Both the position numbers and the translations under genes were made by a program. 57,832 nt of DNA from a virus: positions 1 through 57,832 of IMG/VR virus record IMGVR_UViG_3300047554_001015; one strand, given 5' to 3'. Below the pieces are notes generated by a model. It searched no databases and was not told the DNA's origin. It saw only the letters and a list, made by a program, of their open reading frames with translations. Below are positions 1 to 57,832 of the stretch, in pieces. How positions within the stretch are numbered: the first letter of the stretch is position 1; each line of letters begins with the position of its first letter.

Positions 1-28
1 TCCCCCGCCCCAAGACCCCAGACAATAA
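1..28 (+). other. 3' end of the gene that crosses the window junction
   Basis: Read as a continuation of the frame that is open at base 57832, bases 1-25 add a short proline-rich tail and 26-28 is a TAA stop. The stop is followed directly by an A run and a GC hairpin. This fit supports a circular or circularly permuted genome. See the entry at 57342. Confidence 0.75.
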
Positions 29-48
29 AAAAGCCCCTGGGTAGGGGC
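27..48 (-). terminator. Rho-independent terminator, minus strand
   Basis: On the minus strand a GCCCC/GGGGC hairpin (33-48) is followed by six T. It ends the leftward operon of the 281-682 and 77-223 genes. Confidence 0.75.
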
Positions 49-76
49 GGATCGTTAGGATTTGCTTTGGTCTATT

Positions 77-223
77 TTAGTCGGCTAGGGCGTGGGCTAG
101 GACTACCAGCGCTTCATTGCGCCAGACGATTTCATTAGGGGTTGGGGGACTGGCTTTAACGACCTTCTCAATCTCAATTAGCAGCTCGGAAATGCTGGCG
201 TAATATCCTGGGGGGTTAATCAT
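77..223 (-). CDS. Small hypothetical protein (48 aa)
   Basis: A 48-codon frame starts with ATG at 223 and stops with TAA at 77-79. It begins MINPPGYYASISE and is mostly helical with acidic and hydrophobic residues. No family is recognised. The start follows the AAACGAAACC leader motif that precedes most small genes here, and a GCCCCC/GGGGGC hairpin separates it from the upstream 281-682 gene. The two probably share the promoter at 729-757 and the terminator at 27-48. Confidence 0.6.
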   Translation of the reverse strand: MINPPGYYASISELLIEIEKVVKASPPTPNEIVWRNEALVVLAHALAD

Positions 224-280
224 GGTTTCGTTTCCGGGGTTGGGTTTGCAGTAAAGCCCCCTAGGGAGGGGGCACTGGGT

Positions 281-682
281 TTAGATGGCTTGGTAGCCTA
301 GGAATCGGCCATTTTCCCAGACCTCTTCCAGAAGTCCTTTGCACTCATCCAGAAACCAGGCATCAGCCAGAGTGAGGGCGAAATGCTTGGCGAATTCCAT
401 CGCCGCTGTCTCAGCATCCACCAGCTTTTTGAAGCCGTTGGGGACTTGCTCCCCGTTGATGCTCAGATAGTCATCCAGGTCTTCCGGCTCATGCTCGGTG
501 GCGTAAACCACCCATTTGCCGTCAATCTTTTCAATTAGTACCTCATAGTCAAAACTCTGACCATCGGGGATCATGTGTTCCGGGAATGTGGGGGCGAAAA
601 TCTCAGCGTTGACACTGCGAACGCCGAATTTGTCTTTTTTCCAGAAGGTGGAGGTTTTGGGGGTCTTGGTTTTGGTGGCCAT
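281..682 (-). CDS. Hypothetical early protein (133 aa)
   Basis: The ATG at 682 is preceded by GGAGAC; the frame is open further upstream, but that part lies in the leader. The product starts with a Lys/Thr-rich tail (MATKTKTPKTSTF) and then an acidic globular body. No family is recognised. It is the first gene after the consensus promoter at 729-757, whose message carries the GAAACGGAAAC variant of the leader motif. Position and promoter suggest early expression; the function is unknown. Confidence 0.7.
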   Translation of the reverse strand: MATKTKTPKTSTFWKKDKFGVRSVNAEIFAPTFPEHMIPDGQSFDYEVLIEKIDGKWVVYATEHEPEDLDDYLSINGEQVPNGFKKLVDAETAAMEFAKHFALTLADAWFLDECKGLLEEVWENGRFLGYQAI

Positions 683-728
683 GGTCGTTGTCTCCTTGTG
701 GGGTGGGTGTTTCCGTTTCAATAAATTC

Positions 729-757
729 AACATAAGTCTATTCTGTTATTCTGTCAA
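729..757 (-). promoter_or_regulatory. Sigma-70 promoter of the dispersed family
   Basis: Minus strand -35 TTGACA (752-757), 17-bp spacer and -10 TATGTT (729-734). The flank GCCAAGTG upstream of the -35 recurs at sister promoters. Confidence 0.8.
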
Positions 758-804
758 CACACTTGGCAGACTTTTTTTTGGGGGAGGCGGCTCCCCCCGT
801 GGGC

Positions 805-1179
805 TTAGTAGATTTGCCGCCCTTCCGTGACCAGCACGTCATAGCGGCGACCGTCCACGTTGGCACCGGACTGGTCCCGCCAGTGGGGGGCGATCCGGGG
901 GTTGTAGGCAACCTTGGGGGCATCCCCTACCCACTCAGCGGGCACAGGGGACTTGGGCCACGCCGTAACCGTGTCGGCATCGATCCATGCGCACACCGTC
1001 TTGCTGGCCCCAGCGTTGATTTTGCGGGCCGTGGCGGGTTGGTTCCGCAGTGTGCAGCCATGAAGGGTCAAGTCGGTCATGGCGGGGTCGTAGTAGGCAA
1101 TCTCCCCCGGTGTGGTGTCCTTGACCTGCCAGTGCATGAAGTGGGCACCGGCTGCTAGATGGAATCGAACTTTGTACAT
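805..1179 (-). CDS. Hypothetical early protein (124 aa)
   Basis: ATG at 1179 follows GGAGGATCCC, a strong ribosome site, with AAACGAAAAC just upstream. The product begins MYKVRFHLAAGAHFMHWQVK and looks like a compact beta-rich protein; I recognise no family. It is the second gene of a leftward pair with 1278-1604, served by the promoter at 1778-1806. Its leader contains a 41-nt element that is repeated in the leader of that neighbour. Confidence 0.7.
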   Translation of the reverse strand: MYKVRFHLAAGAHFMHWQVKDTTPGEIAYYDPAMTDLTLHGCTLRNQPATARKINAGASKTVCAWIDADTVTAWPKSPVPAEWVGDAPKVAYNPRIAPHWRDQSGANVDGRRYDVLVTEGRQIY

Positions 1180-1209
1180 GGGATCCTCCGTGTGTTTTCG
1201 TTTGCTCCC

Positions 1210-1250
1210 CTCTGCATTGTTCCGGGCTTGGGACCGGCATAGGCTGCATT
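1210..1250 (-). repeat. 41-nt leader element, copy A
   Basis: This stretch matches 1635-1675 at about four of five positions over the same 41-nt length, including CTCTGCATT and GGCTGCATT at the ends and GGGCTTG in the middle. It sits in the 5' leader of the 805-1179 gene. Read as mRNA it opens a short frame starting Met-Gln-Pro. Confidence 0.6.
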
Positions 1251-1277
1251 AGAGCGGGGGGCGGCCCCCGGACTGCC

Positions 1278-1604
1278 TTAGTAGCAGTCGATGGTCTCGA
1301 CTTGCTGAATGGTGCAAGCCTTGATGTCCAGTCGGACACTAGCAAAGCCATCGTAAAACCGCTTTGCATAGGCGAAGGCGTGATCCTCGTAGGATTCGAG
1401 AATGAAGCCATCGTAAACACGGGGCAGCATATCTTCCCGCTTCCACAGGTCGCGGTGAGCGGTGCGGGTATGCACTTGGCAGTGCAGGTCAACCGCAACC
1501 GTGATGTCTACAGAAGAGCCATCAACGAATGCCAGGTGAATCTGCCAAAAAGTAGGGCACTCAATGTCATCTTGAAGAACGTGCAGCACTTTGGTGTTGG
1601 TCAT
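1278..1604 (-). CDS. Hypothetical early protein (108 aa)
   Basis: ATG at 1604 follows AAAACGAAA, the local leader motif. The product (MTNTKVLHVLQDDIECPTFW...) has alternating beta and helical stretches and a Tyr/Phe-rich C-terminal half; no family is recognised. A leader of about 165 nt separates it from its promoter at 1778-1806 and contains the 41-nt element shared with the next gene. The long leader suggests post-transcriptional control. Confidence 0.7.
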   Translation of the reverse strand: MTNTKVLHVLQDDIECPTFWQIHLAFVDGSSVDITVAVDLHCQVHTRTAHRDLWKREDMLPRVYDGFILESYEDHAFAYAKRFYDGFASVRLDIKACTIQQVETIDCY

Positions 1605-1634
1605 TTTCGTTTTCCTTGGTAGTGTGGGCTGTCA

Positions 1635-1675
1635 CTCTGCATTTACACGGGCTTGTGACCGTCAGTGGCTGCATT
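1635..1675 (-). repeat. 41-nt leader element, copy B
   Basis: Second copy of the element at 1210-1250, in the leader of the 1278-1604 gene. In mRNA sense it opens a short frame starting Met-Gln-Pro that overlaps the main start codon. Confidence 0.6.
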
Positions 1676-1777
1676 AACAAATCCTTGTCGTTACGGTTTG
1701 CTGTCTTTTCCGGGGCTGCTCTCGCTCGCAGGTAGCGGGCCTCTTTCGGGGGGCCAACCCTCTTGGGTATGTAAATC

Positions 1778-1806
1778 AATATAAGGGAATACTGCTACGC
1801 TGTCAA
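1778..1806 (-). promoter_or_regulatory. Sigma-70 promoter of the dispersed family
   Basis: Minus strand TTGACA (1801-1806), 17-bp spacer and TATATT (1778-1783). The spacer GCGTAGCAGTATTCCCT is almost the same as at 41775-41803. Confidence 0.85.
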
Positions 1807-1909
1807 CACACTTGGCAAAGTTTTTTTAGCTGGCCCAAATCCCACAGTGGGGGGGTCTCTCCGTAGTCGATTACGGTTACATGGCTAGAGCCAATTTGTT
1901 AGCGCCAAC

Positions 1910-1933
1910 AAAAAGCCCCCTGAATTGGGGGCT
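1910..1933 (-). terminator. Rho-independent terminator, minus strand
   Basis: AGCCCCC/GGGGGCT hairpin (1914-1933) followed on the minus strand by a T run. It lies just past the KilA-N remnant. The rest of 1605-1963 holds the leader and promoter described above and no other gene. Confidence 0.7.
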
Positions 1934-1963
1934 GCATTTCGCTGGGGTTAGCCTAGCAGGGAG

Positions 1964-2179
1964 CTAGCTATAAAGTTCGTGGATATCATCTCGATTGTAT
2001 TGAAGTCCCCGTTGATACTCCTCAATGGTCCATTGCAAAATATGGGGATTGATGGTCCCTAGGCGCATGAGGTCGGTCAGCCAAATTGAGACGCGGGCAT
2101 ACAGCACGGGGTCTTGGAGGGCGTAGGCTGTGACCAGATAGGGGTGAATCCAAACACCACCGCCAGAGGAGCGATCATA
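1964..2179 (-). pseudogene. KilA-N domain remnant, N-terminally truncated
   Basis: The frame from 2179 to the TAG at 1964-1966 encodes about 71 residues including GGGVWIHPYLVTAYAL and VSIWLTDLM, which match the core of KilA-N DNA-binding domains (the G-x-W-x-H-P motif and the following helix). Upstream a TGA at 2180-2182 beside a run of seven T closes the frame, and there is no good ATG. I infer a decayed antirepressor-type gene, or one broken by a slip in the T run. A terminator at 1910-1933 still follows it. Confidence 0.6.
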
Positions 2180-2268
2180 TCAAAAAAAGATACAATAGCC
2201 ACAGTAAATCTCCGTACTAGATTTGCTCTGCCCTAGGGGATGGCTGTCCCGCTAGGGCTTTAACCATT

Positions 2269-2541
2269 TTAACCGAACTCCCGATCAATAATCTCCAGTG
2301 CCTCCAGCAACGGCATGGTTTGCAGCAACTCATCCAGCCGCCGCTCATGGCCGCTGATTCCCTGTAGGTGAGGGGCTGCGGCTAGTATGCGATCGGGGAG
2401 GGAGTGCCAAACTGCGGGACTGCTCTTCCCGTCGTGATGATTTTGCTCAACCCCCCAAGTGTCCCCCGTCATTTTCTTAAACGACATCCACCCATCCACA
2501 AGAAACCGCCGAGCCAGTTCAACCTCAATCCTGGGATCCAT
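2269..2541 (-). CDS. Fragment resembling the middle of a Dam-type methylase (90 aa)
   Basis: ATG at 2541 overlaps the stop of the upstream methylase (TGATG), so translation is probably coupled. The product contains ARRFLVDGWMS followed by WHSLPDRIL and PHL, the same blocks and spacing as ARRYLVDGWMS, WHSLPTRIL and DHL in the methylase next door. It ends before any DPPY motif and also lacks the cofactor motif. It could be a decayed tandem copy or a retained recognition-domain protein. It cannot be catalytic alone. Confidence 0.65.
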   Translation of the reverse strand: MDPRIEVELARRFLVDGWMSFKKMTGDTWGVEQNHHDGKSSPAVWHSLPDRILAAAPHLQGISGHERRLDELLQTMPLLEALEIIDREFG

Positions 2542-3473
2542 CAGAACAGCCCCAACTGACCGCTGAGGCTCACTGTGGGGCCATCTGCCTTGTGCTTGCG
2601 GATGAGCAATAGTTCTTGGCGTTTGGGGCGGGTGCGGGTTTTGCTCTGACGGGTGATTCCGGCTGAACTGGCTACGGTCTCTTTGTAGTGCCGTTCCCAA
2701 TGCTCCTCTGGGTAAAGCTCATCCACCAAATCGCAGGGGTAATAGGAGACCGCAACACAGGCGGCTTCCACGGTGTTCAAGGCTGCGGCCAGCCGGTAGT
2801 GCAGGTCTAGGCTGTCTTCCTTGCCGCTGGTTTTGTTGTGGGCGTAGTAGTCCTCCAGCCCCACATAGGGAGGGTCGGCATAGATGCATGTGTGGGGCGT
2901 GGCCCAGCGCTCAATCACGGCCACAGCGTCATCGTTTTCGATATAACACCGCTTAAGATGGTCGGTCGCGTTGAGAATGCGGGTGGGGAGGGAGTGCCAG
3001 CCGAAGATACCTTCCCCGTATGCCTTAACTTCAGATGTGTCAAAATTCCAGCAGCACCCAGGTCTTCTCACTGTACTCATCCACCCATCCACCAAATATC
3101 GCCTAGCCTCCTCAATCTCATCCAGATCCTCTAGGTTGCCGTCTCCCTTGCCTTGGGCTAGGCGGTGTTCTTCTCTGCTGTAGGGGGTGAAGGCTATGGC
3201 ATGGGCCAGCGCTTCGGGGTAATCCCGGCAGGCGCGGAACAGTTGCACAATGCGGCTATCGGCATCGTTCAGCACAGCACGGGGGTGGTGACCACGGGCG
3301 CGGATTTGCTCAAAAATGCCCTCACTGACCAGCCGAAAATAGACGGCACCCGACCCCACAAATGGCTCACAGTAGATTGACCATTGAAACCGCTTGAGAT
3401 GCTCAATAATCCACGGGGCCAGTCGTGCCTTGCCCCCAACCCTGCCAATGATGGGCTTGACGCTACTCCCCAT
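2541..3473 (-). CDS. dam: D12-class (Dam-like) DNA N6-adenine methyltransferase
   Basis: Product of 310 residues. An N-terminal IIGRVGGKARLAPWI segment and EPFVGSGAV (about 36-44) form the S-adenosylmethionine site, and YADPPYVG (about 198-205) is the catalytic motif; the 120-175 region would recognise the target. It should methylate adenine, plausibly in GATC, which sits inside the abundant HIP1 octamers. The start at 3473 is chosen because it matches the family N-terminus and overlaps the end of the upstream membrane-protein gene. Likely role is protection from host restriction or marking of phage DNA. Confidence 0.88.
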   Translation of the reverse strand: MGSSVKPIIGRVGGKARLAPWIIEHLKRFQWSIYCEPFVGSGAVYFRLVSEGIFEQIRARGHHPRAVLNDADSRIVQLFRACRDYPEALAHAIAFTPYSREEHRLAQGKGDGNLEDLDEIEEARRYLVDGWMSTVRRPGCCWNFDTSEVKAYGEGIFGWHSLPTRILNATDHLKRCYIENDDAVAVIERWATPHTCIYADPPYVGLEDYYAHNKTSGKEDSLDLHYRLAAALNTVEAACVAVSYYPCDLVDELYPEEHWERHYKETVASSAGITRQSKTRTRPKRQELLLIRKHKADGPTVSLSGQLGLF

Positions 3474-3630
3474 CGATCTGCCCCGCCACAAAATTGACCA
3501 CATCATCAAAAGTAATGAGATCCCCGTCTAGCCCGGAGCCGACAAAAATACCCAGCCAAAAGCAAATGGCATAAAACAGGGTTGTGGTACTGAGCAGAGA
3601 GAATTGCTTTTCGAGTTTGTCCTTGTCCAT
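3463..3630 (-). CDS. Small membrane protein (55 aa)
   Basis: ATG at 3630 follows GAGGCGAAAACC. A short charged N-terminus is followed by one clear membrane segment (TLFYAICFWLGIFVGSG) and an acidic C-terminus. No family is recognised. Its stop overlaps the methylase start by 11 bases, so the two are coupled. The region upstream to 4208 contains no other convincing gene and is occupied by the first repeat array. Confidence 0.6.
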   Translation of the reverse strand: MDKDKLEKQFSLLSTTTLFYAICFWLGIFVGSGLDGDLITFDDVVNFVAGQIDGE

Positions 3631-3814
3631 GGTTTTCGCCTCAATGTTATGCCCATCATACCAGGGCAACATCATCAACACATACAGAAAAAATAAAAGG
3701 ATCCCCCAGAGAGAGATCCCACAAGAGGAGAGGAAAGATGAGTTAATTCTACTCCTCTTTTTTTGTGGAATTTTTTCCTAGGGGGTCTTTTTCTTGTGCC
3801 AGTTGGTTGCTGCA

Positions 3815-4130
3815 ACCATTGCTGCTGAATGCTGCCAATTTGCTGAATGATGACAGACTGCTGCCACTGCTGGCAGCATCCGAAACCCGCACTGTGCCTA
3901 CATTACAGCCGACTGCTGCCAATGCTGCCAAAATTTTCGCCGCGCCGATCTCAACTTTTTTCTGCGATTTTCATTCCTCTCTAAAAAAAGTGGCAGCATT
4001 GGCAGCATCCAACCTGAAACCCTTGTCCCGTCTGGCTTTGGGTATGCTGCCACAAGTGCTACAACGAATGCTGCAAACAAAAAGTGGCAGCATTCATTTG
4101 GCAGCATTCAGCAGTCAGCAGCGGTTTAGT
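3815..4130. repeat. TGCTGCCA/TGGCAGCA iteron-like array, copy 1
   Basis: About 315 bp with five exact TGCTGCCA and five exact TGGCAGCA octamers plus degenerate ones. Facing octamers flank an AT-rich core (about 3930-3990). The order of blocks (GACTGCTGCCAATGCTGCCA, then AT-rich, then GTGGCAGCATTGGCAGCA) recurs near 45.6 kb and partly at 27.3 kb, in the same orientation. A 167-codon + frame through it is made by the repeats and is not a gene. This is the content of the 3631-4208 gap. Confidence 0.85.
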
Positions 4131-4208
4131 ACAGGCTTACTCTGTGACAGTCAGCCAACAAAAAAGGAGGGTGTGACCCCTCCCCTGTGGAAACCTCTCA
4201 CCAGCATT

Positions 4209-4856
4209 TTATCTGCGGCGATCGCTCAGTTGCCAGCCCCGGTATTGCTCCAATTCCCCCCTCAATAGCTTGCGAAAATAGTCAGGGGTGAGGCCGTGGG
4301 ACCGGGCAAATCTTTGGGGAACCTCGGTGATGGTGTAGACCTTCCCCTCAGGACTCAGCACACGGGGGGCCAACTTTCTGCGCCAGTGGTTGATCAGTTG
4401 AGAGGATACCGGTTCCCTGAAAACCCGATAAATCTGTTGGGAGGATCCCCCGCTGGTTTTGCTGGCGGAAATCAACCGGCAATCCTCAAGCCGCTGGCTG
4501 ATGTGGTAGCAAGCCCCTCCAAACATTTGCCGCTTTTCCCGGTTGCTGACAACCCAGGGAAACACATCCTGATCCAGGCTCAGCAGATAGAGCCAGAATG
4601 CAAAGGGCTGGGCTTTCAACCTGAGTTCCCGGCCTATCTCCCACAATTGGAGGTCGCAGTTGGTCCCGTACCAGCGATCGGGGATTGGCCCGTAGGCATC
4701 GCTCACCAGCTTACGAGCTGCGGCCCCCCAGCCATTGCTGGCATAGCGGAATGAGTCTCGTTCAATTTTGTCCGGCGAGATGGTGCCCCGGTAGGAGTCC
4801 AAAAAGCAGCGACCCCGGAACTCCACGGGGGTCTTGAGTAGGTCTGTGTTTAGCAT
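4209..4856 (-). CDS. Hypothetical protein (215 aa)
   Basis: Starts inside the end of the thymidylate synthase gene (7-base overlap), so it is in the same operon. The product has an aromatic-rich middle and basic segments (NHWRRKL, YFRKLLRGELEQY) that could form helix-turn-helix-like DNA contacts, but I recognise no family. The first repeat array lies just downstream of its stop, so an array-binding role is possible but purely positional. Confidence 0.7.
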   Translation of the reverse strand: MLNTDLLKTPVEFRGRCFLDSYRGTISPDKIERDSFRYASNGWGAAARKLVSDAYGPIPDRWYGTNCDLQLWEIGRELRLKAQPFAFWLYLLSLDQDVFPWVVSNREKRQMFGGACYHISQRLEDCRLISASKTSGGSSQQIYRVFREPVSSQLINHWRRKLAPRVLSPEGKVYTITEVPQRFARSHGLTPDYFRKLLRGELEQYRGWQLSDRRR

Positions 4857-6328
4857 GGCTGCCCCTTCATGCTTAGCAACCCCACATCCTGCACATAGCT
4901 TTTGCCGTCCCGCAATCCTTGGCTAGCGGTTGCAAGCTCAATCCCCAGATAAGCAGCATGGGCGGGGGCGATCGCTGGGTTGTCTAGGCAGATTTCCCGC
5001 ATCAGCTTCAGCGGTTTCGTGCCTTGGTAGCGCCGCACTTCCTCCCCTGTGGGACTGGTCTGCACTATCACCAAATGCCGCCCCTCAACTTCAATCTGGA
5101 AATTTCCCGCAGGGTCGCCATAGGTCGGCTTGCTTTTGCCGTAGTGGTTTGCAATTAGCCGGTCTGCATTCTCCCAGCAGTCATCGTAAATATGGGCGCT
5201 TTGGCTAATCGTGATCAGCGGCCCCATGGTTAGTCGGAACCCGTGGCCCTTGACCCGTTCAAAAATATGGCGCTGCAAAGCTCGTAAACCCATGGCATTG
5301 GAGGGCCACGCGCTAAACATGTCATTGGAGCGAAACGTGGCGGTTAGGCTCAACTCCCCGTCAACCACCCGCAGCCAAATGTGGTTTAAGCAGGGACTGC
5401 CGCCCTTCTCATGGTCCTTCACGTCCCACAGGTTCATCACTGCACTAGCCGCGTCAATTTCCCCCGCCAATTTCTTGACCACCTGGTCAATTTGGTCCAC
5501 CCCAAACCAGGACCGCAGCCGCTGGCCATAGGTATACTTGACCCCCTCCTGATACGGGGCATCGGCCAAAATCTGGGGAATGTAATTACTGATTGCTTCC
5601 CGGTCTACCGGCAAATAATTTGGTTCCGGGAAATAGCCTTGCTCTGGCTCATCCGTCACCACTGCCACCAAATCAATCAACTCTTGCCAGTTGCCATCGT
5701 ATCCTGTGGGGCGGATGGTCCCGGTGGTTTTGATGCGGTGGACAATTTTTACCCAGGTCTCAGCAATGGTGCGGCCCTCAATGCGGTGACCATAGCGGGG
5801 GCCGGGTAGCACCGTTGGCAGAACTTCATGGGGCGGGAAGGCTTGGGGCTGCCCCCACGGGATTGGGCTTTGGGGCCACAGTGGGGCAGACTCCACAAGG
5901 GTATCCAATGACTCGTAAAGGTGCGGAGTTACCGAGTCCCGAATGGTTTGGAGCCAGAATTCGGGAATCTCGATGTCAATAAAGGCCGGGGCGGTACCCT
6001 TCACGACCCAGCACTCCACCCCCGTGTCGGTCTGCCCCTGCTCAAACCCCCAGTAAAAAAAATCCCACAACCGAAAACAGGACTGGGAATTGCGGTCTTC
6101 CTTGGTAGCGCTGAGGATGATTAGATCCCGAACTTGGGGGTTGGCTAGGAGATTTCTAATCAGCGTAGAGATGCCCCGTGCAGGGCTGTAAAGCTGGCCG
6201 ATCGCGGCGTAGGTTGTGGGGTCTAGCTTGCGGGCTACGGCTTCCTTGACGGTCCATCCTGTCACGATGACGGGGGCACCTGTGCCCAATATGATTTGAC
6301 CAGCTTTTTGAATCGGTTTATAGGTCAT
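4850..6328 (-). CDS. Thymidylate synthase with N-terminal DUF4346-like domain
   Basis: Product of 492 residues, longer than bacterial ThyA (about 260). The first 110 residues (GQIILGTGAPVIVTGW, LIRNLLANPQVRDLIIL) resemble the MtrA-like DUF4346 domain found in archaeal and cyanobacterial synthases. The C-terminal part has the catalytic Cys at about 313 (SPCLNH), then TFRSNDMFSAWPSNAMGL (about 331-348) with the phosphate-binding Arg-Ser, the Asp and the base-reading Asn. The retained Asn fits dUMP rather than dCMP. It would make dTMP, or a hydroxymethyl variant, for phage DNA. It works with the dCMP deaminase at 40875. Confidence 0.75.
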   Translation of the reverse strand: MTYKPIQKAGQIILGTGAPVIVTGWTVKEAVARKLDPTTYAAIGQLYSPARGISTLIRNLLANPQVRDLIILSATKEDRNSQSCFRLWDFFYWGFEQGQTDTGVECWVVKGTAPAFIDIEIPEFWLQTIRDSVTPHLYESLDTLVESAPLWPQSPIPWGQPQAFPPHEVLPTVLPGPRYGHRIEGRTIAETWVKIVHRIKTTGTIRPTGYDGNWQELIDLVAVVTDEPEQGYFPEPNYLPVDREAISNYIPQILADAPYQEGVKYTYGQRLRSWFGVDQIDQVVKKLAGEIDAASAVMNLWDVKDHEKGGSPCLNHIWLRVVDGELSLTATFRSNDMFSAWPSNAMGLRALQRHIFERVKGHGFRLTMGPLITISQSAHIYDDCWENADRLIANHYGKSKPTYGDPAGNFQIEVEGRHLVIVQTSPTGEEVRRYQGTKPLKLMREICLDNPAIAPAHAAYLGIELATASQGLRDGKSYVQDVGLLSMKGQPC

Positions 6329-6423
6329 GGCTTGTGAGTTCGTTTACTGGGATTATTTTACGGCAAAATAAAACCCGCAATGGCTTGGGGCGATCGCGGG
6401 GTGGGGTTGGGGAGCAGGGAAGA

Positions 6424-6750
6424 TCAGAGATATGCTCTTATTTCTTCTGGGGCACGTCCCCAGTCGATATCTTTGCCGTCTGCCTCCCCATCATAAAAGA
6501 GGTCGAGGTCTTGGATGGCATTCAACCAATCCCGAAGATCAGGAGTTATGGGGAGGGTGTGGCAATCAATGCCACAATTTATCAGAAGCAGTTCCGCATC
6601 CTCCACTTTGTCCACGGTTTTGGGTCGGGTGGTGGTTTCCGTGCGGACTTTCGCGCCGCTATCCCACTGCTTTCCTCTGTAGAAGGCGGAAGAGGGAAGC
6701 GCGAGTTCGCTCTTGGTTTCTATTTTTTGAAGCCGGATATCCTTGATCAT
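6424..6750 (-). CDS. Hypothetical protein (108 aa)
   Basis: ATG at 6750 follows AAACGAGGATGAAACC. The basic N-terminal third (MIKDIRLQKIETKSEL) is followed by an acidic C-terminal half rich in Asp. No family is recognised. It is one of three consecutive small leftward genes between 6.4 and 7.4 kb. The 6329-6423 interval upstream of the next operon shows only one HIP1 site. Confidence 0.65.
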   Translation of the reverse strand: MIKDIRLQKIETKSELALPSSAFYRGKQWDSGAKVRTETTTRPKTVDKVEDAELLLINCGIDCHTLPITPDLRDWLNAIQDLDLFYDGEADGKDIDWGRAPEEIRAYL

Positions 6751-6768
6751 GGTTTCATCCTCGTTTAT

Positions 6769-7110
6769 TTAGTCTAGGCTGACGCTCGTTCCTGGGGGGA
6801 AGGTGTCCCCCTCTTTTAGTACATCGCAGGCAGGATGCACCCACCATTCGCAGTACTCGTGGTAGGAGCCATGGCACCGCTGGATATATCCATAGCGGTG
6901 AACCGCCTTTTCGAGGGCGACCTTAGCCGCCTTTACGGCTTCTTTCAGTCGAAGAAATCCTTCGACTTCCGGGCCGATCCCGGCCTGGGCCTGGGCCTCC
7001 CGCTCATGGCGGGTCTCTTCAAGACGCTGGGCCTCGATCGCCCACTCTGCTTTTTTAGCGGCCTCTGGGGAGGCCAGTCCTACTTCGACAAAAGCTTTTG
7101 CTAGCTGCAT
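6769..7110 (-). CDS. Hypothetical helical protein (113 aa)
   Basis: ATG at 7110 follows GGGAGG at good spacing. The first 75 residues are predicted helical or coiled (EAAKKAEWAIEAQRLEETRH, LKEAVKAAKVALEKAVHRY), followed by a Cys/His-rich segment (RCHGSYHEYCEWWVHPAC) that could bind a metal. No family is recognised. Part of the leftward group driven from 7387-7415. Confidence 0.7.
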   Translation of the reverse strand: MQLAKAFVEVGLASPEAAKKAEWAIEAQRLEETRHEREAQAQAGIGPEVEGFLRLKEAVKAAKVALEKAVHRYGYIQRCHGSYHEYCEWWVHPACDVLKEGDTFPPGTSVSLD

Positions 7111-7189
7111 ATTGCCTCCCTGTGGTTTCGTTTTTTTGAATCTAGCCCCACCCCGTTGCCAGGGCAAGGCTTGTAATGCGAACGGCGAC

Positions 7190-7345
7190 CTAGAACGGAA
7201 CTAGGTCAAAATCCTCAAGACTGGGTTCCTCTCCATAGAGGTAAAACAGTTTGCCCTTCCCAGAGGGCTGCTCTGCGGTAACCAGCCCCGCACGGTTAAC
7301 CCACAGCAGGGTTCCGTCACTGGTCAAATGCGTTGCATCGGTCAT
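7190..7345 (-). CDS. Small hypothetical protein (51 aa)
   Basis: ATG at 7345 follows GGGAGGACAATCA. The product (MTDATHLTSDGTLLWVNRAG...) has a beta-rich body and an acidic tail ending in DLVPF. It is the first gene after the promoter at 7387-7415, and its message carries AACGAAAGC. Confidence 0.6.
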   Translation of the reverse strand: MTDATHLTSDGTLLWVNRAGLVTAEQPSGKGKLFYLYGEEPSLEDFDLVPF

Positions 7346-7386
7346 TGATTGTCCTCCCTGTGGGCTTGTGCTTTCGTTCTGCAAGT

Positions 7387-7415
7387 ATCATATATGCAAC
7401 ACGGCAACCTGTCAA
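7387..7415 (-). promoter_or_regulatory. Sigma-70 promoter of the dispersed family
   Basis: TTGACA (7410-7415), 17-bp spacer and TATGAT (7387-7392) on the minus strand, followed by the AACGAAAGC leader. Confidence 0.8.
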
Positions 7416-7423
7416 CACACTGG

Positions 7424-7455
7424 CAAAAGAAAGCCCGCAGCTATTGCCACGGGCT
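7424..7455 (-). terminator. Rho-independent terminator, minus strand
   Basis: AGCCCG/CGGGCT hairpin with a TTCTTTT tail on the minus strand. It ends the scaffold-dnaN-small gene operon just upstream of the next promoter. Confidence 0.65.
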
Positions 7456-7500
7456 GGGATGAACGTCTTAAGGTGTGGATCATCATGAAGTGGCTAGATT

Positions 7501-7662
7501 TTAGCCTAGTTTTGCCTCCCAGATTTCCACAAGGGAGTCAGAGTCGGTATAGAGGAACCGCAGTAGGGTCACCTTAACGGATTCAGATTTGCCCTCAAGG
7601 GTGTAATGCTGCCCTGGTTTATAGGTCTCGCCCCATGGGAGGCTCACGGTTACGGTTGGCAT
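7501..7662 (-). CDS. Small hypothetical protein downstream of dnaN (53 aa)
   Basis: ATG at 7662 lies three bases past the dnaN stop; AGGAG at the end of dnaN is its ribosome site. The product (MPTVTVSLPWGETYKPGQHY...) is beta-rich and ends IWEAKLG. No family is recognised. Tight coupling suggests expression with the sliding clamp. Confidence 0.6.
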   Translation of the reverse strand: MPTVTVSLPWGETYKPGQHYTLEGKSESVKVTLLRFLYTDSDSLVEIWEAKLG

Positions 7663-7665
7663 GGC

Positions 7666-8790
7666 TTAACTCCTGACTTGAACCGGCATCACCAGGTACA
7701 GCACTCGGTCAGCCCCCAGCGGCTCAATAATGACGGGGGCCGTGGCATTACTCAGGCTGATCTTGGTTTCGGCAGAGCCTGAGATTTTGAGACCATCCTG
7801 CAAGTATTTGCAGTTAAAGGCAATCTCCAAGTTGCCGCCTTGAATTTGGGCATCTAGCGCCTCTCTGCCGCTGCCCACGTCCACTGTTTCCACAGAGAGT
7901 AGAACTGATTGGCTTGTAACATCAATGCCCAGCTTGACCACGTTGTTTTTGTGGTCTGCCAGGGTTGCAACCCGGTCGATCGCCGCTATCAGTTGCTTGC
8001 GGTCTGCCACAACCTCAAGGGCAAAACGCTGTGGAATCAGTTGGTTGTAATTGGGGTATTGCCCATCCAGAGTCCGGGTTGTCAGGCACTGGTCACCCCA
8101 ATGGAAGAGCAGTTGACCCTGATCAAAATAGAGGGCCACGGTGTCATCTTCCTTGGATGGTGCCAGCAACTTCTCCAAGTCCCGCATGGCACGGGCTGGA
8201 ATGGTTACCTCAAAATCCCAGGGTTCTGGCTCAGCATCATCCGGTTGCGCCTCAAACTGATACCGGGCAAGCCGATGGCCATCCGTGGCGGCAAACTCCA
8301 AAGACTGCCCCCGTGCTGTCAGATGCACCCCGGTCAGCACTTGCTTGGTCTCATCGGTGCTGCAAATGCTTGCCGTGGATCGGATGCCAGTAATCAGGGC
8401 ACTAGCAGGAATTTCCACAGCCTCACCCTGTGGGGTTGGCAGGTCGGGATACTCCTCTGAGGGCATCCCCATAATTTTGTAACGCCCCCTGCTAGTGGCA
8501 ATCACCATTTGCTCCTGAAGGTCAAACAGGATCGCCTCATTGGGGAGACGGGTCACAATCTCGCTAAGGGTGCGGGCGGGAAGGGTGATGGTGCCCGGTG
8601 TTTCCACAGTGGCGGCAACGGTGACCCGAATGCCGATAGATAGGTCAAATGCGGTTAGGGTGATGCGGCTGGAATCAGCCACGATCAAAACATTAGAGAG
8701 GATGGGGTGACCTGTGGATCGTGATGAGATTGCCCGTCCTACCATCCCAAGGGCGGCTGCAAACTCATCCTGTGAGCATTGGAATTTCAT
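7666..8790 (-). CDS. dnaN: DNA polymerase III beta subunit (sliding clamp)
   Basis: Product of 374 residues, full family length, with all three clamp domains. MKFQCSQDEFAAALGMVGRA begins domain 1, TDGHRLARY in the second domain is the family signature, and the protein ends VLYLVMPVQVRS, close to the usual YLVMPMR end. It should encircle DNA and hold a polymerase, but no phage polymerase III is seen, so it would recruit host enzymes. The start abuts the stop of the scaffold-like gene (TAA then ATG). Confidence 0.95.
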   Translation of the reverse strand: MKFQCSQDEFAAALGMVGRAISSRSTGHPILSNVLIVADSSRITLTAFDLSIGIRVTVAATVETPGTITLPARTLSEIVTRLPNEAILFDLQEQMVIATSRGRYKIMGMPSEEYPDLPTPQGEAVEIPASALITGIRSTASICSTDETKQVLTGVHLTARGQSLEFAATDGHRLARYQFEAQPDDAEPEPWDFEVTIPARAMRDLEKLLAPSKEDDTVALYFDQGQLLFHWGDQCLTTRTLDGQYPNYNQLIPQRFALEVVADRKQLIAAIDRVATLADHKNNVVKLGIDVTSQSVLLSVETVDVGSGREALDAQIQGGNLEIAFNCKYLQDGLKISGSAETKISLSNATAPVIIEPLGADRVLYLVMPVQVRS

Positions 8791-9558
8791 TTAGGCACGT
8801 CCCTGGTTTTGGCGAATGCGGCTCACCTTTTCCCACGGGTCCAAACCTGCAAAGCCTGGGTCATTGCCACCGGGCACCCCAGTGATGCCAAATCCCGACT
8901 TTTCGTTTCCTTTGAAATGACGGGCAAACCAAATATGGCTCGGATCACCCTTCAGTTCCTCAATTAGTTGCCGCACCGTCTTGGGCACAGACCGGCCTTG
9001 GTCAACCACAAATTCGGGCTGACCATCTGGCCCCACAACCTGAAGCTTGCCATCTGGCCCGAAGGCGACCCGCCCCTGTAGCGCATGGGCAACTGCTACG
9101 AACTCACCGGGCAACCCTTCAGCCTTGTGGAACTCCTCTTGGAGCAATTGGTCCCGCTTGAAATTGGTGTACTCGGTTGCGGTTTGGTTTAGCCGCTCCT
9201 CAAGTTCCTGGATGCGGGGGCGAAATTGGCCTTCAGTTTCGGCCTTGGCTTGGGCCACAATCTGGGCTTGCTGAGCCTCAATCTCTTGCTGACGCTTGGC
9301 AATTTCTAGGGCTTCTCTGGCCTTTTCAGGGTCCAGGCCGCTAAATGCTTCAAGCTGGCTCTTAAGGGCTTTCAATTCCTTGGCATATTGCCGCGCCTGT
9401 TCCCGCTCTTTGCCTAGCGCCCCTTTGAGGCGTTCCACATCATCAGTCGGTTCGGGGCTGTCATCGGGTTCGGTCTCAATGCGGTTGATGCCATCCCATT
9501 GTGGGATAGCGATATTGAGGAGCCATTGGGGGGAACGGGCAATAAACTTGGTTTTCAT
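8791..9558 (-). CDS. Phage capsid scaffolding protein (probable)
   Basis: Acidic linker (about 25-40), then a long coiled coil (about 42-160; LKGALGKEREQARQYAKELK, FSGLDPEKAREALEIAKRQQ) and a C-terminal domain with GPDGKLQVVGPDGQPEFVVD. This order is typical of HK97-fold scaffolds, which assemble with the capsid protein and then leave. The ATG at 9558 is chosen; upstream ATGs at 9585, 9582 and 9564 are in frame. Two GCGTGATGC repeats lie in its leader, as in the leader of the major capsid gene 10 kb away across the junction. Confidence 0.7.
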   Translation of the reverse strand: MKTKFIARSPQWLLNIAIPQWDGINRIETEPDDSPEPTDDVERLKGALGKEREQARQYAKELKALKSQLEAFSGLDPEKAREALEIAKRQQEIEAQQAQIVAQAKAETEGQFRPRIQELEERLNQTATEYTNFKRDQLLQEEFHKAEGLPGEFVAVAHALQGRVAFGPDGKLQVVGPDGQPEFVVDQGRSVPKTVRQLIEELKGDPSHIWFARHFKGNEKSGFGITGVPGGNDPGFAGLDPWEKVSRIRQNQGRA

Positions 9559-9560
9559 AA

Positions 9561-9588
9561 GCATCACGCTTTCTTGTGGCATCACGCC
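9561..9588 (-). repeat. GGCGTGATGCC repeat pair upstream of scaffold gene
   Basis: GCATCACGC at 9561-9569 and GGCATCACGCC at 9578-9588 on the + strand. The same pair occurs upstream of the capsid gene at 57250-57281. They could be protein or RNA operator sites for capsid assembly genes. Confidence 0.55.
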
Positions 9589-9631
9589 GGTCGGTTTTAA
9601 GTTTACCGCAAAAATAGATTTAGATAATGTG

Positions 9632-9660
9632 TTGACAGCGTGGCAGCAATATCCTATATT
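9632..9660 (+). promoter_or_regulatory. Sigma-70 promoter of the dispersed family
   Basis: TTGACA (9632-9637), 17-bp spacer containing GCGTGGCAGCA, TATATT (9655-9660), followed by AGAAAACGAGACC. Confidence 0.85.
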
Positions 9661-9700
9661 GGATTCAGTTCAGAAAACGAGACCTACAGAGGACAAGCAA

Positions 9701-9922
9701 ATGACCTTCACTAACACTGCCGAAGCCAAAGCCCACTACGCCAAGCTGATTGAAACCGTCCCCAGCCAACTCGATATTTTCCGCAGCTTGGACACTGCCC
9801 GCAGCTTCTGCAACCGTTGCTGCAAAGGTCACGCCGTAATCATGCTAGAAGATGGGCTGGCCGCTGTAACAACCCTCAGGCTTGCTGCACGGCTAGAAAA
9901 GCTAGGCTATGAGTTTGCATAA
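9701..9922 (+). CDS. Small hypothetical protein, monocistronic (73 aa)
   Basis: ATG at 9701 follows AGAGGACAAGCAA. The product (MTFTNTAEAKAHYAKLIETV...) is helical with a central Cys cluster (FCNRCC). A frame open further upstream overlaps the scaffold gene and is not coding. It is a complete one-gene cassette with its own promoter (9632-9660) and terminator (9943-9968), reading against its neighbours. Confidence 0.7.
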   Translation: MTFTNTAEAKAHYAKLIETVPSQLDIFRSLDTARSFCNRCCKGHAVIMLEDGLAAVTTLRLAARLEKLGYEFA

Positions 9923-9942
9923 AGCCTAGCCAAGGAATCCCG

Positions 9943-9968
9943 GCCCCAGTTAACCGCTGGGGCTTTTT
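9943..9968 (+). terminator. Rho-independent terminator, plus strand
   Basis: GCCCCAG/CTGGGGC hairpin followed by five T, directly after the 9701-9922 gene. Confidence 0.85.
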
Positions 9969-9973
9969 GGTGT

Positions 9974-10825
9974 CTAGGGCTTGCGTGCAGACTCATGCAG
10001 GATCTTGGGCACAGCATTTTCCCACAAAACCTTATGGTGTAGCCGTTTATGGTTCTGGCCCAACTGAGTAATTCTGACGGCAGATGGGCAATACATGATG
10101 GTGTAAAAGCTTTTGACGAATGTACCAGCGTCTAGATACATATCAGTCAGCCCGCCCGGATTTGACTGCGTTTGTAGCTGAGTGATTCTTGCATCATGGA
10201 CAGACAAAAACAGCCCACCCTTGTGCCCTAGTGCAACATAGGTGTTCACATCATCATTCATCCTTCCAAGGAACTGAAAAGGCTTGTCTGTGGAACAGAA
10301 AAAAGTCTGCATTACTTTTCTTTTGCATGATTTCCTTGTTCCACTGCCACCATAGCCACCCATAAAATCTCCCCCTTGAGCCATAGCAACAGAGAGGAAT
10401 GGTGTCTTTTCCAAAAAGTCAACGAAGGCATTAAATATCTCATCAATACTCAAGAGTCGTTTTTGTTTAATCACTCCTTCGGCATTGCAAGTAAAAGAAA
10501 ACTCTGTGTAGTCATCATCCAGTTCCACGAAATATTTGTAGCCAAGTTTTTTGGCAATAGCAAAGCACTCATTTCTGGCATAAACCACAGATGCCCGACT
10601 GTCTCGGTTGTCCCCTGCGTCGGTGACTTTAGCCGCATCAGCTTTGCAAAACTGAATAACCTTGTCGCCGTAGTTTTTGCGATATTGCTCCACTGTGGCA
10701 TCTTCATCATCCACGACAATAAACCATGGTCCTGTGTAGCCTGAGTTCCTCAATGATTGCAAGGTTCTAATGTTGTCTGGCCGACCGTGACTGAGAATGA
10801 GAACACAAAAATCTTTCCTAATCAT
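9974..10825 (-). CDS. TAGT-like glycosyltransferase (TET/JBP-associated type)
   Basis: Product of 283 residues from the ATG at 10825, which overlaps the end of the ParB-like gene. The N-terminus has VLILSHGRPDNIRTLQSL, GYTGPWFIVVDDED and a YGDKVIQFCKAD block; YFVELDDDY (about 109-117) is a probable nucleotide-sugar and metal site. These are the signature blocks of the phage glycosyltransferases proposed to modify hydroxymethylated DNA bases. No TET/JBP oxygenase is seen here. A protein or capsid target is also possible. Family call is good, substrate unknown. Confidence 0.65.
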   Translation of the reverse strand: MIRKDFCVLILSHGRPDNIRTLQSLRNSGYTGPWFIVVDDEDATVEQYRKNYGDKVIQFCKADAAKVTDAGDNRDSRASVVYARNECFAIAKKLGYKYFVELDDDYTEFSFTCNAEGVIKQKRLLSIDEIFNAFVDFLEKTPFLSVAMAQGGDFMGGYGGSGTRKSCKRKVMQTFFCSTDKPFQFLGRMNDDVNTYVALGHKGGLFLSVHDARITQLQTQSNPGGLTDMYLDAGTFVKSFYTIMYCPSAVRITQLGQNHKRLHHKVLWENAVPKILHESARKP

Positions 10826-11623
10826 CACCGTAGTCCTTGGAATACTGAGACCGAATCGACTCACAAAGCATTACATAGTTTTTCTCGATAGCTTGGTCAA
10901 AGTCAATAATGACCAGTGCAGAGTCTTCCATAAGTCTTTGGATCTCAGGGGATGCGCCTGCATAATATTCTGCGATCTTGCCAAAGTTAAAAACAGTATG
11001 GCGGTATGCTGCCATCTTGAGAAATTCCACAACATGGGGGTCATCAATGTCAGCATCAGAAATCCTCTTTATCATTTCCTTTGTCTTGTGTGGGTCGTAA
11101 AGGTCTGAGATGTCTGGATTCTCCCCCGTTGGCGTGTAAATTGGTGCCTCAATCTTGCGGGTATAAACTTCCTCATCCCCGTCATCATCAATGTCCCCCT
11201 CCATGTCCCAACCATCAAGCCCCTCTATTTCCTCATCAGTAAACAGCCAGGAAATATCAATCTCATCCGCCACAACCTTCAGAGCGTCAATGTCCCAATT
11301 AAGGCCAAGTTCAGAGGCTCGGTTATCAGTAACCGCCAGCTTTTTGGCCTTGGGGTCTGTGGATAAATCTAGGTCAGTCCGTTGTACCACAACAACGCGA
11401 TCGCCCGTGGTCTCAACGATGACCACATCCTCAATCCCAGCATCTAACGCGGCTGCGGCGGTTTTGTTGCCAGCGATGATGTAGCCGTTTTTGTCCACAA
11501 GGATGGACCGACCGGCCCCCATTCTGCCAGGGATTGCTTGATAACATTGCGCCCCCGCTCAGTCCCTAGGTTGAGGTTGTTTGGGTCTTGCTGTAGGTCA
11601 GAGAGTTTTAGTTTTTTAGCCAT
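10818..11623 (-). CDS. ParB-like (Spo0J/ParB N-terminal fold) protein with apparent -1 frameshift
   Basis: Two frames join into one ParB-like protein. From ATG 11623 the first frame gives KLKLSDLQQDPNN and ends SLAEW; the second, open from 11522, continues GAGRSILVDKNGYIIAGNKT, the classic ParB motif. Joining them needs a -1 shift in the five-G run (11516-11520). This could be programmed slippage, a sequencing or assembly error, or recent inactivation. The C-terminal part is acidic and helical and ends SKDYGDD. Such ParB-like proteins often accompany DNA-modification genes, and this one is coupled to the TAGT-like gene. Confidence 0.65.
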
Positions 11624-11637
11624 GGTTTCAATTTAGG

Positions 11638-12018
11638 TTAACCCCGCATCAATATTCCCATCCCGGATCGCCCTCCCGTTGTGGGACCGGTAATCCCTAG
11701 TAGTGCCCGGATGCGGTTTTTGATTCGGGCCATTTCAGAGGTGAAGCCGGTGGTACGTCTCCCCCCCGGTTCCCACTCCAGAACGTCAGCTTTGATTAGT
11801 GCCGCGTTGACACTACCTTGCTCAGTAGTGAGGGCTGCATCAATGGTGTCCAGGGTATCAAGGTCGGCTTGGATTTCAGGCACCAATCCCGGCAACTGGG
11901 TTTCAGTCCGCACCATTTGCGCCCTTACGAATTCCTCACCCTGGGAAGTGAAGGGCTGAATCTCCAGATATTTAATAACCCGGATCAGGTCGTTTTCCAC
12001 AAATAAGGTAAAGGCCAT
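11638..12018 (-). CDS. Virion-associated protein downstream of portal (126 aa)
   Basis: Starts directly at the portal stop, so it belongs to the packaging operon. The helical product begins MAFTLFVENDLIRVIKYLEI and ends in a Gly/Arg-rich tail. I do not recognise a family; by position it could be a head-completion or connector protein. Confidence 0.65.
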   Translation of the reverse strand: MAFTLFVENDLIRVIKYLEIQPFTSQGEEFVRAQMVRTETQLPGLVPEIQADLDTLDTIDAALTTEQGSVNAALIKADVLEWEPGGRRTTGFTSEMARIKNRIRALLGITGPTTGGRSGMGILMRG

Positions 12019-13437
12019 TTAGAAATCCTCATCATCACTAAGGTCTGCCGGTTCAATCTGTGGGGTTGTCTGCTCTTGGTTTCGCTCGGTCCCCAGCCGC
12101 TCAAGTTCTTGCTCCACATCAAAATTGGGGGGCAACTGGCGACCCATCCGCAGCAATTCCAAAAGCGTTTGGTGGCTCAGCACCCCAGCATTAAAGAGAC
12201 CCAGCAAGGCTTGAATCTCCTGAGGCTCCAGGGGAACCTCCAAAACGGATTCGTCTTGCTGAACCTCAGTATTGTTTTCCTCACCCGTGAATAGACACCA
12301 CAGGCCAAGAATGGCTTTGACTGCTGAAGCCTTGGCGCGGGCATAGCCGGTTAGGGAAGCACTCAGGCTCATTGCCGCCAAGCTGGACTCCGTTGCCGTG
12401 CGGGATACCTTGCTGCCTCCCACCAAAAACGCCCCCGTCTCCCGATCAATGTCCCGCTTGATTTCATCAATACTGACCTGAAGCGCCGCGATCGACTGCC
12501 CCGATATTTCCAGCACCCCAACATCATCCCCCTGCATCAGTTCAATAATCCAGGATGCCCCTAGGGTCATGGGTGGCCGCAGTTCCAAAGGGTCTTCGGA
12601 CTTGCGCCACAGCGTGGGACAGTTGACCCGGTACTCAATCTCATCCAGTGCCGAATCTTTTTGGAATAGCTTGATATTGAGCAATGCGGCTTTGTAAAAC
12701 GGGGGAATCTCAGTCCCAAAGGGTGAGGCCGTGAACGGGTAGCAGATTAGAGGGATTTGGGGCAGATTGGAGACCGTTGAGGAAATCGTTACCACATTGT
12801 CCCGGTCGTCAATTTCCAAGACCTCATGCTGAACCCCCGCATCAATCAGACTGAGGACGTGGTAACGGTGGACCGATTTGGTGCCAAAGCGACCATCTTC
12901 CACCCGCTCACAAAGGCCGACCGTAACCTGGGTCAAAACCTGAGACCCACCAATATCTACCAGCCGCCAATTCAAAACCGACCGGCGATCGATTAAATGC
13001 AGCTTGGGTCGCACCGGATTGACCAGCCGATCCGCCGCAGTCCGTTCCCCCGTGGCTGGGGGTGAATCCACAAGGATGAAACAATGCCGGTCCCGCTGAG
13101 CCATGGCATCGGCATTCCGCAGAAAGCTTTTTAGGTCTGCCCCGTTGCCGTCAACATCATCCTCATACTCCTCAAGGCTTGGCGGATAATCGCCAATCTC
13201 GAAGGCTGTCAGTAGCCCAGCATTGGCATCGATCGCCGGTCTAATCCGGTTGTTAAAAACTGCCCGCGCTACCCGGTCCTTGTAGGGCTTATCCCGCTCA
13301 TTGTCGGCCTTGGGTAGATAGCGCTCTTTTACCCCGTAAAGGTCACCATAGCAATCTCCCACAACGGTTAGGATTGGGGCCATGTGGTCATAATCGGGGT
13401 GATGATAATCGGGGCGATCTTGGGGATTTGTGGCCAT
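12019..13437 (-). CDS. Portal protein (DUF4055-like)
   Basis: Product of 472 residues, normal for a portal. The N-terminus DHMAPILTVVGDCYGDLYGV and VFNNRIRPAIDANAGLL resemble DUF4055 proteins, which act as portals next to terminase. It would form the dodecameric ring at the capsid vertex. The ATG at 13437 lies 20 bases after a GGGAACTCT late motif. Terminase lies immediately upstream. Confidence 0.75.
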   Translation of the reverse strand: MATNPQDRPDYHHPDYDHMAPILTVVGDCYGDLYGVKERYLPKADNERDKPYKDRVARAVFNNRIRPAIDANAGLLTAFEIGDYPPSLEEYEDDVDGNGADLKSFLRNADAMAQRDRHCFILVDSPPATGERTAADRLVNPVRPKLHLIDRRSVLNWRLVDIGGSQVLTQVTVGLCERVEDGRFGTKSVHRYHVLSLIDAGVQHEVLEIDDRDNVVTISSTVSNLPQIPLICYPFTASPFGTEIPPFYKAALLNIKLFQKDSALDEIEYRVNCPTLWRKSEDPLELRPPMTLGASWIIELMQGDDVGVLEISGQSIAALQVSIDEIKRDIDRETGAFLVGGSKVSRTATESSLAAMSLSASLTGYARAKASAVKAILGLWCLFTGEENNTEVQQDESVLEVPLEPQEIQALLGLFNAGVLSHQTLLELLRMGRQLPPNFDVEQELERLGTERNQEQTTPQIEPADLSDDEDF

Positions 13438-13457
13438 GGCTGCTGTGGGTTTTTGCT

Positions 13458-13466
13458 AGAGTTCCC
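13458..13466 (-). promoter_or_regulatory. GGGAAC(C/T)CT late motif upstream of portal
   Basis: Minus strand GGGAACTCT followed by AGCAAAAACCC, 20 bases before the portal ATG. One of ten such sites. Confidence 0.6.
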
Positions 13467-13468
13467 AT

Positions 13469-14908
13469 TTACCCAAACCGTGCAGGGCTAGCCCCCATGG
13501 CTCCCCGCTTGCGTTTGTAGATATCGGTGGCAATAGCATAGCGGGTTGCATCGGTCGCGTGGTCTTGCTGGCCCGGTGCGGGGTCATCCAGGAAATTGCC
13601 GTCTTTGTCCTGCTTGCGGTGGTAGGCCGCCATTTCCTCCCACAGTAGATCACAATGGGGAGACCGGAACAAAAGCCGGTTGTGGTATAGCAGCCCATTG
13701 ATGGAATTGTTGCCCTCAGAGACTCCGGTAAAGGCCGATCCAACCCGGCAGTTTCTGAGGGCTTTTTTCCACACCTCAATCGAAGCCGGTCGGTCGTGCC
13801 CACAGTGAATGTGGCGGATGCCCCAACGCTCTACCATCTCGGTCGCCCGTTGCAAATGCTCATGAGCTAGCACGTTCTGGCCCGTGTCGCTGTACCAATA
13901 TTCCAGAACCCAATAGGTATCCTCCCCCAGTGCTGAGACCACTCCCACAACGGAGAGGGCCGGGTTTACATCCCCCCAGTCCACGCCTAGGACAACCCGA
14001 TCAAACCGTTCAGGCACAGCCTTGACCTTGTGGTGTTGGTCCAAGTGGTCAAAGATTTGGCCGGGGAAATCCTCAAAGCTTGCCTCATGTTCTTGGCGGA
14101 AAATGCGGGGGGCTAGGACTTGGCGCGATCGCTCAATTTCTGCCAGCGCTTCCGGGGGCAGCTTGTCATTGTCGGTCGTGATGTAGTGGAAGCTTTTCCA
14201 GTCATCAAAGGTTTCCGCCCTCAGGTAGAACTCATGCAGGTGGTTGATCTTGCCCTTGGGGGTGCCCGTTATCAATGCTGTGGAACCGGGAGTGTCGGCC
14301 ATGGCAGGAACAATGACTTCATCAAAAATGCCCCGCTTCACGTCTTGGAATTCGTCACAGTTGATATGGGCAATTCTGAGACCACGGGCGCGATCTCCAT
14401 CCTGGTCATTCAGCCCTAGGCAAATGATATCGGGCCGGTAAAATGCCCCTCCCTCAGGCTGGACAAACCGAATGGTGTAGTCAGAACGGTTTATCACCTC
14501 AACTGTGGGATGGTCGGTCAGCAGATTTAGCAGCGGCTTCCAAAAGATTTTCTTACATTGGGTGAGGGTGGGCATTGCAAACACCACAATGGGGGGAGAC
14601 TCTGGGCTGTAAGCATAGCGAATTCTCCCCCCCGTGGGATTGGGCAACCCCAACATTGCCGCCATCAATCCCGTCCTGAGAGCCAACCGGCTTTTGCCCC
14701 AACGTCTCCCACAGACCACAACCCGAAACCGGGCAAAGTCAGCAAAAACTTCAGCCTGGGTCTTGTGCAGTGGGGCGATCGTTGCCGTCTTCTGGGAAAA
14801 ACTCAGTTGCTGCCCGGTCTGCAACTTTGCCCTGAGGTTCGGACTCAGTTCCGTTTGAAATTGTATAGCCAGCGGCCTGAACCGCTTTGAGATGGTCTGC
14901 TGTTCCAA
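13469..14908 (-). CDS. terL: Terminase large subunit
   Basis: Walker A CGRRWGKS (about 66-73), Walker B IAHINCDEFQD (about 180), and a nuclease domain starting VLGVDWGDVNPALSVV, where Asp residues hold metal. It packages DNA into proheads using ATP and cuts concatemers. The ATG at 14908 gives a 158-base overlap with the small subunit; an internal TTG at about 14821 after CAGGG is an alternative start. Confidence 0.92.
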   Translation of the reverse strand: MEQQTISKRFRPLAIQFQTELSPNLRAKLQTGQQLSFSQKTATIAPLHKTQAEVFADFARFRVVVCGRRWGKSRLALRTGLMAAMLGLPNPTGGRIRYAYSPESPPIVVFAMPTLTQCKKIFWKPLLNLLTDHPTVEVINRSDYTIRFVQPEGGAFYRPDIICLGLNDQDGDRARGLRIAHINCDEFQDVKRGIFDEVIVPAMADTPGSTALITGTPKGKINHLHEFYLRAETFDDWKSFHYITTDNDKLPPEALAEIERSRQVLAPRIFRQEHEASFEDFPGQIFDHLDQHHKVKAVPERFDRVVLGVDWGDVNPALSVVGVVSALGEDTYWVLEYWYSDTGQNVLAHEHLQRATEMVERWGIRHIHCGHDRPASIEVWKKALRNCRVGSAFTGVSEGNNSINGLLYHNRLLFRSPHCDLLWEEMAAYHRKQDKDGNFLDDPAPGQQDHATDATRYAIATDIYKRKRGAMGASPARFG

Positions 14909-15239
14909 ACTTCAACCCCAGCAACTCAGAACGATGGCGACTGATTTCTAAGCAGTGCCAGTATTTTTCCTTGAGATAGGACTTGTTATAAAGATCATCC
15001 ATCATGGCAATCTCACGCGCCAAGAGTTCCTCCCTCTCAGCGGCAAGATCATCCATCATGCGCTTTCTGGCTTTGGCAATGTAATCATAGGCAGTACGTT
15101 CTACCACCCCCCACTCTTGAGAGGCGTACTGAATGATCTTGTCTTTGGGTTCACAGCGTAAAAGCAGCGTATAAACCACGTTGATACGCCGCTGATAGTC
15201 TGCCTGTCCTGTCTTGTAGTTTTGCTGTTTCTTAGCCAC
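14751..15239 (-). CDS. terS: Terminase small subunit
   Basis: Product of 162 residues from a GTG at 15239. The N-terminal half reads as a helix-turn-helix region (YASQEWGVVERTAYDYIAKA), followed by a long helical oligomerisation segment. It would recognise the pac or cos site and bring DNA to the large subunit, whose gene overlaps it downstream. Confidence 0.75.
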   Translation of the reverse strand: MAKKQQNYKTGQADYQRRINVVYTLLLRCEPKDKIIQYASQEWGVVERTAYDYIAKARKRMMDDLAAEREELLAREIAMMDDLYNKSYLKEKYWHCLEISRHRSELLGLKFGTADHLKAVQAAGYTISNGTESEPQGKVADRAATEFFPEDGNDRPTAQDPG

Positions 15240-15268
15240 CGATTCCGCCCTAGGCTTTTCCCTTTAGC

Positions 15269-15703
15269 CTACACCGAAAACTCAATAGTGCCATCATTCC
15301 CCACAATAATCGGGACAGAGGCACCCCCTGCAATGGTGTTGAGACTGTCAATTTCCTCAGGACTCAGCGGCGGATCCAATACCTCAATCAGCCCATCCCA
15401 CAGGAATTTAATCTCTACCCCGATTGTGGAATCGCTCTGAAACTGCCATAGGCTTGAGGCAATCACAGCCCCAACCGCTGGGTTTGAGTTTAGCACCCGT
15501 TTCCACCCACCATCGGCATACAGGGCAATCCTGAAGGCTTTCCAGTCTGGGGGAGTGGGGTCCACCCAATTGTCCACAATGGTTTGAGCTGCGGCCCGTT
15601 GCTCCTCTGTTGCCTCAGGCTTAAAAACAATCCGCCCGGTGTTGTCAACCGATTCAATCGGCGCAACAACCTCGATCGCCAAATGCAATGCTAAGACATT
15701 CAT
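15269..15703 (-). CDS. Tail fibre assembly/partner protein, first copy
   Basis: Overlaps the end of the fibre gene by ATGA, the usual place for a fibre chaperone. The central segment DWKAFRIALYADGGWKRVLN and the following NPAVGAVIASSLW line up with DWTAFNTAMLSDSDWNTWIT and NPLLTSATTTAS in the 53107-53514 product, which also follows a fibre gene. Function is inferred from that paired context. Confidence 0.6.
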   Translation of the reverse strand: MNVLALHLAIEVVAPIESVDNTGRIVFKPEATEEQRAAAQTIVDNWVDPTPPDWKAFRIALYADGGWKRVLNSNPAVGAVIASSLWQFQSDSTIGVEIKFLWDGLIEVLDPPLSPEEIDSLNTIAGGASVPIIVGNDGTIEFSV

Positions 15704-16740
15704 ATAAAGATAAATCCTTCAACACCAACAGACTGATCTCCAGAACCTTCGTGGTTTGTTAACCCTGATGTTTTCTCGATCAAAGCAAAGAAATGATACC
15801 CAACGTCTGTAACCTCTCCATAAAAGCCAGCCCCAACCGACTGGGCACTTGCCGAAACAGTCTCGACTTGTTGCTCAAAAATGAAGCCACTTGGGGACAA
15901 TACCGTGTTTTTTCCAATCGCAGAGTATGCACCAACGGACCCTTGCATTGCTTGGACGTAAAACAAATTAAGTGGAACAGGTAGCCCACAAACAAAGTAA
16001 ACAGAAGCGTTGCTGGTGTCATTGTTTATGGCTCTCCATGCCCCTCCCGTGTTAGATGTCCAGCTAACAGCGGCAGTGTAATATTTAGCCAAAACACGAC
16101 TTACAACATTTGCCGCATTAAACACAAATCGGCGAGTTTTTGAGTCCTCGCACTGACCTGTTGTTGCGGTTGTCCGAATCGTGCCTAAATAACGCCGCTT
16201 GTCGGAGTTTTTAACCCAAATTCCTTCAAGCTGAGAAATAGAACTAGCGCGGGTCGAAGTTCCTGCGCCGCTATTGCTCCACGCCACAGCCTCAAGGGTA
16301 AGGGTGCCGGAATTATTCCACAGGAAAAGGTCATAATTCGTGTTAGCTGCTAACCCTGAAAGGCTCAGGCTCCTCTCAGTAAACTGGTACAAATCCCAAC
16401 GGGTTAGCCCTGTGTCATACAGGGCAACATAGTCCCCAGTGTAAGGCGTGTAATAAAGCGTAGTCTTGGCGGTCTGGTCAGTTGTAGAAACAGGAACCCC
16501 AGTCTCTAGGGTCAGCCGCCCTTGTGCTACAGCAGCGATTCCAAGCTGGCGGAATGCTACAGCAGACGCGATAGACTGGGCATCTCCCCCAAGGGCTTGC
16601 TCGTAAAGGTACTGATCGCGGGATGCCAGTTCCCGAAAAAACTTGCCGGGGAAATTGGTTTCATTCCCGCCCAGTGCGATATCTGTAATTTCTGGCCGAG
16701 TTACTGGAACCCAGCCATCGGAATCCGTGATTGCAACCAT
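15700..16740 (-). CDS. Tail fibre / receptor-binding protein
   Basis: Product of 346 residues. The N-terminal 60 residues (WVPVTRPEITDIALGGNETN, FPGKFFRELASRDQYLYEQ) look like a baseplate-attachment region. The rest is Ser/Thr/Gly/aromatic-rich beta structure typical of a fibre tip. It follows the baseplate genes, as in P2-like phages, and starts 22 bases after a GGGAACCCT late motif. Confidence 0.7.
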   Translation of the reverse strand: MVAITDSDGWVPVTRPEITDIALGGNETNFPGKFFRELASRDQYLYEQALGGDAQSIASAVAFRQLGIAAVAQGRLTLETGVPVSTTDQTAKTTLYYTPYTGDYVALYDTGLTRWDLYQFTERSLSLSGLAANTNYDLFLWNNSGTLTLEAVAWSNSGAGTSTRASSISQLEGIWVKNSDKRRYLGTIRTTATTGQCEDSKTRRFVFNAANVVSRVLAKYYTAAVSWTSNTGGAWRAINNDTSNASVYFVCGLPVPLNLFYVQAMQGSVGAYSAIGKNTVLSPSGFIFEQQVETVSASAQSVGAGFYGEVTDVGYHFFALIEKTSGLTNHEGSGDQSVGVEGFIFI

Positions 16741-16762
16741 GGCCTAAATTTAACTTTTCCCT

Positions 16763-16771
16763 AGGGTTCCC
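16763..16771 (-). promoter_or_regulatory. GGGAAC(C/T)CT late motif upstream of fibre gene
   Basis: Minus strand GGGAACCCT followed by AGGGAAAAG, 22 bases before the ATG at 16740. Confidence 0.6.
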
Positions 16772-16776
16772 ACAGG

Positions 16777-17376
16777 TTAGATATTCTTTTCACCGTCAAT
16801 TTCCTGGTCGCCATCCAGCAACCAAGTCCCATCCAAAATCAGTAAATTGCTCAGCAAGGAAATATCGCCAATCCTCAAGTCCAGCAATGCAGACCGGGCA
16901 TTTTTCCACTCATTAATCAGCCCTAAGATCAGTTCAATCTTGTCTGTGGAAACGTTCGATCGCTCTGGGTCCAGATACACCACAAAAGCGGCCAAATGCT
17001 TGCCCGCCAGGATTTCCTCCCCATTCAGTTGCCACCATCCATTCAGGCATAGCGGTGGGTTTTCATCCACTGTCGCATCAGGATAGCCGACCTTTTCCAT
17101 GGCAGTTAGCAATGCAAATGGGGTGCCTGATCTGCGGTTCAGTTCAATTGCCGCCTCAATCAGATCCCGCCTAGCTTGTTCAGTTTCTGCCAGCCGCCAA
17201 CCCCGCAACCCCCAAACGTTGAACTGCTGAGCCAAGTGAGGCAATGCCCCCGCCGTAACCGTCTGGGGATAATAGACCCGCAGCAACAAATCATGGTCAA
17301 GTTCCTGCAACCGCTCGATCAACTTTTCCAGGATTTTGAATCGCTCATCAGCAACCGTGGGGGGCAGCATCGTCAT
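16777..17376 (-). CDS. Baseplate/tail protein I (P2 gpI-like)
   Basis: Product of 199 residues. The block ALPHLAQQFNVWGLRGW and RRSGTPFALLTAMEKVGY matches the gpI family (formerly tail protein I). It forms the outer baseplate wedge and links to fibres. Starts at ATG 17376, or 17370, right after gpJ. Confidence 0.8.
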   Translation of the reverse strand: MTMLPPTVADERFKILEKLIERLQELDHDLLLRVYYPQTVTAGALPHLAQQFNVWGLRGWRLAETEQARRDLIEAAIELNRRSGTPFALLTAMEKVGYPDATVDENPPLCLNGWWQLNGEEILAGKHLAAFVVYLDPERSNVSTDKIELILGLINEWKNARSALLDLRIGDISLLSNLLILDGTWLLDGDQEIDGEKNI

Positions 17377-17379
17377 GGT

Positions 17380-18522
17380 TTAGCCCTCATTGGTGCCAAC
17401 AATATTGAGAACCGGATCCCCGGTGTGGTTTGCCCATTCAGTTTCGGCAACCACAATATCTGTGGCAGGGCTATTGAGGGTCACGTCATAGACCCCGGCC
17501 ACCCCCGTAATCACGCCGATAATTTGGCTCCTGACAATATCTTGGCCAAGTTGCGATTCCCGATCAGTAATATAGGCATCCACCGCCGCAGCAATTTCAG
17601 TCGCCAATAGCACACCGTCAGCCTCATCCAAAAGGGTGATATCAGCATCAATGGTGAACCCGGCAGACGTGGGAGCCTTCACCGTGACGATATCGCACAG
17701 GGGGCGAACCTGGTCATTGTCGAGTGCATCCTGAACCTGTGCAATCAACTCAATGCTAGGCAGTCCCTCAGAGGTTAGCGGATAAACGTCCACATAAATC
17801 CTCAGCAATCCCCCGGCATCGTTGAGGGGCATGACCACTGAGGCATCAATAATTAGCTGGCTAACCGTTAAAGTGTGGAATTTGTAAGCATCGGCGGGAC
17901 CGGCAACCGAGAACTGCGACGGGGCCAATTTGATGCGGGTCCGGTAGGGGTCATCAGCCTCAACATCTGCCCCGCCCGTGCTGGCTGTGGTGTTGGTCAC
18001 CGTTAGCGTTAGCCCTGGGATGGGGTCTAGCAATTGGTCAATTTGCCCCACAGTAAAGCCATTGCCCAATATGCCAGCGGTGCCCGCAGTTGCCTGAACC
18101 GTGATGGTGGTTTGGCCAGCGGCGATCGTGGCGTTCTCATCGGTGGCAAACAGGACTGGGGCACCGGCTACCCTTGCGCGGGTTCCGGCTGGAATCAGGG
18201 TATCTACGCCACGGGGGGCGGCTAGGGTAAATTGCAGGGTAAGGGCGGCAAAGCTTTCCGGCAACCGGGGGGCACCTACCAACGCCCCAAGCTGATCCAA
18301 GTGGATACCACTAGCTAGGTTTACCAGGTTTTGCTCCCCAGCATATTGAATCCCGATTCTCAGCAAGGTTTCTCGGTAATTCAGCAAATTAATTAAAAGC
18401 CGCTCAGCTTGGCCGGGAAACAGGGTCTTGTCTGCCAGAGATTCCCACAGGCTGATAATGTCGGCCTCTGTCGTGGCCGGATCCCGATTGATAAAATTTG
18501 GGGTCGCCAGATTGCTAGCCAA
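17380..18522 (-). CDS. Baseplate protein J (P2 gpJ-like)
   Basis: Product of about 380 residues with the gpJ pattern: an N-terminal NFINRDPATTEADIISLWE block, central LIPAGTRARVAGAPVLFATD and a C-terminal DVYPLTSEGLPSIELIAQVQ region. I choose the TTG at 18522, preceded by AGAGGTGG and overlapping the gp25 stop. The longer ATG frame from 18621 runs through the upstream gene in another phase. It is a wedge component of the contractile baseplate. Confidence 0.85.
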   Translation of the reverse strand: MASNLATPNFINRDPATTEADIISLWESLADKTLFPGQAERLLINLLNYRETLLRIGIQYAGEQNLVNLASGIHLDQLGALVGAPRLPESFAALTLQFTLAAPRGVDTLIPAGTRARVAGAPVLFATDENATIAAGQTTITVQATAGTAGILGNGFTVGQIDQLLDPIPGLTLTVTNTTASTGGADVEADDPYRTRIKLAPSQFSVAGPADAYKFHTLTVSQLIIDASVVMPLNDAGGLLRIYVDVYPLTSEGLPSIELIAQVQDALDNDQVRPLCDIVTVKAPTSAGFTIDADITLLDEADGVLLATEIAAAVDAYITDRESQLGQDIVRSQIIGVITGVAGVYDVTLNSPATDIVVAETEWANHTGDPVLNIVGTNEG

Positions 18523-18961
18523 GATCCACCTCTGTTGTGCCTTCCAATGCGCTTTCCGATAACTGCCATTTGGCTTTAACTGAAACCTTGCCCTGCACTG
18601 CCTGAGAGCGATCCACCGCAATGCCGGTTAGGTCAAGCCTAGGCTCCCAGGTCTCGATTGCGTCCACAGATTCCCGAATAACGTAGGAATCCACCCGATT
18701 TACCGGATAATCAATAAAATCCCAGATGCCGGTACTAAATAAGGGGCGGTGAACATCTGACCCCTGTGGAGTCCCGACAATCACGGTTAGGGTTTGGTTT
18801 AGCTCATCCAAATCCTGCACCGTACCCTCACCAAACAAACGGAACCCCCACCACCGTGCCACGATCTGGTTTTCCGCCAGCAACGCGGGGGCCGCATCCA
18901 ATTGGCTAGCCCACCAATCGGCTAAAAGCTGGAAATCAGGGTGTGAGGTGATGGGGTCCAC
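18515..18961 (-). CDS. Baseplate wedge protein W (gp25-like)
   Basis: Product of 148 residues from a GTG at 18961. TPQGSDVHRPLFSTGIWDFI and DYPVNR match the gp25/gpW family, which nucleates sheath polymerisation. It is the first gene of the W-J-I order conserved in P2-like baseplates. A late motif lies 32 bases upstream. Confidence 0.8.
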   Translation of the reverse strand: MDPITSHPDFQLLADWWASQLDAAPALLAENQIVARWWGFRLFGEGTVQDLDELNQTLTVIVGTPQGSDVHRPLFSTGIWDFIDYPVNRVDSYVIRESVDAIETWEPRLDLTGIAVDRSQAVQGKVSVKAKWQLSESALEGTTEVDLG

Positions 18962-18993
18962 AAAGTTGAAATCAGTTGGGTTTGGTCTAGCCT

Positions 18994-19002
18994 AGGGTTC
19001 CC
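18994..19002 (-). promoter_or_regulatory. GGGAAC(C/T)CT late motif upstream of baseplate operon
   Basis: Minus strand GGGAACCCT followed by AGGCTAGACC, upstream of the W-J-I operon. It lies about 10 bases from a TATACT that could serve the divergent + gene at 19056. Confidence 0.55.
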
Positions 19003-19055
19003 CCGTGCCCTATACTATTTAGAGAAAGGGCAAAAGCCCACAACGAAAACACACC

Positions 19056-19397
19056 ATGACACAGCACCTGCAACATCTCAAGCCCAAAGCCTACGGCTAC
19101 TTAGCGGTTAAAGCCGTTAACTGGAAAGAGGGATCCAAGGAAGCCATCAAGCGCTACCAGGAACATTTGGAACCTGTTAAGTCATTTCCCTCTGAGATCG
19201 AAGAATTGTTTGCCCATGTTTGCCAGGGCACTGATGAACTGACTGACCAGAGCAAGCTTCGGAAAATCCGGGCAAATGCCGAAACCATTTTTGGGCCGGA
19301 GCATACGCCGGAACAGTTGGCGCAAATTAAGGCAGATTTTGCCAGTTTTCTTGAAGATTTGGAGCCGTTCTTTGATGAACTGGCCGCAGCAAACTAA
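19056..19397 (+). CDS. Hypothetical helical protein (113 aa)
   Basis: ATG at 19056 follows ACGAAAACACACC, the leader motif. The product (MTQHLQHLKPKAYGYLAVKA...) is entirely helical and acidic at the C-terminus. No family is recognised. It is a single-gene unit with its own terminator, facing the FtsK-like gene. Confidence 0.75.
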   Translation: MTQHLQHLKPKAYGYLAVKAVNWKEGSKEAIKRYQEHLEPVKSFPSEIEELFAHVCQGTDELTDQSKLRKIRANAETIFGPEHTPEQLAQIKADFASFLEDLEPFFDELAAAN

Positions 19398-19420
19398 AGC
19401 TTGAACTCCTCAAATTAAAA

Positions 19421-19447
19421 GCCCCGGTTTTATCCAGGGCTTTTTTA
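19421..19447 (+). terminator. Rho-independent terminator, plus strand
   Basis: AGCCC/GGGCT hairpin followed by six T, after the 19056-19397 gene. An A run on the other side may let it act weakly for the opposing gene. Confidence 0.8.
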
Positions 19448-19451
19448 TTGG

Positions 19452-20855
19452 TCACTTGCGGGGGATTCGTTTGGCCTCTAACCGGGCATCCCACTCTCGG
19501 AGTAGTCCCGCATCGCTCAGCACATCCCGCAGTATTGCCCGACAGTCAGGATATTCATCAGCACTGGGCATGACACCGGGCCAGACAAACCCAATCAGTG
19601 CGGCCTCAGAATCTTGGCCCTCTCTGAAGGCTTGGAGGATCTTGCCTTTCTGTTGTGGGGTTGCATCAGCGGCGATCGCCGGTTCAGTTTCGTCATCCAC
19701 AACCTCAGTTTCCACAACGGGGGCATCATCCAGCGGGTATTGCCAGTTAATGTAATCCCGTAAATCAGCAACTTGAAACACCCGTGGGGGACCGCCGATT
19801 TGGGTAAGGCACAAGGGAACCTCGGTCCCGGTTGCATCCTTCACCGTGGCGGCTAATTCTTGGCGGGTCTCCCGGTTGGGAATCATCGTGAAATCGTCGG
19901 CAATTCTAGCCAGTGTCTCCAGCCGATCCTTCCGGCCTTGGGCAAAGATGGCCATATTGTCTCGCACCGTGGAATCGATTGAGTTTTGTTTAACCAAGTG
20001 GCTTTGGGTCACCATCCAAACCGAAACGCGATCCTCTCTGCCCATGAAAATCAGTTGCTCCACACGGGAGGCCGCTTGGTCGGCTTTTTTGGGGTCAAGC
20101 CGTTTCAAATCCTTAAGCATACTGGGCCATTCGTCCAGAATCACCGTCAACAACGGATCGGTTGTTGGCTGTCCAGTCCGTTCCCGAATATCAATGCGGC
20201 GGGTCAGTTCCTTGTAAATGGCATCCAGAAACTTGGGCAGTTGGTCTACGGTTTCAGGTCGGACCCGCAAATAAGTTTCAGACCGATTCAGCCCCATATA
20301 GGAGCTGCCCTTGGGGTCTGCAATCCAAAATTCACAGTGGCCCTTGGTGGTTTCGTAGCGATGCCGGATTGCTCCACAGAGTGAAGTCGTTTTGCCGCTG
20401 TCTGTGATGGCAACAATCAAGCTGTGATTTTGAGAGGCAATCAGCGGGGCAATGTTCTCTGTTGGCAAACCCTCAGAACCCCAAGGGGATTCGGCTTGCG
20501 GGCGGGGGGCCACTGGCTCAGTAGATCGGGAAGGCTGGGCAGTCTGTGGGGCATCAGCGGGGGTGGGGTTGTTGACCGAAATCTGGGGATTGAATTGAGG
20601 GTTGAACTCGATCACGGGATTATTTTCGATCACCGTGGTTGCTGCGGCTGTGGTCTCGGTTGACTGGTTCAAGGCTTGAGGCTGTGGGGCTACGGGCAAA
20701 ATCCCCATGTCCCGTTTCTCCTCTTCCCGCTGGCTGACCACTGCGACCCCACCCATGGTTCCAATGCCAAATCCCACAAGTGCAGAGCCAGTATACGACG
20801 CGGCCCATAGCCCGGTCCCCATGGTTGCCAACATTAATAGACTGCTAAGTTTCAT
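19452..20855 (-). CDS. Membrane-anchored VirD4/FtsK/HerA-like ATPase
   Basis: Product of 467 residues. Two hydrophobic segments near the N-terminus (about 4-18 and 22-38), a Pro/Thr/Asn-rich linker (55-135), then a P-loop domain with AITDSGKT (149-156), IADPKGSSY, Walker B TVILDEWP (about 237-244) and a VWMVTQS sensor block. This is the plan of coupling-protein and DNA-pump ATPases. It may move or tether phage DNA at the membrane. The ATG at 20855 follows GGAG. Unusual in a tailed phage. Confidence 0.7.
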   Translation of the reverse strand: MKLSSLLMLATMGTGLWAASYTGSALVGFGIGTMGGVAVVSQREEEKRDMGILPVAPQPQALNQSTETTAAATTVIENNPVIEFNPQFNPQISVNNPTPADAPQTAQPSRSTEPVAPRPQAESPWGSEGLPTENIAPLIASQNHSLIVAITDSGKTTSLCGAIRHRYETTKGHCEFWIADPKGSSYMGLNRSETYLRVRPETVDQLPKFLDAIYKELTRRIDIRERTGQPTTDPLLTVILDEWPSMLKDLKRLDPKKADQAASRVEQLIFMGREDRVSVWMVTQSHLVKQNSIDSTVRDNMAIFAQGRKDRLETLARIADDFTMIPNRETRQELAATVKDATGTEVPLCLTQIGGPPRVFQVADLRDYINWQYPLDDAPVVETEVVDDETEPAIAADATPQQKGKILQAFREGQDSEAALIGFVWPGVMPSADEYPDCRAILRDVLSDAGLLREWDARLEAKRIPRK

Positions 20856-20867
20856 TTTCAATTTCTC

Positions 20868-20895
20868 CAAAAAAATAAGGGGGCTAAATGCCCCC
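20868..20895 (-). terminator. Intergenic terminator or attenuator, minus strand
   Basis: GGGGGC/GCCCCC hairpin (20879-20895) followed on the minus strand by TTATTTTTTT. It lies inside the operon, between the 20908-21558 membrane protein and the ATPase, so it may reduce ATPase expression. Confidence 0.65.
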
Positions 20896-20907
20896 AGTGT
20901 TTACGGT

Positions 20908-21558
20908 TTAGTTAGGGGCTTGAGACTGTTGCACAAAGTAGGTTTTGAAATTGTTGACCCAGAACAGTGCAGCAACTAGAACTTGGATGAAAACTAGAAT
21001 CAGCAGGTTGGTTAGAATCCCAGAGAGGGACCAGAATCCGAACTCATCAACCGGGGGGTAGTGGGTCATCAGAACCCAGCCATCGACCCCTAGGACCACT
21101 AGGCTCACGTCATCAACGATTCCCAGCATCCGCGCCACATAGTTGTTGTAGCTCTCTTTGAGCTTTTTGACGTGGCGAGTGTCTTCCTCGTTAATGTCCA
21201 ACTTGTAGCGGTCGCCTTCCTCTACGGACTTGACTGCAAACTTGATGTTGTCGCGGGTGCAAATGAGGAGGACCGGGGCGGTTTCAATAATCTGGATTAG
21301 GATGAAAACCAGAATCCCAAACAGTGCCCCGCCAAACTGAGAAAGGATATTTCCCACAGCATCCACACCCGGAACCCCAGACAAGAAACTGAGGAATTCC
21401 CAATCAATTGCAGAAACCAGGCGATTTCCGAAACCGATATAAGGAAGAGCATTCATCACGATTAGCTGGATGCCTAGGGCTATGGCCACACCGCAGAAAG
21501 CGTTGACGGCAAACTTTAGCCACTTACTATTTGATTTGGGCTTGGGGGATGACGACAT
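20908..21558 (-). CDS. Multi-pass membrane protein (216 aa)
   Basis: ATG at 21558 follows GGAGACTCAAG. Hydrophobic segments at about 14-37, 70-98 (FGILVFILIQIIETAPVLLI), 150-165 and 180-200 indicate four or more membrane passes, with a charged soluble loop (about 105-142). No family is recognised. It sits directly upstream of the ATPase and overlaps the next gene, so the two may form a membrane complex. Confidence 0.7.
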   Translation of the reverse strand: MSSSPKPKSNSKWLKFAVNAFCGVAIALGIQLIVMNALPYIGFGNRLVSAIDWEFLSFLSGVPGVDAVGNILSQFGGALFGILVFILIQIIETAPVLLICTRDNIKFAVKSVEEGDRYKLDINEEDTRHVKKLKESYNNYVARMLGIVDDVSLVVLGVDGWVLMTHYPPVDEFGFWSLSGILTNLLILVFIQVLVAALFWVNNFKTYFVQQSQAPN

Positions 21559-21967
21559 CTTGAGTCTCCTGAGGTTTGATTGATGCTGTGGGAGTGTTGG
21601 GCTGAATGGGCTGACCGTTGGCGTAGTTCACAACTCGCCCATTCTGGATTTCGCCGGTTCCGCCCCACGGGTCGCAGACGATCGCCCCATTTCCTAGGAC
21701 TGCCCCTTGGCTGCGGTCTGCAACGGTCAACCCATCGCTAACCGCTGTGTACTCGTTCTTTCCCATGGCCTCAATAAAAATGCACCGGCCAGAGCTTTGC
21801 CGTTTCATGGCGACTTCGGCTTGGGCTGCATTGATGGCGGCAGACTGTTGCAAGTTGGTCAGTTGATTGCGGGTAGCCTGTCGGGCATTCATTTCATCCT
21901 GTCCGGATGCCATCCCCACAAGGGTGATGAGGCCACCGATTCCTAATGCAATAAATTTGATGTTCAC
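21527..21967 (-). CDS. Secreted or membrane-anchored hypothetical protein (146 aa)
   Basis: GTG at 21967 follows GGGAGG by about ten bases. A hydrophobic N-terminus (IKFIALGIGGLITLVGMASG) acts as signal or anchor, then a helical stretch and a C-terminal domain containing VADRSQGAVLGNGAIVCDPW. No family is recognised. It overlaps the start of the membrane-protein gene by 32 bases. Confidence 0.65.
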   Translation of the reverse strand: MNIKFIALGIGGLITLVGMASGQDEMNARQATRNQLTNLQQSAAINAAQAEVAMKRQSSGRCIFIEAMGKNEYTAVSDGLTVADRSQGAVLGNGAIVCDPWGGTGEIQNGRVVNYANGQPIQPNTPTASIKPQETQDVVIPQAQIK

Positions 21968-22242
21968 AGTGCCATTTCCTCCCAAATTCGTTGAGCTTCT
22001 TTTTCCTTTGCAGCCTCTTGCTTTTGGTTCTCTACTGCGGCCTCAAGGGTAACCCCCTCTCCCCCGCAGTAACTCAGTTCAACTGCCCATGGCTTGGGGT
22101 CGTTTGGAACCCACACCACAATGTCGTGGTTGTAGGCTGCATCAAAACAGCCTAGGGCTGGGCCGATTGTGGACTGTTCAAAGTTCCAAGGGATGCCAGG
22201 AAGCACCCGCAGAACTTCAGCCTTGAATTCCTCTAGGGTCAT
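21964..22242 (-). CDS. Hypothetical protein (92 aa)
   Basis: Helical, acidic protein (MTLEEFKAEVLRVLPGIPWN...) whose last 30 residues form a charged helix (AAVENQKQEAAKEKEAQRIW). No family is recognised. It overlaps both neighbours, so it is part of one translationally coupled operon. Confidence 0.65.
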   Translation of the reverse strand: MTLEEFKAEVLRVLPGIPWNFEQSTIGPALGCFDAAYNHDIVVWVPNDPKPWAVELSYCGGEGVTLEAAVENQKQEAAKEKEAQRIWEEMAL

Positions 22243-22424
22243 GCTGCCACCCCCTGAGGCTTAATCCGTAAACGCTCTTGAGGCTTGCTAATTTTCATGT
22301 TTCGGACCAATTCGAGGGCTTGCGCATGGGTTAGCCCGATTTCCACAGGTTGCCAGCGGAAAGTCTTGTCTTTCTCAATGTGGCTGGCGTTGTAGTCGTA
22401 AACCTGGACAATGTATTTCTGCAT
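22239..22424 (-). CDS. Small hypothetical protein (61 aa)
   Basis: ATG at 22424 follows CGAAAACGAAGCC, the leader motif. The beta-rich N-terminus (MQKYIVQVYDYNASHIEKD) and a basic C-terminus are the only visible features. It overlaps the next gene by ATGA. Confidence 0.6.
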   Translation of the reverse strand: MQKYIVQVYDYNASHIEKDKTFRWQPVEIGLTHAQALELVRNMKISKPQERLRIKPQGVAA

Positions 22425-22463
22425 GGCTTCGTTTTCGCGGTTGGGTTTACTCGATTTGTGGGA

Positions 22464-22646
22464 CTAGGACCAGGGGCACGGGGGGCCATATTCACCATCG
22501 CCTAGATGACATGGATCCTCATCTCCATGGTGGGACTGCTGTTCCCACTGCCCAGACGGGGTATCAAAAATCTCCGGGGGGGCTGGTTTGGATACGACAG
22601 CAACAATCCCAACGATTAGCGCAGCAGAGGCAAAAAGCTTTAACAT
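22464..22646 (-). CDS. Small membrane or secreted protein (60 aa)
   Basis: ATG at 22646 starts a hydrophobic segment (MLKLFASAALIVGIVAVVSK), followed by a polar tail with two Cys and several His (HHGDEDPCHLGDGEYGPPC). The tail could bind metal outside the membrane. No clear ribosome site is seen. The frame is open further upstream, but that part covers an intergenic leader. Confidence 0.5.
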   Translation of the reverse strand: MLKLFASAALIVGIVAVVSKPAPPEIFDTPSGQWEQQSHHGDEDPCHLGDGEYGPPCPWS

Positions 22647-22738
22647 GGTGGCAGTAATTCTGTTTTTAGGTTTGCAGGGCCGATTCCACAACGGGGGTCG
22701 GCTTTTTATTTGGAATAGGAGCCTGAGGTAGGACAACC

Positions 22739-23341
22739 TCAGATTTCGGCGTTTTTTCGGGCCAAATCCTCCGCGATCGCGGCGACGGCAGTTTGTTGGC
22801 CCCTAAAGGCAGCGGCTTGCAAATGCTTGTAGGTTGTGGCCTTGACCTCTGCCTCAACAAGATCGGCAAGCTCTTTGGTCCCTTGAGCCAAGACATGATT
22901 AAGGGCTGCTAGGGGATTGGTGGCACAGTCTAGGTTAGAGCGCATCTCTTCCATGTCTGCATCCAGGGACTGAATCCGGCTGGTGATTCCGCCGTAGGAA
23001 GGACGGGCAATTGTCAGGGCTGAACTTGTGGGACCGTCCACCACCAACTCCGCATCAATCACGGGGGTGTCCCGGTTTTTGATGCGCTTAAGCTTTTCGG
23101 TCCAACCATCGGACCAAACACGCCGATCCTTTGCAGACGGGCCAGCGGCGGCAAACTTGGCTGCGTAATCCCGCAGCATCTCTTCAAATAAATCGTCCGA
23201 AATCTCTTTGGACTCAATATCATCCCCCAACCCGGCAGCGCTGATGCTGCGGTTCAACCATTTGATCCAGTTCTGGCGGATCACTGCGGGTTTTACGCCG
23301 TACTCTTGGGCAACGATATCTGAGATGGTCAGGTCTTCCAT
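22739..23341 (-). CDS. Putative DNA-binding regulator (200 aa)
   Basis: The N-terminus TISDIVAQEYGVKPAVIRQN resembles a helix-turn-helix. The rest is helical, with a coiled segment near 120-140. It is the first gene of the leftward membrane-ATPase operon and diverges from the ribbon-helix-helix-like gene across the AAAC(C/G)GTTT array. This layout fits a control or partition protein. No family is recognised. Confidence 0.6.
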   Translation of the reverse strand: MEDLTISDIVAQEYGVKPAVIRQNWIKWLNRSISAAGLGDDIESKEISDDLFEEMLRDYAAKFAAAGPSAKDRRVWSDGWTEKLKRIKNRDTPVIDAELVVDGPTSSALTIARPSYGGITSRIQSLDADMEEMRSNLDCATNPLAALNHVLAQGTKELADLVEAEVKATTYKHLQAAAFRGQQTAVAAIAEDLARKNAEI

Positions 23342-23376
23342 GGTTTTGTCTCTGTTTTAGGTTTGCGGGGGAGCCG

Positions 23377-23588
23377 AAACCGTTTTGGAAACCGTTTTGG
23401 CTTCAACGGTTTTGGCCCTCCCTGAAATAGTTTTACCAGCATAAACCATTTTTTGCAACGGTTTCGATCCAAATTTGCCGCAAAAAACCAGCAAAGTATT
23501 GTCAGAACCGTTTCAAAACCATTACAGTGAAACGGTTTCACCCTCGAAAACCGTTGAGGACTATGGCCAAAAAACCCGAAAACCGTTT
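23377..23588. promoter_or_regulatory. Operator array of eight AAAC(C/G)GTTT sites
   Basis: Near-palindromic AAAC-S-GTTT sites at 23377-23385, 23389-23397, about 23404-23412, 23456-23464, 23505-23513, 23530-23538, 23548-23556 and 23580-23588. Three differ by one base. They fill the divergent gap between 23341 and 23563, and the last lies inside the first codons of the + gene. The arrangement suggests cooperative binding by one of the flanking proteins, as operator or centromere. Confidence 0.8.
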
Positions 23589-23811
23589 GGCGATCTCGCC
23601 GCTCTCTGAGATGTACCAGGATCTACTGAGGATCGATGCCCACATCGCTGGCAACACGATCGCCGCTCAAGCCCGATCGCTCCTCTGTGCCAAGCTGCTA
23701 CAGCGATCGGATTTCCGCCAAGAGGCACTGAAGCACCTCGCCCAAAAGCGGGGTATCAGCCCTGACGAATTGAAGGCCCAAATCCTGGCAGGGGACACTG
23801 CCCCACAATAA
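23563..23811 (+). CDS. Ribbon-helix-helix-like DNA-binding protein (82 aa)
   Basis: ATG at 23563 follows GAGGACT. The segment NRLAISPLSEMYQDLLRIDA followed by NTIAAQARSLLCAKLL has the strand-helix-helix spacing of CopG/Arc proteins. The C-terminal helices (ALKHLAQKRGISPDELKAQI) could mediate oligomers. It is a prime candidate to bind the AAAC(C/G)GTTT array that covers its own promoter and start. It is a single gene with a terminator behind it. Confidence 0.6.
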   Translation: MAKKPENRLAISPLSEMYQDLLRIDAHIAGNTIAAQARSLLCAKLLQRSDFRQEALKHLAQKRGISPDELKAQILAGDTAPQ

Positions 23812-23824
23812 AGCCAAAAAAAAT

Positions 23825-23853
23825 GCCCCCCAAGTCTGAACCTCTTGGGGGGC
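23825..23853. terminator. Bidirectional rho-independent terminator
   Basis: GCCCCCCAAG/CTTGGGGGGC stem with an A-rich flank on the left, which gives T on the minus strand. It separates the convergent 23563-23811 and 23881-24093 genes. Confidence 0.75.
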
Positions 23854-23880
23854 TTAATCATCCTGTATTCTTCTTCAACT

Positions 23881-24093
23881 CTAGATTTCCGCATCCTGCT
23901 CAAGCACCTGCTGAGCAAGCCGCAAAACTTCGTCTATTGCCTTGGCATCTAGGGTATCACCCCGGATCACTTTTGCCGCCATCAGTGGGACGGCAATTTG
24001 CAGACGGGCCGAAAGCTGGGCAGACTCCACAGCCTCAAGTCGGTTCTTGAGAGCCATGACTTGACCGGCGAAATACTCAGTGGCTTGCTCCAT
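23881..24093 (-). CDS. Small helical protein (70 aa)
   Basis: ATG at 24093 follows GGGGGACC. The product (MEQATEYFAGQVMALKNRLE...) is a single helical domain. It overlaps the upstream 24077-24238 gene by 17 bases and ends the XRE operon. No family is recognised. Confidence 0.6.
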   Translation of the reverse strand: MEQATEYFAGQVMALKNRLEAVESAQLSARLQIAVPLMAAKVIRGDTLDAKAIDEVLRLAQQVLEQDAEI

Positions 24094-24238
24094 GGTCCCC
24101 CGTCAGCATTTGGATCTGCCGTTTGGCACGGGCGATCGCCCGCCGATAGGTTTTGATCTCATCTTGATAAACCCGGATCAGGTCTTGCTTGGAGACGGGC
24201 CGCTGGCTTGCCGACTCATTACGGCTGCTGATTCTCAT
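24077..24238 (-). CDS. Small basic protein (53 aa)
   Basis: ATG at 24238 overlaps the XRE gene stop (ATGA). The product begins MRISSRNESASQRPVSKQDL and has a basic helix (KTYRRAIARAKRQIQML). No family is recognised. Coupling on both sides supports it as a real gene. Confidence 0.6.
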   Translation of the reverse strand: MRISSRNESASQRPVSKQDLIRVYQDEIKTYRRAIARAKRQIQMLTGDHGASH

Positions 24239-24435
24239 GGCAACAGTGCAGTCATGAGCTGATCCGCAGTCCAGTTAATCTGCTTCACGGCATCCCGCAA
24301 GGTTTTGAGTTGGGAACTATTGAGGGCGTAGTCATTTAGCCCTCGCTCCCACCGCCAGACGGTAACCCTCTGAACTCCAAGCAGGTTGGCAAATGCTTTC
24401 TGGTTTAGGCCCAATGCCTCTCTAATTTTTTTCAT
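24235..24435 (-). CDS. XRE-family helix-turn-helix regulator (66 aa)
   Basis: Almost the whole protein is one HTH domain: IREALGLNQKAFANLLGVQR then TVWRWERGLNDYALNSSQL. It probably represses its own or the divergent primase promoter. It lies 178 bases from the primase start, with TTGTTGT and ACAACAA inverted segments (about 24436-24483) between them that could be its operator. Confidence 0.8.
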   Translation of the reverse strand: MKKIREALGLNQKAFANLLGVQRVTVWRWERGLNDYALNSSQLKTLRDAVKQINWTADQLMTALLP

Positions 24436-24512
24436 TGTTGTTTAGTCCCCTACAGGTCTCTTTAATGTTACACTACAACAACGCGCTAGTAAATGCCACC
24501 CCCCAAAAGCAA

Positions 24513-24538
24513 AACCCGGCAGGGGACACTACCGGGTT
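24513..24538. promoter_or_regulatory. Leader hairpin between XRE and primase genes
   Basis: AACCCGG/CCGGGTT stem with a 12-base loop, no T tract. It lies in the leader of the primase message, about 75 bases before its start, and is followed by a 14-codon frame (MKHQHWPIPLNTNH) ending just before the primase ATG. Attenuation is possible but unproven. Confidence 0.4.
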
Positions 24539-24613
24539 CCGAGAGTTAAGTCTTGATGGGGCATGAAGCACCAGCACTGGCCAATTCCGTTGAACACCAA
24601 CCACTAGGTAATC

Positions 24614-27600
24614 ATGAATAACCAATACGATGCCCGTATGTCTGACAATATTAACCAATTTTGGCCCTTGCTGCAATGGCTGCGGGATTGTGGACTCTCT
24701 CCCCTGCCAATTGCCCCCGCCCAACCCGCCGATCAGTTTCCACAGGTTGGGGCGGATGGCCAGCCCCGCACAGACAAAGACGGGAACCCCCTACCCCTGT
24801 TTACGGGCAAAAATCCCAGCTATCTGGACAAAAACGGGACTCCCCGAATTATCCGCCACAAAAACTACCAGGACTGCCTTCCCACAGATGAGGAGATGGC
24901 GGAATGGTGGGCAAACCCTGCCAACGGCTTTGGCTATCTCCACACCAGCCTAGCCCCCAATCTACGGACCCTGGACCTGGACCGCAAGAATTTTGACAGC
25001 CAGTCTGACTGTGATGCCGTGATGAGCAGCATCGCATCAGCTTTCCCTGAGGCATGGATCGATGGAACCATGCGGGGGGGTTACCACATGGCTTTTGCTT
25101 TTGAGGAGCCGCCCAGCTTCACGAATTTCGGCATGGGGGACATTGCCCACGTTGGGGAACTGCTAGGGCCGGGTCGGTTTGTGGCGATCGCTCCCACACC
25201 GGGTTACAGCCGGATTCAAGATGGGGGGTTTGCCCCCACCACTGTGGAATCCCTGGGAATCCACCCCCGCAAAAAAGCTACCCCCACAACCCCCGCACCT
25301 CTCTCCATGCCCCAGCAATCTTTTGGCTCAATCCCCCTGGAAATGCTAGGCAACCCTGAGAGCTTGGAGATCCTCAACGGGGCAAACCCAGCGGGCGATC
25401 GCTCAGCTTCTCTGGCCACCGCAATCCAGGAATGGATCGGTTGGGCAAACTGGTGTGATTCCAATGGTGTGGGATACCGGGGCACTCCTCAAGAATTGGC
25501 GATCGCCGCTGGCTCCACACTAGATATAGATGCGGATCGAGTAACCCGGATTCTGGCCACAATTGACCCGGCCAAATGCACCCCCGCTGCTCAGCATCTG
25601 GGCGGGGATGATGCTTGCTGGAAACGAGTCGCCAAACTCGATCGCCGCTACCAATCCAAAGCCTACCCCCAATCCCCCGCCCCATCCAATCAGAAGCCCC
25701 AACCCAAGCCCGTTGCCGCCCCCATCACCGCTGATGCTGCGGCTGAATTGCAGGATGCTGCCAAGATTCTGGAAACCCTAGCCTGCGACCAAATCAATAT
25801 CCACGAACTGTTACCCGCTGATCTTGCCCAGCCCCTAGAACGGGCCGCAGCCGATTTGAATATCGGGATTGTGGGATTGCTGGCCCCCCTGCTCAGTGCT
25901 AGCGCCTCATTAATAGGAGGCTCCACAATCAGCCCTAAGCTGAGTTGGACCGAGCAACCAACCATCTGGAGTGCTGTAGTTGCTGCATCCGGCCAAGGGA
26001 AAAGCCCCGGACAGCGGGCAATCTTGGGGCCATTGACTAAGTTAGATGAAATCGCCGGTCAGCAGTATGACCAAGACTTGCTGCAATACCAGCGCGACAA
26101 GGCCGAATGGGAACGGCTAGCCAAAGCCCACAAAAAGGAATCTGATGAGGAATTGCCGCCCCCGCCTGAGCCGCCGAACTATCGCCACTATTTAATGCGG
26201 GAAGCCACAATCGAGACGTTGCTGGCAGAACACTGCAAAAACTCAGGCAGTCGCGGGATCCTGTTTCTGAAAGAGGAGTTGGCCGGTTTGGTTCTGGGGA
26301 TGAACCAATACAAATCGGCTGGCAACGATCGCCAAACCTGGTTAGACCTAGCCGATGGCAGCTCAATCAAGCGGGCTACCAAGGCCGGAGTCAATCGGCG
26401 GGTTGACTCCAACATCTGTGTGTTTGGGGGGATTCAGCCCAAAGTGCTGGACAAGATGGCTGACTCTGAGGATAGCGATGGATTGTGGGCACGGTTCCTG
26501 TGGTTTACCCTTCCCTACTGCCCCGCTCAGTGGAACGAGAATGGGGGGTCCCTGGAGGGGCTACTACTGAATCTCTACCAAACCCTGGCAAAGTTTGCGC
26601 CGCAGAATTACACCCTAGAGCCGGAAGCCAAAGAACTGTTCGTGACCTACTGGACAGAGCAGCGCAACCGCGCCCTCAACTGCCCTAGCGGGATTGCCAA
26701 CGCCTACAGCAAATCCCCCCGCCACGTCCTAGCCGTGGCTCTGAACCTTTACTTGCTAGCCGCAGCCACAACCCCCGAACTGGGAACCCCACAGCCTGAG
26801 ATCCCCCTGTGGTGTATCTCAGCAGCAATCAAGGTGGTGAACCATTCCCTCAGTCAAATCTGCCGCCGCAATGCTGACACCGCTGTGGAACTGACCCCAC
26901 AGCAACGCAAGTTGATCGAATTATCAATTGACTGGCAACCCGTGACGGGGGGCTGGATTAAAACCCGTGATGCCATCTCCCGGATTCGCTATGGGGGCCA
27001 ACGGGTCAGCAGTGATGATGTCAAGGCACTGTTTGAGGAAATGGTTGCTGCTGGCCTAGGGGAAATCAAGACCACTGCACGGGGGGCGATCGAGTGGCGC
27101 TACAACGTCTTGACTGGCACAATCTCACAGAATGGGGATGCTGCAATGGGTGCTGTTAATGCTGCATTGAATGCTGCCAAACCGCTGAGCGATGACGGGA
27201 TGCTGCCACGGTTGGCAGCATCCACGATCCAGGCGGGGCAAGGGTTTGAGCCGACAAAAGCCCCAGTGCTGCCAAATTCTCAAAAAAAGAATGACGAAAA
27301 AAAATCCGCTGAAAACGGCGCAGCAAAAAAAGTGGCAGCATTGGCAGCAGTCAGCCAGAACCTAGGCGCAGAGCGGGTTGTGGATGCTGCCACGAATGCT
27401 GCCACGAATGCTGCAACTGAAAAATGGCAGCATTCAGAGGGGACAGCCACAGCAACAGCAACTGTCACACGACAGCACCCCACAACTCAATCCGCCGTAG
27501 GCAAAAAAGTTCAGTATTTAGGATCTGATTCCAAGATTTTGAAGTGGGGGACTGAGTTCACAGTTACAGGATTTATCGGCCTAGATTGTGGAATTACTCA

Positions 27601-27661
27601 CCCCCAATGGTCTGACCCCAAGGCTGTGAATCCCTATGACCTGGAAATCATTGATGGTTGA
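24614..27661 (+). CDS. Primase-polymerase / DUF3987 replication protein
   Basis: Product of 1015 residues. The N-terminal 230 residues look like a prim-pol domain: GLSPLPIAP, WWANPANGFGYLH, LRTLDLDRKN (about 116-125) with the acidic metal site, and LLGPGRFVAIAPTPGYSRI. Residues about 400-740 form a DUF3987 helicase-like ATPase with AASGQGKSPG (about 455-464). The last 170 residues are low-complexity, Ala/Asn-rich and are the translation of the second repeat array (GAVNAALNAAK, DAATNAATNAATEK). It should prime and unwind phage DNA. A second ATG at 24638 is possible. Confidence 0.85.
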   Translation: MNNQYDARMSDNINQFWPLLQWLRDCGLSPLPIAPAQPADQFPQVGADGQPRTDKDGNPLPLFTGKNPSYLDKNGTPRIIRHKNYQDCLPTDEEMAEWWANPANGFGYLHTSLAPNLRTLDLDRKNFDSQSDCDAVMSSIASAFPEAWIDGTMRGGYHMAFAFEEPPSFTNFGMGDIAHVGELLGPGRFVAIAPTPGYSRIQDGGFAPTTVESLGIHPRKKATPTTPAPLSMPQQSFGSIPLEMLGNPESLEILNGANPAGDRSASLATAIQEWIGWANWCDSNGVGYRGTPQELAIAAGSTLDIDADRVTRILATIDPAKCTPAAQHLGGDDACWKRVAKLDRRYQSKAYPQSPAPSNQKPQPKPVAAPITADAAAELQDAAKILETLACDQINIHELLPADLAQPLERAAADLNIGIVGLLAPLLSASASLIGGSTISPKLSWTEQPTIWSAVVAASGQGKSPGQRAILGPLTKLDEIAGQQYDQDLLQYQRDKAEWERLAKAHKKESDEELPPPPEPPNYRHYLMREATIETLLAEHCKNSGSRGILFLKEELAGLVLGMNQYKSAGNDRQTWLDLADGSSIKRATKAGVNRRVDSNICVFGGIQPKVLDKMADSEDSDGLWARFLWFTLPYCPAQWNENGGSLEGLLLNLYQTLAKFAPQNYTLEPEAKELFVTYWTEQRNRALNCPSGIANAYSKSPRHVLAVALNLYLLAAATTPELGTPQPEIPLWCISAAIKVVNHSLSQICRRNADTAVELTPQQRKLIELSIDWQPVTGGWIKTRDAISRIRYGGQRVSSDDVKALFEEMVAAGLGEIKTTARGAIEWRYNVLTGTISQNGDAAMGAVNAALNAAKPLSDDGMLPRLAASTIQAGQGFEPTKAPVLPNSQKKNDEKKSAENGAAKKVAALAAVSQNLGAERVVDAATNAATNAATEKWQHSEGTATATATVTRQHPTTQSAVGKKVQYLGSDSKILKWGTEFTVTGFIGLDCGITHPQWSDPKAVNPYDLEIIDG
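27125..27440. repeat. TGCTGCCA/TGGCAGCA iteron-like array, copy 2, inside the primase gene
   Basis: Five exact TGCTGCCA and four TGGCAGCA octamers, with an A-rich core at about 27280-27330. It is in the same orientation as copies 1 and 3. The frame is kept, so the array is translated as Ala/Asn-rich linker. Location in the replication gene recalls the iterons inside lambda O. Confidence 0.8.
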
Positions 27662-27738
27662 TTCCTCTATAGGGGGGCTAGGAAATCCACCCCCCTTGTG
27701 GGATAGTTATTTAAGCCAGTCTTAAATAGATACTCACC

Positions 27739-28185
27739 ATGAACGAAAACTATCCATGGCCCGACCTTGCCGGGTTTGACCCACAGAACACGCCCCACGA
27801 TGTTGCCCTAGCCAATGCAAAGCTTCTCTACCGCAACAACCCAGGGGCGGCTCCCCTTGCGGTTGCCCAGTGGCAAGCCGCTGTAAAAATCAATCGCCAG
27901 AAATGGGAGGCCCTCATTGATGCTGCAACTGATGAGGGAGCCAGCTTTGATATTGGGGGACGGGATTGCACCCCTATTGTCAGGAACCTTGCCACAGGGC
28001 TTTTGATGGCCTCAGGCAAGAACCGGATTCCCATTGAAGCGGTGCCCTATATCAAATCCGCAGGGCGGCAAATCCATGACCTGTGGGGACTGGCTGGGAT
28101 GCAAACCCTGATCGAGGTTTGCCCCAAACCTCTCCAGCACGACGTTGAGGATTTGTGGGACGGCATTGGAGGGTGGAAGGCATGA
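27739..28185 (+). CDS. Hypothetical protein (148 aa)
   Basis: First of three coupled genes behind the primase. The helical product (MNENYPWPDLAGFDPQNTPH...) is moderately acidic. No family is recognised. The 27662-27738 gap has a GGGGGG/CCCCCC hairpin and a TCTTAAATAGATACT stretch that could be a weak promoter. Confidence 0.65.
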   Translation: MNENYPWPDLAGFDPQNTPHDVALANAKLLYRNNPGAAPLAVAQWQAAVKINRQKWEALIDAATDEGASFDIGGRDCTPIVRNLATGLLMASGKNRIPIEAVPYIKSAGRQIHDLWGLAGMQTLIEVCPKPLQHDVEDLWDGIGGWKA

Positions 28186-28538
28186 TCGCTAAGCTTTGGC
28201 CCCCGCTGGGATGCAGCCCTGAGGAATATGCGGCCTACCTGCATTGGCAGTACCAGGATGAGACACCCAACGCTGGCACCGAATTTCTAAACGTCGTTGC
28301 CAGCCCCATGCCCCGGTTGGTCCGTCCCGCGACTCTTAACCAAAACCTTGGCGACAGTGATTTAGTTCTCAATGTCATAGTTGCTGCCGACAATCCCACA
28401 ACGGTAACCCAGGTCGCCAAAGTCATGCCCTTCTCACGGGCCAAAACTGCCCGCATCATGGCGGAACTGGTCAATGAGGGCCGGATCCGCCGCAAGCCCC
28501 ATCCCGTGAACAAGCAAATCCACTTGTACGAGTCATGA
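28182..28538 (+). CDS. Winged-helix-like protein (118 aa)
   Basis: ATG at 28182 overlaps the previous stop. The C-terminal half (TTVTQVAKVMPFSRAKTARI then MAELVNEGRIRRKPHPVNKQ) has the helix-turn-helix-wing pattern of a MarR or GntR-like DNA-binding domain. The N-terminal half contains EYAAYLHWQYQDE. It may regulate the replication operon. Confidence 0.6.
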   Translation: MIAKLWPPLGCSPEEYAAYLHWQYQDETPNAGTEFLNVVASPMPRLVRPATLNQNLGDSDLVLNVIVAADNPTTVTQVAKVMPFSRAKTARIMAELVNEGRIRRKPHPVNKQIHLYES

Positions 28539-28846
28539 ACCTAAAACTGAATGAACGACAGACATTTGAGCAGCTCAAGACCGCTGTGGAGTCCCTTGGA
28601 TCAGCCATTGAAGCCGGAAAGCCAACTGCTGACCAATGGGCAGAAATAGACAGCATTGTGGACTATGTGAGCCGCACTCATTGGCAATTCCAGCCGACCC
28701 CCGAAACCCTGACAGGAATCGCCAAATCCTTGCGAGATGGTCACAAAGCCAGTTATGACGGCTGGGCATACACCCTCACCCCAGACGGCAAGATTCAGCA
28801 GACCGACCCCACAGGTTGTAGCCGCCAGTTCGAGATTCCGTGTTGA
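28535..28846 (+). CDS. Hypothetical protein (103 aa)
   Basis: ATGA overlap with the upstream gene. A helical N-terminal half (ERQTFEQLKTAVESLGSAIE) precedes a beta-rich C-terminus. No family is recognised. Its stop overlaps the promoter at 28843-28872. Confidence 0.65.
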   Translation: MNLKLNERQTFEQLKTAVESLGSAIEAGKPTADQWAEIDSIVDYVSRTHWQFQPTPETLTGIAKSLRDGHKASYDGWAYTLTPDGKIQQTDPTGCSRQFEIPC

Positions 28847-28872
28847 CAACTTAACCCCACTTGCCTTATAGT
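28843..28872 (+). promoter_or_regulatory. Sigma-70 promoter of the dispersed family
   Basis: TTGACA (28843-28848), 18-bp spacer, TATAGT (28867-28872). The downstream GTTGCATTAATGAAACGCAA is identical to that at 48301-48330. A GGGGC-TTCG-GCCCC hairpin and AGAAAACGAAA follow in the leader. Confidence 0.85.
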
Positions 28873-28924
28873 TGCATTAATGAAACGCAAGGGGCTTCGG
28901 CCCCTCTAACCCAAGAAAACGAAA

Positions 28925-29290
28925 ATGAACATCTCGTTTGGATGGACGGCTCAGTATCTCCCCCCGCACGGCCCCAAGTGCGTCACTCGCCGACTGTGGA
29001 AGTCTAGCTATTTTCAAACCTGGCAACGGGCTTATGACAAAGACCCTAGCCGACTCCACGGAGCACTCAATAAGCAGTTGTGTTATGGCGGTTCCAAAAT
29101 CGGGACCATTCAGCTAACCTGCCGCCCCTACCTAGAGCCGCTGTGGAAAATGCCCTTTGAAGACCTAGAAAAGGAAGGCGGCATGGCAAAGTCAGTTGCT
29201 GAGTTTGTTGACCGTTATTTTGAGGGCGATTCAAGTCAAATCGTCGCAGTTGTGCGCTTCAAGTTTTTTCCCAATGAAGTCAGCCCCTAA
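28925..29290 (+). CDS. ASCH/PUA-like domain protein (121 aa)
   Basis: ATG at 28925 directly follows GAAAACGAAA. The pattern KCVTRRLWK near residue 20, GSKIGTIQLTCRPYLEPLW in the middle and FEDLEKEGG resembles ASCH domains, which bind RNA or modified nucleotides. The similarity is by eye only. It could instead be an unrelated small fold. Confidence 0.55.
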   Translation: MNISFGWTAQYLPPHGPKCVTRRLWKSSYFQTWQRAYDKDPSRLHGALNKQLCYGGSKIGTIQLTCRPYLEPLWKMPFEDLEKEGGMAKSVAEFVDRYFEGDSSQIVAVVRFKFFPNEVSP

Positions 29291-29308
29291 CCTAGGAAAA
29301 CGAAAACC

Positions 29309-29623
29309 ATGGACAAGAACCAATTCAAGTCTGAAGTCGCCGGAGTCTTCTCCGGCAAGGTAATTAAGGATCCAGACGTTCCCACAGAAACGGACATCTT
29401 CACCCTTGTGGTATCTACTCCATCTGGGGATTTAGTTGGCATAGCTTGCTACGTCCCGGCCCTTCGCCGGTACACATGGAGCGCGCATCGATCCATCCTT
29501 AACGATCAAGTTTTATATGGGCGGGGGAAAACCCTGTTTCAGGCTGTGCGAGATGCCAAGCCGAAGACTATTGCCCAGCGATACCAGAAATGGGTCGCAT
29601 CGGTGGCAGGGATTCAACCATGA
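29309..29623 (+). CDS. Hypothetical protein (104 aa)
   Basis: ATG at 29309 follows GGAAAACGAAAACC. The product is beta-rich (FTLVVSTPSGDLVGIACYVP) with a basic C-terminus. No family is recognised. It overlaps the methylase gene start, so the two are coupled. Confidence 0.65.
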   Translation: MDKNQFKSEVAGVFSGKVIKDPDVPTETDIFTLVVSTPSGDLVGIACYVPALRRYTWSAHRSILNDQVLYGRGKTLFQAVRDAKPKTIAQRYQKWVASVAGIQP

Positions 29624-30555
29624 GCCAAGCCGAACTAATCCCACAAATTACCGGGGGGCACCTCCCTTTCATTCCGGTCTATCCCGGCAATAAATCCAAG
29701 TCAATTTATCGGTCCTGGATTTTTGGGAAGCGGTTCCAATGGGGGGCAGTTCTGGAGCCTTTTGCCGGAACCGGGGCCACATCCCTTTATGCCCGGTGCG
29801 ATCGCCGGTTCATTGGGGAAGCCGCCCCCGATGTTTGGTCAATTTGGCGGTGCTGGCTGGACGGGAATTGGGATGCCGTCCAGTGGGAGATTCAGGAATA
29901 TCGAAAAATGGCTCCTGATGTTGCGTGGCACCGGGCCACATGGGTTTATGAAAAGCCGGACCCCCACATTGAGACCCTAGGGCGTTGCCGCATTGAGTTG
30001 GCCGCAGCCTCCCTAGTTATCCGCAAACTGGCTTTTGGCGGGGTTGTCCGCCACAACAAAAAGGGCCAGTTGAATGTGGCCTGGAGTCCTCACAAGGTTG
30101 AGGCGTTCCACAACTGGCAAGCCCCAGCCCCCGCACCCTTCCCCGGTTGGAAACTGACCAAGGACTGGCGGGATGCTGTGGAATGGTGGCAAGAGGCTGA
30201 CATTGCCGACAGCCTGGTTTTATTGGATCCCCCTTACTACTTGCCCTATGCACCGGGCACAGAACGAGGGGGAACCGGACTAATGACCCCCGCATACCGT
30301 GGCCATCAGCCCCACAGTGAGGAATGCCTAGCCCTAACCTTGGACCCGTTGCGGATGGTGGCAACCAACCCCAACGCCAAGCGGATTGTGGTCTGCAACT
30401 ATTTTAGCTCCCGGTTGCAGATTGAGATTGAGGCCATAGCCCATGCCACAGGCCGAATGCTGAGCCATCACGACTTTGGAGCCATGAACCACATGAACCG
30501 GGGGCATGGCCAGCCCAAGGTCAAAGCAGTCGAACGTTTTTGGATTTTGGAGTGA
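29620..30555 (+). CDS. Second D12-type DNA adenine methyltransferase
   Basis: Product of 311 residues from the ATG at 29620. VYPGNKSKSIYRSWIF and EPFAGTGATS (about 46-55) form the cofactor region, and LLDPPYYLPY (about 201-210) is the catalytic motif. It differs strongly from the methylase at 2541 and probably has another target. Two adenine methylases would widen protection from restriction. It overlaps the upstream gene by ATGA. Confidence 0.8.
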   Translation: MSQAELIPQITGGHLPFIPVYPGNKSKSIYRSWIFGKRFQWGAVLEPFAGTGATSLYARCDRRFIGEAAPDVWSIWRCWLDGNWDAVQWEIQEYRKMAPDVAWHRATWVYEKPDPHIETLGRCRIELAAASLVIRKLAFGGVVRHNKKGQLNVAWSPHKVEAFHNWQAPAPAPFPGWKLTKDWRDAVEWWQEADIADSLVLLDPPYYLPYAPGTERGGTGLMTPAYRGHQPHSEECLALTLDPLRMVATNPNAKRIVVCNYFSSRLQIEIEAIAHATGRMLSHHDFGAMNHMNRGHGQPKVKAVERFWILE

Positions 30556-30563
30556 AAACAAAA

Positions 30564-31376
30564 ATGAGCAAGATTCAATGGACCGATGAGACGTGGAATC
30601 CCATTGTGGGATGCACCAAGATTGACCCCGCCTGTGCTAATTGCTATGCAGTGCGCCAAGCCTATCGCAATGAGGCCATGGGCAAGGCTTTGGAAGCACA
30701 GGGCAAAAACCCTGGCAAGCTAGCCCAATACTATGGGGTCTCTGATGGCAAAAACTGGACTGGCAAGCTCAATCTCTATGAACCCGCCATGGTGTTGCCG
30801 GACTCTTGGCGCAAACCCCGCCGCATCTTCGTAAACAGCATGAGCGACCTGTTTCATGAAAATCTGCCCGCTGTCCTAACCCAAGACGTTCTGGATGTGG
30901 TGCGGGACGTAAACCATCACCGGTATCAGGTGCTGACAAAGCGGCCCCACAGAATGGAGTCGCATTTATACGACAACTGCGACCCGCTAGAGTTTGGCCA
31001 CTGCATATTTGGCTGTTCTGTGGGAACTCAGTCTACTGCGGATAAATTTGGCTGGCCGATGGAAAAGCTTGCTGGTTCTGGATTCAAAACCTGGGTTAGT
31101 GCTGAGCCGCTTTTGGGGCCGGTTGATTTCAGCGGGTGGGAGTTTCTGGACTGGATTGTGATTGGCGGGGAGTCCGGCCCCGGTGCCCGACGATTTGACA
31201 TTAGCTGGGCGCGGCAAATCATTGGCTGGGCCAAGGCCAACAATATCCCGGTATTTTTCAAGCAATGGGGGGCAAAGCCTACCCCGCTAACGGACAGCTC
31301 CCGGAAGGGGGATAATTTTGAAGTATGGCCCCAACATTTACAGATTCGCCAATATCCTGAGGCGTTGTTGGTCTAA
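30564..31376 (+). CDS. Phage Gp37/Gp68-type protein (DUF5131)
   Basis: Product of 270 residues. IQWTDETWNPIVGCTKIDPA then CANCYA gives the Cys pattern of DUF5131, a phage family with radical-SAM-like features. RRIFVNSMSDLFHENLP, YQVLTKRPHRM and IGGESGPGARRF are further family blocks. A catalytic role, perhaps in nucleic acid modification, is suspected for the family but not established. Start at 30564; the frame is open upstream, overlapping the methylase. Confidence 0.85.
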   Translation: MSKIQWTDETWNPIVGCTKIDPACANCYAVRQAYRNEAMGKALEAQGKNPGKLAQYYGVSDGKNWTGKLNLYEPAMVLPDSWRKPRRIFVNSMSDLFHENLPAVLTQDVLDVVRDVNHHRYQVLTKRPHRMESHLYDNCDPLEFGHCIFGCSVGTQSTADKFGWPMEKLAGSGFKTWVSAEPLLGPVDFSGWEFLDWIVIGGESGPGARRFDISWARQIIGWAKANNIPVFFKQWGAKPTPLTDSSRKGDNFEVWPQHLQIRQYPEALLV

Positions 31377-31404
31377 TCTAGAACAGTCAAGAATCCACAG
31401 CTTC

Positions 31405-31428
31405 AGCCCCGTCACAGGGGCTTTTTTA
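31405..31428 (+). terminator. Rho-independent terminator, plus strand
   Basis: AGCCCCG..CGGGGCT-like hairpin followed by six T and ATT, ending the 28.9-31.4 kb operon. Confidence 0.85.
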
Positions 31429-31695
31429 TTGCCTCACTGTGTACCACCGCCCCCGCTTCAGCACCTGCACTGTCTCCAATTGGTTCAGTGGAACGCCCAA
31501 CGTTTGCCCCGGCATTTCCAGCCCCACATAGAGAACAGCCCATCGCCCCCGGTAGACCGTTAGAGCATGGCCCTCAAGCCAGCCCCCGCCATGGCACGGG
31601 GTTTTAATTCTGACCCGCTCAGCTTGATAGGTGTGGGGAAATGGTTCAATAATCACAAAAAAAAATACCCCGCGCTGGTCGGGGTCATAGCTCAT
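31426..31695 (-). CDS. Hypothetical small protein, possibly SH3/KOW-like (89 aa)
   Basis: Stop lies just inside the terminator region and the start is near 31695, divergent from the sigma gene. The C-terminal part (ERVRIKTPCHGGGWLEGHAL, WAVLYVGLEMPGQTLGVPL) looks like a small beta barrel. The first codons overlap a hairpin with a T run, so the true start may be further in. Moderate support only. Confidence 0.45.
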   Translation of the reverse strand: MSYDPDQRGVFFFVIIEPFPHTYQAERVRIKTPCHGGGWLEGHALTVYRGRWAVLYVGLEMPGQTLGVPLNQLETVQVLKRGRWYTVRQ

Positions 31696-31712
31696 TAAAC
31701 TGCTGAGACAAT

Positions 31713-31729
31713 TCTAGTGGAACACTAGA
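31713..31729. promoter_or_regulatory. Palindrome TCTAGTG-N3-CACTAGA before sigma gene
   Basis: A seven-base perfect inverted repeat with a three-base centre lies 17 bases before the sigma factor ATG, in a divergent gap. It is a plausible operator controlling sigma expression. Confidence 0.5.
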
Positions 31730-31745
31730 CAGAAATCCCACAGCC

Positions 31746-32444
31746 ATGGACTTTTCAGATAACCAAAAACTTCTGGAGCAATTCGCAGCCGCCCCCACTG
31801 TGGAACTGCGGAACCAAATTGCGACCCGCAACGATAAGCTAGCCCTGAAGATTGCCCACCGCTGTGCAGCTACCACAGACACGCCGCTGGCGGATTTAGA
31901 ACAGTTAGCTAGACAAGGGTTACTCAAAGCGATCGAGCGGTTTGACCCCAAAACTGGCAACGCGCTCAGCTCCTTTGCGGTGCCCTACATCCGGGGGGAG
32001 ATTCAGCACTACCTGAGAGACCAACGGCTGATCCGAGTGCCCCGCACTTGGCAGGAACTGCGGGACCGGGCCGACCGGGTAGCCAAGCGCCTGACTGATG
32101 CGGGTAGACTGGCCACGATTGACGATGCTGCGGCTGGGCTTGGGCTAGGTTCCACAGAGTGGGAAGAGATCAAAAATGCCACGTCTCCCCATCTGGCCGT
32201 AGCCATTGAGGAAAACGTGGCAATCGAAGATTCTGTGGAAGAGTCAGAGGAATCAGACCAGCTTACAGCGGCCCTTTGTGAAGCCATTGGCCAACTGCCC
32301 GCACTGCAACGGACTCTGATCACCGAATCATTCTGGGGTGGTCTACAGGAAAAGCATTTGGCGATCCGCCATGGCTTGACCCGCGCCCAAGTGCGCCAGG
32401 AAATTCAATCAGCGATCGGTCAGCTTCAGAAAATGGCGCAATAA
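31746..32444 (+). CDS. Sigma-70 family RNA polymerase sigma factor (SigB/SigF-like)
   Basis: Product of 232 residues. Region 2 is clear: PLADLEQLARQGLLKAIERF then DPKTGNALSSFAVPYIRGEI, followed by RLIRVPRTWQELRDRADRVA at the region 3 junction. Region 4 is LPALQRTLITESFWGGLQEK followed by a helix-turn-helix (LAIRHGLTRAQVRQEI). This resembles cyanobacterial group 3 factors. It could direct host polymerase to the GGGAAC(C/T)CT late sites. The gene starts the region just before the late tail operon. Confidence 0.85.
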   Translation: MDFSDNQKLLEQFAAAPTVELRNQIATRNDKLALKIAHRCAATTDTPLADLEQLARQGLLKAIERFDPKTGNALSSFAVPYIRGEIQHYLRDQRLIRVPRTWQELRDRADRVAKRLTDAGRLATIDDAAAGLGLGSTEWEEIKNATSPHLAVAIEENVAIEDSVEESEESDQLTAALCEAIGQLPALQRTLITESFWGGLQEKHLAIRHGLTRAQVRQEIQSAIGQLQKMAQ

Positions 32445-32469
32445 AAAGCCCCTCTGTGGGAGAGGGGCG
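32443..32469 (-). terminator. Rho-independent terminator, minus strand
   Basis: GCCCCTC/GAGGGGC hairpin followed on the minus strand by TTTTTATT, ending the leftward operon of 33375-32505. Confidence 0.8.
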
Positions 32470-32504
32470 GGGAGTGATTATGCGTTGCAAGTTGCCTTGA
32501 TGAC

Positions 32505-32819
32505 CTAAAGATTCATTACTTTTAGCAGGGCATTTGCTTTGTCAGTTACCTCAATCAGCTTCTGCCTAGACTCAGGGCTTCCATATGACAGCGTGGCATC
32601 TTCGTGCTGAGAGGAATACCCTGCACGACAGGAGATGCCCATTTCTTTGCAGATGGACAGGGCTAGGGTTACCTGCTCTAGTGTGGGGTAAAACTGGAGT
32701 CCACCCCCGGTGATGTTGCAGCGGATTCCCTCTGCGGAGAGGCGATCGTCAAGCGCTTTGGCTAGCGCGTAGGGTCCGGGTTCTGCAATGAATGTGTAAT
32801 AGTCTTGGTTTGTGGTCAT
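32505..32819 (-). CDS. Hypothetical protein (104 aa)
   Basis: Leader has a GCCCCTCC/AGGGGC hairpin and AAACGAAACC. The product (MTTNQDYYTFIAEPGPYALA...) alternates helix and strand like a small alpha-beta fold. No family is recognised. Third gene of the leftward group from the promoter at 33420-33449. Confidence 0.7.
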   Translation of the reverse strand: MTTNQDYYTFIAEPGPYALAKALDDRLSAEGIRCNITGGGLQFYPTLEQVTLALSICKEMGISCRAGYSSQHEDATLSYGSPESRQKLIEVTDKANALLKVMNL

Positions 32820-32878
32820 GTGTTTGTCCCATGTGGTTTCGTTTGTCTGTGGGTGCCCCTAAGGAGGGGCGGGGGAAG

Positions 32879-33076
32879 TTAGTCAGGCAGGCTTGGGGCT
32901 AGTCTCTCAATCAGTTCATTGAGCTGGCGGCACTGTAAGGCCAACACCGTCAGCGCTAGTTTTTGATCATCACTCAGAGATTCTCCCCCACGCAATCCCT
33001 GGGACTTGAGGACTGCCGCTTCGTTTTGCAGTTTATGCAGGGTCTTGGTCAGTTGGTCTAGTGTGTTTGAAAACAT
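32879..33076 (-). CDS. Small coiled-coil protein (65 aa)
   Basis: Helical throughout (MFSNTLDQLTKTLHKLQNEA, LALTVLALQCRQLNELIERL). The leader carries a GCCCCTC/GAGGGGC hairpin and AAACGAATCACC. No family is recognised. Confidence 0.65.
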   Translation of the reverse strand: MFSNTLDQLTKTLHKLQNEAAVLKSQGLRGGESLSDDQKLALTVLALQCRQLNELIERLAPSLPD

Positions 33077-33150
33077 GGTTAATTACCTTTTCACAGGTGA
33101 TTCGTTTGCTTATGGGTGCCCCTCGGAGAGAGGGGCCGGACTGTGGGGCG

Positions 33151-33375
33151 CTAGGCGACTCGCCGCAGTTCAGCAACGCCCCATTTGGTCCGCCATCCCA
33201 TGGAACCGAGCATGGCGGTGTCTTCGACGTACTCCACGGCCCCGCCCGTGGTTTGCGCCCAGCGGTTGAAGCGATCCCAGACCCCATTCATAAATTGATC
33301 CTCTTTGCGGCTGAAGAACTTTTGGCGGGGGGTGCCATCAACGTAGACTTGGTACTGAATCTTGGTAGCGGTCAT
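33151..33375 (-). CDS. Hypothetical protein (74 aa)
   Basis: ATG at 33375 follows GGAGGCTAGACAA. The basic, aromatic-rich product (MTATKIQYQVYVDGTPRQKF...) has no recognised family. First gene after the promoter at 33420-33449, with AAAACGAAG in its leader. Confidence 0.7.
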   Translation of the reverse strand: MTATKIQYQVYVDGTPRQKFFSRKEDQFMNGVWDRFNRWAQTTGGAVEYVEDTAMLGSMGWRTKWGVAELRRVA

Positions 33376-33419
33376 TTGTCTAGCCTCCTGTGGGGCGCTT
33401 CGTTTTCTTTGATGTAATC

Positions 33420-33449
33420 ATAGTAAGCTGTGCGGTGCTATGCTGTCAA
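33420..33449 (-). promoter_or_regulatory. Sigma-70 promoter of the dispersed family
   Basis: TTGACA (33444-33449), 18-bp spacer, TACTAT (33420-33425) on the minus strand. The sequence after the -10 (GATTACATCAAAGAAAACGA) is the same as at 43056-43085. Confidence 0.85.
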
Positions 33450-33464
33450 CACATTGGGCAAAAA

Positions 33465-33623
33465 TTATTCAGGCTGGACCAACTCAGTGCGAAACCAACG
33501 TGTGGGGCCACGGTCTAATTCCACAAGGGTGAGGGCAGCATAGGGATCCGGCTGGATTGCCCGGACTGTGCCTTTGCGGCCTGAGGGAAGTTTGCATCGG
33601 GTGCCAATAGGGAGGGGGGTCAT
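33465..33623 (-). CDS. Small SH3/KOW-like protein (52 aa)
   Basis: The frame MTPLPIGTRCKLPSGRKGTV, then a beta segment LTLVELDRGPTRWFRTELV, resembles the GTRCRVVTGTHFGKV...LVELE segment of the divergent 33662 gene. No ribosome site is evident, so it is only moderately supported. Its stop lies just before the promoter at 33420-33449. Confidence 0.45.
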   Translation of the reverse strand: MTPLPIGTRCKLPSGRKGTVRAIQPDPYAALTLVELDRGPTRWFRTELVQPE

Positions 33624-33661
33624 AGGGCTAGGATAGGGATAACGATTTGGTTGGCAGAAAA

Positions 33662-34411
33662 ATGGATCAGTTGGCCCTACATCTCCCGGCAGAGATTGCC
33701 CCCCCGGAACCGCTTGATAGGCTGGGGCAGCTTGAAAGCGAATTTCTCCAAAGCTTTGTTACCGCTGGCCTAGCCCTCAAAAAGATACGGGATGAGGGGC
33801 TATTTAGGGCAAGATACGGGGATTTCGATACCTATTGCCGGAGACGTTGGGGCATGGGCAAAACCTACCCTAATCGACTGATTAAAGCTGCACAAGTTTC
33901 AGAGGATTTGCGGGCTGGGGGAGTGGGAATACTTCCCACAAATGAGTTTCAATGTCGGCCATTAACCGATGCTGACCTAAATACTGAGGAGCGGCGGGTG
34001 GCATGGCTGGCCTCAATCCAGCAATCGGGGGGCAGTCCCACAGGTGAGCAGGTGCGGGCAACTGTGGAATGGATCCGCCAGTCCAGGGCAGTCTTGGCAC
34101 CGGGCACCCGATGCAGGGTGGTGACCGGGACGCATTTTGGCAAGGTTGCTGTGGTAACCGAGATTGAAGCGGGGGCAATCGCTTGGGCCGTGCCTGAAGA
34201 CTCTGAGGAGACCTACCCCTTTATGTTGGTGGAATTGGAACCCATTGCAGTTCCACCAACGCTGCCCCCCACCCTTGCCGCCAAGCCAAAGCCCACGCTA
34301 CGGCAACGGGTCAAAACTCTTGAGGAGACATTGCAGGAAATTGAGCAAGAGGTTGATTTGCCGCCAAACCTCAAGGAAAAGATCCACAGTTTGCTAGGGA
34401 AGCCGAAATGA
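33662..34411 (+). CDS. DNA-binding protein with C-terminal KOW-like segment (249 aa)
   Basis: The N-terminal half (AGLALKKIRDEGLFRARYGD, FDTYCRRRWGMGKTYPNRLI, RPLTDADLNTEERRVAW) follows a pattern common in cyanobacterial plasmid and phage proteins related to ParB/RepB-type DNA binders. A KOW-like barrel at about 145-195 and a coiled C-terminus follow. It may be a regulator at the head of the late operon. The downstream gene overlaps by ATGA. Confidence 0.6.
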   Translation: MDQLALHLPAEIAPPEPLDRLGQLESEFLQSFVTAGLALKKIRDEGLFRARYGDFDTYCRRRWGMGKTYPNRLIKAAQVSEDLRAGGVGILPTNEFQCRPLTDADLNTEERRVAWLASIQQSGGSPTGEQVRATVEWIRQSRAVLAPGTRCRVVTGTHFGKVAVVTEIEAGAIAWAVPEDSEETYPFMLVELEPIAVPPTLPPTLAAKPKPTLRQRVKTLEETLQEIEQEVDLPPNLKEKIHSLLGKPK

Positions 34412-34839
34412 GCGTTGCTGTCACCGTAAAAACTTACACCATGGAAATTTTACCCCGCCTCAATGGATCCAGCCTGTACCAAGGCGACCGGATCGACAAC
34501 TATCAAGCCATTCTTGTGGGGCGTTCTGCCTACCCAACGGGTCATCCCCTCAAAGCTGCCGGGTTTCTAACCGCTGGCTACACCACAACCTTTGTAGCCA
34601 AAACCAACCCAGCCCTGGCAGATGATGGCGTGGGGGTGATTGCTGCCACACTGACCCCGGTGGATGAGGACACCGCTAGTTTGCTGCTGTTGCCTGATGC
34701 CACAAGCGGGATTGAGTTTGGTTATAAATCCTCCCTGCTGTACCAGTATCAAATCCAGATTTCCGATGGAGCAGACAGCATCTATACTTTGGATTGGGGC
34801 ACGTTCCATTTGATCCGGGATGTTGCCTTGACACCTTGA
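34408..34839 (+). CDS. Small beta-sandwich virion protein (143 aa)
   Basis: GDRIDNYQAILV, a GYTTTFVAKTNPA strand pair, SLLLLPDATSGIEFGYKSSL and a YTLDWGTFHLIRDV end suggest a beta-sandwich like the small upper-baseplate or adaptor domains of tailed phages. The call rests on pattern and position before the tail genes. A terminator follows. Confidence 0.5.
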   Translation: MSVAVTVKTYTMEILPRLNGSSLYQGDRIDNYQAILVGRSAYPTGHPLKAAGFLTAGYTTTFVAKTNPALADDGVGVIAATLTPVDEDTASLLLLPDATSGIEFGYKSSLLYQYQIQISDGADSIYTLDWGTFHLIRDVALTP

Positions 34840-34858
34840 TTTTTAGCGACGAAATCGG

Positions 34859-34882
34859 CCCCTGTTTTGGCAGGGGTTTTTT
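34859..34882 (+). terminator. Rho-independent terminator, plus strand
   Basis: CCCCTG/CAGGGG hairpin followed by six T, separating the 33.7-34.8 kb genes from the tail operon. Confidence 0.85.
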
Positions 34883-34887
34883 GTTGG

Positions 34888-34896
34888 GGGAACCCT
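34888..34896 (+). promoter_or_regulatory. GGGAAC(C/T)CT late motif upstream of sheath operon
   Basis: GGGAACCCT followed by GAGAACAATAG, 26 bases before the GTG at 34923 and just past a terminator, so a new transcript should start here. Confidence 0.65.
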
Positions 34897-34922
34897 GAGA
34901 ACAATAGTAGTGGAGCGGGTCT

Positions 34923-35105
34923 GTGACTGAGTTTCTGTACCGTGGCAACCGTGCGCTAGTGGTGCGGGATGGCCTCAATCTCTTACTCCACAACGGGGGG
35001 CAGTTCACCCTCGATCCGAATTTACCGATTGTAAAAAGGCTCGTAAATTGCGGTTCCTTGCATCCAATCGGGCAAAAATCCAACATTTTAGGAGGTGGCT
35101 GTTAG
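34923..35105 (+). CDS. Small protein upstream of tail sheath (60 aa)
   Basis: GTG start; TAGTG overlap with the sheath gene. The size and position match the small DUF2635-type protein that precedes the sheath in Mu-like phages, although the sequence match is weak. Contains VRDGLNLLLHNGGQFTLDPN. Confidence 0.6.
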   Translation: MTEFLYRGNRALVVRDGLNLLLHNGGQFTLDPNLPIVKRLVNCGSLHPIGQKSNILGGGC

Positions 35106-36616
35106 TGGCTATTACTGGATTTTTCCACGGGGTAGAAACCCGATATATCGATAACGTCCCCCGCAGTGTTCAGGTTGTTCCCAGCGCGATTATCTTCCTT
35201 GTGGGATCCGCCCCCACATACAAGGCAGTCAGCCCTCAGGCAATCAATGACCCGATCCGCTGCCAGAATGATGTCGAGGATTCCAACTATTTTGGGGCCA
35301 AAACCCCAGGCTTTACGATTCCCTATGCCCTGGATATTCTACGGGATTATGGCGCGGGCACTGTGGAAGTGGTCAACGTTTGGGATCCAGCCGTTCATAA
35401 AACCCAGGCTGAAGACATTGACTACACCCTTCCCACGACTGGGCTAAATGCTGACAAAATCCAGTTGGTCCGGGTCACCGGGACAGCCCCTAGTCAAGTC
35501 AAAACCACGATCGCCGCTGAAGGGTTGACAGGCACGACAACGGTAACCGGCAACGGTGGAACCCCCACCTATGTTCTCAATACTGACTACACCCTCAACA
35601 CCACAACGGGGGAGATTGAGCGGGTTGTTGGCGGGGCCATCAGTGCTGGCGCAACCCTAGAGGTTACCTATACCTACGCCGATCCTGACACGGTGGATGC
35701 CGCCGATATTATCGGGACCGTGGTAGACAGCGATCGCACTGGGCTTCAGGCTTGCCTGGATGTCTACCCCCTACGCGGCTACAAACCCAAGATTTTGATT
35801 GCGCCCTGGTTTGCTGACCAGGATGCCGTCTCTGTGGAACTGATTGCCAAGGCTGACAAACTCAATGCCTACGTTGCACTGGATGCTCCGGTAGCAGCAA
35901 CGCGGGATGAGGCGATCGCCGGTCGCAACGGCACGGCCCCTGTCGCTAACTTTGACACCAGCAATCGCCGCACGGTCTTGTGCTTCCCCCACATGACCAA
36001 TTCCGATGGGGTGCTGATTCCGGCATCGGTGCATTTTGCCGGGGTGGTAGCCTACACGGATCGACAGTTTGGTTATTGGTGGTCTCCCTCCAACAAAGAG
36101 ATCAAAAACGCCACTGAGGCAGAGCTGCGGTTGACCGCAGATTTTACCGATGAGACCTCAGACCTGAACGTCCTCAACTCTGTGGGAATTTGGTCCCCTG
36201 CCTACCGGGACTTTGGCACGGGCTACCGGGCATGGGGGAACCGTTCCGCCCGATTCCCTTCTGACTCCGATGTCACCACATTCATTTGTATTGGCCGGAA
36301 TCTGGATATTACCCTTGAGTCGGCTCAGCGGGCTTGTTTGCCTTTTGTCGATCGCCCGATTAACGATGCCCTGATTGATGTGGTACTGGAGACCCTCAAC
36401 GGCTTTGTGCGGGAACGGGTTCTTGAGGGAGCCATGTTTGAAGGAAGCCGATTTTTCTACAGCCAAGCCCGTAACCCGGTGACCCAATTGGCGGCTGGGA
36501 AAATCGTGTTTTCCTACGAGTTTGGGATGCCTACCCCCGCAGAGTGGATCATTCTTGAGGGGACTATCGACATCAACCTGTTTGCTCAGCTTGGCGCTTC
36601 TTTGGAGGTTCAGTAA
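35105..36616 (+). CDS. Contractile tail sheath protein
   Basis: Product of 503 residues from the GTG at 35105 (AGGAGG ten bases upstream). FFHGVETRYIDN begins the family N-terminus, VVNVWDPAVH and DYTLPTTGLNAD follow, and an extra domain at about 130-210 is inserted. The conserved C-terminus has TLNGFVRERVLEGAMFEGSR and a YEFGMPTPAEWIILEG end. It forms the contractile sheath around the tube. Longer than P2 FI (396 aa). Confidence 0.92.
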   Translation: MAITGFFHGVETRYIDNVPRSVQVVPSAIIFLVGSAPTYKAVSPQAINDPIRCQNDVEDSNYFGAKTPGFTIPYALDILRDYGAGTVEVVNVWDPAVHKTQAEDIDYTLPTTGLNADKIQLVRVTGTAPSQVKTTIAAEGLTGTTTVTGNGGTPTYVLNTDYTLNTTTGEIERVVGGAISAGATLEVTYTYADPDTVDAADIIGTVVDSDRTGLQACLDVYPLRGYKPKILIAPWFADQDAVSVELIAKADKLNAYVALDAPVAATRDEAIAGRNGTAPVANFDTSNRRTVLCFPHMTNSDGVLIPASVHFAGVVAYTDRQFGYWWSPSNKEIKNATEAELRLTADFTDETSDLNVLNSVGIWSPAYRDFGTGYRAWGNRSARFPSDSDVTTFICIGRNLDITLESAQRACLPFVDRPINDALIDVVLETLNGFVRERVLEGAMFEGSRFFYSQARNPVTQLAAGKIVFSYEFGMPTPAEWIILEGTIDINLFAQLGASLEVQ

Positions 36617-36620
36617 GTAA

Positions 36621-37136
36621 ATGACATTATCCTATGCTCTCGAAAACGCCACGGTTTGGCTCAATGGCAATACCTTGGCTGGGCACGTTTCTGAAATTGA
36701 ACTGCCCGAATTGAATTTTCAAACCATTGACCGGGAAGCGCTGGGCGATATTGGGATCCTCCAGTTGCCCACACGATTAGAGGAATTGGAGTGTACGCTA
36801 ACCTGGACCGACTGGAATCCAGAACTAGCGATCGCCGCTTGCAACCCGTGGGCTGTGGCCAAGATCCAAGTGCGGGGCAACGTGGCAGAACATTCCCCAC
36901 AAGGGAAGGTTGCCGATTCCCTCCTGAAGGTTGACATCACGGGCCGGTTCCTGCAAAACCAGTTAGGGACCATTTCCCCCAATGAAGCCCTTGAGGTTGA
37001 AACCATGATGTCTTGCATTTACGTGAAGCAAACCTGGAAAGGTGCCACAATCTTGGAAGTCGATATTCAAACCCCAACCTACCGGGTCAACGGGGTCGAT
37101 CGACTTGAGGCAATGCGTGCAAATATGGGCCGATAA
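36621..37136 (+). CDS. Tail tube protein (P2 FII-like)
   Basis: Product of 171 residues, right size for FII. NATVWLNGNTLAGHVSEIEL and the C-terminal KGATILEVDIQTPTYRVNGV, then DRLEAMRANMG, are family blocks. It polymerises inside the sheath. It follows the sheath by four bases, as in P2. Confidence 0.88.
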   Translation: MTLSYALENATVWLNGNTLAGHVSEIELPELNFQTIDREALGDIGILQLPTRLEELECTLTWTDWNPELAIAACNPWAVAKIQVRGNVAEHSPQGKVADSLLKVDITGRFLQNQLGTISPNEALEVETMMSCIYVKQTWKGATILEVDIQTPTYRVNGVDRLEAMRANMGR

Positions 37137-37139
37137 TCC

Positions 37140-37406
37140 ATGGAATCTATTCAATTGCCCTCTGGGCTGGCAGTACGTCGCAAAACCCTAACGGGTCGGC
37201 AATTCTTCAAATTTCAAGCGATGGCGGCAAAAAACACCGCTGATGCTGGGGAGTGGTTCATCCTGAACGCCTTTGAGTGGGAGGATGGATCGCCCATTGT
37301 CACCGACGATCTGGATGAGGGTGGGAACCTGAGTTTTGATGATGTTTTGTTCCTTAACAAAATCAGCACCCAAACTTTTACCCCCTCCCGTCCCCCAGAG
37401 ACATAA
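37140..37406 (+). CDS. Tail assembly chaperone E (P2 gpE-like)
   Basis: Product of 88 residues between tube and tape measure, the standard chaperone position. It begins MESIQLPSGLAVRRKTLTGR and holds an acidic second half. A -1 shift near the ACCCCCT run (37380-37386) would extend it into the 37385-37561 frame. Confidence 0.75.
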   Translation: MESIQLPSGLAVRRKTLTGRQFFKFQAMAAKNTADAGEWFILNAFEWEDGSPIVTDDLDEGGNLSFDDVLFLNKISTQTFTPSRPPET

Positions 37407-37561
37407 TCATTCTCAGCAAAGAGACCGGATGGGGGGCCGCAGATTTATTTGATCTGGATTGGCATGAGATCCGGTTTTGGGTTGAGGAAGTCAAAGCCCT
37501 GCAACGGGACAGGGTGAAAGCTGAGCGACAGGCACAAAAACAACAAAGGAGGAAACGCTAG
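37385..37561 (+). CDS. E' extension reached by probable -1 frameshift
   Basis: The -1 frame continues PLPSPRDIIILSKETGWGAA and has no good start of its own. It includes DLFDLDWHEIRFWVEEVKAL and ends in a basic tail with QKQQRRKR. Its TAG overlaps the tape measure GTG (TAGTG), with AGGAGG inside the extension. The E plus E' product would coat the tape measure during tail assembly. Confidence 0.7.
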   Translation, partial: LPSPRDIIILSKETGWGAADLFDLDWHEIRFWVEEVKALQRDRVKAERQAQKQQRRKR

Positions 37562-39882
37562 TGGCTGATACTTCAATGGAAATTTTAATTTCAGTTGCGG
37601 ATCAGGCTAGCGGTCCTCTCAGAAGCATCATGCAGGGCGTTGACGATATCCAAGGGGCCGGTAGGCGACTTCAGGATGTTGGTGGCGCTCTGTTTGGCGT
37701 TGGGGCGGGAATCGCTGCGGTTTCTGCCCCTTTTGTTCTGGCTGGGGTGGATGCGGTCAGAACCGCCGCAGATGTCGAGGAGGCCACTGCCAACTTCAGC
37801 AAGGCCAGCAACATTGCTGGGGAAGAGCTTGACGAAATGCGGGACAAGTTCATGGCGCTTTCAAGGGAAATTCCCTTAACCGCTGTGGAATTGCTCACCA
37901 TTGGGACGGAACTTTCAAAAATGGGCATTGCAGGGGAGGAGTCGATCCTGCAAACCACAGAACTGGTTTCTCAAATGTCCACAGCATTTGATATTAGCGC
38001 TGAAGATGCGGGGACCGCTGTGGGCAAGCTGGCGGCTAGTTTTGGGATGATCGAGGATGGGATCCCAGACCTTGGACGGCTTGAGGCTTTTGCCAACGTA
38101 GTCAACAACCTTGGCGACAGCATGGCTGTGACCGAATCGGAGATCCTGAACTTTGTGCAACGGGCCAGTGCTCTGACCGGGTTTGGGATTGACGAAAACG
38201 AACTGGCTGCATTTGGCGCAACCATGATCGAGTTGGGTTTGGCCCCTGAGGTTGCGGCGCGGGCATTCAATACCTTTGGCAGCGTGGTAGCCAATGCAAC
38301 CAAGGCGACCCCCAAAGCACAGGCAGCTTTTGAAGATTTGGGATTTTCCGTTGAGGAGCTTCAGGCCCGGATGGCGGCGGGGGAAGGCACTGAAGTGATG
38401 ACGGAATTATTCAACGCTGTGGCGGCTGAAGGTCCGGCAGCACTGGGGATTTTCACCGATATTGTGGGGGTTGGCTTTGCGGATGAATTGACCCGAATCG
38501 CCGGTTCCGCTGAAGGGGTAGGCAAGGGATTCCAATTTATGGAGGAATCCCTTGCGGGGGGCGGTTCCACATTGGAACAAAACGCCGAAATTATGGGCGG
38601 GACGTTTAATGCTGAAGTCAAAAAACTGGCCAACGCATTTGATGAGCTAAAGGTCAAACTGACTGACACGGGATTCCTGGATGGGATAGCGGGAATCGTC
38701 ACAGGACTGACCGGGCTAATCAATAGAATCAATGACTTGCATCCGGCCATCCTTGGAACAATCACGGTGATCGGGGCGCTAGGGGCCGGACTTGCTGCGG
38801 TTGTTGGGGGTGGTCTTGCATTATTGGGGGCGTTGGCCACAGCGGCGGGAACAGTGATCCAAGTTTTTGGCGCGGGCGGGGTGTTGGCATTTATGACCCC
38901 TACACTACTCAGTATTGCCGCTGCTATCAAGGCCGCAGCAATCGCGGCAACTTCATTTGCTGCAACCTTTGTGGGATTGTTTGCTGCCCTGGCTGCTATC
39001 CCGGTTGTGATTTTCAACATTGGGGCCGCAGCCCAAGGCATGACCCTGACATTCCAAGATTTCTTCAACGTGATTGGCAATGCCCTGATGACGCTGCCCC
39101 AAAACCTAGCAGCATTACCAGCGGCGATCGCGGTCCTGATTGGCCAGTTGGTGGTCTCGGTTACCACAGGGATTGCTCAGATGGTGGCGGCTGTGGCTAT
39201 GCCAATCACGATGATGGTGGCCAATATCTCAATGGGTATCACGATGATGATTGCGCGGGTCAGCATGGGCTTTGCTCAGATGGTGGCTGCCATTTCTGTG
39301 GCGATCGCTCAGATGGTGGTTGCCATGGCTACCGGCATTGCTCAGATGGTGGCCCGGATGGTGAGCGGTGCGGCCCAAATGGTTTCCGCCATTGTTTCAG
39401 CCGGTGCCCAAATGGTTGCTGCGGTTTCCAGTCTGGGGGCGCAATTTTTCGCGGCGGGGGCAAATATTATCAGCAGCCTAGTTTCGGGCATCCGGTCCAA
39501 AATTGGGGAAGCTCAAGCGGCGATCGCTTCGGTTGCATCAACAATCCGGGGGGCGTTGCCCTTTAGCCCTCCCAAGTGGGGACCGCTATCGGACATCATG
39601 GAGGCTGGCCCCAATATTGTGGGGTCAATTGCCTCAGGTATCACTCCCGGCCCGATCGCCGCAGCCATGCGCAACGCTCTCACCCCAGCTCAATCCCAGC
39701 TTTCCACAACCACAGGCGGGGGTTCCACAGGAGGGGGCGGGGCCATTTCGATTAACTTTGCCCCGGTCATCAATGCAGGGGCGGGGGCAGATGTGGGAGC
39801 CATCCGGGAAGTGCTAGAGCAGCAGGTGGAGCAAATTTTGCAGCAAATCCAGCAAAATCAACGGAGAGTCAGCTATGGCTAA
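37561..39882 (+). CDS. Tail tape measure protein (TP901 type)
   Basis: Product of 773 residues. The N-terminus DQASGPLRSIMQGVDDIQGA and the conserved core GEELDEMRDKFMALSREIPL followed by EDAGTAVGKLAASFGM are TP901 blocks. A hydrophobic zone covers about 400-500, and at about 535-620 a loose 10-12-residue repeat built on AQMV(A/V)AM appears. At the usual 1.5 angstrom per residue it predicts a tail near 115 nm. Confidence 0.92.
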   Translation: MADTSMEILISVADQASGPLRSIMQGVDDIQGAGRRLQDVGGALFGVGAGIAAVSAPFVLAGVDAVRTAADVEEATANFSKASNIAGEELDEMRDKFMALSREIPLTAVELLTIGTELSKMGIAGEESILQTTELVSQMSTAFDISAEDAGTAVGKLAASFGMIEDGIPDLGRLEAFANVVNNLGDSMAVTESEILNFVQRASALTGFGIDENELAAFGATMIELGLAPEVAARAFNTFGSVVANATKATPKAQAAFEDLGFSVEELQARMAAGEGTEVMTELFNAVAAEGPAALGIFTDIVGVGFADELTRIAGSAEGVGKGFQFMEESLAGGGSTLEQNAEIMGGTFNAEVKKLANAFDELKVKLTDTGFLDGIAGIVTGLTGLINRINDLHPAILGTITVIGALGAGLAAVVGGGLALLGALATAAGTVIQVFGAGGVLAFMTPTLLSIAAAIKAAAIAATSFAATFVGLFAALAAIPVVIFNIGAAAQGMTLTFQDFFNVIGNALMTLPQNLAALPAAIAVLIGQLVVSVTTGIAQMVAAVAMPITMMVANISMGITMMIARVSMGFAQMVAAISVAIAQMVVAMATGIAQMVARMVSGAAQMVSAIVSAGAQMVAAVSSLGAQFFAAGANIISSLVSGIRSKIGEAQAAIASVASTIRGALPFSPPKWGPLSDIMEAGPNIVGSIASGITPGPIAAAMRNALTPAQSQLSTTTGGGSTGGGGAISINFAPVINAGAGADVGAIREVLEQQVEQILQQIQQNQRRVSYG

Positions 39883-40033
39883 AAGTTTCAAAGTCGATTG
39901 TCCCCACAAGCTCTGTGACGGGGTGATTCCGGTTCACATCAAGGATGAGTCTGGGGTCTATTGGTGCAAATGCCACGGGATCCAAGTGCGACTCCGGTGG
40001 GTGGACGGCAAACCACAGTTAAGCCAGGTCTGA
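39875..40033 (+). CDS. Small zinc-ribbon-like protein (52 aa)
   Basis: ATG at 39875 overlaps the tape measure end by eight bases. Cys at about 9, 14, 31 and 33 (DCPHKLC and WCKCHG) could bind zinc. No family is recognised. Last gene of this operon segment. Confidence 0.6.
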   Translation: MAKSFKVDCPHKLCDGVIPVHIKDESGVYWCKCHGIQVRLRWVDGKPQLSQV

Positions 40034-40042
40034 CAATGCCAC

Positions 40043-40074
40043 AAAAAAGCCCCACGTCACTCGCTGCCGTGGGG
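40043..40074 (-). terminator. Rho-independent terminator, minus strand
   Basis: CCCCACG/CGTGGGG hairpin followed on the minus strand by a T run, ending the 40848-40109 pair. Confidence 0.75.
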
Positions 40075-40108
40075 TTAAATGTCTCAGAAAGATTGCTTTG
40101 ATTCTAGC

Positions 40109-40456
40109 CTAATCCCATCCCATATCATCCGCACAGAGCAGGGCAGAATCATCCACCCGTGAAGGTGCGGCCCCAGCCCTGACCATTTTATTGATGCACC
40201 GCCACAGTCGGACGGTTTTGATATTGCGGCCCACCCCCTGGGATTGGGGCTGAGTTTCCGCCATGATTAAGCCAGTTGCCCGCAGTTGCTGCCAGGGGTT
40301 CAGTTCTTGCCAGTCTGCCACGGTCGCAGTAGGGGGCAAGGGTGTAAGGGGCGGGGGAGATGTGATCAGACTGTAGGCAGACCAGGCAAGGAAAAGCCCC
40401 GCCATGGTTTTGATAATGCGATCGGCAATTTGTTCTTGGGTTGGGGGAGTTTTCAT
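40109..40456 (-). CDS. Hypothetical protein with one membrane segment (115 aa)
   Basis: MAGLFLAWSAYSLITS near the N-terminus is a likely membrane segment or signal, followed by a Pro-rich linker and a basic domain with three Cys. No family is recognised. It overlaps the nuclease gene by ATGA. With no lysis gene found, a lysis role cannot be excluded. Confidence 0.6.
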   Translation of the reverse strand: MKTPPTQEQIADRIIKTMAGLFLAWSAYSLITSPPPLTPLPPTATVADWQELNPWQQLRATGLIMAETQPQSQGVGRNIKTVRLWRCINKMVRAGAAPSRVDDSALLCADDMGWD

Positions 40457-40848
40457 TTTGCTAATAATTTGGTTCTCGCCTCAATAATAGCGGCAACTTG
40501 CCTTAAACTCTCCTCAGTAATCTGCTGTGGGGCCAGAAAAACCGTTAGCCACCCCTGAAGGGCAGCAAGCCTCGATTTTTCGTAATCTCTCAGCAGTCCC
40601 GGCCCGGAGCCATGCCCCCCCGGCCTACGCCTGCCATCTTTGCCCCTTACCCCATAGACCGCACCATTGATCTCGATCGCGGTTTGGGATGGGAAGTGGG
40701 CAAAGTCAAATCTAAAACGGCGTTTGGGGATGAGCTTAACCTGGGTTACCAAATCCACAGAGGGAAATAGATCGACCCATTGCTGAGCAAAATCCATTTC
40801 GGCGCTACTATCTATCTCCGATGCGTCAATCTCTTTGTTTCTCGCCAT
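40453..40848 (-). CDS. PD-(D/E)XK-type endonuclease (probable)
   Basis: Product of 131 residues. The core RRFRFDFAHFPSQTAIEING has the D...E-x-N catalytic pattern, followed by a Gly/Arg-rich GKDGRRRPGGHGSG loop and LLRDYEKSRLAALQGWLTVF, typical of small phage nucleases that resolve or trim DNA. Start at 40848, three codons in from the first ATG. Confidence 0.65.
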   Translation of the reverse strand: MARNKEIDASEIDSSAEMDFAQQWVDLFPSVDLVTQVKLIPKRRFRFDFAHFPSQTAIEINGAVYGVRGKDGRRRPGGHGSGPGLLRDYEKSRLAALQGWLTVFLAPQQITEESLRQVAAIIEARTKLLAK

Positions 40849-40874
40849 AATCCACACGAAAACTCATTTCTATT

Positions 40875-41306
40875 ATGCTATCCCACAATGACCGTGAATT
40901 TTTAGCCCTAGCCAAAATTGCCGCCACAGGGTCCACCTGCATTTACCAATCTGTGGGGGCAGTCCTAGCCAAGGGCGATCGCTGGCTGTCCTCAGGCTGC
41001 AACCATGTTGCTGAAGGGCTGGAGTCTTGCCACCATCGCGGGCACTGCCGAACCCCCGGAACCGACTGCGGCAATTCTGGCCTTCCGTCCCGTGCCCTCC
41101 ATGCTGAAGTTGCCGCCATCCTGCAATCCCCTGAATGCCAAGGGGCAACCCTGTACTGCACTCACCAGCCCTGCCTAAATTGCCTCAAGGTCATGGCTGG
41201 GGCGGGAGTAGCCCGTGTGGTTTATGTCGGCCAGCCAGTCACAGACTCAATCCGCCACGAATTCCACAGCGTGCTAGCCATTGAGGCCGTCCCTGTGGGG
41301 CAATAA
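40875..41306 (+). CDS. dCMP deaminase-like cytidine deaminase
   Basis: Product of 143 residues. The zinc and proton-transfer motif HAE is at 76-78 and the PCLNC motif at 99-103. An extra Cys/His cluster (SCHHRGHC, DCGN) at about 51-67 resembles the second zinc site of dCMP deaminases. It should make dUMP, the substrate of the thymidylate synthase at 4850. It lies in a gap between tail genes. Confidence 0.85.
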   Translation: MLSHNDREFLALAKIAATGSTCIYQSVGAVLAKGDRWLSSGCNHVAEGLESCHHRGHCRTPGTDCGNSGLPSRALHAEVAAILQSPECQGATLYCTHQPCLNCLKVMAGAGVARVVYVGQPVTDSIRHEFHSVLAIEAVPVGQ

Positions 41307-41328
41307 AAAAGCCCCCTAGGGAGGGGGC
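41305..41328 (-). terminator. Rho-independent terminator, minus strand
   Basis: GCCCCCT/AGGGGGC hairpin followed on the minus strand by six T, ending the 41338-41727 cassette. Confidence 0.8.
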
Positions 41329-41337
41329 GATGTGGGC

Positions 41338-41727
41338 TTAGTCGTAGCAGGCTCTCCAGCGGAAGCCATCATGGGTGAATCGCCGACCGTTCAAATACCG
41401 GGCTACATCATCCCCGGTCAGGTTCATCTCGACAATTCGCTGGACAAGGCCCACAGCAGCCTTGCCTTGTAGGCGAAGATAAATTTGCTCACGGTAACCA
41501 TCAACCCGTGCCGTACGCAGGGCGTGGGACAACCCGTAGATGGCGGTGCGCACGTCCTGCGCACCTTCGCGGGTCCGGACGGTTTCCATTTGCCGGAAGG
41601 CTTTAACAATGATGTCCTCTAGCGTCATCTTTGAACTGATCCGCTTAATCCCTAGCAGGGCGCGGATTTCACCGGGGACATGGGAGGAAGGGGCGTAAAG
41701 ACTGGGGGTTTGTAGTTGGCTGGTCAT
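41338..41727 (-). CDS. Hypothetical protein, antisense single-gene cassette (129 aa)
   Basis: Helical basic protein (MTSQLQTPSLYAPSSHVPGE...) with no recognised family. It reads against the late tail genes on either side and carries its own promoter (41775-41803), AAACGAAACG leader and terminator (41305-41328). This is the plan of a transferable cassette. Confidence 0.75.
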   Translation of the reverse strand: MTSQLQTPSLYAPSSHVPGEIRALLGIKRISSKMTLEDIIVKAFRQMETVRTREGAQDVRTAIYGLSHALRTARVDGYREQIYLRLQGKAAVGLVQRIVEMNLTGDDVARYLNGRRFTHDGFRWRACYD

Positions 41728-41774
41728 CGTCTTGCTCCTTGCCCGGTGGGCGTTTCGTTTCCTGGACTGAGTTA

Positions 41775-41803
41775 AATATAAGGGAATACTGCTACGTTGT
41801 CAA
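41775..41803 (-). promoter_or_regulatory. Sigma-70 promoter of the dispersed family
   Basis: TTGACA (41798-41803), 17-bp spacer, TATATT (41775-41780) on the minus strand, nearly identical to 1778-1806. Confidence 0.85.
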
Positions 41804-41827
41804 CACATTGGACTAAATTAATTTCGG

Positions 41828-41836
41828 GGGAACCCT
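41828..41836 (+). promoter_or_regulatory. GGGAAC(C/T)CT late motif
   Basis: GGGAACCCT followed by AACCAAAAG, 20 bases before the ATG at 41857, back to back with the early promoter of the antisense cassette. Confidence 0.6.
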
Positions 41837-41856
41837 AACCAAAAGACTCCCCCGCT

Positions 41857-42087
41857 ATGCACCCTGATTTATTTGATCTCATCTCGTTTGGTGCTGCCTT
41901 AGCCAGTACCAGCAAGCTTGCCCTAAACTGGCTTCAAAAGCGGGGCAGTATTGCCAAGATTCGCGCAATTATGGCAGATGGCAGGATCACCCCACAGGAG
42001 GGGGCTGAACTGCGGGCAATGCTGCTGGCTGATTCTGTGGATGCTGTGCTTTTGATTTTGGAGGGCCGCAAGGATGGCGAAAAGTAG
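41857..42087 (+). CDS. Small virion-operon protein (76 aa)
   Basis: Helical protein (MHPDLFDLISFGAALASTSK...) with IMADGRITPQEGAELRAMLL, which resembles a short EF-hand-like or TerB-like turn. Overlaps the U gene. A late motif lies upstream, so it is made with tail proteins; its function is unknown. Confidence 0.65.
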   Translation: MHPDLFDLISFGAALASTSKLALNWLQKRGSIAKIRAIMADGRITPQEGAELRAMLLADSVDAVLLILEGRKDGEK

Positions 42088-42544
42088 ACTGTGGGGACTG
42101 CTGGGCGATATTGAATTTACCCTTGCCCTTGCCCCGGAAGGCTTCAGCCATGAGCGGCGGGTCACCCTGCCAGAGCATGAGGTGATTGAGGATCGGCCCT
42201 CGGTTCAGTGGACCGGCTGGAAATTAGAAACCCTCAGGCTCACCTTTAACTGGCATGTCGGCTGGTGCGATCCGGATGAGCAACTGCTAAAACTCTGGGC
42301 GGCTCAGGATAAGCATGAACCAATGCGGCTTGTTTTGGGTTCGGGCACCTGGAAACGGAAGTGGCTGATTGAATCCGTTTCCGATAACCTGACCCACACC
42401 GACCCATTTGGGGACACCCTAGCAATTGAGGCGACGGTCTCCCTCAAGGAATCGGGCCGCACTGTGGGGACTCAGGCTAGACCCACAGGAATCGCGGTAC
42501 GGGATGGGGGCGGGATTGTGGCACTGGCTCGGAGGGCGGCTTAG
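42074..42544 (+). CDS. Tail protein U (P2 gpU-like)
   Basis: Product of 156 residues. WGLLGDIEFTLALAPEGFSH, WTGWKLETLRLTFNWHVGW and a KWLIESVSDNLTHTDPFGDT region fit gpU, which caps or completes the tail. The position before X and D matches P2. Confidence 0.75.
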   Translation: MAKSRLWGLLGDIEFTLALAPEGFSHERRVTLPEHEVIEDRPSVQWTGWKLETLRLTFNWHVGWCDPDEQLLKLWAAQDKHEPMRLVLGSGTWKRKWLIESVSDNLTHTDPFGDTLAIEATVSLKESGRTVGTQARPTGIAVRDGGGIVALARRAA

Positions 42545-42549
42545 GCCAT

Positions 42550-42573
42550 AAAAAAGCCCCTCAAGGGAGGGGC
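42550..42573 (-). terminator. Rho-independent terminator, minus strand
   Basis: GCCCCTC/GAGGGGC-like hairpin followed on the minus strand by T, ending the 42583-43008 cassette. Confidence 0.8.
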
Positions 42574-42582
42574 GGGGGGGAA

Positions 42583-43008
42583 TTAGGCTACGCCGTAGTA
42601 GGCTTGAAGCGCCTTGTCCGCAACTCCGTCAACTTCGCGACGGGTGACCTTGCCGGGGATTGGGTTGAAACCAGGATCCGCCCACATTTGCTTTTCAAGG
42701 ACTTCAACTTCGCCATCATTTAGCCACTGGCGGATTGCCTTGCTGCGGGCTTTTTGCTGCTTTTTGTCGGCCAGTGTCGGGAACATCTGGTTCCGGAATC
42801 GGGCATAGTCGTCATCAGACAGATTTTTGCGGTAGAAGTCACAGACCGCTTTCTGGTCTTCGGGCTTAGTTAACTCCAGAAGGACATCGCAGAAATTGCA
42901 CCAGGTCTTAGGAGCCTTGAATTTTTTCTCTTCACCAACGATGGAGGTCAGAATGATGGTGCGGGCAGTCATCTTGACGATTCCAGACTTGTCTTTTTTG
43001 GTGGCCAT
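42583..43008 (-). CDS. Hypothetical protein, antisense single-gene cassette (141 aa)
   Basis: Basic, helical protein (MATKKDKSGIVKMTARTIIL...) with a WCNFCDVLLEL block. The C-terminal third (DGEVEVLEKQMWADPGFNPI) is acidic then Pro-rich. No family is recognised. It lies between U and X on the opposite strand with its own promoter and terminator. Confidence 0.75.
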   Translation of the reverse strand: MATKKDKSGIVKMTARTIILTSIVGEEKKFKAPKTWCNFCDVLLELTKPEDQKAVCDFYRKNLSDDDYARFRNQMFPTLADKKQQKARSKAIRQWLNDGEVEVLEKQMWADPGFNPIPGKVTRREVDGVADKALQAYYGVA

Positions 43009-43055
43009 TGCTTTGTTCCTTGCCCTTGGGGCGTTTCGTTTTCTTTGATGTAATC

Positions 43056-43085
43056 ATAGTAAATCACATGCTGCTACGCTGTCAA
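43056..43085 (-). promoter_or_regulatory. Sigma-70 promoter of the dispersed family
   Basis: TTGACA (43080-43085), 18-bp spacer, TACTAT (43056-43061) on the minus strand, followed by the AGAAAACGAAACG leader. Confidence 0.85.
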
Positions 43086-43105
43086 CACATTTGGCAAAGT
43101 TTTTT

Positions 43106-43114
43106 GGGAACTCT
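43106..43114 (+). promoter_or_regulatory. GGGAAC(C/T)CT late motif upstream of X
   Basis: GGGAACTCT followed by GGCAATAAAGG, 20 bases before the ATG at 43135. Confidence 0.6.
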
Positions 43115-43134
43115 GGCAATAAAGGGACTTGCCC

Positions 43135-43371
43135 ATGGAAGAGTTTATCGAATACCTCACCACAGAGGGGGTGCGTTGGGATGCCGTGGCGTGGGATTGC
43201 TACGGTGACCCCTATGCCTACCCCCAAATCATTGCCGACAATCCAGCCTATCGGGCCATGGCAACCCTACCGGGGGGGGTCCGGCTACAGGTGCGGGTGA
43301 TTGATGCACCGCCAAGGGAGTTGCCGCCTGAGGAGAGCTTGCCGCCATGGCGACGGGGGGCCGCAGCATGA
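43135..43371 (+). CDS. Tail protein X (P2 gpX-like, LysM type)
   Basis: Product of 78 residues. GVRWDAVAWDCYGDPYAYPQ and IIADNPAY are the LysM-like blocks of gpX, and the protein has its Pro-rich C-terminus. It is a small hub-associated tail protein. ATGA overlap with D. Confidence 0.85.
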   Translation: MEEFIEYLTTEGVRWDAVAWDCYGDPYAYPQIIADNPAYRAMATLPGGVRLQVRVIDAPPRELPPEESLPPWRRGAAA

Positions 43372-44408
43372 GGGATCCCATTTTTAGGCTCGGATACGAG
43401 GGAACGGATATCACTGCGGCGATCGCGGCTTGGGTGATCACGGTGGACTTCACAGACAAAAAGGAGGGGGAATCGGATGAGCTTTCGGTAACGATCCAAA
43501 ACGGCGATCGCCGCTGGCTCAATGATTGGTTTCCTGGCACGGGCGATCGGGTCACGTTGGAACTGGGTTACCGGAATGGTCCCACACTAGGGCCGATTAC
43601 CTTTGAGATTGATCAGCCGGAATTTAGCGGGGCACCGGATACCCTGCAACTCCGAGGACTGGCCACCCCCGTTTCCGCCAGTCTCAGGCAGAAAAAAACC
43701 CGCGCCTTTGAGAACACGACCCTAGACCAAATTGCTGCCCAGATTGCCACAGAGAACGGTCTCACCCTTGTGGGATCTGTCCCTGCCTTCCCACTGGAGC
43801 GGGTGACCCAGCGCAACCAAACCGATCTGGAATTTCTCAGGCAGCAAGCGGCAGATTATGGGCTGATTTTCAAAATTGAGAGCTGCACTAACTTGGTCTT
43901 TTTTCGAGAGTCTGACCTTGAAGCTGCTGAACCAGTGCGGGTACTAGCCCTGGATGATTACCGGAACTATAGGGGCCGCAAGGAATCAGTGGGCACCTAC
44001 AAATCGGTAAAAGTTCAGTACCTCAATCCCCAAACCGGCGATTTTGATTCTGTGGAGCTGGATGCTGACGGGGCTGAAGTTGCGACCCCACAGGGGGAGG
44101 AGGGGGAGACTGAGATTTCCAGCGGTGATGTTTTGAATATCCGAGAGCGGTTTGAGTCCAGGGCACAAGCTGAGCAAAAGGCAACCCAGGCACTGCGACG
44201 GGCCAACCGGGGGCAATTCAAGCTGAGTCTAGATATAGAGGGAGACCCCACGCTCTCAGCGGGCAGCAATATCACGGTGGAAGGGCTAGGCAAGCTGAGC
44301 GGCAAATACCAGATCGAGCGAATCCGCCACACCCTGCGAAAATCCCAGGGCTACGCTTCTTCGCTGGACCTGATTGGACTTGAGTTGGGGATTGGGGATG
44401 GGCAATAA
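43368..44408 (+). CDS. Baseplate hub protein D (P2 gpD-like)
   Basis: Product of 346 residues from 43368. FRLGYEGTDITAAIAAWVIT, DELSVTIQNGDRRWL, a WFPGTGDRVTLELGYRNG segment and LEFLRQQAADYGLIFKIE fit the gpD/gp27-like hub family. It forms the trimeric hub below the tube together with V. Confidence 0.85.
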   Translation: MRDPIFRLGYEGTDITAAIAAWVITVDFTDKKEGESDELSVTIQNGDRRWLNDWFPGTGDRVTLELGYRNGPTLGPITFEIDQPEFSGAPDTLQLRGLATPVSASLRQKKTRAFENTTLDQIAAQIATENGLTLVGSVPAFPLERVTQRNQTDLEFLRQQAADYGLIFKIESCTNLVFFRESDLEAAEPVRVLALDDYRNYRGRKESVGTYKSVKVQYLNPQTGDFDSVELDADGAEVATPQGEEGETEISSGDVLNIRERFESRAQAEQKATQALRRANRGQFKLSLDIEGDPTLSAGSNITVEGLGKLSGKYQIERIRHTLRKSQGYASSLDLIGLELGIGDGQ

Positions 44409-44430
44409 AAAAGCCCCTCAGGGGAGGGGC
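44407..44430 (-). terminator. Rho-independent terminator, minus strand
   Basis: GCCCCTC/GAGGGGC hairpin followed on the minus strand by six T, ending the 44438-44788 cassette. Confidence 0.8.
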
Positions 44431-44437
44431 GGGGGGG

Positions 44438-44788
44438 TTAGGCACTGACCGCCAGTTTCCGGCTCAGGGTTTGGTGCAATTGCTTCATGGCCAGCCATTC
44501 CCTGTACGCCTTATACTCTGGACTTCTGAGGTCAACGCAGCCTAGTACCGGAGACCCTGCCCACTCAGATGGGAAATCTTTCTGACTGGAATCCATCCAG
44601 CCTTTCAGTTGCTTGAGATACTCAGACAACAGCCCATCGGTTGCCTTATAGGATCCCCAGCACTGGTTTAGCGTGTGCTGGTGAAACTCAACTTTGTAGC
44701 CGTGGCGGTTCAGAATCCCGCCTTTGTAAGAGACATTCTTTTCGCAGATGGGGCAGCGGGCTTTGATTGGGATGGTGGTAGCGGTCAT
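44438..44788 (-). CDS. Zinc-ribbon-like protein, antisense single-gene cassette (116 aa)
   Basis: The N-terminal KARCPICEKNVSYKGGILNR and HGYKVEFHQHTLNQCW give a Cys2 plus His pattern that could hold zinc. The rest is helical. It lies between D and V on the opposite strand with its own promoter (44835-44863) and terminator. Function unknown. Confidence 0.75.
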   Translation of the reverse strand: MTATTIPIKARCPICEKNVSYKGGILNRHGYKVEFHQHTLNQCWGSYKATDGLLSEYLKQLKGWMDSSQKDFPSEWAGSPVLGCVDLRSPEYKAYREWLAMKQLHQTLSRKLAVSA

Positions 44789-44834
44789 GATTGGTCTCTC
44801 TTGTTTTGTGGGCTTCGTTTTCTGAACTGATTTA

Positions 44835-44863
44835 ATAGTAAAACAAAGCTGCTACGCTGTCAA
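44835..44863 (-). promoter_or_regulatory. Sigma-70 promoter of the dispersed family
   Basis: TTGACA (44858-44863), 17-bp spacer, TACTAT (44835-44840) on the minus strand, followed by AGAAAACGAAG. Confidence 0.85.
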
Positions 44864-44888
44864 CACATTACAGAAAAATAATTCCACA

Positions 44889-44897
44889 GGGAACTCT
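44889..44897 (+). promoter_or_regulatory. GGGAAC(C/T)CT late motif upstream of V
   Basis: GGGAACTCT followed by CACCCAAAATT, 22 bases before the GTG at 44920. Confidence 0.6.
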
Positions 44898-44919
44898 CAC
44901 CCAAAATTGAGGGCTAGTT

Positions 44920-45450
44920 GTGGAAAACCGGGCAAAACAGAGCAACCAAGATCAAGGCCAGTGCAATCTCTATTTCGGCTATGTCACCGCTGTGGATGAG
45001 GCCATGGGACGGGCACGGGTGAGGGTGGATGACTTGGATGGTGTGGAGTCCTATTGGCTGAATATTTTGCAGGGGCGGGTTGCCCAAGACCAAGAAGCAT
45101 ACTGGCTAGACCCAGGGGATTTTGTGGCACTGCTGAGCGATGAGAAACTTGAGGCGGGGGTCATCCTGGGTTGTCTCTACTCAGAAAAAAATCCACCCCC
45201 CATTACCACAAGGGATAAATATTACCGACGATTTTCTGATGGCAGCTTTGTGGAGTTCGATCGCTCCACAGGGGTGCTGAGCATGGAGGTGACCGACCGC
45301 ATCAATATCACCGCTCCCAACGGCTTGCATATCACCAACGATTCCACAGAGTCATCCATTAATGGCAAGGCGATCGCCGTTCTTGGAGCCATGGACAATG
45401 ACAGCGAAACCAATGGCCCCGATGCCCTGGTTACTAGCGGTCAGATGTGA
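44920..45450 (+). CDS. Baseplate assembly / spike protein V (P2 gpV-like)
   Basis: Product of 176 residues from a GTG. FGYVTAVDEAMGRARVRVDD and a WLDPGDFVALLSDE block form the OB-fold, GVILGCLYSEKNPPP follows, and the C-terminal repeat-like FSDGSFVEFDRSTGVLSMEV region would form the beta-helical spike. It punctures the outer membrane. The third repeat array starts at its 3' end. Confidence 0.85.
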   Translation: MENRAKQSNQDQGQCNLYFGYVTAVDEAMGRARVRVDDLDGVESYWLNILQGRVAQDQEAYWLDPGDFVALLSDEKLEAGVILGCLYSEKNPPPITTRDKYYRRFSDGSFVEFDRSTGVLSMEVTDRINITAPNGLHITNDSTESSINGKAIAVLGAMDNDSETNGPDALVTSGQM

Positions 45451-45760
45451 CAGTTGATTGCTGACAGATTTATTCTGACTGCTGCCAAACTGCTGAATGC
45501 TGACAGTTTGCTGCAAACAGTGGCAGCATTCAAAAGCCTTGCTCTGTCTAGGTTGTAGCTGACTGCTGCCAATGCTGCCAAATTTTTCGCGATCGCGTTT
45601 CAACTTTCATTTTTCCTCTCCCTCAGAAAAGTGGCAGCATTCAAGCATTCAGCCTAGAACCTTTGTGGGGCAGGGCTTTGAGTATGCTGCCAAGCCTGTC
45701 AGCATTAGTGCAGCATTCAGAATTTGGCAGCATTCAGGTGGCAGCACTCAGCAATGACCC
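45440..45760. repeat. TGCTGCCA/TGGCAGCA iteron-like array, copy 3
   Basis: Four exact TGCTGCCA and four TGGCAGCA octamers with AT-rich core (about 45580-45630), aligning block by block with copy 1 (both have GACTGCTGCCAATGCTGCCA before the core and TATGCTGCCA after it). It fills most of the 45451-45839 gap, which holds no gene. Confidence 0.85.
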
Positions 45761-45789
45761 AGATTTTGGGCTGTGCCAGTTTAGGCAAT

Positions 45790-45810
45790 AAAAAAGCCCC
45801 TTTGTGGGGC
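45790..45810 (-). terminator. Rho-independent terminator, minus strand
   Basis: GCCCC/GGGGC hairpin followed on the minus strand by T, ending the leftward 47.2-45.8 kb operon. Confidence 0.75.
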
Positions 45811-45839
45811 TGGTCTTTAGCGTCAGTCGGCTGACCTTA

Positions 45840-46115
45840 TTAGATTTTTAGGGACTTGAAGTCGCCACTGGCCAAGCTTTTGGCTACGGCAACTATTTCC
45901 CGATCTTCGGACCCTAGCCATTGTTGGACTAAGGCATTAAGGCTGTGGCCCTCATTGAAATCCCGCATCATTGCGTTTGCTGACGACAGGGCATTGATAG
46001 CGGGGCTAATGGCAGAGTGTGGCACTCCATCAGCCATTGCTGATGAGATAGCAGCATTAAGAGAATCAATCCTAAGCTGCAATGCTTCGTATGCGGCGAC
46101 AGAATCCTGAGTCAT
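45840..46115 (-). CDS. Hypothetical helical protein (91 aa)
   Basis: ATG at 46115 follows AGAGAGGCAAG. All-helical, Ala/Ser-rich product (MTQDSVAAYEALQLRIDSLN...). No family is recognised. Last gene of the small-gene operon. Confidence 0.7.
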   Translation of the reverse strand: MTQDSVAAYEALQLRIDSLNAAISSAMADGVPHSAISPAINALSSANAMMRDFNEGHSLNALVQQWLGSEDREIVAVAKSLASGDFKSLKI

Positions 46116-46132
46116 CTTGCCTCTCTGTGGGT

Positions 46133-46393
46133 TCATACTAATGGCACCGACTTTTTGCAGGGCTTGCAGTAGTACCGTTGTTTGCCGTTACGGTGCTTTC
46201 CATTTGCTGCGGTCGGTTCTCCACAGCAAGGGCATGGGGGGCCGCTGGGGATTTTTTTCAAGACTGCGGCAAAGGTTCGATCGCAGTTCAGGCAGGAATA
46301 GCGCAACCGAGGGGTGCGTCGGGCAACTTTGCTGGCTCCCCCGCAATGGGGACAAGATGGGGTGGGTGGCTTGGGCTTGGTTTTCTTGGTCAT
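46133..46393 (-). CDS. Double zinc-ribbon protein, InsA-like (86 aa)
   Basis: Two zinc ribbons: CPHCGG...CLNC (about 14-37) and CPCCGE...CKPC (about 53-79) with a basic YYCKPCKKS end. This resembles the IS1 InsA DNA-binding part, but no transposase catalytic domain or inverted repeats are seen. It may be a domesticated DNA-binding protein. Confidence 0.65.
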   Translation of the reverse strand: MTKKTKPKPPTPSCPHCGGASKVARRTPRLRYSCLNCDRTFAAVLKKIPSGPPCPCCGEPTAANGKHRNGKQRYYCKPCKKSVPLV

Positions 46394-46449
46394 GAGTTTT
46401 CGGGGTTAGCAGGGGGACTTGAAGCCCCTCAAGGGGAGGGGCACGTAGG

Positions 46450-46626
46450 TTAGTGAGTCAGAAACAACGAAATAAAATCTTCAACTACAGTCAATGAGTC
46501 TTGGAACAGCTTGGCGGTGCTAGGCTTCTCTTGCTGGTCCGCTGGCTTCAGTACATCCTCAATCAGGAGGGCTGCGGCCATGACCGTGATCGCGATGAAT
46601 TTGGTTTGATTGTCAATGGTCTGCAT
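46450..46626 (-). CDS. Small protein with hydrophobic segment (58 aa)
   Basis: ATG at 46626 follows CGAAAACGAAA. A hydrophobic helix (TKFIAITVMAAALLIEDVL) then a polar tail. The longer frame upstream overlaps the next gene and is not used. No family is recognised. Confidence 0.6.
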   Translation of the reverse strand: MQTIDNQTKFIAITVMAAALLIEDVLKPADQQEKPSTAKLFQDSLTVVEDFISLFLTH

Positions 46627-46645
46627 TTTCGTTTTCGGGTAGGGT

Positions 46646-46867
46646 TTACAGGTCAAGGATAGAGCGACGTGCCACAGATTGAGGCTGTGGGATTGGGGTC
46701 CAGCTTCCACAGTGCAGGGGGCAGAGGGTTGCCCATTGGGGTGAGCTGGTCTCAGCATCAGAGGCATTCCCCCAATCCCGTAGGCAATCAACCGAGTCCT
46801 CCCCCGGTTGCTCCCGCGTTGCCGGGTTGTAATGGATGCTGAAGTGGGCGCAGTTTTCGCAGTTCAT
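46646..46867 (-). CDS. Cys-rich small protein (73 aa)
   Basis: ATG at 46867 directly follows two leader motifs (AAACGAAAACGAAACC). Cys at about 3, 6, 28, 49 and 53 (MNCENCAHF, TLCPLHCG) suggest zinc binding. No family is recognised. Confidence 0.65.
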   Translation of the reverse strand: MNCENCAHFSIHYNPATREQPGEDSVDCLRDWGNASDAETSSPQWATLCPLHCGSWTPIPQPQSVARRSILDL

Positions 46868-46925
46868 GGTTTCGTTTTCGTTTCTTGGGTGAACTTGAAG
46901 CCCCTAGGGAGGGGCGGGACCGTGG

Positions 46926-47159
46926 CTACAGGGTTGGCAGGTTGAAATACTGCTCATGGGGGAGGTACTCAATACCCTTTGTTTCCCATCGGCGGGTCTG
47001 CCCGTCTTGGGTCTCCACTAATTGAGTTCTCTCCATATGGAAGGAGATTTTTTTGTTTTGATAGGTGACTACTGCGGGAAGGCCTTCACCCTTTAGAGCC
47101 TCCAGCTTATTGAAGATATTGATGATGGTGTCACCGTTGCCGTTGATGATATCGATCAT
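46926..47159 (-). CDS. Hypothetical protein (77 aa)
   Basis: First gene after the promoter at 47205-47233, with AGAAACGGAAACC in its leader. The product (MIDIINGNGDTIINIFNKLE...) mixes helix and strand. No family is recognised. Confidence 0.65.
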   Translation of the reverse strand: MIDIINGNGDTIINIFNKLEALKGEGLPAVVTYQNKKISFHMERTQLVETQDGQTRRWETKGIEYLPHEQYFNLPTL

Positions 47160-47204
47160 GGGTTGGTCCTCGTGAGATTGGGTTTCCGTTTCTTGGATGA
47201 ATCC

Positions 47205-47233
47205 AGCTTAAGCTAGTTCGGACATCTTGTCAA
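47205..47233 (-). promoter_or_regulatory. Sigma-70 promoter of the dispersed family
   Basis: TTGACA (47228-47233), 17-bp spacer, TAAGCT (47205-47210) on the minus strand. The -10 is weaker than in sister promoters. Confidence 0.65.
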
Positions 47234-47244
47234 CACAGTCAGGC

Positions 47245-47268
47245 AAAAAAATAGGGGGTTGCCCCCCT
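47245..47268 (-). terminator. Rho-independent terminator, minus strand
   Basis: GGGGGCAACCCCC hairpin followed on the minus strand by ATTTTTTT, directly after the SSB gene and before the next promoter. Confidence 0.8.
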
Positions 47269-47274
47269 GTGGAA

Positions 47275-47952
47275 CTAGAACACCGGATCGGCCCATTTAT
47301 TTGAAACCGGGGGAGTGCCCTGGTTTTGTGGCGGGGCTGTTTGCTGTTTGCTGCCTAGCAAGTGCAACCCCGTGGCGTTGACGATGGGCTTAGACCGGGG
47401 TGCCCCAGTGTTGCGGTCTTGCCAATGTTCAATTCGCAGAGAGCCGACAATGCCGACTTGGGAGCCTTTCAGGACGTAATCCCCTGCAACCTGTGCGGGC
47501 TTGTCCCACAGCTCAATGTCAAACCAGTCTGGGTCTGAATTTTTGACCGGGCGACGGACAGCGATCGTAAAGCTGCCCTTGACCTTCCCGCTCTCGAAAT
47601 ACTTCACCTCAGCATCATAGCCAGCATTGCCTACTAGGGCGATTTTATTCAGCTTGATTTGGCCCCCAATCGGGGTGATGGTATCGGCGGAAATGCTGGC
47701 CACTTTCTGTTTGACCCCATCCCGTTCAAAGGCAGAGACCTTAATCCCTCCCTCAACCAAAAGCCATTGCCCCACAGCGGGGGGAGATTTTTTGATGCTG
47801 TCCGATTTCCAGGAAACTAGCTTGATTTGGATCGGCTCCTCCCCATCCTTGTAGGCAGGGATTTGAACCAATGCTTCGGCGAATTCCCGCCCCTCGTGGG
47901 AACGGAACTCGAAGGGCTGGGCTAACTGAACTGCGGCGGTGAAGTGATTCAT
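47275..47952 (-). CDS. ssb: Single-stranded DNA-binding protein with tandem OB folds (225 aa)
   Basis: The C-terminal half (LNKIALVGNAGYDAEVKYFE, GSFTIAVRRPV, WFDIELWDKPAQVAGDYVLK, GSQVGIVGSLRIEHWQD) is a canonical SSB OB fold. The first 90 residues look like a second, diverged OB fold. It ends KWADPVF, an acidic-hydrophobic tip like SSB tails that recruit partners. It should coat ssDNA in replication and in RecT-mediated annealing. Confidence 0.85.
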   Translation of the reverse strand: MNHFTAAVQLAQPFEFRSHEGREFAEALVQIPAYKDGEEPIQIKLVSWKSDSIKKSPPAVGQWLLVEGGIKVSAFERDGVKQKVASISADTITPIGGQIKLNKIALVGNAGYDAEVKYFESGKVKGSFTIAVRRPVKNSDPDWFDIELWDKPAQVAGDYVLKGSQVGIVGSLRIEHWQDRNTGAPRSKPIVNATGLHLLGSKQQTAPPQNQGTPPVSNKWADPVF

Positions 47953-48039
47953 TATGCTATCCTTGTGGAACTTGTGGGTTGATCCTGTGAGTTTTCGTTT
48001 TCAATTTAACCCCTGGCGCAACGACGAGGCACCGGGGGT

Positions 48040-48243
48040 TTATTTTTGGTGCTGTAGTAGGTCTCCCGGTTGGCAACCCAGCCCCTCACAGAGGGCGTTA
48101 AGCAACACCATGTCAATGCGGCTAAGGGACCGCTTATTTTTGAGCGTGGAGCAGGTGGATAAGCTCCGGCCCGTAATTTGGGCCAGATCCCGGTAGGTGA
48201 GGCCGCGATCGGCCATGATTTCCTTGAGCTTCCAGACAATCAC
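48040..48243 (-). CDS. XRE-family helix-turn-helix regulator (67 aa)
   Basis: GTG at 48243 after ACGGGACACCACA gives WKLKEIMADRGLTYRDLAQI then TGRSLSTCSTLKNKRSLSRI, a compact Cro/C1-like HTH. An upstream ATG at 48315 would run through the opposing promoter and is less likely. It lies head to head with the RecT operon and may repress the promoter at 48301-48330. Confidence 0.75.
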   Translation of the reverse strand: MIVWKLKEIMADRGLTYRDLAQITGRSLSTCSTLKNKRSLSRIDMVLLNALCEGLGCQPGDLLQHQK

Positions 48244-48300
48244 TGTGGTGTCCCGTAACTGCTCATTTAGCCTACACCCAAAAAAACATTGGTGCAAGTG

Positions 48301-48330
48301 TTGACAGCATAGCAAGGCTCGTTATATAGT
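48301..48330 (+). promoter_or_regulatory. Sigma-70 promoter of the dispersed family
   Basis: TTGACA (48301-48306), 18-bp spacer, TATAGT (48325-48330), then GTTGCATTAATGAAACGCAA shared with 28843-28872. Confidence 0.85.
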
Positions 48331-48377
48331 TGCATTAATGAAACGCAAGACCGCAGAACCCACAAGGAGACCCGCTA

Positions 48378-48677
48378 ATGAATGGATTCAACGCTGAACT
48401 AAATGATGAGATTGCCGCACTGGTCGGTGAGTTTGGAGTGAATTTTGTAGTTGCCACAGTCCAGCGACTTGGCTGCTACCACACCGGGGGGGACCACTGG
48501 ATCTTCAAGAATGTCCCACAGGTTGCAGACTGCCCGCGTGAGCCATGGGACATCGAGCAACCGACGATTCAGCTTTTGGCAGAATTCACCACCGCCAAGG
48601 TTGTGGTGGCACTAGCCGACTATCTCAGCGGGCTGCTAGACCAGCCCATCACCATCAGTCGCATTTCCCTAGCCTAG
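48378..48677 (+). CDS. Hypothetical protein (99 aa)
   Basis: ATG at 48378 follows AAGGAGACCCGCTA. The product (MNGFNAELNDEIAALVGEFG...) is alpha-beta. First gene of the RecT operon; no family is recognised. Confidence 0.75.
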   Translation: MNGFNAELNDEIAALVGEFGVNFVVATVQRLGCYHTGGDHWIFKNVPQVADCPREPWDIEQPTIQLLAEFTTAKVVVALADYLSGLLDQPITISRISLA

Positions 48678-48722
48678 TAAACCGGGGGCTTCGGCCCCCA
48701 CACTTAACCCGATGGATCCGCA

Positions 48723-49535
48723 ATGAGTAACAGTAACCTAACCCACAGCCCACAAGCCCACGCCATCCAAACCCACAGCCCCACAGGTTTCAGTCCTGAA
48801 CAAGTGGCGCTAATCAAACAGCAGATCAGCCCCGACATGACTGATGCTGAGCTGGTCCTGTTTTCGCAGGTTTGCCAGCGCACCGGACTGGATCCCTTCT
48901 CTCGTCAAATTTTTGCCATCCATCGCAAAGACCGCAATTCCCCCACGGGCAAGAAAATGACCATCCAGGTCAGCATTGATGGCTACCGGCTAGCCGCAGC
49001 CCGCACGGGGCTTTATGCCGGAAACCAGTCCTTCTGGTGTGGCCCCGATGGGGTGTGGAAGGATGTTTGGTTGGAATCCAGCCCCCCCGCAGCCGCCAAG
49101 GTTGAAGTCTATAAGTCAGGCACAGGCAGAGATCGCCCCTTTGTGGGGGTAGCCCGATTTGCCGCCTATGCCCAAACTTATCAAGGGCAACTTCAGGGGC
49201 TGTGGTCAAACATGCCCGATGTCATGATTGCAAAGTGTGCCGAAGCATTGGCCTTACGCAAGGCTTTCCCTGCTGAACTGAGCGGGATTTATACCCGTGA
49301 GGAAATGGCACAAGCCGATAATGACTACCAACCACAGCCCGCATGGATGGCAGATCTAGCCACAGAAATCCGCAACTGTGGGCTAAGTCGCGAGCAATTG
49401 GTGGCATTTGCCCAAGCCAATGGGTTACCCAGTTCATCGGCGGATTTTACCGCTGAAGATGCAGCCAAGATGATTGAAGCGCTGAAAACGTACCGAATAG
49501 CACGGGATGAGGCAACAATCGAGGACACCTACTAA
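48723..49535 (+). CDS. bet: RecT/Bet-family ssDNA annealing protein
   Basis: Product of 270 residues. FSPEQVALIKQQISPDMTDA, VCQRTGLDPFSRQIFAI, then QVSIDGYRLAAARTGLYAGN and MIAKCAEALALRKAFPAELS are signature blocks of the phage recombination protein Bet. It anneals complementary single strands. No partner exonuclease is adjacent; the 40453 nuclease is the nearest candidate. The C-terminal 60 residues are a divergent helical tail. Confidence 0.92.
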   Translation: MSNSNLTHSPQAHAIQTHSPTGFSPEQVALIKQQISPDMTDAELVLFSQVCQRTGLDPFSRQIFAIHRKDRNSPTGKKMTIQVSIDGYRLAAARTGLYAGNQSFWCGPDGVWKDVWLESSPPAAAKVEVYKSGTGRDRPFVGVARFAAYAQTYQGQLQGLWSNMPDVMIAKCAEALALRKAFPAELSGIYTREEMAQADNDYQPQPAWMADLATEIRNCGLSREQLVAFAQANGLPSSSADFTAEDAAKMIEALKTYRIARDEATIEDTY

Positions 49536-49548
49536 TACCTGATAAAAA

Positions 49549-49929
49549 ATGCTGTTAAGAATAACCTATGCAGTGCAGGAGGATCCCGACATCCCCTGCA
49601 AAATCACCGCAACCTGCCCTGTACTGGGGCAGTCAGATGACCAATATGAAAAATGCTGGTGGGTACTGATTGAGGGCAATGCCTGCCCATTAATCTTGGC
49701 GGCTAGCGACCCAACAAGGTTCTTTTTGGAAATTCGCGGCAAAGTAAAAACAACCGCATCCCTGTACTGTCCTGTGGAATCCGTTGAGGTTGTCCAAGAT
49801 TTTGTTTCCCCCCTAGCCTGTATTTTGGCAGCTTCAAGACCCCCCAATATCGCCCAGCGGATGCCAGCCCTAGCCATGGGCAGTCCCCAGCCATCTTCAC
49901 AATCACAGCTTTTCACCTGGGAACACTAA
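49549..49929 (+). CDS. Hypothetical protein downstream of RecT (126 aa)
   Basis: Beta-rich N-terminal 80 residues (ITYAVQEDPDIPCKITATCP, KCWWVLIEGNACPLILA) and a Pro/Ser-rich tail. No family is recognised. Same operon as RecT, 13 bases behind, with a terminator after it. Confidence 0.6.
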   Translation: MLLRITYAVQEDPDIPCKITATCPVLGQSDDQYEKCWWVLIEGNACPLILAASDPTRFFLEIRGKVKTTASLYCPVESVEVVQDFVSPLACILAASRPPNIAQRMPALAMGSPQPSSQSQLFTWEH

Positions 49930-49946
49930 CCCGCCAGCCTGTTGCC

Positions 49947-49968
49947 GCCCCCACTGTGGGGCTTTTTT
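49947..49968 (+). terminator. Rho-independent terminator, plus strand
   Basis: GCCCCCA/TGTGGGGC-like hairpin followed by six T, ending the RecT operon against the converging head operon. Confidence 0.85.
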
Positions 49969-50539
49969 ATTGGGCAACCACTCGCAGCAACACGCCCCCA
50001 ACGGAGATGGGATCCCGGTTCACGGTGAGGGGGTCAAAATTTTGGAAAGGCTGAAATCCCACAAGCTGACCTCCCTCAAACTCAAATGATAGGGCGATCG
50101 CCTCAGTGATGCCCTGCACATCCACGGTCTCCAGACTCAGCACCGGAACCCCAAACACCGCCGCAAAAATCCACCAGCCATTCTCATGGTCCACCAGCTC
50201 AGAAGACCGCAAAAACATTTTGGACACAGCGCCATCGGGAATGAACCCCACAAGGTACTCAGAAATACTGGCCAGCACATTCCACGCTCCTGACTCCCCA
50301 TCCCTCAGGTTTCGCAGCCGCACAAATAAATTGCACTCCACTTCAGCCGACGATCGCCCCTTGCCCAGTCCCACAGGGGGATTGCCGGTGATTTTGTTTA
50401 ACTGAACGATCACTTCCCCGTTTGTGGGTTCACCATAATCTGAGGATCGGTTTGGCAGTGCCCGCACCAAAATCCCAGCATTACGGAGAGGGGAGAGGCG
50501 ATCTGTTATGGCTTGCTCTAATCTGGGGATAAACCTCAT
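49967..50539 (-). CDS. Gp37-like tail protein (Mu type, DUF1834)
   Basis: Product of 190 residues. The N-terminus FIPRLEQAITDRLSPLRNAG and the central VQLNKITGNPPVGLGKGRSS fit the Mu gp37 family near the head-tail interface. Last gene of the leftward head operon. Overlaps the morphogenesis gene by ATGA. Confidence 0.7.
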   Translation of the reverse strand: MRFIPRLEQAITDRLSPLRNAGILVRALPNRSSDYGEPTNGEVIVQLNKITGNPPVGLGKGRSSAEVECNLFVRLRNLRDGESGAWNVLASISEYLVGFIPDGAVSKMFLRSSELVDHENGWWIFAAVFGVPVLSLETVDVQGITEAIALSFEFEGGQLVGFQPFQNFDPLTVNRDPISVGGVLLRVVAQ

Positions 50540-50955
50540 AATTCCAGGTGCCTCTCAAAAATACGGGTGATTTCTTGCCGATGCTTGTCACTCAAGCCAA
50601 TAAAAGGTCGGGCTGGCATTTTGCTTGTACCCTCCTGGTGAAATATGCCGTAAGCGGTTCCTGCTGTAATTCTCACCTCTGTGGAACTGGCCGCAGATTT
50701 GGCAATACTGCCCACCAATGAGCCGGTTTCCCTCAGGATGCTGCTAGTTTTCTTGTATCTCAGTGTAGATTCTGCCAAACCCGCCCAAGCATCCCCCTCA
50801 GGGCTTTGCTCTCTAGCAAAGTTCAGTTTAGTCTCTCTTTCCATGTAGGTTCCCGCCTCCTCCAACGCTGGCCGGAAGTCCTTGGTTTTGGCGATCAGTT
50901 TTTGCAGGGCGCTTGATGTGCCCAAGTCCCGCACCGAAATAGAGAAATTAGCCAT
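50536..50955 (-). CDS. Phage virion morphogenesis protein (Mu gpG / P2 gpS-like)
   Basis: Product of 139 residues. SISVRDLGTSSALQKLIAKT, FAREQSPEGDAWAGLAESTL and the YGIFHQEGTSKMPARPFIGL block are characteristic. It is needed for tail completion and head joining. Confidence 0.85.
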   Translation of the reverse strand: MANFSISVRDLGTSSALQKLIAKTKDFRPALEEAGTYMERETKLNFAREQSPEGDAWAGLAESTLRYKKTSSILRETGSLVGSIAKSAASSTEVRITAGTAYGIFHQEGTSKMPARPFIGLSDKHRQEITRIFERHLEL

Positions 50956-51371
50956 CAGGTCATCGCAGTGGTTTTGTAGAGTGTTCCCCTGATCCTTTGG
51001 CCTAGAATTTGGTCCACAAGAGGGAACGGGGATGGGGTATCAATATCCAAGAAAAAATCCCCCGTGGTCTGCCACTCCCCCGCAAAGGTTGCCACGGCCT
51101 TAGACCCCGGAACAATGCCGGGGGGCAAAACTGCACTCTCCCCCGGTTGCTGAGTAGAAATTGAGATCAGGTAACCTTCCACATAAATGCCATCGCCACG
51201 GGTGCCCGGTTCTGAGTCTGGGGCTATGCTGCGGTTTGCCCGCTTGAGGTAGCAGTTAGCAGTCACCTCCAAAATATCCTGTGTGGGATTGCCAAGCCGG
51301 TCGGTCCCTGGGTTACCGCTAGGGACTTGGAAAACTAGGGTGGCATTGGCGGGAAGGGGGTTGCTCGTCAT
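50955..51371 (-). CDS. Head-tail adaptor-like protein (138 aa)
   Basis: Beta-rich product between minor head and morphogenesis genes, overlapping both neighbours by one to four bases. VPSGNPGTDRLGNPTQD and a GYLISISTQQPGESAVLPPG segment are visible. The role is inferred from position only. Confidence 0.5.
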   Translation of the reverse strand: MTSNPLPANATLVFQVPSGNPGTDRLGNPTQDILEVTANCYLKRANRSIAPDSEPGTRGDGIYVEGYLISISTQQPGESAVLPPGIVPGSKAVATFAGEWQTTGDFFLDIDTPSPFPLVDQILGQRIRGTLYKTTAMT

Positions 51372-52279
51372 AGTTCCACGGCCTTGGGTGCTTTACTCAT
51401 TCCGGCTGCTCTCTCAAAAGGGCTGGGGCCATAGTCGGGTTTTAGGCCATTGGCTTGGAGTTCTGCCAGCGTGTCATCCCTGTATTGAGTTGCAAACCTT
51501 TGATCCAAGTCCCAATTGGGGGAAACCGGCAGAATAACGCAACGGCAGCGGGGGTGAGCCGGAACCCGCATGGAGTTTAGGGGGTATATCTGCATATTTC
51601 GGGATGCGCAAACCGGGCATAGGCGATCGCTACGGGTTGCCAACCACTGCCCCAACTCAATCCCAGAGCGTTCATACCGTGCCTTTGCCGCTGAATTGTA
51701 GGCACTCATCACCTCAGTCCGGGCAATCGTTTCTGCCTTGGATTTGGTCACCCCTAGTTCAGATCGCAATGCCGTCCCGACCCGTCTGGCTCCCCATCCC
51801 TGAATCAAGCCTTGCTCCACAACCGCGCTGGCTTTACTCGCAAAAGCCGCGCCATGGCCTGCCAGCCGCCGTACCCCGTCCCGCGCTTGGGCCACAACTG
51901 CATCCATGGGGATTTCACTAAACGGCATCAACCGGCGATCGCCCAATGCCGTGGCCAGGTCCCCCGCCAGGTCAGCCCCTTCCCTGTGGGCTGACTTGAT
52001 CATCTCCTCGTAATTTTGCTGGATGGTCTCCCCTTGCTGTGGGTTCAGGAGTTCGGACTGCTGGCGAATCTCATCCATGATGACTAGCGCCCGTTGGCGG
52101 GGCAGTAAGTCGGTGTTGGCCCCGTGCTTCTGGTAGCTGGCCAGTAGATCCCGCTCCATGTCCCGATAGCTTTTGTCTAGCGCCGCATTCACACGCTCGA
52201 TCGCTCGTTGCTCAGCCTTGGCCAGCGCTGCATCATGCCGTTCTGCGATTGCCCGCGCCCGTTCCCCCCGATTAGCCAT
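51368..52279 (-). CDS. Minor head protein (SPP1 gp7 / Mu gpF-like)
   Basis: Product of 303 residues. The N-terminal 200 are helical; the C-terminal domain IARTEVMSAYNSAAKARYER, CPVCASRNMQIYPL and VPAHPRCRCVILP is the family signature with its Cys and His pairs. It is a minor capsid component near the portal. Confidence 0.88.
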   Translation of the reverse strand: MANRGERARAIAERHDAALAKAEQRAIERVNAALDKSYRDMERDLLASYQKHGANTDLLPRQRALVIMDEIRQQSELLNPQQGETIQQNYEEMIKSAHREGADLAGDLATALGDRRLMPFSEIPMDAVVAQARDGVRRLAGHGAAFASKASAVVEQGLIQGWGARRVGTALRSELGVTKSKAETIARTEVMSAYNSAAKARYERSGIELGQWLATRSDRLCPVCASRNMQIYPLNSMRVPAHPRCRCVILPVSPNWDLDQRFATQYRDDTLAELQANGLKPDYGPSPFERAAGMSKAPKAVEL

Positions 52280-52619
52280 TGCCCCACGCCGCTACAGCAT
52301 CCCAATCAATCCCGTGGGGGGTGAGGGCCGCAATCTCCCCTAGGTTGGCATAGCCACGGGGGGGGCGGTTCTCCAGAATCGCAGCCGCCCGCACTGCCCC
52401 GATGGTGGGTAGCACAATCAGTTCAGCCGACTCCACAGCGGTGTTGATTAACTCCAGTGCAGGGCTTGCGGGGGGGTCGGCAAAGGGAATCTCAACTTGT
52501 GGAACTGCCAGCCCTGGGTTGGGGCGGGTGGTTGACCACCCCTGTGCCTGAAATGCTGGCGTAAAATCAATCGCGGGAACGCGACGGGTCTCGCCATTTC
52601 GATAAACGGTCAAAAACAC
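52272..52619 (-). CDS. Head protein with helix-hairpin-helix-like segment (115 aa)
   Basis: GTG at 52619. The C-terminal half LPTIGAVRAAAILENRPPRG followed by YANLGEIAAL resembles a helix-hairpin-helix DNA-contact motif. The N-terminal half is beta-rich. Overlaps the minor head gene. Possibly a head-completion protein touching DNA. Confidence 0.55.
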   Translation of the reverse strand: MFLTVYRNGETRRVPAIDFTPAFQAQGWSTTRPNPGLAVPQVEIPFADPPASPALELINTAVESAELIVLPTIGAVRAAAILENRPPRGYANLGEIAALTPHGIDWDAVAAWGNG

Positions 52620-52632
52620 AGGGGCGATCCTC

Positions 52633-53082
52633 CTACAGGGTTAGATATGCGAAATAATCCAGGTTTCCGGCAGTCGTACCAGTTTCCACAGCCCGGACGC
52701 GAACATAAAGCGCCTCACCCTGAGCCGCCACGTCCATCGCAGCCGCCACGGCTTCACCCTCAAGGGCAATATAAAGCCGGTCAGCAGCCGCAGCCAGTTT
52801 CTGAGAACCAACTACCACAAAGGTGGAATTATCGGCGCTAGCTTCAATATTTACGGTCCAATAATTTGAAGCGTCAACAGTCCCGCCAATTGCAGAATGC
52901 TGAACCACTGCTTTGTAATAGCTGAGCTTTTCAGCCTTCAGTTCCACAGCCGTTTCAGCGGTGGTTGCTGAGATAGCGGCGGCACTGGGGGCACGTAACT
53001 GTAAATCGCCATCAACCAAATCATAGCGGCGGGGGGCCGTGGTTGAGGGGGATAGATTCGGATTGACGGCACTAACAGCCAT
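52633..53082 (-). CDS. Capsid decoration protein candidate (149 aa)
   Basis: Beta- and Ala-rich product (NIEASADNSTFVVVGSQKLA, GEALYVRVRAVETGTTAGNL). It stands second to the capsid cluster with its own late motif at 53109-53117 and AGGAG ribosome site. The decoration role is a guess from size and composition. Confidence 0.5.
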   Translation of the reverse strand: MAVSAVNPNLSPSTTAPRRYDLVDGDLQLRAPSAAAISATTAETAVELKAEKLSYYKAVVQHSAIGGTVDASNYWTVNIEASADNSTFVVVGSQKLAAAADRLYIALEGEAVAAAMDVAAQGEALYVRVRAVETGTTAGNLDYFAYLTL

Positions 53083-53106
53083 GGGCGTTTTTCTCCTAAG
53101 TTTTTT

Positions 53107-53514
53107 CTAGGGTTCCCCAAACTGAATAGGGATAAAGTTTGCATCAGCAATAGACTGCCATCGCTGATCTGCCACGGAATCGGGCTGGCCCAATACAGCG
53201 ATCGCAGTTTTAAGCGTGGCTTGCAGCAACTCAGAATCTTGATTGAGAGAAGCCGTTGTGGTTGCTGAAGTCAGTAAAGGGTTTTGAGTAATCCAGGTAT
53301 TCCAATCCGAATCGCTCAGCATTGCGGTATTGAATGCTGTCCAATCTGGCTCTGGCAGAGGTGGCACCGGATCGGGTACAGGCTCCCATTCTCCTGCTTC
53401 AAAAGCAGCCTGAATTCCTGCCATAATATCTGGCCCCCAATTGAACATGGGGTCAACCACCGTGCCATCATCTTCGGCAAGAATTTTTGAATCGAGATAG
53501 AGAATATAAATCAT
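53107..53514 (-). CDS. Tail fibre assembly/partner protein, second copy
   Basis: Product of 135 residues overlapping the fibre stop by ATGA. DWTAFNTAMLSDSDWNTWIT and the following NP match the 15269-15703 product. The N-terminal 60 residues differ and probably fit the other fibre. Confidence 0.6.
   Translation of the reverse strand: MIYILYLDSKILAEDDGTVVDPMFNWGPDIMAGIQAAFEAGEWEPVPDPVPPLPEPDWTAFNTAMLSDSDWNTWITQNPLLTSATTTASLNQDSELLQATLKTAIAVLGQPDSVADQRWQSIADANFIPIQFGEP
53109..53117 (-). promoter_or_regulatory. GGGAAC(C/T)CT late motif upstream of decoration candidate
   Basis: Minus strand GGGAACCCT followed by AGAAAAAACTTAGG, 26 bases before the ATG at 53082. It overlaps the last codons of the upstream gene. 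Confidence 0.6.
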
Positions 53515-55415
53515 GCTGCTACCAGACGGTAATGAATACTGTGGCTACTGTGGATTGTCCCCCCCGAAGGGCTGCCAACTGAAGAGTTCACTGGCGTAAT
53601 CAATGCGCCAACTGTATTAGGCTGGTACAGGTTGATGTTGAAAATAAACCGCTCAATATTTACCCCGCCGGTACTGGTAAATATCCCAGTACCGGGGATC
53701 ATGCTTGCGTCTAGAATCGTGACTGCCCCGCTGTAGCCAATAATTTGAACACGCCTGTAATTGTTGGCATCATAAACAGTTGTACCCGAAACGCCGTTGT
53801 AAGTAAAAACCGCATGGGTCCAGAAAGCCCCTCCAAATGTACGGTTCCATGTTCCTAGGGTTGAGGGCAGTCCCCATGTGATAGCTGAAGCGGCCTGACC
53901 ATTGCTAGAGCCTGTGGACAATACAAACTCATTTACACTGAGCCAATACAGTCCACTCCAAAAGTAAAAACCTTCACCCGGCCTGCACCAAAGTTGGTTT
54001 ACTGCTGTGGCCGTGGGGATCGCGGATTGAACGAAGTCAAAACCGGACCCACCTGATACCGTGGTAAAACTGATTGCCCCCGCCCCATTTGTGGTGAGAA
54101 CCTGCCCGTTTGTGCCGTCTGTGGTTGGAAGGGTGAATGTGTTTATAAATGATTGCAGATTGGCATCATAGGCCAAAATTGTTGATCCAATTGCTGCCGG
54201 TTGTAGGGCAGTATCCCAAAGGGTTTGCTTGGCGGTTGTGGGGATGCTGTAGCCGGTATCATAGGCAAGAGCCAGTGTCCCTGATGTAGTCACAGGGGAG
54301 CCGGTCACGACTAGGCCCGTGGGTGTGGACAATCCCACAGAGGTAACGGTGCCCGTGTTTGCTGTGGCCCCCGACGCAATGCCGTCTAGCTTGGTTTTAT
54401 CCGCCGCAGCCATGAAGCCATCCACCAACCCGGTCGCCACCCCGTGGGCTGTCCCGGTTGCACCAACATGGGAGAGAGGAGCCGCATCAGTAATCCCGTA
54501 TCCTGCCAATGTCGTGGGGTTGGTTCCCGAAGTTATCCGGCCCTTGCCGTCAACCGTGACTGATTGGTATGTACCAGCGGAAACCCCCGTATTAGCCAGA
54601 GTGAGGGCGATCTCGGTGGTACCCGTGCCGGTAGCATCTCCCGAAACCGTAATCGACTGGTTTGCAGTCAGGTAAGCCGCAGTGTCCAGGGACCAAGTAT
54701 TCGCTGCTGTTTTCCGCAGCAACCCGGTTGTTCCTGCTAGCCCTGCAATTGAGGTTAGATCCCCATCTAAGGGCTGATAGGTGGTTGCTGCTGTGGAGCT
54801 GAGCAAATACCCCGCCACAGCATGGTTTCCCCAACCAAAAGCAGTATCCCAGTTGCTAATCTGTGGGGCCGTGATAGCAGCGGCGGGAGAGGCACTGAAG
54901 ACGGGATCGGACTCGGTAAAGCTGGTTAGGTATCGCCCATCCAGATCTACTGTGTTGCCGCCTGAAATGGAAAGCTCACCCGTTGCCCCATTCCACGCCA
55001 GTGTCTGGCTGTCGCCCCCCGTGGTGAGGTAGCGCCCATCCAGATTTACGGTAACGGTGCCCCCGTCTTGCTGGGTTAGGGTGAGGACTCCGTTGGTAGT
55101 GTTGAATGTGGCTGTGTTGATTTTGTCGTTATAGGCTGCGTCCCATTCGGACTGTCGAACCGTTGTGGGGATGCCATACCCAGGGGCAAAGTTTAGGGCA
55201 ATGGTCCCGGATGTGGTAACTGGGGAACCGCTTGCAGCCAAGCCCGTGGGGACAGATAATCCCACAGAGGTAACGGTGCCTGATCCACCCCCGCCCCCGC
55301 CTAGGACAGAGGGATCCAATAGCCTAGGATCGCCCTCAAGGGTTACCCCGATCAGCCCGTGGAACTGGGCCGGGTCTGAGCTGACTGGGCTTAGGTTGCT
55401 GAAGTCTGCTGTCAT
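53511..55415 (-). CDS. Tail fibre protein with internal repeats (634 aa)
   Basis: Two copies of a segment built on SGTVTSVGLSVPTGL then SGSPVTTSGT (about 44-95 and 355-405), repeated NLDGRYLTT and VDLDGRYLTS motifs and a Gly-rich hinge (LGGGGGGSG, about 38-46). These are fibre-shaft features. The C-terminal 160 residues are aromatic-rich and would bind the receptor. It lies in the capsid operon, far from the baseplate genes. Confidence 0.75.
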   Translation of the reverse strand: MTADFSNLSPVSSDPAQFHGLIGVTLEGDPRLLDPSVLGGGGGGSGTVTSVGLSVPTGLAASGSPVTTSGTIALNFAPGYGIPTTVRQSEWDAAYNDKINTATFNTTNGVLTLTQQDGGTVTVNLDGRYLTTGGDSQTLAWNGATGELSISGGNTVDLDGRYLTSFTESDPVFSASPAAAITAPQISNWDTAFGWGNHAVAGYLLSSTAATTYQPLDGDLTSIAGLAGTTGLLRKTAANTWSLDTAAYLTANQSITVSGDATGTGTTEIALTLANTGVSAGTYQSVTVDGKGRITSGTNPTTLAGYGITDAAPLSHVGATGTAHGVATGLVDGFMAAADKTKLDGIASGATANTGTVTSVGLSTPTGLVVTGSPVTTSGTLALAYDTGYSIPTTAKQTLWDTALQPAAIGSTILAYDANLQSFINTFTLPTTDGTNGQVLTTNGAGAISFTTVSGGSGFDFVQSAIPTATAVNQLWCRPGEGFYFWSGLYWLSVNEFVLSTGSSNGQAASAITWGLPSTLGTWNRTFGGAFWTHAVFTYNGVSGTTVYDANNYRRVQIIGYSGAVTILDASMIPGTGIFTSTGGVNIERFIFNINLYQPNTVGALITPVNSSVGSPSGGTIHSSHSIHYRLVAA

Positions 55416-55418
55416 CCC

Positions 55419-56222
55419 CTAGATCTCCTGAAGATAGATTGAAAATGACCCCACACCATTGGCGACTGTGTTGTTGGGTTTTGAACTGATTTTGATGCGA
55501 GTCCTGGGAAAAAACAAAAGGTTTACGGGTCTGCTGTCCCCGTTGCTATCCAGAGCAAAACTGTCTTGAAAAATGTAGGGAGCGATGACAGCGCGATCGT
55601 CTCTGTTGCAGGTTGCCCGCAATTGAATATCGTGGAAATGGTTACTTGCTCGAAAAAATCCCCAGTGCCAACAAAGGCCGATATATCCTTCCGGAATGGT
55701 GTACTGGCAAGTCAGGCTCATGTTGCCACCCGCCGAAATTCGTTCGTGAATAGTTCCGCCACTAGCCACCCTTAAATCAATATCTCCCACGGCAACGCTA
55801 TTGCTACCCGTTTCTACAGAGTGCATCCATTGGATATCCCGGCAGTTGGCAACATTAGGAACCGGGACAGGGGTTATGCCGTTCAAACTTATTTCGGTCG
55901 CTTTTTGGACCCAGTTGTTATCAAGATAGACAATTCGGACTCGTCTAGCCCCCGTGCCATTTGTGGTATCACTGGCCGAATTTGAGACAATTTCCCATGA
56001 CTCGTTTCCCACAGGAATGGGCAGGGTGTTGCCTGTCAGGAATTCTGCAATATCGCAAAGGGCTGTAGTTGAGGAGAACCCATCACGGTATCCCGGAATG
56101 GTAAAGCTGATCGTTTTTTTGTTGCCTAGATTCTCAGACAGGCTGCTGTAAAGGATTCTCGCCATGTCCAAATCGGGCACATTAAACAGGGGGAAGGGGA
56201 GGCCGGTAACAGAGGGGAACAT
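55419..56222 (-). CDS. Virion surface or fibre-like protein (267 aa)
   Basis: Beta-rich product with IRIVYLDNN-like strands, repeated Asn/Thr stretches and a C-terminal IKISSKPNNTVANGVGSFSI then YLQEI, resembling a carbohydrate-binding or trimer-forming tip. Two starts are possible, 56222 and 56165 (MARILYS); a 13-bp inverted repeat spans both. No family is recognised. Confidence 0.6.
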   Translation of the reverse strand: MFPSVTGLPFPLFNVPDLDMARILYSSLSENLGNKKTISFTIPGYRDGFSSTTALCDIAEFLTGNTLPIPVGNESWEIVSNSASDTTNGTGARRVRIVYLDNNWVQKATEISLNGITPVPVPNVANCRDIQWMHSVETGSNSVAVGDIDLRVASGGTIHERISAGGNMSLTCQYTIPEGYIGLCWHWGFFRASNHFHDIQLRATCNRDDRAVIAPYIFQDSFALDSNGDSRPVNLLFFPRTRIKISSKPNNTVANGVGSFSIYLQEI

Positions 56223-56232
56223 GGCGAGAATC
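56154..56232. repeat. 13-bp inverted repeat around two start codons
   Basis: GATTCTCGCCATG (56154-56166) and its reverse complement (56220-56232) enclose 53 bases. Each arm contains an in-frame ATG of the 55419 gene. It could form an RNA hairpin that selects the start, or be a small invertible segment. Confidence 0.55.
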
Positions 56233-56284
56233 TATAAATTGCAGGGAGACCCTCACCTGTGGGGCAAGGGTCAGAACTTAGAAC

Positions 56285-57226
56285 CTAGGCGGTGATCGGT
56301 GCGTCGGTCACACCAGCCAATCGGGCCACGCTGTAGCCGTTGTAAATAGCAAAGCTACAGTTCCAATCGATCCGGGTGCGATAGACCGGCTTACTGTCCA
56401 ATTCGCCAAGGTCGCGGGCATCAATCCCGAAGCCGCCGCTGGGGTTGCGCCCCTGAATGCCAGTGCAAGCCATGGGGCCAAAGGTCACGGCATAAATGGA
56501 GGTGCAAGCCGTTGAGGTTGTACCGTCAGGGCTGGTTTCAGTGAAGGTCAGAATCGGGCTGCTGATATCGTCTACGAGAATCGGAATCCCGCTGTACTGG
56601 GTCACGGGTCGGCCAAAGGTGTCCAGGGTGTGGGTTAGGAATCCACCAACGCCGGTAGCCCGACTGGCCGCAGCCATGCGAACATCCCGCATTTTGCGAG
56701 ACATAATCAGCACCGTGCGACCACCACCACGCTTAACCTGGCTCAGCAGTTCATCCAGCTTGGCTAGACTCAGGGCAGCGCCCCCGGCAGCATTGCTAAT
56801 AAGCTGCGACCCGGTGATCCGCTTTTGCAGTCCATCAAAGCCACGGGGGTCGTTGCTAGCATCCCCTTTAATGAATTGATATTCCCAGTTGATGCGGCTG
56901 GCCTCAATCTTGAGCTGCTCATGGGCTTGGCGCACGCTCTGGCCCTTCATAGCCACTAAAGCAGAATCCACATCTAAGTCACCGCCAAAAATCTTGAAGG
57001 CTTCAGATTGTGGGTTCAGCACCCCAGAACTTTCGTCAAAGGATTCGTTCAGACCCCGGAAACCAACACCGGGTAGCTCATCAACGCGGGAATAATGGAC
57101 CCCGGTTCCTTCCTCATTCTCGAAGGGCACAGCCCCCAGAATCTCACCCGCTGCAAATTCATTAATTACTGCCGCCTTCAGGGGATCTTGCTCGATCTTG
57201 GCGGCTTCTAACAAAGTTAAAGCCAT
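56285..57226 (-). CDS. Major capsid protein
   Basis: Product of 313 residues. ALTLLEAAKIEQDPLKAAVI, VRQAHEQLKIEASRINWEYQ, LIMSRKMRDVRMAAASRATG and FGRPVTQYSGIPILVDDI are typical blocks of HK97-fold major capsid proteins. It forms the icosahedral shell on the scaffold made from the gene at 8791. Its leader has a paired GGCGTGATGCC repeat and a late motif. Confidence 0.88.
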   Translation of the reverse strand: MALTLLEAAKIEQDPLKAAVINEFAAGEILGAVPFENEEGTGVHYSRVDELPGVGFRGLNESFDESSGVLNPQSEAFKIFGGDLDVDSALVAMKGQSVRQAHEQLKIEASRINWEYQFIKGDASNDPRGFDGLQKRITGSQLISNAAGGAALSLAKLDELLSQVKRGGGRTVLIMSRKMRDVRMAAASRATGVGGFLTHTLDTFGRPVTQYSGIPILVDDISSPILTFTETSPDGTTSTACTSIYAVTFGPMACTGIQGRNPSGGFGIDARDLGELDSKPVYRTRIDWNCSFAIYNGYSVARLAGVTDAPITA

Positions 57227-57249
57227 TTTTCTACTCAGTAATTGGGCAA

Positions 57250-57281
57250 GGCATCACGCCCCTAAAAGACGGCATCACGCC
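57250..57281 (-). repeat. GGCGTGATGCC repeat pair upstream of capsid gene
   Basis: Two exact GGCATCACGCC (+ strand) at 57250-57260 and 57271-57281, 21 bases apart. They match the pair upstream of the scaffold-like gene at 9561-9588. Confidence 0.6.
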
Positions 57282-57291
57282 ATCTTTTTAC

Positions 57292-57300
57292 AGGGTTCCC
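57292..57300 (-). promoter_or_regulatory. GGGAAC(C/T)CT late motif upstream of capsid gene
   Basis: Minus strand GGGAACCCT followed by GTAAAAAG. The distance to the capsid ATG (65 bases) is longer than at other sites because the repeat pair lies between. Confidence 0.6.
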
Positions 57301-57307
57301 AATGCGG

Positions 57308-57316
57308 GGGAACCCT
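57308..57316 (+). promoter_or_regulatory. GGGAAC(C/T)CT late motif, divergent partner
   Basis: GGGAACCCT followed by AAGGTAG, 25 bases before the GTG at 57342, seven bases from the opposite motif for the capsid gene. Confidence 0.55.
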
Positions 57317-57341
57317 AAGGTAGTTGTTGCCTTACCCCACA

Positions 57342-57832
57342 GTGAAGAGAATTTTACGGCCACAAATTCAGAAGTTGGGACTGTTCCCGATTTCGTTGAC
57401 GCTGTTGGGGGTTGTTGCCACCTTGGCATGGCTCGATCACAGGGCGGAAACTCTAAATGCTCAGGAAATTGAAATTTCTCTGGGCACTCAGCAAAAGAGT
57501 GAGGGCAAGCCTGTGGATTGGGAATTGGTTTTAGCGGCGGGAACGGTTGTGGGGGGAGTCCTGCTTTGGGCAGACAATCGGCTGGATACCCTTGAGGGCA
57601 AAGTTGCGCTGTTGGAACAGCGATGCATCAATTTGCAGGATCAGCTTTCAGCCCTCAAGGCCGACTCAGAACGGCATGGCAACCGGCTTTATAGGGCAGT
57701 CAGTCAGTTGGCAGCGGCTCGAAAAAATTCAGGTTTTCACCCGCGATCGCAAATGGCCAATGGAGGCCCATGGCCCACAGATGACCCGCCAACGGAGATT
57801 CCCTTTGCCCCCTACGATCGCCCCCCCACTCC
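57342..57832 (+). CDS. Two-pass membrane protein running across the junction (lysis candidate)
   Basis: Frame from GTG 57342 (TTG at 57324 is an alternative) stays open to the window end and continues at 1-28. Two hydrophobic segments (FPISLTLLGVVATLAWL, about 15-31, and WELVLAAGTVVGGVLLWADN, about 60-79) are followed by a coiled coil (RLDTLEGKVALLEQRCINLQ) and a Pro-rich tail. This resembles a holin or spanin-like membrane protein. It is late by its motif. No family is certain. Confidence 0.65.
   Translation, partial: MKRILRPQIQKLGLFPISLTLLGVVATLAWLDHRAETLNAQEIEISLGTQQKSEGKPVDWELVLAAGTVVGGVLLWADNRLDTLEGKVALLEQRCINLQDQLSALKADSERHGNRLYRAVSQLAAARKNSGFHPRSQMANGGPWPTDDPPTEIPFAPYDRPPT

Follow-up and report, generated by a model that had tools for sequence, protein, structure and literature searches.

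Three iteron arrays of common layout in a tailed-phage genome, one of them inside a primase-helicase gene, as candidate replication origins

The sequence analysed here (the window) is the IMG/VR virus record IMGVR_UViG_3300047554_001015, positions 1 to 57,832, and represents most of the genome of a contractile-tailed phage. Its genes include those for sheath, tail, baseplate, portal, TerL, scaffold, capsid and head morphogenesis proteins, as well as RecT, SSB and a sigma factor. With 28 copies, the HIP1 octamer of cyanobacteria, GCGATCGC, is abundant in the window; relatives of its rep gene are found in cyanobacteria, and the portal protein places its nearest phage relatives among the cyanophages, at ~30% identity. 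A search of INPHARED at the DNA level with the first 20 kb of the window returned no relatives.

The octamer TGCTGCCA/TGGCAGCA is present in the window in 33 exact copies on both strands, compared with an expectation of 4.3 (sd 2.2, maximum 11; 100 dinucleotide shuffles). Twenty-seven of these are gathered in three blocks of about 280-300 bp each, with 10 in copy 1 (3830-4106, +), nine in copy 2 (27172-27432, +), and eight in copy 3 (45480-45746, +), while the other six are all isolated. When 33 sites were placed randomly in 2000 trials, no more than five ever fell within 320 bp. These counts bear out the initial annotation, which had reported 27 exact octamers in both orientations and only isolated ones elsewhere, and the octamer count that it proposed as a check, run here over the window, reveals a spread that is not even. 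The claim that all blocks share one orientation also holds, as the octamers follow nearly the same order and offsets in copy 1 (0, 29, 41, 84, 93, 161, 170, 215, 255, 269), copy 2 (0, 29, 41, 95, 161, 170, 213, 225, 253), and copy 3 (0, 41, 84, 93, 152, 205, 245, 259). The iteron consensus of the three blocks is about AATGCTGCCA, and copy 1 carries near-match octamers besides its 10 exact ones.

Each of the three arrays comprises both halves and a core. In copy 1, outer and inner blocks surround a 60-bp core that lies between facing inner iteron pairs (3931-3990, +; 62% AT), and the corresponding cores of copies 2 and 3 are located at 27275-27332 (+; 66% AT) and 45581-45631 (+; 61% AT). An AT-rich core is therefore present as described initially, but only moderately so, at 61-66% AT between the inner iterons compared with 46-52% for the whole arrays. 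The array centres are 23.3 and 18.3 kb apart, consistent with the 16-23 kb given earlier for a circular map. However, the third distance of 16.2 kb applies only if the molecule is circular, which is unproven because the contig lacks a terminal overlap and is classed as linear in IMG/VR.

Beyond what the initial annotation described, copy 2 is located within the rep gene (24614-27661, +), where it occupies codons 853-938. The encoded protein of 1015 amino acids contains a PrimPol-like domain (aa ~19-350), a DUF3987 helicase domain (aa 423-747; E=4e-37; Walker A SGQGKSP), a winged helix (aa ~760-832), a predicted disordered linker, and a short C-terminal tail. DUF3987 is the sole Pfam match at E values up to 1. 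The PrimPol domain of this Rep has no Pfam hit of its own and is assigned by alignment of the N-terminus with cyanobacterial plasmid proteins annotated as bifunctional DNA primase/polymerase; Rep relatives score the Prim-Pol Pfam model PF09250. Among the papers listed by literature searches, none joined DUF3987 with iterons, and no paper joining it with cyanobacteria, plasmid and replication was found. Divergent from rep is a gene for an XRE-type HTH protein (24235-24435, -; HTH_3, E=3e-7), which is a candidate regulator of rep.

The conserved domain of ~75 residues C-terminal to the Rep helicase is encoded at 26891-27109 (+; aa 760-832) and is the proposed iteron-binding domain. An AlphaFold model of this domain alone adopts a winged helix with a core pLDDT of ~90, and structure comparison matches it to numerous domains of this fold (E 0.007 in Foldseek, Z up to 10 in VIA). 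P4 alpha is absent among the fold matches listed, which excludes nothing, and sequence searches of PDB chains with Rep and with its winged helix returned no relative. The model of the whole protein is poor (pLDDT 49), and it is in this model that the segment encoded by the array is predicted to be disordered.

Copies 1 and 3 are non-coding. Terminator-like hairpins, likewise absent from the initial annotation, flank copy 1 on both sides (3698-3720, - and 4163-4186, -), whereas copy 3 has one on its right (45795-45811, -) and is enclosed by two ORFs that converge on it, with ends at 45450 (+) and 45840 (-). No promoter-like sites were found around copy 1 between 2500 and 5000. Elsewhere in the window, TGTGTTGACA, with a -35-like TTGACA, recurs together with an AT-rich -10-like region in a dispersed family of 60-100-bp intergenic elements (663-778, 1773-1827, 9597-9688, 33363-33470, 41716-41844, 42991-43105, and 44776-44905). 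There are nine exact TGTGTTGACA copies in the window, and 12 with one mismatch allowed compared with 3.4 expected; the family looks like one of phage promoters. Rfam and tRNA scans gave no match. A search for copy 1 in 386 cyanobacterial genomes yielded only two matches, of 29-34 bp. Two matches to the pattern of facing inner octamers in IMG/VR were judged to be chance occurrences, being single octamers, one within a small ORF and the other within a tape-measure gene.

In agreement with the initial annotation, copies 1 and 3 align with each other, at 72% identity over 319 bp. For each pairwise comparison among the three copies, iteron columns were defined as the octamer columns of the third copy. 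In all three comparisons these columns are 84-89% identical, compared with 47-58% for the other columns. Because the octamers were kept while the spacers diverged, comparison of the sequences suggests that all three sites are probably functional. Within rep, the octamers of copy 2 fall in all three reading frames and in both orientations, which indicates that the constraint acts on the DNA.

To place these arrays among related replicons, 24 loci with related reps (the window plus 23 cyanobacterial plasmid, MAG, and phage loci) were scanned for clusters of any 8-mer. At 12 of the 23 related loci, 6-15 copies of one 8-mer occur inside rep, at 0.66-0.93 of the gene length, compared with a maximum of 1-4 copies in simulated sequences. 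The octamer varies by lineage (AGTCCACT, AAGTAGAC, CAGTAGTC, TTAGGGAA, and others), as would be the case if every Rep recognised an iteron of its own. The 12 loci include a phage contig, L014, on which genes for sheath and integrase are present; besides the in-rep TTAGGGAA array of L014, another 8-mer, GACCTCAA, forms a cluster of 8 copies there (11373-11760). For viral DUF3987 loci that are more distantly related (50 scanned), the share with a single array near rep is about one quarter, usually at a separation of 100-400 bp, and the cultured cyanophage S-LBS1 carries an 11-copy array immediately downstream of its PrimPol gene. Roughly half of the cyanobacterial rep loci, and the majority of the distant viral ones, gave no array in the 8-mer scan.

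Several loci show variations on this theme. In a Rhizonema MAG (L017), a symmetric in-gene array of 15 CCTGTGAC copies (6262-6587) accompanies a rep with D5_N/Pox_D5 rather than DUF3987, so the layout may reach beyond DUF3987. Plasmid pMIC7113.02 (L036) has an in-gene CTTTGTGA array plus a different 11-copy cluster, ACACGTTA, at 40086-40463, ~300 bp upstream of rep. The viral contig L094 carries 20 regular 18-bp repeats, TCCATCGA, upstream of rep (8122-8543), which are unlike the iteron arrays.

Across 21 arrays, the iterons form four blocks in the order outer-inner-inner-outer, often mirrored around the core. Neighbouring iterons of the same orientation are mostly 9-12 bp apart, and the gaps between outer and inner blocks cluster near 34, 44, 55, and 66 bp, with 11.0 bp as their best period (R=0.69). 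None of 2000 random sets was equally strong, a P value that is indicative only, since the set contains some arrays related to each other as well as sites with one mismatch. Mirror symmetry is significant (P<0.05) in nine of 16 arrays, among them copies 1 and 3; of the three copies, only copy 2 misses significance (P=0.12). The related arrays of L032 and L036 have direct repeats only and no mirror.

The three-copy form is known from one genome. A further 76 loci of at least 8 kb were scanned, many of them incomplete and some overlapping, and in none does the iteron array recur elsewhere in the locus; the only other double cluster is that of L032, where it sits at the two termini of a transposon-like unit. 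The 42-kb contig G003, which shares 14.4 kb with G004 at 99.97% identity, stops short of the G004 array and contains no other GTTCAGCA cluster. L038, a relative by TerL (50% identity), was considered as a test of copies 1 and 3 and set aside, as it has no other above-threshold gene in common with the window. As none of the other replicons examined has a second array of its iteron, what copies 1 and 3 do is judged from a single genome.

We consider it likely that each block is an iteron array for the phage's own primase-helicase Rep, with copy 2 as the ancestral origin and copies 1 and 3 as its duplicates. Judged by sequence, copy 2 is best read as the primary origin of the replicon, embedded in its initiator gene, because many plasmids and phages have a single array of matching position and layout, within their DUF3987 rep or adjacent to it. 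In the proposed mechanism, the winged helix behind the helicase domain would dock Rep on the iterons, Rep would assemble on both mirrored half-arrays, and it would then melt and enter the AT-richer core. Perhaps two opposed Rep rings are formed in this process, from which we infer that bidirectional forks could arise. Copies 1 and 3 would have arisen by duplication of the copy within rep, and the chances are about even that they are additional origins of the same replicon. GC skew, suggested initially as a check on the origins, was no help in this regard, as it tracks gene orientation without marking three origins. The fullest version of the proposal, that a tailed phage fires from three complete, spaced iteron origins after an in-gene origin was copied to two sheltered intergenic sites, is conceivable but falls somewhat short of an even chance.

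It is also possible, though rather unlikely, that copy 2 is the only origin and that copies 1 and 3 are auxiliary sites bound by Rep at a distance, through looping or titration, which activate the origin or limit copy number in the manner of P4 crr or plasmid inc iterons. The P4 genome offers a precedent, with its ori and distant crr both bound by the same initiator, and complete iteron sets that lie distant from rep and are conserved despite spacer drift would suit such a role. However, copies 1 and 3 retain the inner pairs and core, which are unneeded for titration, and copy control matters less to a phage of lytic type. The same conservation of octamers over spacers, seen in all three comparisons, argues against copies 1 and 3 being by-products, whether a duplicate array kept by chance or a decoy against satellites. 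The window does have other small dispersed repeats, but we regard this explanation as improbable.

The initial annotation had offered multi-site origins, centromeres, and silencing or bridging sites as options. Comparative evidence favours the first of these, whereas the centromere and silencing options gained no positive support. Dispersed inverted repeats could serve as centromere or partition sites like those of phage N15, and the gene at 10818-11522 gives the lone ParB-like PHROG hit, to a family named ParB-like partition protein. However, this gene has no ParB Pfam hit and its region also matches a methyltransferase PHROG, a context that is a common setting for ParB-like nuclease domains. 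No ParA/ParM-type motor gene was found among the ORFs scanned, many of which have no family match, and in relatives the arrays of this layout follow rep rather than par genes. Moreover, seven copies of a different sequence, AAACCGTT, cluster on both strands at 23377-23587, immediately upstream of a small ORF without a Pfam hit (23563-23811; 82 aa). Such a position is the expected one for an operator or a partition site, and the cluster and the ORF are candidates for such a site and the protein that binds it. A centromere role is very improbable. Still less credible is a role in transcription control or nucleoid silencing. The intergenic location of copies 1 and 3 would fit, but copy 3 is enclosed by the ends of convergent genes, copy 2 is intragenic, and copy 1 sits between terminator-like hairpins in a region that lacks promoter-like sites.

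If the reading of the blocks as Rep-dependent arrays is correct, DUF3987, a domain of 'unknown function', becomes tied to an origin of recognisable layout, with four iteron blocks, gaps clustering at roughly one helical turn, and frequent mirroring. In cyanobacteria this origin array would be written inside the rep gene itself, and its layout could provide a practical route to origins, and hence to vectors, for many cyanobacterial plasmids and phages. Three firing origins, if true, could shorten replication time or permit staged initiation.

The phage Rep shares several features with self-loading initiators and their replicons. Primase and AAA+/SF3-like helicase are combined in one element-encoded protein, a DNA-binding domain predicted from its fold lies C-terminal to the helicase, and short iterons occur in or next to the initiator gene (copy 2 and 12 of 23 relatives). 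The initiator helicases of SaPI and SCCmec elements are self-loading, carry a DNA-binding domain at the C-terminus, and bind iterons, seemingly as a pair of hexamers (PMC7581432). The origins of SaPI Rep and Cch2 resemble the present case in their element-encoded initiator helicase, in the dsDNA-binding domain behind the helicase, and in the short iterons near the gene. The phage differs from these elements in that its DUF3987 helicase is fused to PrimPol, its origin lies inside rep, and it is a full-size tailed phage with three arrays. P4 alpha likewise joins primase, helicase, and winged-helix origin binding in one protein, with more than one binding region per genome. Its winged helix binds origin repeats and its primase is of the TOPRIM type (PMC4234260). 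By contrast, the N-terminus of the phage Rep is PrimPol-type by alignment rather than TOPRIM, and the phage has three copies of the same internal layout, one of them within the initiator gene. By analogy, copy 2 would work in a manner that resembles the SaPI and P4 origins.

Other systems share single aspects of this arrangement. In lambdoid phages, ori lies inside gene O, which codes for the O protein, so that the coding sequence of an initiator contains an iteron origin; however, O is not a helicase, the array is one-sided, and the origin is single. Phage N15 has dispersed SopB centromere sites, which are likewise inverted repeats spread over a phage genome, but they are small and bound by a partition protein, whereas the present arrays are large, origin-like, and tied to rep. 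The cyanobacterial plasmid proteins CyRepA1 and CyRepA2 also serve cyanobacterial replicons with one Rep that has primase- and helicase-type domains. These domains are DUF3854 and a DEXD helicase, in papers where iterons are unmentioned (PMC9978351, PMC10079941), whereas the phage Rep consists of PrimPol and DUF3987, with only DUF3987 found in Pfam. Phage T4 offers a precedent for a single phage with several origins, which operate by an R-loop mechanism (PMC3016281) different from that proposed for the arrays in the window. The initial annotation knew of no described phage element of this form. This goes too far for a single array, to which SaPI, P4, and other iteron origins come close, but the three complete arrays in one genome are without counterpart in the loci examined, and they raise the question of whether one phage uses several equal initiator-dependent origins at once.
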